Position numbers and translations under genes: made by a program | Notes under the pieces: generated by a model | What the model saw: only the letters and a program-made list of their open reading frames with translations | Told to the model about the DNA's origin: nothing | Database searches by the model: none | Source of the DNA: Algimonas arctica | GTDB taxonomy: Bacteria > Pseudomonadota > Alphaproteobacteria > Caulobacterales > Maricaulaceae | Reading direction: 5' to 3' | Length of the DNA: 36,188 nucleotides | Assembly (NCBI RefSeq): GCF_014652695.1 | Contig: NZ_BMZH01000018.1 | Coordinates: forward strand, 1 to 36,188 | Shown here: piece after piece, positions 1 to 36,188 of the stretch | Numbering within the stretch: the stretch's first letter is position 1 | Layout of the letters: each line of letters opens with the position of its first letter

Positions 1-103
1 CGTTGTTTTAGTCTGTCTCATGCTTCACTCCATAAGGATGGAGGTGAGCAAAGTCTCTCTTAGCCCAGGCTCAAATCTGTGCCATGAGCGCTGACGTCAG
101 ACA
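1..103 (-). mobile_element. 5' end of an IS3-family element, running off the left edge
   Basis: The minus strand has an ATG at 21-19 followed by codons reading MRQTKTT, close to the start of the IS3-type OrfA-like frame at 15673 (MRQSKTT). Upstream of it the sequence is collinear with 15654-15757 and both copies finish in TGTCTGACGTCAGCGC. I place the element tip at 103 because IS3 ends normally begin with TG. Only about 100 bp of the element lies in the window, so the subgroup cannot be named. From the tip to the deaminase gene at 307 nothing else is recognisable. Confidence 0.55.
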
Positions 104-306
104 GTAGATGAATTCCATCAGGAAGTCGGCCTCACCCCCCATGAGGTTGGGTCAGAGTAGGCTCCATAGAGTGGTAACCACGACACAAACCTGACTGCCG
201 TCCCCCTAAATCTTACTATAGGATGGTGGTGGTCGTGCGGAGGAAATTAGGCGGCCATCGCCAAAAGATGAATTGCTTTTAGAGGCATATTCGGCCTTAT
301 GGACGA

Positions 307-1320
307 ATGACTCAGCTTCACGAATTTATCAAATCCCTACCCAAAGCAGAGCTTCACCTGCATATAGAGGGGAGTCTAGAACCGGAACAAATGTTTGAGA
401 TGGCGCGCCGAAATGGGATCGCCTTGCCCTATTCGACAGTGGATGACATCCGCACCGCTTATGCTTTCGGCAACCTGCAGGAATTTCTCGATTTATATTA
501 TGCGGGTATGTCGGTTCTACAGACGCGACAGGATTTCTACGACCTGACATACGCTTATCTCCAGCGGATTCATGCCGATAACTGTCGACACGTAGAAATA
601 TTTTTTGACGCCCAAGCTCATACAGAACGCGGCATTGCCTTCGCAGATGTAATCGAAGGAATTTTGAATGCCCTTGAACAGGGTGAAGCAGATTTCGGGA
701 TCACCTCACACCTCATTTTATCGTTTCTGCGCCACCTTTCTGAGGAGGATGCGTTTAAAACGTTAGAGCAGGCCGAACCCTATTATGATCGTCTTTTGGG
801 AGTCGGGTTAGACTCGTCAGAAATGGGCCACCCACCTTCTAAGTTTGAACGTGTTTTCGCAAAGTCTAACGCATTGGGCCTTAAATTATTCGCTCATGCA
901 GGCGAGGAAGGGCCGCCGATATATGTCTATGAGGCTTTAGATATTCTAAAAGTCGACAGGATTGATCACGGTAACCGCTCGTTAGAGGATGACGCACTGG
1001 TCAATCGACTGGTCAGCGAAGGAATGACCTTAACGGTCTGCCCACTCTCAAACCTCAAGCTTTGCGTCGTAGATGATCTGAAAAACCATCCGCTGAAGAC
1101 AATGCTGGATCTTGGTTTAGCGGTAACGGTTAATTCCGATGATCCCTCTTACTTTGGCGGTTATATAAACGATAACTATATTCGTATTGCTGATGCTCTT
1201 GATCTGAGTAAGGATGATATTGTTAAGCTCGTTAAAAACGGATTTGACGGTGCTTACATGAGTGACGCGCGAAAATGCGAAGTTATGGAAGAATTAAAAA
1301 TCCGAAGTTGCACAACATAA
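307..1320 (+). CDS. add: Adenosine/adenine deaminase (ADE type 2-like)
   Basis: Predicted cytosolic zinc hydrolase that deaminates adenine (to hypoxanthine) or adenosine in purine salvage. The 337-residue length is normal for the family. Visible motifs are HLHIEG (zinc ligands H17 and H19), HAGEEG (H197, catalytic E200), DHG (H221) and NSDDP (D278, D279). The segment GLDSSEMGHPPSKF near 167-180 and the run SDDPSYFGGY are typical of the fungal Aah1/bacterial adenine deaminase branch, so adenine is the more likely substrate; this is family knowledge, not shown by the sequence alone. The start is the ATG at 307. The Shine-Dalgarno sequence is weak: AGAGG at 281-285 is rather far away. The gene stands alone between an IS3-type end and an IS6-type remnant, and its codon use looks more AT-rich than the next operon, which hints at transfer. 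Confidence 0.93.
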   Translation: MTQLHEFIKSLPKAELHLHIEGSLEPEQMFEMARRNGIALPYSTVDDIRTAYAFGNLQEFLDLYYAGMSVLQTRQDFYDLTYAYLQRIHADNCRHVEIFFDAQAHTERGIAFADVIEGILNALEQGEADFGITSHLILSFLRHLSEEDAFKTLEQAEPYYDRLLGVGLDSSEMGHPPSKFERVFAKSNALGLKLFAHAGEEGPPIYVYEALDILKVDRIDHGNRSLEDDALVNRLVSEGMTLTVCPLSNLKLCVVDDLKNHPLKTMLDLGLAVTVNSDDPSYFGGYINDNYIRIADALDLSKDDIVKLVKNGFDGAYMSDARKCEVMEELKIRSCTT

Positions 1321-1592
1321 GGGTCACTTCCCGGAAAGCACTTAATTGGCGGAACAAGTTCTGATTAATCAGATCACCCCAACCCATCGCTTCTAGCACA
1401 GCTTGCACTCACAATACCCATTCAGCTAATGTCTGCTCTGCCGCCATAGCTGTCTTAGAGCATGGCCGCGGGAAAAGCGCATAATCTGAATTTTGATAAG
1501 TGCCGCCATGTCATCCATCTTAGACCGCACCAAGATTTGAGATCAAAGAGAACAGCCCGCAGAGAAGTCGTTCGATAATAGCCTAGGCGATC
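1321..1592. other. Gene-free spacer
   Basis: I see no gene-like frame, RNA gene or strong hairpin here. It lies between the deaminase gene and the IS6-type remnant. Confidence 0.5.
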
Positions 1593-1785
1593 AGCAACGT
1601 CTCTCTTCCTCTAGCCAAAGATCTGTGCCGATCTATATGACGACGGACAACTCCAGAAATTCGACTTAACCCACGCCTCATTTTACAATCACTTCAATCA
1701 CAAAAGCCATCTCGAAAGTATAGCGCAGTTCAAGTCAATACATGACGCCTCACTCATAGAATGGGGTCAATTGATCGAGGCCTAA
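1593..1785 (+). pseudogene. IS6-family transposase C-terminal remnant fused to an M14/IS-like sliver
   Basis: From 1651 to the TAA at 1783-1785 one frame reads LQKFDLTHASFYNHFNH and ends SLIEWGQLIEA. This matches the C-termini of the two other IS6-type transposase remnants in this window (TLQKFVSTQ, IYNHFNHQ, EWRQLIAV). Just upstream, still in frame, it reads ICADLYDDGQ, which is almost the same as ICAVLYDDGQ in the truncated M14 peptidase at the far right of the window; at DNA level 28 of 30 bases agree (1621-1650 against 36086-36115 on the minus strand). A TAG at 1612-1614 closes the frame upstream. It is a fossil made by recombination, not a working gene. Confidence 0.6.
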
Positions 1786-2009
1786 AACCTAATATCTGGC
1801 GACAACACGGGCTATATCGGTTTACTCTACAATGCCCTGCGCGTGTTAATCGCGGCATAAAACCGAACGTCCGCTCAAACCCAAAGCACAATGCGTATCA
1901 GCTGATAAGGCTCTACAACATTTATGTTAAGAACGTTATTTCATACGATGCCGTAGAAACCCGTTTATTCACCCGACATAAGCCGTTTAGTGGCAGCACA
2001 TTACATGCC

Positions 2010-3467
2010 ATGAGCGCCATTATGACTCCCGGACAGCCGAACAATGAGACGCCGCGCGCTGCGGGTGACCTGAATATTGGTATTTCTCGGTTTTTAGGCG
2101 TTTTCACACGTGTCAAACCACACGAAGTCCAGCTGACCTTCGCTTTGCTATTGACCGTATTTTTCATGTTGACGGCTTTTTTCATCGCCAAGCCAGCGCG
2201 AGAAAGCTGGCTAGCCGTCTCCGTCATTGGAGACCTTACAGCGCTTGAAGTCAGGGCCACGTCGGGTGGATTGCAGTCTATCGTGCTGATCGCGCTGCTT
2301 CCGCTTTATGCCAAACTCTATGACATCTGGTCGCGGCGCCGCTTGCTCGTCATGGTCAACGTGTTCTTCATTGCGCTGTTCCCGGTCTTTTGGCTGTTCC
2401 AACCCGGTCTGCTGGCGGATGAAATCCTGTTCAGCGGGGTCATTTTTTATATCTGGATCGGTATCTTCGCCGTCACCGTTGTCGCGCAATTTTGGACATA
2501 TGCGGCAGACCTTTATACGCAGGACGCCGGCATGCGTCTATTTCCTCTCATTGCGGTAGGCGCATCACTCGGCGCGGTCGCGGGGAGTGCCTGCGCGGTC
2601 AAACTGATCGAAATCGGGGTTTCGTCATATGACCTACTGCTTTTTGCGCCGTTACCGCTGATTTGCGCAACGCTGATCCTATGGCGGATCGAGACGGTGG
2701 ACGCGGCTACAGGTCAAACGCCAAAAATATCACCTGACACACCGTCCGAGGACCCGCGATCAGCATGGGCGATAGTTATGGGAAACCGTTATATATTACT
2801 CATCGGTCTGTTCGTCTTCTTGCTCAACTGGGTGCAAACCAACGGCGAGAATATCTTATTCGCAGCTCTACAAGAATCCATCGAAGCGTCAGGCCCAATG
2901 GACGCAGAAAGCCGCGCAGCGATGACAGCGAACGCTTATGCCCGGATATATGTTTGGGTCGGTTTGATCGGGCTAATTATTCAAGCATTTCTGGTCTCTC
3001 GTTTGCTACGTTATGGAGGGATGGCGGGTATGTTGCTCATTCCGCCTTTCGTCGCGCTTGTGTCCAACGGTGCTATGGGCGGGGCTGTCGGTTCTGGCGG
3101 AGCACTTGGCGTCATCACCATTGCTAAGACAGCGGAGAATGCGACCAATGCGTCGATCGCTAACACGGCCCGTCATATACTTTGGTTACCTGTCGCCAAG
3201 GAGGCTCTTTACAAGGCGAAAACGGCCATCGACACGGTTTGTGTACGGGTTGCCGACGGCCTTGCGGCCATAACCGTTATCGTAGGCACACGGCTTCTTT
3301 CCGCCGACCTTAAAGCCTTTTTCACGTTCAATCTTGTGCTGGTTGTGCTATGGCTTGTGGTCGGCATTCTGATTATCCGCGAGCGCAAGGGGCGCCGCAA
3401 AGTCTGGGCCGAGCGCGAAAGGACCGCAACTTGTACAGACCCATCATCGGGGGCGTCACCGCTCTGA
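2010..3467 (+). CDS. NTT/TLC-type nucleotide transporter (ATP/ADP carrier family, MFS fold)
   Basis: Predicted inner-membrane carrier of 485 residues with about 11-12 hydrophobic helices. The sequence resembles the Npt1/Npt2 nucleotide transporters: KPARESWL in the first helix region, FWTYAADLYT in the middle, and near the C-terminus LPVAKEALYKAK followed by IDTVCVRVADGL, the usual signature of this family. Family members exchange ATP for ADP or move other nucleotides; the substrate here is unknown. The frame is open from 1761, but that upstream part is not membrane-like and begins inside IS-derived DNA, so I choose ATG 2010 (ATG 2022 is an alternative). It is the first gene of a four-gene plus-strand group; the next gene starts inside its 3' end, so the two are probably translated together. 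The neighbours are exported proteins, one with an ATP-binding fold, which makes a periplasmic nucleotide supply a possible role (inference). Confidence 0.8.
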   Translation: MSAIMTPGQPNNETPRAAGDLNIGISRFLGVFTRVKPHEVQLTFALLLTVFFMLTAFFIAKPARESWLAVSVIGDLTALEVRATSGGLQSIVLIALLPLYAKLYDIWSRRRLLVMVNVFFIALFPVFWLFQPGLLADEILFSGVIFYIWIGIFAVTVVAQFWTYAADLYTQDAGMRLFPLIAVGASLGAVAGSACAVKLIEIGVSSYDLLLFAPLPLICATLILWRIETVDAATGQTPKISPDTPSEDPRSAWAIVMGNRYILLIGLFVFLLNWVQTNGENILFAALQESIEASGPMDAESRAAMTANAYARIYVWVGLIGLIIQAFLVSRLLRYGGMAGMLLIPPFVALVSNGAMGGAVGSGGALGVITIAKTAENATNASIANTARHILWLPVAKEALYKAKTAIDTVCVRVADGLAAITVIVGTRLLSADLKAFFTFNLVLVVLWLVVGILIIRERKGRRKVWAERERTATCTDPSSGASPL

Positions 3468-4342
3468 TGTTCATGGCGGCCTCGGCTGCCTTTGGTGCTC
3501 CGCACATCCCCGTCTCTGTTCCAGACGAACAGTGGCAGCCTCTCTCTCAATCTCGCGACGCCGCCCTACAGGCGGAGCTAAACAAATATATCGACAGCTC
3601 TCCGCGCCTCGCGCGTTTGAGTAAGGATGGGCGACTGTCCGTCGCATTAGTCGATTTGTCTAATCCGTCATCGCCTCGTTACGCCGCAATCAATGGTCGC
3701 AAGACCGTTTACGCGGCAAGCATGCCTAAAATCGCAATTTTGCTGACCGCTTATGATCAGATTTCACGAGGGGTTTTGGAGGCTACGCCCGAGGTGGAGT
3801 CCGACATGAATGCCATGATACGAAATTCATCGAACGGCGCAGCAACTCGGATGATCGATCGGGTCGGCGGCCTTGACGCTATCAATATAACACTCGCCGA
3901 TCCGCGTTACGGATTATATGACGCAGAGAATGGCGGTGGGCTATGGGTTGGAAAACGTTACGCCAAGACGGGACGCCGCGTTACCGATCCGGTCGCAGGC
4001 GTCAGTCATGGCGCGTCGGCGTTCCAAACTGCACGGTATTACTATTTGCTCGCCACAGGACGCTTGGTCGATGAAGCCACGTCTTACAATATGCTGCAGG
4101 CGCTCGCGGACCCAGGCATTCGCCACAAATTCGTCGCCTCGCTTGGACAGCTGGCGCCGGACGCGGATCTTTATCGCAAAAGCGGGACGTGGCGCGATTA
4201 CCATGCCGATAGCGTCATCGTCTGGGGGGAAGAACCATGGCGGCGCTATATCCTTGTCGGGATCGTACAAAGCGATGCGGGCGGTGATATATTGAAAGAT
4301 TTGATTCCGGCTGTTGAAACCATTCTTCATCCTGAGAATTGA
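3431..4342 (+). CDS. Exported serine hydrolase, class A beta-lactamase fold
   Basis: Predicted periplasmic penicillin-recognising-fold protein of about 303 residues. All three active-site motifs are present, numbered from the TTG start: S97-M-P-K100 (SxxK), S133-S-N135 (SxN) and K250-S-G252 (KSG). There is no clear class A omega-loop motif such as ExxxN, so it need not be an antibiotic-degrading beta-lactamase; D,D-peptidase or esterase activity is equally possible. I choose TTG 3431 because AAAGGA lies 7 nt upstream (3418-3423) and because it gives a proper signal peptide (YRPIIGG, then a hydrophobic run ending SAAFGA). An ATG at 3467 overlaps the transporter stop (TGATG) but would leave a stunted signal peptide. 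The gene overlaps the transporter by 37 nt. Confidence 0.8.
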   Translation: MYRPIIGGVTALMFMAASAAFGAPHIPVSVPDEQWQPLSQSRDAALQAELNKYIDSSPRLARLSKDGRLSVALVDLSNPSSPRYAAINGRKTVYAASMPKIAILLTAYDQISRGVLEATPEVESDMNAMIRNSSNGAATRMIDRVGGLDAINITLADPRYGLYDAENGGGLWVGKRYAKTGRRVTDPVAGVSHGASAFQTARYYYLLATGRLVDEATSYNMLQALADPGIRHKFVASLGQLAPDADLYRKSGTWRDYHADSVIVWGEEPWRRYILVGIVQSDAGGDILKDLIPAVETILHPEN

Positions 4343-4389
4343 TTAACAGCGCGCACTGCGCTTTACTCGTACTGACTCCAAGGCACACT

Positions 4390-7242
4390 ATGTTGAAATC
4401 AGCTCTGCTCGGAACCGCGTTGGCCCTGATCGCCAGCGCGGCGATGGCCCGCGCCCCCGCCACAGACGCGCCGAAAGCGGCGGTCATCGATGAAGCGCGC
4501 ACGTTGGTCGACGCCATGCGCGCCAGTCCAAAAGGCCCCTACTCAAACATTCAATGGGTCTGCAAAGACGGCACCGTTCTGCCGCCCCGTCCGAGCGCCT
4601 GCGCGCCGCATGGCGGGGGCAATCAGTTCGCCAAATTCTCCGCTCAACGCGACCGCCTTGCCACACTCGGCTATCCGGTCGGGACGATTTTTCAGAATTT
4701 CGACAGCGGATCTGCCGGGCCTGATGCCCGCTCCTTTACGCGTCTGCGCGACCTCCCGCTCGAATCCTATATGATCGCGGTGGATGATGGCTGGGTGCTG
4801 CGCGGCGCGCGGTCCTATCGCGGACGCGTTCAGATCGAAGATGAAGAAGTCGCCGGACGAGACCTCTTGCTCGCCACACTCGCCAAAGCCGACCGCGCGC
4901 AGGATACTCTGCTGCTGCGCGAGCTGGCCCGCGCCATTCCTCATGGCGGCAAAAGCGACGATATCGTGCGCGAACTGCGCCGCGACAGCCAGACACTGGC
5001 CGAAACCAACCGCCGATTTGAACCTTTACGTGCCGAAATTCACGGCCAACCGAGCGCCGCGACGCTGGGCCGCGTCGAGGCGTGGGCGCGCATTAACACA
5101 GGGCTGCCGACAGAACAGAAAGCCCTTCTCGCCCGCGTTCAGGCGCAGCTAACGGAGCTCTATTCGCCCGAACAGACCCGCCAGCGGCTTGGCCGCTTGG
5201 CTGGATCATTGGGGAACAAGCTAAACGATATTGCCGTTATCCTCCGTTCTGACGCCCCGGCCTTGGACCGCACGGCAGACGCCTTGGCGCTTTCGTATGA
5301 AAAATTTCAAACTGCCACGCTCGTCGACGCCTTGCGCCTGCTCGACCTCATGACCGCGCTGGAAGCCGACGCACTTAGCGCCGCGCGCGCTCTGCCTGCA
5401 CCGGAAAACCGCGCCGAAGCCTTACGCCGTGCCGCGCAGCTAACCGACGCCGCTTATCATCTGGGCTATCTGTCTGAGAGCGAAGCCCGCCGTGTGGCCA
5501 GCCCGCTGCGCGCGTTGAACGGGAACCGTGCTGGCACGCCGCGTTACGCCGCTGCCGTCCAGCGTCTGCAATTAGTTCCGGCTTGGGCGCAGACACACGT
5601 TCGCTACGTCTTTGCCGAACCGCTGGCTAAATACACGGCGCTCGACTCGCGTGCCGCGAAATTTACCGATGATTTGTTGCGCGGGTCGATTTTGCAGCCA
5701 CTCACCGAAATTACGGAATTATTGTCCCGTGATGTCGGGCAGCTTTCTGGCATCAGTGCCTCGATCATGGGCGAGACCCGGTCCGCGCTCGCTCTCAACC
5801 CTGGCCGCGCGCAAGGCCGCTTACGTGTGGTTGAGCCCGGACCAGACGGCAGCCTACCAGCTTACGCCTCTACAGATATTGTCATCATACCCAGCACGAT
5901 AGCCGAGTTGTTTCCCGCCGCCGGAATTATTACCGTCGGCGAGGGTAATCCGCTCTCCCATGTACAAATTCTTGCCCGCAATCTGGGTATTCCCAACGTA
6001 GTTGTCTCTGCCGACTTGCAATCAGAACTCGCGTCCTATGAGGGACAAGCCGTTGAGCTGGCAGCCACCGCAGATGGGCGTGTTTTATTACGGCGAGCCG
6101 ATAATTATAAACTGCCCGCCGCCAAAGCCGGCGCGCCGTCCTCCATCGGAAAAACGGGCACGGTCCCAGCACCGCAACCTAACCTCGCCCGTATCGCACC
6201 TGTGCCATTATCCGAGCTGCAGGCGAGCTTATCAGGCAAGATCGTCGGGCCGAAAGCGGCGAATGTCGGCGAACTGGCGCGGCTATTCCCTGACCGGGTT
6301 GCGCCTGCAGTCGCCTTGCCTTTCGGTGCATTCGCCGCTCATGTCGAAGCCCCGCGCGCTGCATTGGCCCGCAGTTTTCAGGATTACCGCGCCGGACGAA
6401 TTACCGAAGACGCTTTCCTAATCGCGCTCGACACGGCGTATGACCGCGTCAAAGCCACGCCTGTCAATGCCGCCACCCGCGCTGCGTTGACCGAACAGTT
6501 AAAGGCGTTCGACCGCAGCACAGGCCTGTTCATCCGCTCTGACACGAATATGGAGGATTTGCCGCAATTCACGGGTGCAGGTCTTAACCTGACCTTGCCG
6601 AACGTGACGGGTGATAAGAATATTTTCGATGGCATTCCGGAAGTCTGGAGCAGCGTTTATACCCGCCGCGCCATGGCATGGCGTAGTCAGGTGCTGAGTA
6701 ATCCGGAAGACGTGTTTAGCTCCGTCCTGCTGATGCAGTCCGTGCCGAGCGAGAAAAGCGGAGTGCTCGTCACCACCGATCTGTCGGGACAAAACCGCCC
6801 TAACAGCCTGACCGTCAGTGTAGCTTACGGCGTTGGCGGCGCAGTGGACGGCGAGAGCGCAGCCTCTTACCTGCTGACTCCGCGTCAGGACATTGTGTTG
6901 GCAGAAGCCAAAGCCCCGTTTCAGCGTTACCTGAAACCCGAAGGCGGTGTCGGCTGGCGGCCCGCTTCATCCGGCGACATTCTCACAACGGCTGAAACCG
7001 CAGAGCTGCGTAATCTTGCCGCTGAAGTCGTAGCCCGCTATCCGGTCAGTCTTGGTCCTGACGGCAAGCCATTGCCTTTTGATATCGAATTCGGCTTCGC
7101 AGGCGGTAAGCTTTATTTGCTGCAGATCCGTCCGCTTGTGCAACGCGGGGCGGCGCTCGCCGAAACCGTGGTCGGCGCCGTTATCCCCAAACCTGTGGGA
7201 ACAAAGTCAGTATTGCTGTCCGCGCCGCTTAATAAGGAATAG
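4390..7242 (+). CDS. Exported PEP-utiliser/PPDK-like dikinase with glucan, water dikinase-like domain order
   Basis: Predicted 950-residue exported protein. A signal peptide is clear (MLKSALLGTALALIASAAMA) from ATG 4390, which has AAGG about 6 nt upstream; the ATG at 4339 would add a non-signal extension. Residues of about 30-480 are helix-rich and not recognised. Around 510-590 lies a phosphohistidine swivel domain (GEGNPLSHVQILARN, catalytic His524). From about 610 to 920 lies a PPDK-type ATP-binding domain: GPKAANVGEL (K622), IRSDTNMEDL (about 715-724), EVWSSVYTRRA, DIEFGF and LLQIRPL (to about 916). In PEP synthase and PPDK the ATP-binding domain comes first; here it follows the His domain, as in glucan, water dikinase. 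No PEP/pyruvate-binding barrel is present. It may transfer phosphate from ATP to a periplasmic glycan, but neither substrate nor ATP source is shown. It lies between two serine hydrolase genes. Confidence 0.8.
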   Translation: MLKSALLGTALALIASAAMARAPATDAPKAAVIDEARTLVDAMRASPKGPYSNIQWVCKDGTVLPPRPSACAPHGGGNQFAKFSAQRDRLATLGYPVGTIFQNFDSGSAGPDARSFTRLRDLPLESYMIAVDDGWVLRGARSYRGRVQIEDEEVAGRDLLLATLAKADRAQDTLLLRELARAIPHGGKSDDIVRELRRDSQTLAETNRRFEPLRAEIHGQPSAATLGRVEAWARINTGLPTEQKALLARVQAQLTELYSPEQTRQRLGRLAGSLGNKLNDIAVILRSDAPALDRTADALALSYEKFQTATLVDALRLLDLMTALEADALSAARALPAPENRAEALRRAAQLTDAAYHLGYLSESEARRVASPLRALNGNRAGTPRYAAAVQRLQLVPAWAQTHVRYVFAEPLAKYTALDSRAAKFTDDLLRGSILQPLTEITELLSRDVGQLSGISASIMGETRSALALNPGRAQGRLRVVEPGPDGSLPAYASTDIVIIPSTIAELFPAAGIITVGEGNPLSHVQILARNLGIPNVVVSADLQSELASYEGQAVELAATADGRVLLRRADNYKLPAAKAGAPSSIGKTGTVPAPQPNLARIAPVPLSELQASLSGKIVGPKAANVGELARLFPDRVAPAVALPFGAFAAHVEAPRAALARSFQDYRAGRITEDAFLIALDTAYDRVKATPVNAATRAALTEQLKAFDRSTGLFIRSDTNMEDLPQFTGAGLNLTLPNVTGDKNIFDGIPEVWSSVYTRRAMAWRSQVLSNPEDVFSSVLLMQSVPSEKSGVLVTTDLSGQNRPNSLTVSVAYGVGGAVDGESAASYLLTPRQDIVLAEAKAPFQRYLKPEGGVGWRPASSGDILTTAETAELRNLAAEVVARYPVSLGPDGKPLPFDIEFGFAGGKLYLLQIRPLVQRGAALAETVVGAVIPKPVGTKSVLLSAPLNKE

Positions 7243-7246
7243 TCAC

Positions 7247-8566
7247 ATGATGACCCGCTCACATCTCAAATTCACGGCCGCCGCGGCTCTCTGTGCGTTT
7301 ATGCCGATCACAGCGACCTCTTACCCCATTGATGCGCAGGACACGTCGATCAACCGTCTTAAAGGCGCAAACCCGGATAAGATGCCCGCAGGCGCGAAAC
7401 TCAGCACCGTTGATATGCATTTGCACTTGCTCGCCACACCCGGTGCCGCGTGGGACTTTGGTGGCACGCCGCGTGATGCAGAATTGCAAGCTGCGCTTGA
7501 TCAAATGTTTAAAGGGCGCGACGCCTCCTATGGGCTGGTTGTGGCGGACATTACAGATCCATCCGATATTCGTTGGGCGGGATTACGCGAAAATCGCTCG
7601 CAAATTCCAGGATCTGTCGGCAAAATCATCACGATGCTTGGCTTATTCTCAGAGTTGGAACGTGCCTTTCCCAGTATTGAAGACCGCGAACGTATTCTGC
7701 GTCAGCGCCAGATCACGGCAGGCGAGTGGGTCAAATGGGACGATCATGGCGTTCCCCATTGGGACAATGCGACAGGCACGATGAAGTCGTCCAAAATCAT
7801 GCCCGGCGAGACGTTTGCTTTGGCTGAATGGATTGATTTTGCCATTGCCTATTCCGCCAACGCCGCTGCCGCGACCATCTGGAAAGAAGCCCTCCTGCTA
7901 CGCCATTATGGCGACCAATATCCGCCCACGGCCGAAGAAGAAGCCAATTTTTTTCGCACAACTTCTAAGGCGGAATTATGGCGTCTCTCTAGCAGTGCGG
8001 TGCGCGACCCAATGATCGGCGCAGGCCTTGATCCAGATACGTTTTGGATCGGTAGCTTTTGGACTTCCACAGCCAAAACCATTGTTCCCGGAAATGGCGG
8101 ATCGCGCGGAACGCCGATGGAAATGGCGCGCTTTCTTTTGCGGATGGAACAGGGGCGGCTCGTTGACAATTGGTCATCGCTGCGAATGAAAAACTATCTC
8201 TACACGACGTCGCGCCGCTACCGCTATGTCTTCAGTGATAATTTGAAACCTGCCGCTGTCTATTTCAAATCAGGTTCGCTGTATAAATGCACGCCCGAAG
8301 AGGGCTTTAAATGCGGAAAATATATGGGTAATGCGCAGAACCTGATGAACTCCATCACTGTCGTTGAAACACCCGCCGCTGGGGTCGACGATAATGCCGG
8401 GCAAAAACGCTATATCGTCGCCATGATGAGCGATGTGCGCAAGACGAACTCCGCGTGGGACCACTCCCGCATCGGCGCGGCGGTCGACACAATGGTCCGG
8501 ACCCGTGCTGCAGCCCGAATTGCAGAAACGGCATCGGATGCGGATAAGCGCGCGGCGGGCGGGTAA
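7247..8566 (+). CDS. Exported serine hydrolase, divergent beta-lactamase/PBP-like
   Basis: Predicted periplasmic protein of 439 residues. It begins at ATG 7247 with AAGGA 8 nt upstream (7234-7238), only 4 nt after the dikinase-like gene, and has a signal peptide (KFTAAAALCAFMPITATS). Motifs in the right order suggest the beta-lactamase/penicillin-binding fold: S123-V-G-K126 (SxxK), S203-A-N205 (SxN) and K341-S-G343 (KSG). It is longer than the first hydrolase and only distantly similar, so the two are not a recent duplication. Residues KCTPEEGFKCG after the KSG motif carry two cysteines that could form a disulfide. The substrate is unknown; a peptidoglycan or ester bond is plausible. It is the last gene of the four-gene group, and the IS6 remnant begins 47 nt downstream. 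Confidence 0.65.
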   Translation: MMTRSHLKFTAAAALCAFMPITATSYPIDAQDTSINRLKGANPDKMPAGAKLSTVDMHLHLLATPGAAWDFGGTPRDAELQAALDQMFKGRDASYGLVVADITDPSDIRWAGLRENRSQIPGSVGKIITMLGLFSELERAFPSIEDRERILRQRQITAGEWVKWDDHGVPHWDNATGTMKSSKIMPGETFALAEWIDFAIAYSANAAAATIWKEALLLRHYGDQYPPTAEEEANFFRTTSKAELWRLSSSAVRDPMIGAGLDPDTFWIGSFWTSTAKTIVPGNGGSRGTPMEMARFLLRMEQGRLVDNWSSLRMKNYLYTTSRRYRYVFSDNLKPAAVYFKSGSLYKCTPEEGFKCGKYMGNAQNLMNSITVVETPAAGVDDNAGQKRYIVAMMSDVRKTNSAWDHSRIGAAVDTMVRTRAAARIAETASDADKRAAGG

Positions 8567-8612
8567 TTTTAATTAACCTAAACACACATTCGTTGGAGTT
8601 TTGTCGCAGAGG

Positions 8613-8956
8613 GGCCTTGTCAGCTTAAGTTGAACGCATTGATCCTCACAAACATCGCATCGAGGGGCCATTTCCATAGCGGTTTTTCGCGCAGATAAAC
8701 TAACGTTTTTACGGATCCGCATTGCGAACACGAGCCCAAACCGATCAACCCAAAGCCGAACGCTCTCATGACAAACGTCAATCCCGCGCTCATGGAGAAG
8801 ACCTTCGACGTTTCGGAGCGAAAGCGGGAAACGGACATACATCATCACGTCAAGTTGAATGATCTCGCGGGATGTTTTGAAATAACGAAACGGGTTCTGG
8901 GTCATGCGACAACCCTATATCTCATCGACCTAAGCGTAAGTTTCCCTGACAATGTC
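8613..8956 (-). mobile_element. Internally deleted IS6-family element retaining both ends
   Basis: The left tip GGCCTTGTCAGCTTAAGT lies at 8613-8630 and the right tip, ending CTGACAATG, at 8946-8954; together they give imperfect inverted repeats of GGCATTGTCAG. Between them, on the minus strand, is the N-terminal half of an IS6-type transposase. In the longer copy at 11460 the left tip is followed by the transposase C-terminus; here it joins directly to mid-transposase sequence (INAFN), so about half the gene was deleted while the tip was kept. No target-site duplication is visible. Confidence 0.75.
8620..8905 (-). pseudogene. IS6-family transposase, N-terminal half, frameshifted
   Basis: From ATG 8905 the frame reads MTQNPFRYFKTSREII, then MMYVRFPLSLRNVEG and LLHERGIDVCHESVR, the standard start of IS6-type transposases. 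After IRKN the reading frame slips: the family sequence continues in another frame as YLREKPLWKWPLDAMF, then VRINAFN, and stops near 8620. The DDE catalytic core and C-terminus are missing, so it cannot work. Confidence 0.8.
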
Positions 8957-9146
8957 GACAAAAAACACATCAACAAGACTGAAATTCGGCGTTGCGAAAA
9001 CGTATTGGAGGTTCATTTCACCGTCTCAGCATAAGGTATTCAGCCCATTGATATCAAAGCTGATACAAAGCGATACAATTTGCAGCATTCAAAGACGAGC
9101 GCCTTTCGATAGTGGAGTTTAATAATAATTCCATAAGGTCTCAGGA

Positions 9147-10730
9147 ATGAAATTTTCAACCGGCATAAAATTTTTAATGTTATCAAGCGCCCTGACAGCT
9201 TGCAGCGGTAACTCTGATAACGGTGGAGCAGGCGTTACCACCAATTCCGCGCCCGTTGTCGACGCAGGCTCAGCCCAATCCGCCATCGAAGGCTCGACAG
9301 TACAGCTTTCCGCGACGGCGACGGATGCTGATGGCGACGCATTAAGTTACAGCTGGTCGCAGTCGTCTGGACCCGCCGTCACTTTTAGCTCGGCGACTAT
9401 TGAAGACCCGACCTTTACAGCTCCGGATATCACATCAGAAACTGACATTATTCTAACTCTAGCTGTGAACGATGGAACGACAACGGCATCTGATACTGTC
9501 GCGATAACGATTACAGTTAGCGCCTCGACGACATCCGCAGATAATTGGATCCTCAACACGACAGAGCGGTCAACCGAAATATTTGAGAGCAGCACGCAAG
9601 CCCAAGGCGTCATGTATGATGTACAATTGGCGGAAGTTCAAACAATTGATGGGGTCGACTACAATTATGTCGAAACTGAAGGCATTCCGAAATTTGATCT
9701 TATAATTACGCAAGAGATTGTTGATGAACTGAATGACCGTCCAAAAGCCGGGACCGATTTCACGATTGGGTCAACAACAGTTAACGTCGGTGACTCGATC
9801 GTATTTGGTGAGGACATCGGCTATGTTCAAGATACGGCTGACCGTCAAAACTGCGCAGTAACAGGCGGTACAGGCTATTGGCCTCCGGGACCTGCATGCC
9901 CGATCATGCAGAGCCGTGAGGGTTACTTTACAAAGAGCCCTGCCCTGCGAGACAACGCCGTTGACGGCGCCTGTGAAACGGGGATTGGTGCAATCGGCTA
10001 TCTTGTTAACGGCGCCGCGATTTTCGGGTGGGGCGATACAATGTCATATAACAATGCCAGTGACTGGCAAAACCTGGCGATTGCCTTTGAGGTTTATGAC
10101 CTTGATGTCTGTTATGGTCACTCCGCAAACGGGGATTACCACCTTCATAGTTATGGTCGTTGCCTAAAGGAATTGCTTGGCGATGATGGAAGTGCTCACT
10201 CCCCCGTTATTGGATATGCGGCTGACGGCTTTCCTGTTTATGGCCCGTATGAATCAGAGAATACATTTGCACTCTCCGGATGGGCCACGCGCGATTTTGA
10301 TGATGTAAACAGCGCCACGGGCTGTGGGGTGGCCGGTGTCCGATCATGTGAGATGGTGGATCGTTACGACCTCTCGGCCGGCACCGTAGCTTCGCCGTCA
10401 AACGGCCCAACGACTTCTGAAATTGTATCTTCGCTTTCAGGAAACTCAATTATGGCGGTTTCCGGGACTTATTTCGAAGACTTTTATTATACAGGCGCCA
10501 CGATTACGGGGGCCCAACTTGATCAAAATAACGGTCATGATACGGGCGATGGCAAAGGGTATCATTATCACTTTACCCAAAAGCTCGAAAATGGCGTTAC
10601 AAAGCTGACTTACCCCTACACATTTGGACCGCGTTACTCCGGATCCATCCCGGATAATGCCGTAGCAAGTTGCGGGAGTAGTGACCAATCGAATGGTGGT
10701 CCTCCCCCAGGCCCTCCTCCGGGCGGTTAG
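9147..10730 (+). CDS. YHYH-domain lipoprotein with a PKD/Ig-like repeat
   Basis: Predicted 527-residue lipoprotein: signal peptide with lipobox LTAC, Cys19 lipidated. Residues of about 35-125 form a PKD/Ig-like domain (SAPVVDAGSAQSA, DADGDALSYSWSQ, LTLAVNDG). From about 150 onward is a YHYH domain (PF14240-like), with GDYHLHSYG and GYHYHFT (Y472-H475), FPVYGPYE, and several cysteines likely to form disulfides. The C-terminus is a proline/glycine tail (GGPPPGPPPGG). The function of YHYH proteins is not established; the histidine pattern suggests metal binding (inference). AAGG at 9135-9138 supports the start. The next gene begins 1 nt after its stop, so they form a two-gene operon, and IS6-type remnants lie on both sides. 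Confidence 0.85.
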   Translation: MKFSTGIKFLMLSSALTACSGNSDNGGAGVTTNSAPVVDAGSAQSAIEGSTVQLSATATDADGDALSYSWSQSSGPAVTFSSATIEDPTFTAPDITSETDIILTLAVNDGTTTASDTVAITITVSASTTSADNWILNTTERSTEIFESSTQAQGVMYDVQLAEVQTIDGVDYNYVETEGIPKFDLIITQEIVDELNDRPKAGTDFTIGSTTVNVGDSIVFGEDIGYVQDTADRQNCAVTGGTGYWPPGPACPIMQSREGYFTKSPALRDNAVDGACETGIGAIGYLVNGAAIFGWGDTMSYNNASDWQNLAIAFEVYDLDVCYGHSANGDYHLHSYGRCLKELLGDDGSAHSPVIGYAADGFPVYGPYESENTFALSGWATRDFDDVNSATGCGVAGVRSCEMVDRYDLSAGTVASPSNGPTTSEIVSSLSGNSIMAVSGTYFEDFYYTGATITGAQLDQNNGHDTGDGKGYHYHFTQKLENGVTKLTYPYTFGPRYSGSIPDNAVASCGSSDQSNGGPPPGPPPGG

Positions 10731-10731
10731 A

Positions 10732-11454
10732 ATGAATATTATAACACGCGGCAATCGCGCTCTGGCAATTTTAGCCTTAACCGGACTATTTGGTCTCTCC
10801 GCTCTAAGTGCGCAGAATGCGAAAGCAGAGCCAGAACCCGATTCCATAGAGGCCATTTCAACGGCTTTGGGAATTGATGTCGCTGATAATATGTGTGGTG
10901 GCAGTCGAAAAAGTACGACTGCCACAGCGAAAATGTTGAGCATGGCAACGCTTGCGCAAACCAAACCCAACAGGATTGATCCGGCGTCAACAGTGTCTCA
11001 AAAATCCACGGCCATGGACCACTCGCATATTCCAGTAGCAGTTCCGGAAGGCGTGCCTTCACCAAGGCTCTCCGCGACACTCACGCGCGATGTTATGTCA
11101 GGATATAATCTGAGACTGCATATTGATCAGTATGAGATGACTGCGCCGCCGATTGCAGTCGCAATGGAAAACTTGATGGCACCGAGAATTAATGCCTCAA
11201 CAGGGTTTATTCAGGGTCACGCGCATCTGTATATCAATGGAGAAAAGATTCAGCGTGTGTATGGCAACAGCATCCATATTCCCGCCACTCAATTTAGAGA
11301 AGGCATGAATCAATTAAATATTACGATAAACAACCATGCGCACATGTTCTGGACATATGAAGACAAAGAAATAATTTCGTCCTTATTTGTGAACACGGGA
11401 ACCTCAAAACTCGTTACGTACCGATTTGATAGCTTCCCTGCAGTCATAGAGTGA
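10732..11454 (+). CDS. Periplasmic protein of unknown function paired with the YHYH lipoprotein
   Basis: Predicted exported protein of 240 residues; the signal peptide runs to about residue 32 (ALAILALTGLFGLSALSA, then QNAKA). I choose ATG 10732, directly after the upstream TAG. Residues of about 100-235 look like a single beta-sandwich domain, with SGYNLRLHIDQYEMT, GHAHLYINGEKIQRVYG, INNHAHMFWTYEDKE and a final beta strand. The repeated HAH motifs resemble metal-binding small beta-sandwich proteins often encoded beside YHYH genes, but I do not recognise a named family with certainty. The middle region (45-100) is low in structure and contains MCGG and DHSH. It probably works with the YHYH lipoprotein (inference from operon structure). 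The IS6-type left tip begins 5 nt after its stop. Confidence 0.75.
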   Translation: MNIITRGNRALAILALTGLFGLSALSAQNAKAEPEPDSIEAISTALGIDVADNMCGGSRKSTTATAKMLSMATLAQTKPNRIDPASTVSQKSTAMDHSHIPVAVPEGVPSPRLSATLTRDVMSGYNLRLHIDQYEMTAPPIAVAMENLMAPRINASTGFIQGHAHLYINGEKIQRVYGNSIHIPATQFREGMNQLNITINNHAHMFWTYEDKEIISSLFVNTGTSKLVTYRFDSFPAVIE

Positions 11455-11459
11455 TTTGA

Positions 11460-12154
11460 GGCATTGTTAGCTTAAACGGGCAAGACTGGACTTCTAACAA
11501 ATTTTCCCACCGCTAGACGGCAATAAACTGGCGCCATTCTGCGAGCGACGCGACACGGAGTGACTTGAAACGGGTCCGGCTTTCAAGTTGTCTCTGATGG
11601 TTGAAGTGATTATAGATTGAGGCTTGGGTGGAAACGAACTTCTGAAGCGTTGAGGTCTACATAAACCGCGTCATGCCGCGCTCTCGTCGTCGGAACGGTC
11701 GGTGTTAATTCTCCTCTTGATTGTCGGCATACCGCTCGGTGTTCTGGCGGCTCTGATTACCAATAGCGCGCATCGCGGCGCCGTAAGACCAGAGCTTGTC
11801 TGTGACGACAATTCGCGGTGGACCGTAGCGTTTCATCGCTTTCTTCAAGAACCGCAGAGCTGCTAGTTTATCCCGGTTCCTTGTGACGAAACATTCAAGA
11901 ACTTCACCCTCATGATCAACCGCACGCCATAGATAATACTGAGTTCCGTTGATCTTCACAAAGACCTCATCAAGATGCCATTTCCATTTCGTGTGTTCAC
12001 GTAGATAAACTGAACGCTTTGCACGGACCTGCTTTGCGTACACGCGCCGAAATCGATCCACCCGGAACCGGAAACTCTCATAAGAGAAACGGGTTCTTGG
12101 CCATAAACGCACGCCAATTTGAAGTCGTTAAGGCAATCCTTCCCTGACAATGTA
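11460..12154 (-). mobile_element. Near full-length, degenerate IS6-family element
   Basis: The left tip GGCATTGTTAGCTTAAAC is at 11460-11477 and the right tip, ending CTGACAATG, at 12144-12152. The element is about 695 bp and carries one transposase pseudogene on the minus strand. It has the same orientation as the remnant at 8613. The flanks (TGATTTGA on the left, TACGGGCC on the right) show no 8-bp duplication, so it is old or rearranged. Confidence 0.75.
11513..12104 (-). pseudogene. IS6-family transposase, broken
   Basis: It starts MAKNPF at 12104, then a deletion of roughly 35 codons and a frame change join it to ESFRFRVDRFRRVYAKQ. The DDE core follows well: KWHLDEVFVKING, YLWRAVDHEGEVLECF and YGPPRIVVTDKLWSYGA. 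Beyond YADNQEEN a TAA interrupts, then HRPFRRRERGMTRF, a second stop, and the C-terminus TLQKFVSTQASIYNHFNH to EWRQFIAV, with the final TAG at 11515-11513. At least two stops and one deletion make it inactive. Confidence 0.85.
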
Positions 12155-12261
12155 CGGGCCAAACATGGTGACCTCTCGGCATAAACCCTGTGTCAATTCT
12201 GATCCGAATGGAACAATTGATCCTCAAACGAATTGCAAGAAGGAACACGAAAGGAAAAATT

Positions 12262-12366
12262 ATGAAATTCATCGTCCGCACTATCCTCGCTTCCGTCATA
12301 ACCTATGGCATGCGGAAAGTTCTCAACGGTCAATCAAAAACCGACAAAGCGCGCGTTCCCGAATGA
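12262..12366 (+). CDS. Small 34-residue protein, unknown function
   Basis: ATG 12262 follows a strong Shine-Dalgarno sequence (GAAAGGA, 12249-12255) at 6-7 nt. The product begins MKFIVRTILASVITYGMRK and ends DKARVPE. The first half is a short amphipathic or membrane-associated helix with basic residues; the rest is polar. The good ribosome site and the position just before creA argue that it is real. I cannot name a family. Confidence 0.5.
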   Translation: MKFIVRTILASVITYGMRKVLNGQSKTDKARVPE

Positions 12367-12413
12367 TACACTTTACGCCCTGTTTCTGAAAGTCTGGAGT
12401 CAAAGAAGTCGAC

Positions 12414-12902
12414 ATGAAACTACAAGTCTTACCCATCATCTTTGCCATCCTCCTCGGAGCGTGTGGCGCGAACAACACACAGGGAATTGCGGAAATTAAC
12501 AACGATTGGACTGGCAATGAGATAAAAATCGATGCCTTCACTGACGAGAAAGTCGCAGGCGTGACGTGCCACATGGCTCATTTTGACCGCGGTGTTTACG
12601 ATCGGCTTAAACAAGGCTCTTGGTTTGAAAACCCGTCAAATGGATCCATAAACTGTGTACAAACGGGACCGGTCATTGTCGGTGACATCGACCTCGGAAA
12701 AGGTGGTGAAACCGTCTTTAAGCAGAGACAATCGCCCATTTTCAAAAAGCTAACCGTTCGTCGTATTTATGATCGCGAGAATAATACTCTGGTTTACCTC
12801 GTTTACTCCCGGCAAGTCGTTGAAGGGTCCGCCAAGATGAGTATCGCGAGCGTTCCGCTTTATGGACCGGATGTGACTTGGATCAACGGGAAGCCCGATT
12901 AG
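12414..12902 (+). CDS. creA: CreA family lipoprotein
   Basis: Predicted 162-residue exported protein of the CreA family (PF05981), whose role is not established. The signal peptide ends in LLGAC, giving a probable lipid-modified Cys17. Family features are visible: DEKVAGVTCHMAHFDRG, SINCVQTGP, a KGGETVF segment and NNTLVYLVYSRQVVEGS. Two cysteines (in VTCH and INCV) are the usual conserved pair, likely a disulfide. The length matches the family, slightly extended by the lipoprotein leader. It is 47 nt downstream of the small ORF and may share its transcript. Confidence 0.88.
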   Translation: MKLQVLPIIFAILLGACGANNTQGIAEINNDWTGNEIKIDAFTDEKVAGVTCHMAHFDRGVYDRLKQGSWFENPSNGSINCVQTGPVIVGDIDLGKGGETVFKQRQSPIFKKLTVRRIYDRENNTLVYLVYSRQVVEGSAKMSIASVPLYGPDVTWINGKPD

Positions 12903-12930
12903 GGTCTGCGACATTTTGGCTCTCGCCGGA

Positions 12931-12998
12931 GCCTTATCAGCTTAAACGCTTACGCCCTCATTCGAGCAGAATATGGGTTCATGTGGCATTGTCAGCTT
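12931..12998 (+). repeat. Two solo IS6-type terminal motifs
   Basis: GCCTTATCAGCTTAAAC at 12931-12947 and GGCATTGTCAGCTT at 12985-12998 match the left tip of the IS6-type elements at 8613, 11460 and 15126, in the same orientation, but no transposase is attached. They lie just after creA. The rest of the gap to 13193 shows no gene; the closest thing to structure is a GGGGTTAATCCCC palindrome near 13042. Confidence 0.6.
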
Positions 12999-13193
12999 GT
13001 CGATGAAGTCCAGTCAAAAATAGAAACCAAGTAAGAAAACGGGGGTTAATCCCCGGTAGCAGACCTTAGCCCAAAGGCCATTTCTGCACGTCAGTGTAGA
13101 TACAGTCCATTGTTGCCTAGAGCTCAAAATTTGAACCCCATAGAGAACGATTTGCGATTTCGCTCCCTTGGGTTGGGACTTACTTGGGGTTTG

Positions 13194-15032
13194 CTAGCTA
13201 GCCTTCTTCGAAGCGATCCATTGATCTACTTGTTTTTCGAGGATCGATAGCGGAACGTCGCCGCTGCCAAGCACAGTGTCGTGGAAACCCCTTATGTCAA
13301 AATCGTCGCCTAATTCATCTTGAGCTTTTGCGCGAAGTTCCTGAATGCGGATCATGCCGATTTTATAGGATGTGGCCTGCCCGGGCAGCACGAAATAGCG
13401 TTGTACCTCGGATCGAGCCACTGTTTCCGGATTAGGCGAATTTTCAAGGCAGTAAGCAACCGCCTCATCCAAGGTCCATCCTTTTGAGTGTATGCCCGTG
13501 TCAACGACAAGGCGGATCGCGCGCCATATCTCGCTCTGCAACCGGCCAAAGTCCGAGTATGGGTCTTCGTAACCGCCCATTTCCTTAGCCAGTGCCTCGG
13601 CATACAGGCCCCAGCCCTCACCATAGGCGGGCATATAGCCGCCTTGAGAGCGGAACAGCGGTACGCCCTCAAGTTCTTGCGCGATTGAGCTTTGCATGTG
13701 GTGGCCTGGATTTCCCTCATGATAGGCGATCGCTTCGAGCGGCGGAATCGGCATCGCGGTCATATCGGAAAGGTGCGCATAATAAACACCAGGGCGCGAC
13801 CCATCGGGGGTACCGACTTGGTAGTGCTGCGATGCCCCATCCTGTTCGCGGAACGATTCAACGCGGCGCACTTCAAGTTTGGCCTTAGGTAGTCGTCCAA
13901 AGAATTCTGGCAGGCGTTCGCTTAGCGTGTCGATATGCATTGTCGCGCGGTCGATATAGGCCTGCGCTCCCGCTTCATCGTCAGAGAAGAAAAACTGCGG
14001 GTCTTCGCGAGTAAACACGAAAAAATCCTCCAGCGATCCCTCAAAACCCGTGTTGTCCTTCAGCGCTTCCATTTCGGCACGAATACGCGCGACTTCGGAA
14101 AGGCCAAGATCATGAATTTCGTCGGCGGTCAGATTGGTGGTTGTCATCTGCGCGAGCTGGTAGGCATAATATGCCTTGCCGTTAGGCAATGCGGATACGC
14201 CTTTGGCAACCTCATCGCTGTTTGGACGGTCCTGTGTCATCCAGTCGACGATCCGTTGATAGGCCGGACCGGTCGTTTCTGTCAGTGTCACGCGCGCTCG
14301 TTCCAGCAATTCATCGGAGCGCTCTTGCGTGATGGTTCCGCCCTCGACCAGCGTCGCTAGCCGTGTCTGCGTTCCTTCCCAGAACGCCGAAGGCTCTCCG
14401 TCATCGAATGGCGCGCCGGTTATGAGACCCTGTGATTCCTTGATCACGAAATCATAGGCAAAGCGCGGCGGGCGAACGCCCAAACTGGCATTGGCCTGAG
14501 CCTTCGCGAGAGATTGATCCATGGCTGAACCAATGCCGTCAAGCCGGGCGATGAAAGCCTCCATCTCGCTCTCAGTTTCCACACTGTGTAAGCTGAGCAC
14601 ATAGGACGGGATGCCGGTGTGCGCGCCGTCCATCTGCTCGAGGATAAATTGTTGATCGAAAAATTCCGCCGCGCGTACGGCTTGATCCGCGCGGAACTTA
14701 AACATATCAAAGGACAGCTTTGCATCGCCTGACAGTTCATCATAATCGAAATTGGCCTCCATGGCCGCGACAGACTGCTGCCACCACGCGATTTGCGTTT
14801 CCGCGGCTTCGATGCTCAGATCATCAATCTTGTCATAGTCAGTCTTTCGCCCCAGGGCGGTCTGGCGGAGGGGGCTGAAGGCCAGCTCTTCTTCGAACTT
14901 AGTATCGAACCATTGGTTGAGGCATTCTGTCTGCGTAGTCGCGCATTCGATTGTTGCAACGGGTGTCATCACGGGATTGCAACCAGTCAATGCAACCAAT
15001 GCCAGTAGTAGAGCTGCGGATTTCGTGTTCAA
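13194..15032 (-). CDS. DUF885 family metallopeptidase-like lipoprotein
   Basis: Predicted 612-residue exported lipoprotein of the DUF885 family, thought to be zinc peptidases. Motifs: YHEGNPGHHMQ (zinc-binding HExxxGHH type) and, about 40 residues later, YGEGWGLYAE with the glutamate expected to complete the site. Near the N-terminus TECLNQWFDTKFEEEL fits the family start. I choose the TTG at 15032-15030 because GGGGA lies 6 nt upstream and the product then begins with a lipobox leader (TKSAALLLALVALTGC). The upstream in-frame ATG at 15083 would place non-signal residues before it. It is transcribed alone on the minus strand, with an IS6-type remnant 90 nt upstream of its start. Confidence 0.9.
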   Translation of the reverse strand: MNTKSAALLLALVALTGCNPVMTPVATIECATTQTECLNQWFDTKFEEELAFSPLRQTALGRKTDYDKIDDLSIEAAETQIAWWQQSVAAMEANFDYDELSGDAKLSFDMFKFRADQAVRAAEFFDQQFILEQMDGAHTGIPSYVLSLHSVETESEMEAFIARLDGIGSAMDQSLAKAQANASLGVRPPRFAYDFVIKESQGLITGAPFDDGEPSAFWEGTQTRLATLVEGGTITQERSDELLERARVTLTETTGPAYQRIVDWMTQDRPNSDEVAKGVSALPNGKAYYAYQLAQMTTTNLTADEIHDLGLSEVARIRAEMEALKDNTGFEGSLEDFFVFTREDPQFFFSDDEAGAQAYIDRATMHIDTLSERLPEFFGRLPKAKLEVRRVESFREQDGASQHYQVGTPDGSRPGVYYAHLSDMTAMPIPPLEAIAYHEGNPGHHMQSSIAQELEGVPLFRSQGGYMPAYGEGWGLYAEALAKEMGGYEDPYSDFGRLQSEIWRAIRLVVDTGIHSKGWTLDEAVAYCLENSPNPETVARSEVQRYFVLPGQATSYKIGMIRIQELRAKAQDELGDDFDIRGFHDTVLGSGDVPLSILEKQVDQWIASKKAS

Positions 15033-15125
15033 GATAAGTCCCCATTTAGTAGGATAATACGAACCACCATGTCCTAGGCACAACCGAGTGGCAAGCCGTT
15101 TGGCGTCCCCCGGTAACCAAGGGAG

Positions 15126-15565
15126 GGCATTGTCAGCTTAAACGGCTACAGTCGAATTTCTAACAGACTACTCCCCCTAGACGGCAATCAACTGCCGCCA
15201 TTCTACGAGCGACACATTACGCATCGCTCTAAAACGAGTACGGATTTCGAGATGTCTCTGATGGTTGAAGTGGTTGTAGATCAAGACCTGGGTTGAGACG
15301 AATTTCTGGAGCGTTGACGTTTTCTTGAGGCGGGTCATGGCGCGCTCTCTACGCCGGAACGGTCGATGTGAATTCTCGGCTCGGTTGTTGACGTATTGCT
15401 CTGTATTCTGTCGGTCCTGATTGCCGAAATCGCGCAACGAGCGCCGTAGGGTCGGAGTCGGTCCGTGACGACCATTAGCGGCGGTCCGTAGCGCTTCATC
15501 GCTATCTTCAGGAACATTAAGGCGGTGAGTTTATTGCGCTTCTTGGTGACGTTACACTCCAGGAC
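15126..15565 (-). mobile_element. IS6-family element, 3' part
   Basis: The left tip GGCATTGTCAGCTTAAAC is at 15126-15143. The transposase C-terminal half runs on the minus strand from about 15565 to the TAG at 15179-15177: VLECNVTKKRNKLTALMF, YGPPLMVVTDRLRPYGA, a frameshift, then NTEQYVNNRAENSHRPFRR and TLQKFVSTQ to EWRQLIAV. The 5' half is replaced by IS3-type sequence. Confidence 0.75.
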
Positions 15566-15685
15566 CCCGCCCAGCACGATGCGGATCTTCTCCTCGGCTG
15601 AATACTGCTTACGAGTTTTACGTTTGATGTCTTTGATCGTCCGTTCGCCGGACGTTGTTTTACTCTGTCTCATCTTTCTCTCCAT
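15335..15685 (-). pseudogene. Chimeric IS3 OrfA / IS6 transposase frame
   Basis: Residues 1-39 resemble the start of IS3-type OrfA (RQSKTTSGERTIKDIKR, then QYSAEEKIRIVL). At about residue 40 it passes in frame into the IS6-type DDE core (VLECNVTKKRNKLTALMF, YGPPLMVVTDRLRPYGA). After YGA the frame is lost and the true IS6 sequence continues in another frame. The helix-turn-helix of OrfA and the IS6 N-terminus are both absent. Confidence 0.7.
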
Positions 15686-15757
15686 GAGAATAAAGATGAG
15701 CGAAATGTCTCTCTTAGCCCAGACCTAAATCTGAGACACAGGCGCTGACGTCAGACA
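15566..15757 (-). mobile_element. IS3-family element, 5' end fragment
   Basis: The tip TGTCTGACGTCAGCGC reads on the minus strand from 15757, followed by about 70 bp of leader and the OrfA start. It is collinear with the partial element at 1-103. The 3' part of the element is missing, replaced by IS6-type sequence. Confidence 0.65.
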
Positions 15758-15782
15758 GTGAAGCTTGGCTACATTAAGGGGA

Positions 15783-15897
15783 GCATTGTCAGGGAAAAAT
15801 GATTTGAAGCGATGCTCTAGGGTCGGCTCATGACCTAACACCCGTTTCGATACTTCAAAACATCCCGTCAAGTGATCCAACTAGTCGTTATGATGTG
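15783..15897 (+). mobile_element. IS6-family element, 5' end fragment, opposite orientation
   Basis: The tip GCATTGTCAGGGAA is at 15783-15796. At 15830 an ATG begins ATG-ACC-TAA, where the copy at 8905 has ATG-ACC-CAG, then the transposase start continues HPFRYFKTSRQVIQLVV and MM. The homology stops near 15897, at the stop codon of the thioredoxin-like fragment. Confidence 0.65.
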
Positions 15898-15898
15898 C

Positions 15899-16066
15899 CT
15901 AACGTCGGACATAACTTCTCTCAAAGTCCGCTAAAAAGGCCTCCTGGTTTGTCATCCCCGTATGTCGAACGTTCCCATACGCATCGAGATAAAACAGAAC
16001 AGGCGTTCCCCCTTGTCTGACGTCAGAAACACCACGTTCAAATCCCTTTTGATAAACGACGTCGCT
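15899..16066 (-). pseudogene. Thioredoxin-fold protein, C-terminal fragment
   Basis: The minus strand has a 55-codon open frame ending in TAG at 15901-15899: RGVSDVRQGGTPVLFYLD, then AYGNVRHTGMTNQEAFLADF. The GTPVLFYLDAYGNVR segment looks like the cis-proline strand pair of thioredoxin-like thiol-disulfide proteins. There is no plausible start codon and an in-frame TGA lies upstream at 16069-16067, so the catalytic CxxC half is missing. It overlaps the last 29 nt of the PepSY gene in another frame. The assignment rests on a short motif. Confidence 0.45.
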
Positions 16067-16766
16067 TCAATGTGCCCCGAAGCCTCAATATCACGAGAGC
16101 AAACCCTGTCAGAAAGAATAGGACGGAAAGCGCCGCAACGGTTTTGAGCCACCATGAATTGAAATTTTCTCGGTTGGTCCAATCCATAATGTGTAGCCCC
16201 CACATGAAATCAAAGGTGCGCCACAACCCTGTCCGAACGGCTTTAATTTCGGCTGTTGTTGCATCAACGTAGAAGCTGGCGGCATCCGGCTTATCGAAAT
16301 CAATGCGCCAGACAGGACCCGCGCGACCATATTCACGCGGTGTTTTAGTTTCGAAAAATGACGCCTCTGTGTCAGTGCTCCGACCCGCATAATTCTTGAC
16401 GGCAATTCTCGTCGCTTGCGCTTCGGTCATGGAGGGGCGGGCGACGCCTGTCTTGGCATCAAAGATTTGGGGTTTGGCATCACTGAGCGCTAAATAAACG
16501 GGGTCACCATCAACATATTGCAAGCTGAGAGATTGCGGTGCGAGAGCGTGTTTGGACAGAATATCCAGTGGGCCAAGAATATCTAAATTTCGTTCTATAA
16601 CCTGCGGGCTCTGCTCACTGCGTAAATGTGTGCCCCGAACGTGATCGATTGAAAAAATTGTCATGAATAGCCCGGAGATTAACCACAGGCCTAATTGCAG
16701 ACCAATGCCGATCCCGAACCACAAATGGAGCTTCCGCAGATTTCGGTTTAATATCGCTTTACTCAT
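16038..16766 (-). CDS. PepSY-domain membrane protein
   Basis: Predicted 242-residue inner-membrane protein of the PepSY-associated TM type. One helix near residues 10-38 (HLWFGIGIGLQLGLWLISG), a periplasmic middle with a PepSY-like segment (ITEAQ-like MTEAQATRIAVKNYAG, then WRIDFDKPDAASFYVDATT), and a final helix near 205-228 (VAALSVLFFLTGFALVIL) followed by a basic tail. A good ribosome site (GAGGG) lies 4 nt before ATG 16766. It is the last gene of the copper/silver efflux operon, 53 nt after cusF. PepSY membrane proteins often accompany metal uptake or reduction genes; a role here is inferred from position. Confidence 0.8.
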   Translation of the reverse strand: MSKAILNRNLRKLHLWFGIGIGLQLGLWLISGLFMTIFSIDHVRGTHLRSEQSPQVIERNLDILGPLDILSKHALAPQSLSLQYVDGDPVYLALSDAKPQIFDAKTGVARPSMTEAQATRIAVKNYAGRSTDTEASFFETKTPREYGRAGPVWRIDFDKPDAASFYVDATTAEIKAVRTGLWRTFDFMWGLHIMDWTNRENFNSWWLKTVAALSVLFFLTGFALVILRLRGTLKRRRLSKGI

Positions 16767-16819
16767 TGCGCCCTCCCCCGAGCAAACGGGCCTGCAATAG
16801 CGCTTGCAGGCCCATAATT

Positions 16820-17278
16820 TTAATGACCACTATGGTCCACTTTGGCATCAAGACAATCTTCGCCGTCGGTGTCAGTTTTGCATATCGCGGTTATTCGGTA
16901 GCTGCCGTCCCGGCCTTTTTTGACCCTGAAACTGACCTTGTCGTCTTTTGCGTAATTCGACAAATCGACAGTGGATATTGTGCCGAACCCCATTGTCATT
17001 GCGGCCATTCCAACACCTTCGATTTCCTGATGGTCAATGGTCGCTTGTGAGCGGTCTGGACTGATGGAAATGATCACGCCGGTCGAGTGTCCAGAATCCC
17101 CGTCTAATGTCGCCATACCCATACCAACAGAATCCATTGTTTTTTGTTTCATCGCGCTCTGATCCATCCCCGCATTATCCATTTGGCCATGCTCCATTTT
17201 GATGGATGTCTCAGCGCCGCAGGCGGTGAGATAAAGAGCGACCACGGCGGCGAGTGTAAGTTTTGAGATGTTATTCAT
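16820..17278 (-). CDS. cusF: CusF-like copper/silver-binding lipoprotein
   Basis: Predicted 152-residue periplasmic metal chaperone. The leader ends LYLTACG, a lipobox. A Met/His-rich stretch (HGQMDNAGMDQSAMKQ, then MDSVGMGM) precedes a CusF domain (PF11604-like) from about 60: TGVIISISPDRSQATIDHQEI, AAMTMGFG, DDKVSFRVKK and YRITAI. CusF binds Cu(I)/Ag(I) through a His and two Met with a capping Trp; His (DHQEI) and the MTM pair are present, but the KWPAMTM-type Trp position reads GMAAMTM. The C-terminus ends VDHSGH. ATG 17278-17276 overlaps the cusA stop by 4 nt (ATGA), so the two are coupled. Confidence 0.85.
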   Translation of the reverse strand: MNNISKLTLAAVVALYLTACGAETSIKMEHGQMDNAGMDQSAMKQKTMDSVGMGMATLDGDSGHSTGVIISISPDRSQATIDHQEIEGVGMAAMTMGFGTISTVDLSNYAKDDKVSFRVKKGRDGSYRITAICKTDTDGEDCLDAKVDHSGH

Positions 17279-20200
17279 GCTGTATCACTTTCAAGGTTTT
17301 TATGTGTGGGTTTGAAATATTTTGGAAGATGTCGTCCGACCCACACAAAATAGATCACTGGAATGACAATAAGCGTCAGGAGTGTTGTTGAGATCATGCC
17401 CCCGAGCATAGGAAGTGCAATACGGCGCATGACGTCAGAGCCGAGACCTTCTGTCAAAAATATCGGCGCAAGACCTGCCATTACAGTCAAGACGGTCATG
17501 AGCTTGGGACGAACCCGTAACGCCGCGCCGCGGCTGACGGCCTCAAACAGCTCAGGTTTGTTTTCGGGTCGGTCCTGACGGACCTGCTGATCGATATAGA
17601 GCAACATCACAACAGCCGTTTCGACCGCGATGCCCCCCAGCGCAATAAATCCAACGGCCACAGCCACGGAAAGATTATAGCCCGCCAAATATACTGCCCA
17701 AAGACCGCCAACGAGCCCAAAGGGCAGCGACAGCATAATGATCATTGTCCGGTCAAGCCGGCCAAAGTGCAGCATCAACAGCAGAAATATTAAACCGATC
17801 GCGGCCGGAATGGCAATTTTCAGACGCTCATTGGCGCGCTGCATCTGTTGATACTGGCCTGACCATTCAATGGCATATCCTGGCGGAAGAAAGACGGCGT
17901 CGGCGACAATCGCTTTGGCCTCATTCACATATCCGCCAAGGTCACGCCCCGCAATGTCGACAAAAACCCAGCCCGTCAAACGGGCGTTCTCAGACCGGAT
18001 CATCGGCGGGCCTTCGGTGTATGCAACGCTGGCCACTTCGCGCAGCGGGATATGCGCGCCGGTGGGTGTCGGGATCAGAATGTTACCAATATCAGCATCG
18101 GTTTCACGAAAGGCGCGTTCATATCTGAGCATAATATTATAGCGCTCACGGCCTTGAACGGACTCCGCGAGGCTCATGCCGCCCAGCGCTGTTTGAATGA
18201 CACTTTGGAATGTGCCCATATCAATATTGCGGCGCGCAAGCGCGAGCCGGTTCGGCGTAATTTCAAGATATTTGCCGCCGAGAACCCGGTCGGCAAAAGC
18301 AGACCGCGTGCCGGGAATGTCGCTGACAACGGATTCAATGTCACGGGCGATCGACTCAATCTGTGTGAGGCTGTCACCCGTCACCTTGATGCCAATCGGC
18401 GTACGGATGCCGGTTGAGACCATGTCCATACGGATTTTGATCGGATAGCCCCATGAATTTACTAGGCCCGGCATTTGTAAGCGGCTGTTCAACTCATCGA
18501 CAATTCCGTCAGCGGTCATGCCAGCGCGCCATTCGGACTTTGGTTTCAGTTTTATCCAGCTTTCAATCATCGTCAGCGGCGCCGGGTCCGTCGCCGTGTC
18601 GGCGCGACCCGCTTTGCCAAATACGCGTTCGACCTCCGGCACAGTTTTGATCACGCGGTTTGTCTGGCCGAGAATTTCACGCATTTTGGTCGCGGAGACA
18701 CCCGGCAGTGTTGTTGGCATATACAGCAGCTCGCCCTCGTAGAGCGCTGGCATAAATTCGGTTCCCAGCCTCTGGGCCGGCACGATGACGCTGGCCGTGA
18801 TGAAAAGCGTGATGAGAATGGTGAGCCATTTAAACTTTAAGGCCGCCCCTATCACTGGCTTATAAATCCAAACGAAGAAACGGTTGAGGGGGTTGGCTGT
18901 TTCAGGGCGCATTTTACCCCGTAAAAGCCAGATCATCAAAACCGGAATGAGTGTGACAGACAAAAGCGCGCCAAAGGCCATGGCATAGGTTTTGGTAAAA
19001 GCGAGCGGCGAGAAGAGGCGGTAACTCTCACCCGTCAGCGCAAAGACAGGCAAGAAAGACACAACAATAATGAGAAGCGAGAAAAACAATCCCGGACCGA
19101 CTTCCTTTGCCGCCTCAATCAGAACGCGCCTGCGTGTCGGTTCGTCCGGTTTTCCCTCAAGGTCTGCGAGTTTTCGAACCCCGTTTTCGACCATGACAAT
19201 GGACGCATCCACCATCGCACCAATAGCAATGGCAATCCCTCCCAACGACATAATATTGGCGGTTACACCTTGGGCGGACATGATGATGAAAGCGCCCAAG
19301 ACCCCGAGCGGCAATGTGATGACAGCCACGAAAGCCGCCCTGAAATGCAGTAAGAACAGGAATATAACGAGGGCCACGACAAGGCCTTCCTCAATCAGCT
19401 TATCTTCCAAGTAGGACACAGCTCCCTCAATGAGTGGGGCGCGGTCATAGACCGTGACAATTTCAACGCCCTCTGGCAGCCCACGTTGTAACGCGGCGAG
19501 CTTGTCTTTGACGCGGTCAATAACGTCCAGCGCGTTTTCGCCGTCACGCATGACAACAATGCCCGCCACGGTTTCACCTTCACCGTTCAACTCAACGATG
19601 CCGCGTCGCAACGCAGGACCTTCGACAATACGGGCGACATCCGACAGAAGAACAGGTGTTCCATCTTTGGCCAACACGACGACTTGCTCTAGATCCAGCG
19701 CTGTTTTGACATAGCCTGAGGAGCGGATGACATATTCGGTTTCGCCCTGTTCAAGAACACGGCCGCCCACTTCGCTACTAGCCGCGCGGATGGCGCGGGC
19801 GAGCGTCGCGATGGTCACGTCATAGGATTCCAACTGATTGGGGTCGATGAGAACTTGATATTCACGCTCGAAACCGCCGACGGACGCCACCTCGGAGACG
19901 CCTTCCACACCGGACAATTCCAATTTCAAGAACCAGTCCTGCAGGCTTCTGAGTTCCGCCAGATCAGTCCGACCGCTCTTATCGACCAAAGCATATTGGT
20001 AAATCCAGCCAACCCCTGTCGCGTCAGGCCCGATTTGCGGCACGGCATTGTCCGGCAATTCAGACCCCAAGCGTGACAGGGCTTCGACAACGCGGGAGCG
20101 GGCCCAATAAGGGTCGACGCTATCTTCAAAAATGACATAGACGAAGCTCGTACCAAACATGGAGGAGCCGCGAACATCTTTCGTTTTCGGCAGCCCCAGT

Positions 20201-20469
20201 AAGTTTGTCGAGAGCGGATAGGTCACCAGATCTTCCACGATTTGAGGTGACTGCCCCGGGAATTCCGTTCGGATGATGACCTGTGTATCCGTCAAATCCG
20301 GGATGGCATCGAGCGGCATATTCTTGAGCGATATCCAGCCAGCAACCGCGAGGGCCAAGGCCATGACAACGATAATTAGTTGATTGGCGACGGACCAGCC
20401 GATCAGCTTTGCAACCGCTGACTTTGACGGATCCCTGCCCGCAAGATTTTCGCCTGTCACCTTGCTCAT
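17275..20469 (-). CDS. cusA: CusA-type heavy-metal efflux RND pump
   Basis: Predicted 1064-residue inner-membrane proton-driven transporter that exports Cu(I)/Ag(I) with CusB and CusC. Length and sequence match the HME-RND family throughout: N-terminal helix after VANQLIIVVMALALAV, PLDAIPDLTDTQVIIRTEFPG, porter domains, GGIAIAIGAMVDASIVMVEN with the proton-relay acidic residues in TM4, and LRVRPKLMTV near the end. The three methionines that bind metal in E. coli CusA appear kept: LLYMPTTLPG, APLTMIESW and IRMDMVSTGIRTPIG. That argues for monovalent copper/silver rather than Zn/Co. The gene overlaps cusB by 4 nt upstream and cusF by 4 nt downstream. Confidence 0.95.
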   Translation of the reverse strand: MSKVTGENLAGRDPSKSAVAKLIGWSVANQLIIVVMALALAVAGWISLKNMPLDAIPDLTDTQVIIRTEFPGQSPQIVEDLVTYPLSTNLLGLPKTKDVRGSSMFGTSFVYVIFEDSVDPYWARSRVVEALSRLGSELPDNAVPQIGPDATGVGWIYQYALVDKSGRTDLAELRSLQDWFLKLELSGVEGVSEVASVGGFEREYQVLIDPNQLESYDVTIATLARAIRAASSEVGGRVLEQGETEYVIRSSGYVKTALDLEQVVVLAKDGTPVLLSDVARIVEGPALRRGIVELNGEGETVAGIVVMRDGENALDVIDRVKDKLAALQRGLPEGVEIVTVYDRAPLIEGAVSYLEDKLIEEGLVVALVIFLFLLHFRAAFVAVITLPLGVLGAFIIMSAQGVTANIMSLGGIAIAIGAMVDASIVMVENGVRKLADLEGKPDEPTRRRVLIEAAKEVGPGLFFSLLIIVVSFLPVFALTGESYRLFSPLAFTKTYAMAFGALLSVTLIPVLMIWLLRGKMRPETANPLNRFFVWIYKPVIGAALKFKWLTILITLFITASVIVPAQRLGTEFMPALYEGELLYMPTTLPGVSATKMREILGQTNRVIKTVPEVERVFGKAGRADTATDPAPLTMIESWIKLKPKSEWRAGMTADGIVDELNSRLQMPGLVNSWGYPIKIRMDMVSTGIRTPIGIKVTGDSLTQIESIARDIESVVSDIPGTRSAFADRVLGGKYLEITPNRLALARRNIDMGTFQSVIQTALGGMSLAESVQGRERYNIMLRYERAFRETDADIGNILIPTPTGAHIPLREVASVAYTEGPPMIRSENARLTGWVFVDIAGRDLGGYVNEAKAIVADAVFLPPGYAIEWSGQYQQMQRANERLKIAIPAAIGLIFLLLMLHFGRLDRTMIIMLSLPFGLVGGLWAVYLAGYNLSVAVAVGFIALGGIAVETAVVMLLYIDQQVRQDRPENKPELFEAVSRGAALRVRPKLMTVLTVMAGLAPIFLTEGLGSDVMRRIALPMLGGMISTTLLTLIVIPVIYFVWVGRHLPKYFKPTHKNLESDTA

Positions 20470-22313
20470 GGGGTTTCACCTGCACTTGCAGGCCTCATAG
20501 GGTCAGGCCACGGGATGACTTGAGCATTGGCATTTGAATAAGGATTCGCAGGTAATCCTCCGTCTTGAAGCCAAAGCCGCCCTGTTTCGTCATCGCTGTA
20601 AAATATAAGACCTTCAGTTTTATAATGGGCGGGCGCTCCCTGCGTGAGCCACGGATCAAGCGCCGTCATTAAAGTGGATAGCTCACTGGCTAATGGCGAC
20701 CCTGTCGGGTTGTCTTTCGCACCGTATATGGCGCGTTCCGCAGCATCCAAAATCGGCATAAGTCTGGAGCCCGTAAACCGGATTTTTAAGTTCTCAATCA
20801 GTGTAAGTGTCGGGTCGAGAAAGGAAGGGTCAATCGAATAGCCGTCGATCAGGGCTTCGTGGAAATAAAGCGCCGTATCAACCATGTGGTCAATCTGGCT
20901 GAGTGTGCCACCATCAATCGGCAGGTCTGATAGCGCTGTTGAGCTATCAAATCCGGAGGTCGGTTCGCTTAGCTTTGATAAGCCTTCCCGCAGGTTCGCC
21001 TCGGAATCGAGCATGAACTGCCCACTTGCGACAATACGTTCACCGGATTTGAGACCCAATAAAACCTCAGTCCGTCCGCCTATGCTGGTCCCGATTTCTA
21101 TTGCCCGCGGTTCAAACCGGCCCTCGCCGAGCGCGATGATAACATGCGCGCCACGGGAGTCGCGCAGAACCGCTTGGCTCGGCACGGAAAGTTGCGTCGT
21201 AGGCGGCGTTTCTGACAGACCGGCCTCAAAGGTAATGTCGGCATAGGCTCCGGGTCGCAAAGACCCTGAAACATTATCAACACTAATCCTGACGCGCGCG
21301 GTTCGTGTTTTCACGTCAATGGTCGGGTAGATATAATCAACCGTGCCGGTTCGGGCGGCATCCGGGGCGCTTTCAAATTTCAACTGCGCCGTATTGCCAA
21401 TGCGCATCGCGGGTAAATCCGACTCGGGCACAGACGCGATGACCCACACTTTATCGTAGGCCTGTAACTCCATAACGGCGTCGCCGGGTTTTAAGTAATC
21501 GCCATCTCGCACCATCAGCGCCGTCACCACACCCGCGCTTTCCGCATAAATCGGAACAGTCTCAACCAGCTCACGGGTCTCCGTCAGGCGGTCCACGAGG
21601 TTGGTTTGCATGCCCTTGGAGAGCAGCCTTTGCCGCACGGACGCGATCCGCCGCGCATTGCCGATCTGGAGCGAGGCCAGATAGTCCTTTTGCGCCGCGA
21701 TCAACTCAGGTGTGTAAATGCTATAAAGACGCTGACCTCGGCGAACGATGTCTCCTTCCGCACGCACACTCAGGCCACTGATCCAGCCTTCCAACCGTGA
21801 GGCCACCATCGATTCAAGCCGCGTATTGGGCTCCACTGTGCCGAAAGCGCGCAAGCTCTGCGTAAAATCGGATGTGCTGACAAGGGCTGTTCTTATGCCC
21901 ATCGTCTGGATCATTTCGGGAGAGACGCTCACGCCGCCGCTTTGCTTTTCACTCTCGTAGACGGGAATATAATCCATCCCCATACTGTCTTTTTTAGGCA
22001 CGGGAGACGTGTCCGGGAGGCCCATCGGATTTTTGTAATAGAGGATGTCGCCCGTGCCGGACGACGTCGAAGACCCGCTCTCTTTGACAGGCACAAGATC
22101 CATGCCACAGATTGGGCAGCTCCCCTGAGGGTCATCGGAAATATAATGCGGGTGCATGGGGCATGTGTAAGCGCCCGTTTCAGCATGGGATGTGTCTGTC
22201 TGTGTTTGGGAAGACTGACGGCCCTGCAAGACCGCATCATTTCTTGCGGCGGGGTCACACGCCGCCAAGATCAACGCAAGGCCGAGTAGAGGCGCGGTTT
22301 TATAATAGCTCAT
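20466..22313 (-). CDS. cusB: CusB-type RND periplasmic adaptor with heavy-metal-binding domains
   Basis: Predicted 615-residue membrane-fusion lipoprotein (leader ends LILAAC). Near residues 48-78 is a heavy-metal-binding domain: YTCPMHPHYISDDPQG, then CPICGMDLVPV. A second similar strand pattern follows (ILYYKNPMGLPDTSPVPKKD, then GMDYIPVYE). The adaptor proper has a lipoyl-like hairpin (RLEGWISGLSVRAEGDIV), an alpha hairpin (PELIAAQKDYLASL) and beta-barrel domains (YDKVWVIASVPESDLPAM). The C-terminal 140 residues resemble DUF3347 (HMVDTALYFHEAL; LWLQDGGLPANPY), but the metal-binding Cys/Met residues usual there are not seen. It overlaps cusC by 4 nt upstream and cusA by 4 nt downstream. Confidence 0.93.
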   Translation of the reverse strand: MSYYKTAPLLGLALILAACDPAARNDAVLQGRQSSQTQTDTSHAETGAYTCPMHPHYISDDPQGSCPICGMDLVPVKESGSSTSSGTGDILYYKNPMGLPDTSPVPKKDSMGMDYIPVYESEKQSGGVSVSPEMIQTMGIRTALVSTSDFTQSLRAFGTVEPNTRLESMVASRLEGWISGLSVRAEGDIVRRGQRLYSIYTPELIAAQKDYLASLQIGNARRIASVRQRLLSKGMQTNLVDRLTETRELVETVPIYAESAGVVTALMVRDGDYLKPGDAVMELQAYDKVWVIASVPESDLPAMRIGNTAQLKFESAPDAARTGTVDYIYPTIDVKTRTARVRISVDNVSGSLRPGAYADITFEAGLSETPPTTQLSVPSQAVLRDSRGAHVIIALGEGRFEPRAIEIGTSIGGRTEVLLGLKSGERIVASGQFMLDSEANLREGLSKLSEPTSGFDSSTALSDLPIDGGTLSQIDHMVDTALYFHEALIDGYSIDPSFLDPTLTLIENLKIRFTGSRLMPILDAAERAIYGAKDNPTGSPLASELSTLMTALDPWLTQGAPAHYKTEGLIFYSDDETGRLWLQDGGLPANPYSNANAQVIPWPDPMRPASAGETP

Positions 22314-23653
22314 GATGACACCAATAGGCTGTTCATTTTTGCGATCATCTGATCACGCAGAGTGTGTTGTTTGACGATTTCAGCACGCAGCATAAGAACG
22401 GCAATTTCGCCGTCCAAGATCGACGAATAATCCCCCGTGCCCGCCTCATAGGTGATCAACTGCGCCGCGGTTTGCACGTCAATGGCCCGTATTTTCTGCT
22501 CGATGATTTGAGTGTTTCTAACGGCCGTCCGGCGTCTAGCCTCATAGCGTGACCACTCAGACTGAACTTGCCGCGCAATCGCCGTTCGCCGTGCTAGCGC
22601 GGCCTGTTTGTCTGTTTTAGCGGCGCGCAGATTAGGTTCTTGGCGTTTACCAGCCCATAAAGGGATCGAGAAACTGACCCCGCCGGACACCCAATCGTCT
22701 CCGTCAAAGTTAGACCGCGGGCCTTTTCCAGATTCCCGCTGTTGATAGGTTAGATTGACACCCCAATCAGGTTTAAAATCGGCTTTCGCGCGTTGCACAT
22801 CGGCATCGGATATATCGACGGCCGCGTCCGCCACGCGGACGTCATAAAACCCTAACGCATTTCCAACCCAAGCGGTTTTCGAAAGCCTCGGCATGTCTGT
22901 ATCAGGAATGAAGCCGAGAAGATTGACGAGCTCGGCATTGATCTCGGCCTCGCGTCCGTCCAGCTCTGCCAAAGACAAAACGACTTCCGTGCGCTCTACG
23001 TCAACTTTTGCTAGCCGGAAAACTAGCGGGCGACTCGCATTGATTTCGATGTCGATGATATCGGCCAATTCATCATATTTGGCGTGACGCGCTGCCGCCA
23101 AATCACGCTGCTCATTGAGACTTTGTTTCTCGATCAAATAGACCAAGACCATGCCGCGAAGCCGGGCATATTGTTGCTCGCGTTCTAATTCCTGAGCGTC
23201 GGCCTGTCGGGTTGATTTCAAGGCATTGGCTTCGCGTTCCGACCGGCTAGGCAAGGCCTGACGTATCCCCACGGCTTTGTTGGAGGGGAGATATTCGGTT
23301 AAAGACGGGTCAAACAGCGGCACATTGTTAAGTTGCAATGAGACCACTGGGTCTGGCAGTCCAAGCGCGCCTTCTGCACGCTGTCGGTTGGCTTGCGCGC
23401 TCAGGTCAAGGGCATTGAGCGACGGATGCGCGCGCAATATCTCCTCTAGCTCTGAAAACGCGACAATGCGTGTCTCAGCGCGGGCATATTGCAAAGGCGC
23501 GATTTTGGAAGCACCTATTAATTCAGGCTCATAGAGCCTGTCTTGGGCGCTCACTGTTGAATGCAGGCTAAGAACACTAATGCCCCCGAACAGAAGCGAC
23601 AGTGTTCCTGCCCGCAGCGGGACATGAGGACGTGATAGGTAGCGGATATACAT
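22310..23653 (-). CDS. cusC: CusC-type TolC-family outer-membrane efflux protein
   Basis: Predicted 447-residue outer-membrane channel with a signal peptide (GTLSLLFGGISVLSLHSTVSA). It shows the doubled helical layout of TolC-family proteins: HPSLNALDLSAQANRQRAEG, then GLPDPVVSLQLNNVPL, and later ADAAVDISDADVQRAKAD, then FKPDWGVNLTYQQRESG and GGVSFSIPLWAG. The final helix contains YEAGTGDYSSILDGE, a usual family pattern. The start ATG 23653 lies 69 nt after the upstream Cys-rich gene. It completes the CusCBA tripartite pump; overlap with cusB is 4 nt. Confidence 0.88.
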   Translation of the reverse strand: MYIRYLSRPHVPLRAGTLSLLFGGISVLSLHSTVSAQDRLYEPELIGASKIAPLQYARAETRIVAFSELEEILRAHPSLNALDLSAQANRQRAEGALGLPDPVVSLQLNNVPLFDPSLTEYLPSNKAVGIRQALPSRSEREANALKSTRQADAQELEREQQYARLRGMVLVYLIEKQSLNEQRDLAAARHAKYDELADIIDIEINASRPLVFRLAKVDVERTEVVLSLAELDGREAEINAELVNLLGFIPDTDMPRLSKTAWVGNALGFYDVRVADAAVDISDADVQRAKADFKPDWGVNLTYQQRESGKGPRSNFDGDDWVSGGVSFSIPLWAGKRQEPNLRAAKTDKQAALARRTAIARQVQSEWSRYEARRRTAVRNTQIIEQKIRAIDVQTAAQLITYEAGTGDYSSILDGEIAVLMLRAEIVKQHTLRDQMIAKMNSLLVSS

Positions 23654-23722
23654 CCGGTAATCTCCAGTTAAACAGGCGAATACGCGCAGAGTAAGACTCT
23701 GAGCAACGGGTCTGTCAGGAGA

Positions 23723-24139
23723 TTAAATTATCAGGATGTCTGCACGAGAAAGCGGGCTGTCATTGAGCCGGACGTCCTGTTTCGAAGGAGGGCCCGTGCT
23801 GCATAAAAGCCGGACTTCAGAACGTGGTAGAACGGAAGTCCGATTGATCAGCGCGACAAATTTTAGATCAGACAGCGTTATCACGCTTAGATCCGCATCC
23901 GCCGACGAGGATAAGACGACACAATCATCACATGATGAGCAGTATTTTTCCGGGGTTTGCAGATCAATTTCGTTTGATTGAACGTCATCAATTGTGTGGC
24001 AGGAGGGCGCCGTCGCCACAGCTGTATGAGCCGTCAACAGAGTGGCGCTCACATGTCCGGTCAGACAACAGGGCATGATGGGCATGACCATCATTATCAT
24101 GGCCGCAAACGCGCATAAGATTGTCGGAATGACTCTCAT
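23723..24139 (-). CDS. Cys-rich exported protein, first gene of the copper operon
   Basis: Predicted protein of about 138 residues. The hydrophobic leader (TILCAFAAMIMMVMPIMPCC) suggests a signal peptide or anchor. Cysteines cluster in MPCCLTGH, PSCHT, EKYCSSCDDCVV and LLCSTG; the C-terminus is polar. It resembles the small cysteine/histidine proteins placed at the head of copper efflux operons (DUF2946-like in style), but I cannot assign a family. The start is uncertain: ATG 24139 is used here, and a TTG six codons upstream (24157) is also in frame; neither has a clear ribosome site. It is directly downstream of the CsoR-type operator and upstream of cusC, so it is probably copper-induced and may bind copper (inference). 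Confidence 0.6.
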   Translation of the reverse strand: MRVIPTILCAFAAMIMMVMPIMPCCLTGHVSATLLTAHTAVATAPSCHTIDDVQSNEIDLQTPEKYCSSCDDCVVLSSSADADLSVITLSDLKFVALINRTSVLPRSEVRLLCSTGPPSKQDVRLNDSPLSRADILII

Positions 24140-24174
24140 CCTTGCAACATAACGCAAAAAACTTAAAAAAGTAA

Positions 24175-24191
24175 ATACCCCTAAGGGGCAT
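24175..24191. promoter_or_regulatory. CsoR-type operator in the divergent csoR/cus promoter region
   Basis: ATACCCCTAAGGGGCAT is a near-perfect palindrome with the G/C-tract spacing of CsoR operators (TACCCC...GGGGTA). It lies between the minus-strand cus operon and the plus-strand csoR gene. A bound repressor would be expected to block both promoters until copper binds. I cannot fix the -35/-10 boxes. Confidence 0.75.
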
Positions 24192-24231
24192 CCTTACCGC
24201 GCAACACTGTCACGACTTCGTGTGAAAATAG

Positions 24232-24516
24232 ATGAGAGATAGAATGTCTATTCATTCCGCCAAGACCGTAAACCGCCTAAAACGAATTGAAGGTCAGGTT
24301 CGCGGCATTATTAAAATGCTGGAAGATGAGCGTTATTGCATCGACGTTTTAACGCAGATGCAAGCGGTCAAATCTGCACTGGCGCGTGCGGAAAGCGAAA
24401 TTCTCAAAGATCATGCTGGCGGCTGCATTTATGCGGCTATCCAATCCGGCGATGAAGCCGATCAACGCGAAAAGGTCGCCGAGCTGATCGATCTTTTTGA
24501 CCGGCTGAAGCGCTGA
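24232..24516 (+). CDS. csoR: CsoR/RcnR-family copper-sensing repressor
   Basis: Predicted cytosolic all-helical DNA-binding repressor of 94 residues. The family signature is clear: [20 protein letters not shown], then [17 protein letters not shown] and KDHAGGC. The copper ligands of CsoR are present as C36, H61 and C65 (numbered from ATG 24232), the C-H-C pattern of copper sensors, not the nickel/cobalt RcnR set. ATG 24244 (MSIHSAK) is an alternative start and has GAGAG just upstream. It is divergent from the cus operon with a matching palindrome between them, so it most likely represses both itself and cus. Confidence 0.93.
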
Positions 24517-24548
24517 GTTCCGACACGTGAAATGTCCCTTCGTGTCTC

Positions 24549-24566
24549 GGGCTCTCAATAAAGCCC
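24549..24566 (+). terminator. Possible csoR terminator hairpin
   Basis: GGGCT (24549-24553) pairs with AGCCC (24562-24566) around an 8-nt loop, 32 nt after the csoR stop. No T-run follows, so it is weak. Confidence 0.3.
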
Positions 24567-24581
24567 TCAAATATCTAGAAC

Positions 24582-24599
24582 GGCCTTGTCAGTTTAAGT
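24582..24599 (+). repeat. Solo IS6-type terminal motif
   Basis: GGCCTTGTCAGTTTAAGT matches the left tips of the IS6-type elements at 8613, 11460 and 15126, with no clear transposase attached. Confidence 0.6.
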
Positions 24600-24705
24600 G
24601 ATGACCCAACCGTTTTGACCAGAAACGGATATACATCCGCACCGCACGTTTGATCAGTTCATTTGCATTGCAATTGTCATCGCTAACATAATTCGATGTG
24701 GTCAT
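24589..24705 (-). CDS. Possible 38-residue ORF ending inside the IS6-type tip
   Basis: The minus strand reads MTTSNYVSDDNCNANELIKR, then AVRMYIRFWSKRLGHHLN and stops in the tip. It has no evident ribosome site. The AVRMYIRF part faintly recalls VMMYVRF of the IS6 transposase, so it may be a transposase scrap rather than a gene. Confidence 0.2.
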   Translation of the reverse strand: MTTSNYVSDDNCNANELIKRAVRMYIRFWSKRLGHHLN

Positions 24706-24772
24706 TTTTATAAAGGTCGCAAACATCCACGAACACGATGCTGTTCCCAAGGGCCTCATTGATACAAGTTAG

Positions 24773-25485
24773 GGCGGACCGCAGATTGAAGCTTGGTTGC
24801 CAGAACAGTCATTGTGCACGCTTGGCACTGTTAATGCCGCCCTCGATATGCTGGTCCGCTATCGCTCTAACCCCTCTGCGGCCATGCTCGATTACGGCCA
24901 GTCTTGGCAAAACTGGTGGGCCCAAAACACCAACACCCAGCCGTGGCTTATCTCAGACGCCTTTGGCGATTGGTCTCTAGCGCCCCGGAAATGCAAGACT
25001 GGAATGGCAATGGCGATCCAAAGCTGGCGGGCTATACGGGACGCGTTTCGTTCGCGCGAACCTTCACGCTGACCGAGGCGCAAGCCCGGCAGGATGCAAC
25101 CCTCTCCCTCGGAATTATTTATGAGAAAGACCTGACTTGGGTGAACGGCACACTCGTCGGCGCAACGGATAGCTGGAGTGAAGGACAGCGATATGCGGTC
25201 GCCAAGCAATCTCTGCGAAGCGGTCATAACACTATCATCACACTGGCTGAAAACGGTTACGGCGCTGGGGGCATGATGGGACCGAATGAAGAGGCCTATC
25301 TGTCTTTTGTCGCAGGTCCACCAATCGATCTGAATGGCAACTGGCGATATAAAATTGCAAAGAAGCACGGCCCCGCACCCTGGGTTGATGATCGGGGTCG
25401 TGCGGATGGGACGCCCATTATTACCACCGCGTCACCAAAGGTTCGATTGGTATTGACCGGACCGCGTCAGGGACTGATTCGCTAA
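24773..25485 (+). pseudogene. Sialate O-acetylesterase-like enzyme, fragment with frameshift
   Basis: From 24773 (after a TAG) one frame reads GGPQIEAWLPEQSLCTLGTV, then DMLVRYRSN, LDYGQSWQNWWAQN and PWLISDAFGDWS. Near 24977-24990 the frame changes and continues PEMQDWNGNGDPKLAGYTG, then RVSFARTFTLTEAQ, LSLGIIYEKDLTWVNGTLVG, and NTIITLAENGYGAGG to the TAA at 25485. The second part is the jelly-roll insert seen in sialate O-acetylesterases (LSLG.I.D.TWVNG). The usual N-terminal SGNH nucleophile region and the C-terminal half of the hydrolase domain are missing. It is a fossil of a sialic-acid or glycan esterase. Confidence 0.6.
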
Positions 25486-25599
25486 ACCACTATACAGAAC
25501 TAGAACAGAGGTCAGACGCCAGTCCCAGTAGATCACCCCAATGACAGGAATTAGATTGGAGAAAAGATAAGGATCAATGTGAGGGAACGCGGAGACGTC

Positions 25600-25701
25600 A
25601 TGTACCTATCCATTTTGCCTAAACGACCCATAGAGATTTTACTAAATATCATGAAAATCAAGAATGTTTTGGAAGAGGAAAGACAACTTGCAAATCATTG
25701 A
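25600..25701 (+). CDS. Possible 33-residue ORF, perhaps a signalling-protein scrap
   Basis: ATG 25600 has GGAG at 25591-25594, 5 nt upstream. The product reads MYLSILPKRPIEILLNIMKI, then KNVLEEERQLANH. The coiled end (VLEEERQLANH) looks like the linker before GGDEF domains, so this may be the remnant of a larger gene. The rest of 25486-25798 shows no gene. Confidence 0.25.
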   Translation: MYLSILPKRPIEILLNIMKIKNVLEEERQLANH

Positions 25702-25798
25702 TGATACGCGATCATTGATTTTGGAATTCCAATCCCCACTTGAAATTGATTGATCTAAACACACCCTTCAATATGGCCCATACATGCCGGAGAGAGAC

Positions 25799-26197
25799 AT
25801 GACGCAGCCTGCATTCACATCCTTCAACAAGCCTGAAATTTACATCACAGACGAAGATTTCAAGCTGTTATCGCCATTCGCAAATGGCGCATCAGCTGCG
25901 GCAGAGCTCCTTTTTGAAGAGATTGATCGTGCTGAACGCGTAGAGCCGAACTCGACTGTTTCATTCGTTAAAATCGGTTCGACCATTCAGTATAAAGACA
26001 TGACGTCCGGAACCACGAAACAAGTGCAACTCGTCCTCCCGAAAGATGCGGATATCAGTAACGGTCAAATATCAATTTTGACGCCTGTCGGGGCCTCATT
26101 GATCGGATTGACTGAAAACGCCGGGTTCGAATGGGTGGGCAATGATGGTCATTTGCGTGAACTAAAAATCTTGAGCATATCGAACGAACTAAAATAA
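25799..26197 (+). CDS. rnk: Rnk-like GreA/GreB-fold transcription factor
   Basis: Predicted 132-residue cytosolic protein with an N-terminal helical arm (about 1-45) and a GreA/GreB C-terminal domain: KQVQLVLPKDADISNGQ, then ISILTPVGASLIGLT and a terminal FEWVGNDGHLRELKILS. Rnk-type proteins bind RNA polymerase near the secondary channel and were first described as regulators of nucleoside diphosphate kinase. The start is ATG 25799 because GGAGAG (25788-25793) is well placed; an upstream ATG at 25784 overlaps that site. It lies alone, convergent with the MscS channel gene. Confidence 0.85.
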   Translation: MTQPAFTSFNKPEIYITDEDFKLLSPFANGASAAAELLFEEIDRAERVEPNSTVSFVKIGSTIQYKDMTSGTTKQVQLVLPKDADISNGQISILTPVGASLIGLTENAGFEWVGNDGHLRELKILSISNELK

Positions 26198-26210
26198 GTT
26201 TTCGCGGCGG

Positions 26211-26310
26211 AGACAAGGCCGCTGGATGGGCGCGCAAGTTTGGGAGTAACCTGCGTGCCTTGTCTAGCGAAGCGTATTGGGGATCGGGCTACGGCGGCTT
26301 TCGACCGCCG
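26211..26310. other. Inverted repeats between convergent genes
   Basis: AGACAAGGC (26211-26219) pairs with GCCTTGTCT (26257-26265), and CGGCGG (26292-26297) with CCGCCG (26305-26310). Either hairpin could end transcription of rnk or of the channel gene on the opposite strand. Neither has a T-run. A short direct repeat GAGATAGTCA follows just downstream. Confidence 0.35.
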
Positions 26311-26453
26311 AGATAGTCAAGACAGCCACCTGAGATAGTCACCTGGGGGCGACGGACGTGACGGTGATCGTGGGGCCGCCACAAGCACAGCACAAACACA
26401 AGGCCGTATGGATTTAAACGCGAGTCCCAGCCTTTTAGGCCGATCAACACTCA

Positions 26454-29400
26454 TCATTTTTCATCTGTGCTTATGGGTTTGACCTCTGGCGCATCTGGTC
26501 GGGTTGGCTTCCTCGGTTTGCGAATAATGTGAATGTCGCGTTGCGGGAAGGCGAGGTCAATGCCGGCCGCTTGCAATCGGGTGTGAACCTCTGAATGGAT
26601 ATCGTTCTTTGTGGCTAAGCGTTTAGAAATTGACGCGACATAGGCGCGGATTTCGTAATTGAGCGTGCTGTCCGCGTGTTCGATAAAAAACACTGAGGGA
26701 GCCGGATCTTCCAGCACGTCAGGGTGCTGTGTGACGACATCGATCATTATGCCGCGTGCGAGCTCCAAGTCGGAGTCGTATCCGATGCCGATGGTGATCA
26801 ACAATCGTGTCACGCTATCATTGAGCGTCCAATTGGTGACATTTTCGGCGATAATGACCTTATTGGGGATCAGAACTTCCCGGCGCTCAAAGTCGGTTAT
26901 CGTCGTCGCACGGATAGAGATATTGCTGACCGTGCCATCAATGCCGCCAACGGTCACAACATCGCCGACTCTGATGGGGCGTTCCAACAGGATGATGATG
27001 CCGGACACAAAGTTAGACACGATCTCGCCTAACCCAAAACCCAACCCGACACTCAGCGCGGCGGCAATCCATTGAAGCTTGGACCAGTCGAGACCAATTT
27101 TGTTAAGCGCGAACAGAACCGCTGCGGAGACTAAAACATATCCGATAATAGTCGAGGCCGCAAAACGTGACCCCGGTCGCATATCGATTTTTTGAGCAAT
27201 GCCGAGGGCGAAAAGACCTCGCATATTCCGAGCTAGGAAAAAGCCCATGAAAACAGCGAAAAAAGCAAACACCAGATCACTCAAACTCACAGGTTGAGAG
27301 GTTGCCACACCGTCGACTGTTCTAACCCCTTCCCAGAGGACAATGGAGTTGGTGATGTCGAAGGCTGGCAGGATAGATTTCCAAATCATATACAGCCCGA
27401 ACAGCAAAGCCGCTGAGGTTATAAGCCAGATGAAAGTCTTGGCCTCTTTGTTGATGGCTTCAACATTATCAAAGTCCGCAGGATCAAATGTCGGGAGGTT
27501 GTCCCCGGCAAGATCGTCTTCATTCTGCTTTGCTTCCAAAGCGCTTTGATGTCTTATAAACGCCCGACTCCGCGCAGCATGCCGTTCCGTAACTTCATAT
27601 GTTCTTGAAAGAACGCCGTATAATAGAGACGCTAGAAGAATGAGCAGGGCGCTTATGAACAGCTTAGACTGTAGGATCATCGCCGTATCAAAATACCCGA
27701 ATAATGTCAGACTTGCCAAAAAGAGCGGAAGCCCGGCAAACAGTGCAAAGACGATGAAACCGACAGATTTATAGGACAAATTCCCAAACATATGTTTTGA
27801 GACTTCACTCTTTGGGCGAAGAATTCTAAACCCGGCAACAGACAAAATAATCGATATAAAAATAAACGCTATTCTTCCTAAGCCGTACTCATTGGCAGCA
27901 TCATCCATCGTGATGGCATAATTATAGAAGAAGGCGCCAATCGGCATGAGCACGGCTAACCATTTCAGGTTTTGATGCAACACTTCGCGCGGCCTCGTTG
28001 ACCATCGAAAATGCTTATCGATTGCGCCGCACGGTGCTGCAAGGGCGGAAAAATAGGTGAAGATGAAGACGACGATCGCCGTATTTCTGAGGGCCACAAA
28101 TATCGCATTTGGAAACACAAGGTCAGGGTCTCCAAGAAGGTTAGCAAGTGCAAATATGGCGATGGGCAGGGCTGCGACGTTAAGCGCGCCTATAAGAAGG
28201 ACATAAGGTGTGAGCCATTGTGCATCCGTATCAACCCTATGTAGCTTCAACGAAATATCTTTGAAACGCGCGTTAAATCGTTTTCGAAGCGCAAAAAGCC
28301 CTAGGCTGATGAGAAGCAAAATGACGGTCAATGCGTTTCGTTTGGCCGAATTTTCTAACACGTCTCTCGCCGTGATCGACCAGTTGCGGGGCGACAAAAA
28401 AGATTGCGCTGAGGTCGATATTTGTTCGAACCATGTCCCATCGAGGCTCTTATTTGTCGGGAGCCAAAGCAATCGTCCGTCTAACGCGCGGCGCAAGGAT
28501 CGGGTTTTTACGTCTAATACATCCAATTTAACTCGACGGTTCGTCTGATTAGCATCAAGCCTTACAGCCATCGCCGTCAATTCCGACAAGGTGCTGCGGC
28601 GACTTTCCAAAATTTCAAAATCACTCAATGTGATATCGTTCCCGAGCGAGTCGCTCATTTCGTCATACTGATCTTCCCAGACGATGCTCTCGAGCTGCAG
28701 GTTAATTTGCCGGCTTTGCAAGTCTTTGATGGCAACAGTTATCTCTAAGGGAGATGGCAGATCACTGCGTAACCGGCGTAAAATGTCGCCCAATTCTCCG
28801 TCTGCCCGTCCCGCAGCGACGATCCGTTCAACCAGACGCATAGACTTGTCTGCATCCGCAATTTTTTCATCGGTTGAGATGACAAGAGACAATTCGTCAT
28901 AATAGCTCTCTGTCAGTGTTGTCAGCTGCCGTGACAGAGCCAAATTTGTTTCAAGTTGACGCGTTTCTTCAATAGTCTGCGCGTTGTCTATGCGTCGCTC
29001 TAGATCGTCGACCCGAAGCCGGGCCTGCCGTAAATCTGATTGCTTGAGCTCAATTCGAATGGTTTCCGTTAAGCGTTTTAGAAAGGTCAGTCTTTGGCTT
29101 TCAACCCGTATACGCTGTTCCAAAATTGACTGTCTAACTGGCAAAGACTCCAATTCTTTTTCATACATTTCCGCCCGCGTTAAATTTCGGGCCCGTGTGA
29201 TCGCTAAGAACAAATTCCGAGCCTTCGTCTCAACATCACCCATGTCTGTCGCAGACGTCTCAGCAACAGGCACACCGTTGATACGTTCACGCGCTTGAAT
29301 GAGGTCTTCGGAAATGACAGCGCCGCGGCGCGCGAGTTCGGACAGCCCTTTTTTGAGTATAGAAATTTGCGCGGTCACAGACTCTTGCTCAGATTGATAT

Positions 29401-29789
29401 TGTTGCAATCGATCCTTTAAAACGTTTGTCGCTTGATCACTGTCCGGCATTGGATACTTATCCGCCATGTCACCCATGAGGGTCGAGAGCGCTTTGATTT
29501 GGCTCTCTCTGGTCGCCATTGTCGCTGCGTAGGCTTCTCTTTGGGCCTCAAACTTAATCAGATCGTCCAACGCCGCTTCCGATGAGCTGATAATCGATGT
29601 TATCTCGGTTGCGTCTTGGTCGGTTGAGGCAGAGATTTCGAATAGGGCCACCGCAAATTCGTCGGAAGTCATGTCTGTGAACTGGGCAAACGCAGAGACA
29701 GCAATCAACAGAGAAAACAAAAGCCCTGCACAGGAACACAGAATAACTTTGGGGGCTGTCGTTAGTATTTTCATTGGGTCTCTTGTCAT
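26454..29789 (-). CDS. Large MscS-family mechanosensitive channel (MscK-like architecture)
   Basis: Predicted 1111-residue inner-membrane channel that opens under membrane tension in osmotic downshock. After a signal peptide (LLFSLLIAVSAFAQ) comes a long periplasmic coiled-coil domain (about 35-470; heptad-like Leu/Glu/Arg runs such as RQARLRVDDLERRIDNAQ). A bundle of hydrophobic helices follows, then the conserved MscS core near 915-1090: GLGFGLGEIVSNFVSG, LLERPIRVGDVV, VSNISIRATTITDFERRE, LIPNKVIIAENVTNWTL and a mixed C-terminal domain. The length and the periplasmic domain match MscK/MscM-type proteins rather than small MscS. ATG 29789 is used; ATG 29774 also fits. The gene stands alone on the minus strand. 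Confidence 0.9.
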   Translation of the reverse strand: MTRDPMKILTTAPKVILCSCAGLLFSLLIAVSAFAQFTDMTSDEFAVALFEISASTDQDATEITSIISSSEAALDDLIKFEAQREAYAATMATRESQIKALSTLMGDMADKYPMPDSDQATNVLKDRLQQYQSEQESVTAQISILKKGLSELARRGAVISEDLIQARERINGVPVAETSATDMGDVETKARNLFLAITRARNLTRAEMYEKELESLPVRQSILEQRIRVESQRLTFLKRLTETIRIELKQSDLRQARLRVDDLERRIDNAQTIEETRQLETNLALSRQLTTLTESYYDELSLVISTDEKIADADKSMRLVERIVAAGRADGELGDILRRLRSDLPSPLEITVAIKDLQSRQINLQLESIVWEDQYDEMSDSLGNDITLSDFEILESRRSTLSELTAMAVRLDANQTNRRVKLDVLDVKTRSLRRALDGRLLWLPTNKSLDGTWFEQISTSAQSFLSPRNWSITARDVLENSAKRNALTVILLLISLGLFALRKRFNARFKDISLKLHRVDTDAQWLTPYVLLIGALNVAALPIAIFALANLLGDPDLVFPNAIFVALRNTAIVVFIFTYFSALAAPCGAIDKHFRWSTRPREVLHQNLKWLAVLMPIGAFFYNYAITMDDAANEYGLGRIAFIFISIILSVAGFRILRPKSEVSKHMFGNLSYKSVGFIVFALFAGLPLFLASLTLFGYFDTAMILQSKLFISALLILLASLLYGVLSRTYEVTERHAARSRAFIRHQSALEAKQNEDDLAGDNLPTFDPADFDNVEAINKEAKTFIWLITSAALLFGLYMIWKSILPAFDITNSIVLWEGVRTVDGVATSQPVSLSDLVFAFFAVFMGFFLARNMRGLFALGIAQKIDMRPGSRFAASTIIGYVLVSAAVLFALNKIGLDWSKLQWIAAALSVGLGFGLGEIVSNFVSGIIILLERPIRVGDVVTVGGIDGTVSNISIRATTITDFERREVLIPNKVIIAENVTNWTLNDSVTRLLITIGIGYDSDLELARGIMIDVVTQHPDVLEDPAPSVFFIEHADSTLNYEIRAYVASISKRLATKNDIHSEVHTRLQAAGIDLAFPQRDIHIIRKPRKPTRPDAPEVKPISTDEK

Positions 29790-29923
29790 TCTGGATATGA
29801 CTGCATGTTTGTTGATGCGGCTTATCTAGTCTCAAGATTGAAAGCCCTCGACAGGGTATGCTGGGGCCTCTCAAAAGCAATCGGTTGGTATGGATTACGC
29901 GTCCGGTTTAGATTTTCGAACAA

Positions 29924-30178
29924 TTAGAGTATGATGGCTCTTTGACGTCCATCATGGCCCCGTCGCTTTACTCCAGAACATAACACCGTCCTTTTGATAT
30001 TATGCACCCGAAGCGGATACAACAGTGGAAGCGTGTAGGTTTCTCCATCAACAGTCAAATCTAACGCGTGACCGGATTTAACATATTCAACCGCAACGGA
30101 CGTATTCTCCGCACTGACACCGGATATGTATTTCGACGATCCAAGTTTCCGTTGCCCTGCATGGGCTTCAAGCTCTAT
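29924..30178 (-). pseudogene. Unrecognised coding fragment
   Basis: One minus-strand frame is open for 84 codons without a Met start: ELEAHAGQRKLGSSKYISGV, then SAENTSVAVEYVKSGHALDL and TVDGETYTLPL, ending at a TAA (29926-29924). Just upstream a neighbouring frame reads YQLKVMMPEFE before a stop, as if one base were lost. The codon pattern looks protein-like, but I do not recognise the family. The rest of 29790-30264 shows no gene. Confidence 0.35.
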
Positions 30179-30264
30179 TCAAATTCTGGCATCATCACTT
30201 TAAGTTGGTAATGTCGGGCTTGCCGTACATGGCCGTCTTCGTAGTCTGATTGGAGTTAAAACCT

Positions 30265-30954
30265 GTGGCGACTTATTTAGTGACAGGGGGCAATCGCGGC
30301 ATCGGAGCCGCGACGGTCAAGGCGATACGCGCACTCAATCCCGACGCGAGGATCCTAATCGCTAGTCGGACCGCGCCGGAACTGAGCCATAATGTCGAAT
30401 GGATTGAAGCCGATCTGGCAACGCAGGTCGGCCTGTCCGCTGTCAAAGAACATCTGCCGGACTGCGATGGCTTGATCAACAACGCGGGTATCATGATTGG
30501 CAAAGGGGCCTTTGATATCACCGAGCAAGAGCGGGATATGACTCGGGCGATTAATCAGATTGCCGTGGTTGAGTTGTCGCTTGCGCTCATTAAAGCGGCC
30601 GCCGGCAAGCCTGTCCGGATCGTCAACAATTCATCGATCGCCGCCCATCTCGGTCATCCGGATATCTGGTACGGGATGACGAAAGCCGCGGTTTTGAATT
30701 TCACCAAAAGCGTCGCAAAGTCTTTTGGGCCACAAGGTGTTGTTTGCAACTGCGTGGCCGCAGGTCCGGTTGAAACGGACATGTTGAATAAGATACCGGA
30801 CGGACGGCAACAGGCTCTGAAGTCCGCTGCGATACTGGGTCGCTTTGCTAAACCCTCTGACGTCGCCGATGTTATGGCGTGGCTTGCCATCGACAGCCCC
30901 GACTACGTCAACGGTGTTTGTATCGACATCAATAATGGCACATACATGAGATAG
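30265..30954 (+). CDS. Short-chain dehydrogenase/reductase (SDR)
   Basis: Predicted 229-residue NAD(P)-dependent oxidoreductase with a classical SDR fold. The nucleotide-binding motif TGGNRGIG is at residues 7-14 and NNAG near 75. The catalytic set is S123, Y136 and K140 (NNSSIAAHLG, YGMTK). GTG 30265 is chosen because GGAG lies 9 nt upstream (30252-30255) and it places the first beta strand at the N-terminus; the longer frame from 30250 (TTG) adds only five residues. The deacylase gene follows after 16 nt with its own ribosome site, so they form an operon. The substrate is unknown; a link to D-amino-acid or acyl-amino-acid breakdown is inferred from position. Confidence 0.88.
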   Translation: MATYLVTGGNRGIGAATVKAIRALNPDARILIASRTAPELSHNVEWIEADLATQVGLSAVKEHLPDCDGLINNAGIMIGKGAFDITEQERDMTRAINQIAVVELSLALIKAAAGKPVRIVNNSSIAAHLGHPDIWYGMTKAAVLNFTKSVAKSFGPQGVVCNCVAAGPVETDMLNKIPDGRQQALKSAAILGRFAKPSDVADVMAWLAIDSPDYVNGVCIDINNGTYMR

Positions 30955-30970
30955 ATAATCGAGGAAGTTC

Positions 30971-32743
30971 ATGATAAAATACGATCTGAAAATATCGGGC
31001 GGATTGGTCTATGATGGCGATGGGGGCGAGCCCTCGGAAACCAATATTGCTGTGCGCGATGGCATGATTGTCGAAATCGGTGAATGCGCAGGCGACGCCA
31101 CGAAAAGCATTGACGCGGCAGGCGCTATCGTCACGCCCGGCTTCATTGATCTACATACCCACTATGATGGGCAGATTAGCTGGGATGAAGAACTAAAACC
31201 CTCCGTCAACCACGGTGTCACCACAATTGTTATGGGTAATTGCGGCGTGGGCTTTGCGCCCTGCCGCAAAACCGATCATGAAAAACTGATCAAGTTGATG
31301 CAAGGGGTGGAAGATATTCCAGGCAGTGCTTTGACGGAAGGATTGACCTGGGACTGGGAAAGCTTCCCTGAATATCTGGATGCCATCGATAACCGACCGC
31401 ACACGATCGATTTCCTGGCTATGGTGCCACACGATCCGTTGCGGGTGTTTGTCATGGGGGAGCGCGCTGTGTTTAACGAGCGCGCAACGGATGAAGACAT
31501 AGCGCAGATGCGCAAACTCACGCGCGAAGCGCTTGAAGCCGGCGCCATCGGATTTTCAACCGGCCGGTCAGATGCCCACCGCGATGCGGACGGCAACTGG
31601 ACACCGACCAGCGAGGCGGATCCGTCTGAGCTCTCAGGGATTGCAGAGGCCTTTAATGGTCTCGATTACGGTGTCCTGCATGCCGTCAATGATTTCGATC
31701 AGGAGCGTCCGGGCGATCAGTTCGACGATGAATTCGATGTGCTCGAAACCTATTTCCGCGCCGCTCCCGGTCATAAATCGTCAATGACACTGATGCAGCG
31801 CGACCTCGTGCCGGATCACTGGAAGATGATTATTAAGCGCACGGAAGACTTACAGAAAGAGGGCGTGGATTTGCGTCTGCAAGTCGCCCCGCGCGGGATT
31901 GGTCTGTTTCTGGGATTGCAATCGACCCATCACCCTTTGATGGCATTTCCTAGCTATATTGAGATTTCAAACCTACCCCTATCAGAACGGGTTAAGCGGT
32001 TGCGGGACCCCGCGCTGAAAGAAACGATATTGTCTGAAACTGCTGTTAAATTGGCCGTTAAGGGCTCCTCCATTCCCCCCATGACTGACACGCTGCTTGC
32101 TATGATGGACCATATCGCGGGCAAGATGTTCAAACTCTCTCCTGACGGCTCCGGCAACGCGGAATATGAGCAGGGCTATGACAGCTCAGCCGCAGCCGAA
32201 GCCGAGCGCAAAGGCGAGACTGTTCGGTCGATCCTGTATGACTGGTTGCTGGAAGATAACGGCGAGGCGCTGATTTACTTCCCGATCTATAATTACACCG
32301 ACATGAATTATGATGCTGTTCGCACGATGATGGCGCATCCGCTGTCCCTGCCCGGACTGTCCGATGGCGGCGCTCATGTCGGCTATATTTGCGATGCCAG
32401 CTTCCCGACATATCTTCTCTCGTACTGGGCACGCGACAGAAAGTCCGATCAGATTTCACTGACCCGCGTGGTGCAAATGCTCACAGCAGACGGCTCAGAC
32501 TATCTCAGCCTGACTGATCGCGGACGTTTGAAAGTGGGTCTGAAGGCCGATATCAATATCATCGATCACGATAAGCTTTCCTTGAAAGTGCCGCATATGG
32601 TCAAAGACCTGCCTGCCGGCGGCCAGCGCCTGCTGCAGGATGTGACAGGCTATCGCGCGACGTTCGTGTCCGGTGAACAAGTCATCGCAAATGATGAGCT
32701 GACAGACGCACGACCCGGACGATTGGTGAGAGCCAGCGCTTAA
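30971..32743 (+). CDS. N-acyl-D-amino-acid deacylase family amidohydrolase
   Basis: Predicted 590-residue cytosolic zinc amidohydrolase that removes the acyl group from N-acyl-D-amino acids or related compounds. Metal and active-site motifs: DLHTHYDGQ (D60, H62, H64), MGNCGVGFAPC (C91, the bridging Cys typical of the family), and LSDGGAHVG (catalytic Asp465). The product lacks a signal peptide, unlike the D-aminoacylase at 34163. GAGGA (30961-30965) lies 5 nt before ATG 30971. It is co-transcribed with the SDR gene. Family members also act on dihydropyrimidines and some are mis-named, so the substrate is tentative. Confidence 0.88.
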   Translation: MIKYDLKISGGLVYDGDGGEPSETNIAVRDGMIVEIGECAGDATKSIDAAGAIVTPGFIDLHTHYDGQISWDEELKPSVNHGVTTIVMGNCGVGFAPCRKTDHEKLIKLMQGVEDIPGSALTEGLTWDWESFPEYLDAIDNRPHTIDFLAMVPHDPLRVFVMGERAVFNERATDEDIAQMRKLTREALEAGAIGFSTGRSDAHRDADGNWTPTSEADPSELSGIAEAFNGLDYGVLHAVNDFDQERPGDQFDDEFDVLETYFRAAPGHKSSMTLMQRDLVPDHWKMIIKRTEDLQKEGVDLRLQVAPRGIGLFLGLQSTHHPLMAFPSYIEISNLPLSERVKRLRDPALKETILSETAVKLAVKGSSIPPMTDTLLAMMDHIAGKMFKLSPDGSGNAEYEQGYDSSAAAEAERKGETVRSILYDWLLEDNGEALIYFPIYNYTDMNYDAVRTMMAHPLSLPGLSDGGAHVGYICDASFPTYLLSYWARDRKSDQISLTRVVQMLTADGSDYLSLTDRGRLKVGLKADINIIDHDKLSLKVPHMVKDLPAGGQRLLQDVTGYRATFVSGEQVIANDELTDARPGRLVRASA

Positions 32744-32754
32744 ATCGTGCCGAC

Positions 32755-32772
32755 GGCCTTATCAGTTTAAAA
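32755..32772 (+). repeat. Solo IS6-type terminal motif
   Basis: GGCCTTATCAGTTTAAAA lies 12 nt after the deacylase stop and matches the IS6-type left tips elsewhere in the window; no transposase is attached. Confidence 0.55.
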
Positions 32773-32864
32773 GAGCATGCATGGCAGACGTCTCTGCCGT
32801 GCTCATGACGCAGCTATTCAACAGTCCTGCGCGAGAGCGGATATCGGGCAGGGCTGTTGAATAG
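32773..32864. terminator. Two hairpins between convergent genes
   Basis: The first is GGCAGA (32783-32788) with TCTGCC (32793-32798), extended by GAGCA and TGCTC. The second is a long stem: CTATTCAACAG (32814-32824) pairs perfectly with CTGTTGAATAG (32854-32864), extended inward by CCTGC/GCAGG. They lie between the deacylase (plus) and the symporter (minus) and could terminate both. No T-run is present, and the second could also be a small mobile repeat. Confidence 0.45.
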
Positions 32865-32933
32865 TGGCGTGACACCGAACGAGACTGACACGGCATCATC
32901 ACTATCCGTGAACAACGCCAATATTGACAATTT

Positions 32934-34160
32934 TCACTCTTTCATCGACTTTGCATCTGCCTGCGAGCTTTGTTTATCTACCAATACGGCCGCAGTAATT
33001 TGCCCGACCAAATTTACGACACTGCGCATCATATCGGGAATGCGGTCTATCCCTAACACAAGGGCCAATCCTGCGACGGGAACGCCGATGGCATCGAGGG
33101 CTGGCGCCATTGTCACAACACTGGACGACGGCACGGGCGCAACCGTCAGTGACACAAGGAATGTCGCGAGAAGGACAGCGCCGACGGTCCCAGCCGCAAT
33201 CGGCACGCCGTAAATATGGGCCAGAAACACAATTGCGGCCCCTTGAAAAAGCGCGCTCCCGGGTCGAAAAATAGACGCGCCAAACGGTATGAGCAGGTCC
33301 GCCGTTGTTTCGGATACATTCAGATTATGGGTCACTTCCTCGAGCGTGACAGGAATGGCGGCCACCGTGCTCGTCGTGGAAAAGGCGATAGACGATGACC
33401 CTAATATGCTTTTGAAAAACCGGACCGGACCCATTTTCGCGAACACTAGCAGCAAAGGCACAAAGACAAGGCCGACGAAAATCAACAATCCCAAAGTCAC
33501 ACAAAGGATGAAGACGCCCAAACTTTGAATAAGTCCCCAGCCCATTTGCGCCGTCGCGGGGGCAATGAGGCCGAAAACACCCACCGGCGCACAGAATAAT
33601 ATCCACCACACCATTTTAATGAGCGCGTCTCCGATGTCTTCTGCCGTAGAGATCATGCGGTCTTTGCGATCTACGGGCAATGTTCCCACCGCTGCGGCGA
33701 ACAAGGCTGTGAAGACAATCAAGGGCAAAATTTTGCCGTCAGCAGCCGCCGCAAAAGGGTTTGGCGGAATCAGACTCACAATGAAGTCCGTCATGCTTTG
33801 TAATTGTGGGATTTGGAGGTCGTCGGCGGGCGGCGTCACCATGTCCGGCACAAACTGCAATCCCAGGGTCATAACAGCCATGCCAATCAAAATCGCTGGC
33901 ACAAGCGTCATCCAATAGAAGGCCATCGTCATGCCCCCGATCTTTCCGAGCTTTCGCACATCCCCCAAGCGCGCGACGCTGGAGAAAATAATCACGACGA
34001 CGAGCGGGATCACGACCATATTAATCGCATTAATGAAGAGCTTGCCCACAGGCGCGGATTCGCGCGCGATCGCATATAAAACGGGACTCTCCGTCATCGC
34101 CGCGCCTAGCCCCACGCAGAGGCCCAGAAATAGCCCTAATGCAATCATCTTATTGAGCAT
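32934..34160 (-). CDS. Dicarboxylate/amino acid:cation symporter (DAACS) family protein
   Basis: Predicted 408-residue inner-membrane transporter with eight helices and two re-entrant loops. The N-terminal INAINMVVIPLVVVIIFSSV and the serine-rich loop SSSIAFSTTSTVAAIPVTLE are family features. In place of the NMDGT motif of typical members the sequence reads GASIFRPGSALFQGAAIVFL, so it belongs to a divergent subgroup and substrate and coupling ion are uncertain. It begins 2 nt after the stop of the D-aminoacylase gene and is the last gene of that operon, which suggests import of amino acids or peptides for the enzymes upstream (inference). Confidence 0.88.
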   Translation of the reverse strand: MLNKMIALGLFLGLCVGLGAAMTESPVLYAIARESAPVGKLFINAINMVVIPLVVVIIFSSVARLGDVRKLGKIGGMTMAFYWMTLVPAILIGMAVMTLGLQFVPDMVTPPADDLQIPQLQSMTDFIVSLIPPNPFAAAADGKILPLIVFTALFAAAVGTLPVDRKDRMISTAEDIGDALIKMVWWILFCAPVGVFGLIAPATAQMGWGLIQSLGVFILCVTLGLLIFVGLVFVPLLLVFAKMGPVRFFKSILGSSSIAFSTTSTVAAIPVTLEEVTHNLNVSETTADLLIPFGASIFRPGSALFQGAAIVFLAHIYGVPIAAGTVGAVLLATFLVSLTVAPVPSSSVVTMAPALDAIGVPVAGLALVLGIDRIPDMMRSVVNLVGQITAAVLVDKQSSQADAKSMKE

Positions 34161-34162
34161 AG

Positions 34163-35732
34163 TTAGCCTTTATCTCCGTCACATCGTCTCAACGCACGCC
34201 CCGCGCGATTGCCTGTCGATTGCCCGCTGTCGATGGCCATAACGCCATTGACGATTGAAAACTGGACACCGTCTGACAATCGCGCCGGGCTTTGGAAGTC
34301 AGCCATAGGCGTAAAACTCTCTGGGTCGATGATAATAATATCGGCCGCATAGTGTGGCTTCAGATATCCCCTATCGCATAATCCGAATGTGTCGGCGACA
34401 AGACCCGTGCTCCGGTGAACAAAGGCGGCCGTAGAAATCCATTGTTGATCGACGACATAGGCCCGAAATTTTTTCGGATAGCTCGCGTATTTTCGCGGAT
34501 GACCTGTGCTTCCATCCGAGCTGGTCATAACCCAATCTTGAGTCATGAAGCGTTCCATATCGTCCGGGTTCATATTGAATGAAGCGATACGGGCATCACC
34601 GTGACGCGCGATCTGAAGCGCAATATTGACGGGGTCGGTCGCTTCAGCCTCCGAGATTTCAGCGAGGGTCTTGCCGACCCAGTTCGATGACACATCTGAC
34701 GATAACGCGGCCGTAATCAGAATCGAGTCCGCCCCGCCACGACGGCGTAAATTCTCTGTCGTTTCTAAAATGATTTGTTCAGACAATGCCGGATTATCCA
34801 ATCGCGCTTTGTAATCTGCATCCGTGCCCGCCTTCACCCATCGCGGCAGTAAGGCGTTCGAAATACGCGTGCCCGATGCGCGCCACGGATATTGGTCCGC
34901 CGTGATCGATAGGCCGCGTGCTCGGGCCTCTTCGATCTGCGTCACAATCGCGTCGCTTTGCCCCCACACATCCGTGCCGAGCGCTTTTATATGGGCAATA
35001 TTTGCCGGAACATTCGCACCCTCAGCAATCTGAATCACCTCTTCAATCGCGGCCATAAGTCCAATCGAATAGTTGGATTCATCGCGGATATGGCTGTCAT
35101 AAATTCCGCCACCGTCAGATGCCGCGCGCGCAAGTGCGATTACTTCGTCTGTGTTTTGAAAAACTCCCCGGCGCATAGAACAGCCCGGTTGAGAGGCCGA
35201 GCGCCCCGTCATCCATCCCTTTGGAAACAGCCCCAATCATCGCCGCCATCTCGGCCTCAGTCGGGGCGCGATCTTCGCCGCCTATGACAGACTGACGCAA
35301 TGCGCCGTGACCGATGAAGAGCGCCGTATTGGTGCCAATGTTCAATGTATCAAGGGTCTTAAGCTGCGCCCCAATATCCGGCTCCCCAAAACCATCATTA
35401 CCATTGACGACGCTTGTTACGCCTTGGAACAGGTAATTGTCGTTCCGGCTGCGCGTAGGGTCATCTGATGTGAGATCAGACAGACTATGTGTGTGCGGGT
35501 CAATAAACCCCGGCATGACATAAAGCCCTCTCGCATCTATAATACGCGTAGCCTTCACGCCGATCTGCGATCCGACATGGATAATTCGGTCATCCTTGAT
35601 GGCCACGGACAAAACAGAACCGTCCGAGTCCTCCCCCGTAAATACGGTGCCGTTTATGATGAGCGTATCCGCCTGAATGACACTGGCGCAGGAGGCAAGC
35701 AGGAACGCGGATAAGAGAACGGCGATTTTCAC
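34163..35732 (-). pseudogene. Exported D-aminoacylase (N-acyl-D-amino-acid deacylase), frameshifted
   Basis: Lipoprotein leader ending LLASCAS (lipobox Cys15), then PGFIDPHTHSLSDL (metal-binding HTH), GVTSVVNGNDGFG, and up to GLSTGLFYAPGSF. There the first frame goes wrong (SKHRRSN and on to a stop near 35115), while the family sequence continues in the next frame as NTDEVIALARAASDGG, HIKALGTDVWGQ, ITADQYPW and MTSSDGSTGHPRKYAS. The slip lies in a run of five A on the plus strand (35159-35163); removing one base would restore a product of about 522 residues. It could be a sequencing error or true decay. It overlaps the M14 gene by 4 nt upstream, and the symporter follows after 2 nt. Confidence 0.8.
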
Positions 35733-36130
35733 GGGGTCTCTGCGTGGGTCAACAAAAGCCGCATCATTTCCTCAGAGAAGATCACCGAAGCTTGATCGAT
35801 CGCAGGGCGGGATGTTTCGTCGCCAACTTCATAGGTAATAGAGGGAATGCCGAAACTCTCATACATATAGTTTTTCGAAACCGGACGCCCCGAATTATGC
35901 TGTGCTTCACGGGTGAACGAATAATCCCTATCATCGAGCCGCGCTTTAACGGCCGCCAACCAATCGCGTGTAAACAGGACCGGGTTTGTCGGCTCGTCAT
36001 CAGCTTGGGTGTAAAGCAAATTGCGCTGGGTCGAGTGGAAGTCGAGGAAGAAAATGATGTCGTCGTCCCCCGCATGGAACCGTTCTTGTCCGTCGTCATA
36101 TAAAACGGCACAGATTTCGGCCTGGGCCAA
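35729..36130 (-). pseudogene. M14-family metallopeptidase, N-terminally truncated
   Basis: The frame reads ICAVLYDDGQERFHAGDDDI, then IFFLDFHSTQRNLLYTQAD, and later ISKN-like VSKNYMYESFGIPSITYEVGD with a glutamate that may be catalytic. DFHST supplies the third zinc ligand of M14 carboxypeptidase/desuccinylase proteins. The N-terminal HxxE metal site is missing: an in-frame TGA lies at 36145-36143 and only a TTG (36130) could start it. The lost part is replaced by sequence shared with the IS3-type end at 1-103. It overlaps the D-aminoacylase gene by 4 nt (ATGA), so it was the first gene of a D-peptide/amino-acid operon. Confidence 0.65.
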
Positions 36131-36147
36131 GAGAGACTTTGCTCACC
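36086..36147 (-). repeat. Segment shared with both window ends and an internal remnant
   Basis: On the minus strand, 36147-36107 matches 43-83 at 38 of 41 bases, and 36115-36086 matches 1621-1650 at 28 of 30. A weaker copy lies at 15696-15740. From 36148 to the window end no gene is recognisable. Confidence 0.6.
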
Positions 36148-36188
36148 TTTATTGATTGATATTAGGCGACGGCTTTGCGGTATTGCAA

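Follow-up and report, generated by a model that had tools for sequence, protein, structure and literature searches.

A conserved gene module pairing a putative divergent NTT-type carrier with a predicted exported dikinase, and its possible part in phosphorylation at the bacterial cell wall

Introduction

The Gram-negative periplasm is generally regarded as containing no ATP. A locus in Algimonas arctica therefore raises the question of what a dikinase-like protein with an export signal might do there, encoded as it is between two serine hydrolases and beside a relative of the nucleotide carriers. The locus lies in a window of 36,188 nucleotides (contig NZ_BMZH01000018.1, positions 1 to 36,188), for which the original prediction was that the carrier could supply nucleotide to an exported dikinase, itself phosphorylating a glycan or wall polymer on which the hydrolases also act. 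A literature search found no description of such a gene module.

Gene layout

Gene calls in the window give four co-directional open reading frames on the + strand, in the order NTT, SH1, DIK, SH2, with the following features.

2010..3467, + strand: NTT, probable divergent membrane carrier of the NTT type (nucleotide transporter family), 485 aa, start ATG 2010, from a profile match to NTT structures
3431..4342, + strand: SH1, predicted exported class-A/PBP-A-like serine hydrolase (PF13354, 1.2e-12; motifs in 59/59)
4390..7242, + strand: DIK, predicted exported dikinase-like protein of 950 aa (PPDK_N and PEP-utilizers)
4390..4455, + strand: signal-like segment of DIK, residues 1-22, from sequence, cleavage site by eye
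4471..5757, + strand: helical N-domain of DIK, residues 28-456, presumed acceptor domain (model pLDDT 90.7)
5959..5961, + strand: codon of His524, the swivel-domain histidine presumed to be phosphorylated (identical in 50/50)
6241..7158, + strand: ATP-grasp (PPDK_N) domain of DIK, residues 618-923 (Pfam and invariant residues)
7247..8566, + strand: SH2, predicted exported class-A-like serine hydrolase of 439 aa (PF13354, 7.8e-7; invariant motifs)

The start of SH1 is the choice made here: the longest reading frame begins at ATG 3350, and TTG 3431 is preferred because a clean signal peptide results. With this start NTT and SH1 overlap by 37 nt, while the gaps between SH1 and DIK and between DIK and SH2 are 47 nt and 4 nt, such that the close packing first claimed (gaps or overlaps of no more than 47 nt) is real, as are the reading frames themselves. 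A promoter and terminator scan returned no more signals than in shuffled sequences. A larger operon was set aside, since among the best matches listed every other neighbour family is confined to 9 or fewer of up to 84 loci.

Conservation of the module

The named DIK loci are the best 80 matches of a scan rather than a random sample, with genes counted in six frames, stop to stop, at scores above 60 bits. Among the best matches listed, 45 loci are well flanked, having more than 4 kb on either side of DIK; in these, SH2 is near DIK in 43, SH1 in 38 and NTT in 30, and the complete four-gene set is found in 29. SH1 and NTT have been repeatedly relocated or inverted among the listed loci, yet remain near DIK. 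At the level of whole genomes, a survey of 398 (24 DIK-positive, 374 DIK-negative) finds SH2 in 23/24 of the former and 0/374 of the latter, in other words confined to DIK-positive genomes in this sample, and NTT in 21/24 against 31/374. The sample is uneven in that one genus contributes 19 of the 24 DIK-positive genomes, and there the NTT with the highest score usually maps to another part of the genome, from which it follows that some of the genome-level association of NTT does not reflect locus linkage. Nevertheless, the linkage at the loci, the rearranged order and strand, and the distribution of SH2 argue for an association of the four genes beyond chance. The conserved neighbourhood on which the original prediction depended is thereby borne out, and conservation of the module across many distantly related bacteria is well supported by sequence comparison.

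Exceptions occur. Fourteen of the 15 well-flanked loci lacking NTT were followed by a genome-wide search (L129 being left out), and an NTT was found elsewhere in 13 of the 14 genomes, adjoining an SH1 in 7 cases. Two genomes, G496 and G793, have no detectable NTT although the dikinase locus looks intact, DIK and SH2 both being intact in G496. NTT is not strictly obligatory for the module. In G241 DIK is intact with an NTT nearby, but SH2 was not found, and the complete genome G653 has a DIK relative without catalytic residues, with neither NTT nor SH2 found.

The two genomes without detectable NTT would fit a scheme in which DIK is exported but draws its nucleotide from lysed cells or the medium, with NTT serving in salvage by taking nucleotides up. 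Such uptake has a precedent in the parasite NTTs characterised so far, which, according to the account in PMC5381601, import host nucleotides. This explanation is nonetheless unlikely, since NTT lies near DIK in 46 of the 81 listed loci, in all four combinations of side and strand, and salvage alone does not explain the two hydrolases.

Two other contexts were rejected: a plasmid-borne trait, as a plasmid search gave no DIK match at 1e-15, and anti-phage defence, as none of the four proteins matches PADLOC.

The dikinase-like protein

DIK contains the domains of the dikinase superfamily, with Pfam matches to PPDK_N (2e-25) and PEP-utilizers (5e-6) that recur in 50/50 and 49/50 relatives, respectively; a fold match was also found. 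In the predicted structure (pLDDT 87.5, pTM 0.86) a helical N-domain is followed by a His swivel domain and then by the ATP-grasp domain. His524, singled out in the original prediction, is indeed the histidine of the His domain and is identical in 50/50 close relatives, as are the ATP-site residues K622, R716, E722, D723, E900, Q912 and R914. Retention of the catalytic residues is well supported by this alignment. Loss of ATP binding in homologues, named at the outset as evidence that would count against the idea, is not seen in the 50 close relatives, the exception being L044, a distant relative outside this 50-member alignment (A4) that has lost its catalytic and ATP-site residues.

Export was assessed with a hydropathy rule (threshold 1.9) coupled to an upstream start codon and anchored on a conserved motif, not with a trained predictor. 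A signal-like N-terminal segment is found in 72 of 76 testable DIK relatives (5 more were not testable), against 27 of 405 control windows; of the four misses, three have hydropathies of 1.66 to 1.86 and one has no start, its contig beginning there. An earlier, cruder test had given 75/98 for DIK against 169/457 background reading frames, many of its misses being start codons set too late. The predicted export of DIK, which was part of the initial claim, is accordingly well supported. Were the N-terminal segment instead a cytosol-facing membrane anchor, or mis-called, DIK would use cytosolic ATP, and the simplicity of the hydropathy rule leaves some room for this; however, the excess over control windows, the two invariant cysteines of the helical N-domain (C58 and C71) and the envelope type of the partner hydrolases make it very improbable.

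In respect of known dikinases, the closest solved structure to the ATP domain of DIK is rifampin phosphotransferase, Rph (PDB 5hv1-5hv3, 5fbs; Foldseek 3.6e-14), and PEP synthase also resembles it. Rph shares with DIK the His swivel domain and dikinase-type residues, Arg117 of Rph aligning with R716; we know of no export signal in Rph. Its domains run ATP, rifampin-binding, His, as laid out in PMC4844700, whereas those of DIK run helical, His, ATP. Moreover, the N-domain of DIK has no fold match in the PDB at E<=0.001, either to the rifampin-binding domain or to anything else, and a sequence search of the PDB with this domain gave a best E of only 0.2. The NCBIfam model for Rph scores 74.8 bits on DIK against a cut-off of 999. 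Membership of the Rph family was rejected on the grounds of domain order, the lack of a fold match for the N-domain and the missed cut-off.

PEP synthase and pyruvate phosphate dikinase share the PPDK_N and PEP-utilizers domains with DIK, whose profile matches 8a8e (2.7e-37) and 2ols; DIK differs from them in its reversed domain order, in its predicted export and in that Pfam found no PEP/pyruvate-binding domain in it. In alpha-glucan water dikinase (GWD) the His domain precedes the ATP domain, an order which DIK shares. However, DIK is predicted to be exported, and membership of the GWD family was rejected because GWD1_pHisD matches only 1 of 50 DIK relatives at E<=0.01 and Pfam found no starch-binding family in them. 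As judged from the model, DIK appears to be a dikinase family whose presumed acceptor domain is without a match among solved structures.

The carrier

The NTT label was the weakest of the original assignments. Taken alone, the window carrier falls below the Pfam cut-offs for both TLC (14.3 bits, cut-off 21) and MFS_1 (29.1 bits, cut-off 33.4), and lies far under the NCBIfam NTT cut-off; a PF03219 search of its own genome gave no match, nor did searches of 14 control genomes. Support for the label comes at the level of the clade. A profile built from 16 cluster carriers of the window type, from which HEAT-fused members were left out, matches CpNPT1 (9j3n, 2.4e-13) and AtNTT1 (9j3j, 7e-11), that is, both NTT structures, and nothing else among the MFS structures of the PDB, on which ground an ordinary MFS carrier was set aside. 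The alignment with these two extends over nearly the full length and includes the K-rich region before A-I-D. Of 22 cluster carriers, 19 match TLC at E<=0.1, and that of L045 reaches 74 bits against the cut-off of 21. The NTT phylogeny comes from a quick tree, which carried warnings of long branches. Overall, the window carrier is, by its profile, probably a divergent NTT.

This divergence leaves some room for a carrier of another envelope metabolite, in which case DIK would use a different phosphoryl donor or run backward. Indeed, substrates and roles of most NTTs from free-living bacteria are described in PMC5381601 as largely untested. The proposal is rather improbable, given the identity of the DIK ATP-site residues throughout the close relatives, the near full-length alignment with two ATP/ADP carriers and the TLC matches among the cluster carriers.

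The serine hydrolases

SH1 and SH2 both match Beta-lactamase2 (PF13354), as do 59/59 SH1 and 64/68 SH2 relatives at E<=0.001. In SH1 the SxxK, SxN and KSG motifs are invariant in all 59; in SH2, S123xxK126, S203xN205, K341 and G343 are invariant in 68/68, and S342 is kept in at least 90% of them. Both proteins thus combine the family match with the SxxK, SxN and K-[ST]-G motifs of class A beta-lactamases and PBP-A-type enzymes, and are class-A/PBP-A-like hydrolases with conserved catalytic motifs. The SH1 profile also matches, at 5.5e-5, PBP-A (TLL2115, 2j7v), a DD-peptidase akin to the class A beta-lactamases, which SH1 resembles in SxxK, SxN and K-S-G; SH2 gave 0 matches to PDB sequences at 0.01. 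DD-carboxy- and endopeptidase activities are attributed to PBP-A in PMC11189452. The present proteins differ from PBP-A in being linked to a dikinase and an NTT. A peptidoglycan-binding domain is present on 3 of 68 SH2 relatives, and this, together with the kinship of SH1 to PBP-A, supports a connection with the wall.

The same family membership, along with the likeness of the ATP domain to Rph, might suggest detoxification in the envelope, with DIK phosphorylating an incoming antibiotic or small molecule, on the pattern of cytosolic Rph, while the hydrolases open others. That the N-domain matches no rifampin-binding or other fold at E<=0.001, that the domain order is unlike that of Rph, that plasmids gave no matches at 1e-15, that a single sampled genus has DIK in 19 genomes, where it looks like a housekeeping trait, and that some SH2 bear peptidoglycan-binding domains all render this quite improbable.

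A possible mechanism

The preferred reading is of a periplasmic dikinase fed with ATP by NTT and acting with the two hydrolases on a wall-associated acceptor. NTT, in the inner membrane, would send ATP out of the cytosol, presumably taking back spent nucleotide in return; exported DIK would bind it in the C-terminal ATP-grasp domain, and His524 of the swivel domain would become phosphorylated with release of AMP and phosphate. The phosphate would then pass from His524 to an acceptor bound at the N-terminal helical domain. SH1 and SH2 would process this acceptor, probably peptidoglycan or something bound to it, before or after phosphorylation. We infer the supply of ATP by NTT, the activity of DIK and the identity of the acceptor.

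Several lines favour this reading: the linkage kept despite rearranged order and strand, the restriction of SH2 to DIK-positive genomes and the enrichment of NTT there, the off-locus NTTs (some beside SH1), the signal-like segment, the intact catalytic residues, the resemblance of the ATP domain to Rph and PEP synthase, and a carrier profile that matches only NTT structures. It is weakened by the supposed lack of ATP in the periplasm, by the two genomes without detectable NTT and the 31 DIK-negative genomes with one, and by the sub-threshold TLC score of the window carrier. Its chance of being correct is put a little short of even. The original proposal is supported in part, in its conserved module, predicted export and intact ATP site.

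Significance

The most specific form of the proposal, that ATP exported by NTT drives phosphorylation of the wall, or of a wall-bound molecule, by an exported dikinase of the His-swivel type whose acceptor domain has a fold unseen in solved structures, is offered tentatively and is somewhat doubtful. Going by its model, DIK would define a family of dikinases in which the presumed acceptor domain is unmatched among solved structures. If the proposal is true, the module would point to a function for some of the NTTs found in free-living bacteria. In this regard, a widespread module that pairs a relative of the ATP/ADP carriers with a predicted exported dikinase makes the rule of an ATP-free periplasm directly testable.

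Gene organisation and conservation of the locus

The four genes had been described as packed with overlaps or gaps of no more than 47 nt, and measurement bears this out, with spacings of -37 nt (carrier and first hydrolase overlapping, with the TTG at 3431 as start), +47 nt and +4 nt. The genes and their neighbours are as follows.

307-1320, adenosine deaminase, upstream neighbour of the module
2010-3467, + strand, nucleotide-transporter-type carrier (NTT)
3431 (TTG start) to 4342, + strand, first serine hydrolase (SH1)
4390-7242, + strand, dikinase-like protein of 950 residues (DIK)
7247-8566, + strand, second serine hydrolase (SH2)
9147-10730, protein combining PKD and YHYH domains, directly downstream

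Elsewhere, positions 17275-23653 hold an RND efflux set (ACR_tran; HlyD_D23 with HMBD, a heavy-metal-binding adaptor; OEP), read as Cus-like.

A scan of the genome collection confirmed at least 584 relatives of DIK, the best 80 of which were retained as named loci; going by the titles of their records, these 80 fall in Pseudomonadota (65), Thermodesulfobacteriota (8) and Gemmatimonadota, Acidobacteriota and Myxococcota (2 each), with one unplaced. When the window is added to these best 80, SH2 is found in 77 of the 81 loci, SH1 in 58, NTT in 46 and all four genes in 43. In 76 of its 77 loci SH2 shares the strand of DIK and lies downstream of it. SH1 (n = 58) and NTT (n = 46) are each seen on both sides of DIK and in both orientations, with every one of the four arrangements represented; the genes of the module have been reshuffled yet kept together. 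In the 45 loci with more than 4 kb on both sides, SH2 is present in 43, SH1 in 38, NTT in 30 and the full set in 29, despite the changes of order and strand; the four-gene module is almost certainly real. No further neighbour family recurs near DIK in more than nine of up to 84 loci. In eight loci (L066, L068, L070, L092, L100, L105, L106 and L107) no more than 8 kb separates DIK from a gene that reads, by its sequence, as pyruvate-kinase-like. L106, titled Klebsiella pneumoniae, is a metagenome-assembled contig with a module like that of environmental gammaproteobacteria, and its title is probably wrong.

Within the window's genus, 18 genomes, not all of them complete, yielded real matches in two, the window's own and G011. 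The G011 copy is interrupted by contig ends, but an NTT, an SH2 and the two termini of DIK can be recognised in it. Among the named loci (the best 80 of at least 584), those closest to the window's copy, L053 and L060 (52% identity), come from gammaproteobacteria and have its gene order, from which transfer of the module between bacterial classes appears likely.

Co-occurrence across genomes

DIK is found in 24 of 398 sampled genomes (E <= 1e-20). SH2 occurs in 23 genomes, all DIK-positive (23/24), and in 0 of 374 DIK-negative genomes at E <= 1e-30; NTT occurs in 21/24 and 31/374, respectively. Of the DIK-positive genomes, 19 come from a single genus, apparently Mariprofundus, in which the best-scoring NTT usually lies elsewhere than the DIK locus, and part of the NTT-DIK association across genomes therefore reflects no locus link. 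Counted by genus, SH2 is present in 5/6 DIK-positive versus 0/207 other genera (Fisher p 1.7e-9), and NTT in 4/6 versus 18/207 (p 1.1e-3). Of the 15 well-flanked loci lacking NTT, 14 had their genomes searched; in 13 an NTT lies elsewhere or, as positions suggest, just past the fetched flank, and in seven of the 13 this NTT adjoins an SH1.

Exceptions fall on both sides of the link. Counted for it, each as a single case, are two genomes. G241 has an intact DIK, an NTT on the same contig and no SH2, and no SH1 was seen on that contig. G653 (one contig) has neither NTT nor SH2 at 1e-5, and its DIK relative (L044:8057-10969) lacks H524 and the ATP-site residues K622, R716, D723, E900 and R914. 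This relative retains both cysteines and the signal segment, has no Pfam domain and is possibly a non-catalytic binding protein. Counted against the link are G496 (intact DIK and SH2, no NTT at 1e-5) and G793 (no NTT at 1e-10). In G577, scored NTT-negative, part of an NTT is present where a contig ends (2.2e-27).

The dikinase-like protein

The window's DIK matches the Pfam families PEP-utilizers (phosphohistidine domain) and PPDK_N (ATP-grasp), found in 49/50 and 50/50 of its relatives, respectively; H524, K622, R716, E722, D723, E900, Q912, R914, C58 and C71 are invariant in all 50. The AlphaFold model is confident (mean pLDDT 87.5, pTM 0.86), and in the PDB it is matched best, through the ATP domain, by rifampin phosphotransferase (3.6e-14), followed by PEP synthase (3.1e-10). 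R716 aligns with Arg117 of rifampin phosphotransferase, which that enzyme requires for activity (PMC4844700). The domain order of DIK is helical, His, ATP, whereas that of rifampin phosphotransferase is ATP, rifampin-binding, His (PMC4844700); in other words, the two are related by circular permutation. The helical domain (429 residues; pLDDT 90.7 modelled alone) matches no PDB fold at E <= 0.001 and no PDB sequence better than E 0.2, and is taken to be the putative acceptor domain.

The N-terminus of the window's DIK is a typical signal sequence without a twin arginine. A hydrophobic run and an upstream start codon precede the conserved N-terminal motif in 72 of 76 testable relatives (five more fall outside the count), versus 27 of 405 interior control windows. 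A cruder test gave a weaker result (75/98 versus 169/457 background ORFs), since its start codons were often placed too late. On these sequence features, DIK is very probably exported.

The carrier and the hydrolases

The window's carrier alone scores below the Pfam cut-offs of both TLC, the family of NTT carriers, and MFS_1. A profile built from 16 cluster carriers of the window's type matches CpNPT1 (2.4e-13) and AtNTT1 (7e-11) in the PDB, the sole further match at E <= 10 being a designed protein (E 6.1). TLC is matched at E <= 0.1 by 19 of 22 cluster carriers, and an alphaproteobacterial one (L045) reaches 74 bits against a cut-off of 21 bits. The cluster carriers split among several subclades in a quickly built tree that drew long-branch warnings; L055, L069, L073 and L117 carry HEAT-repeat fusions. 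NTTs and NTT-HEAT fusions of free-living bacteria are already reported, without known function, in PMC5381601. In L141, L142, L144, L145 and L151, SH1 adjoins two tandem NTT genes away from DIK, the second falling within the clade of long, HEAT-type carriers. A role of NTT as the nucleotide supply of the module is slightly favoured.

The SxxK, SxN and K-S-G motifs are invariant in SH1 (n = 59). They are equally so in SH2 (n = 68) apart from the K-S-G serine, which at least 90% of the proteins retain. PF13354 (Beta-lactamase2) is matched by 59/59 SH1 and 64/68 SH2. The sole PDB relative of SH1 at E <= 0.01 is PBP-A (5.5e-5), a DD-peptidase (PMC11189452). PG_binding_1 is additionally present on 3/68 SH2, among them L094:10846-12447, where it is a C-terminal peptidoglycan-binding domain (4.1e-13). 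Two SH1 copies flank or adjoin the module, sometimes with NTT in between, in L035, L036, L039, L042, L047, L048 and L052 (genus inferred to be Mariprofundus).

Proposed mechanism

No description of the four-gene system appears among the matches listed in open-licence literature, which is not proof of its absence. In enzymes of the dikinase superfamily, ATP phosphorylates a swivel histidine, AMP and phosphate are released, and the phosphoryl group is passed to an acceptor (PMC4844700). DIK has the domains and residues for a dikinase-type reaction, these are conserved, and its export is predicted; as judged from its sequence, it probably performs such catalysis. ATP would be provided by NTT, and His524 would be phosphorylated in the periplasm. 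The phosphoryl group might then pass to a wall-associated acceptor, a tentative assignment made because the partner hydrolases look wall-directed.
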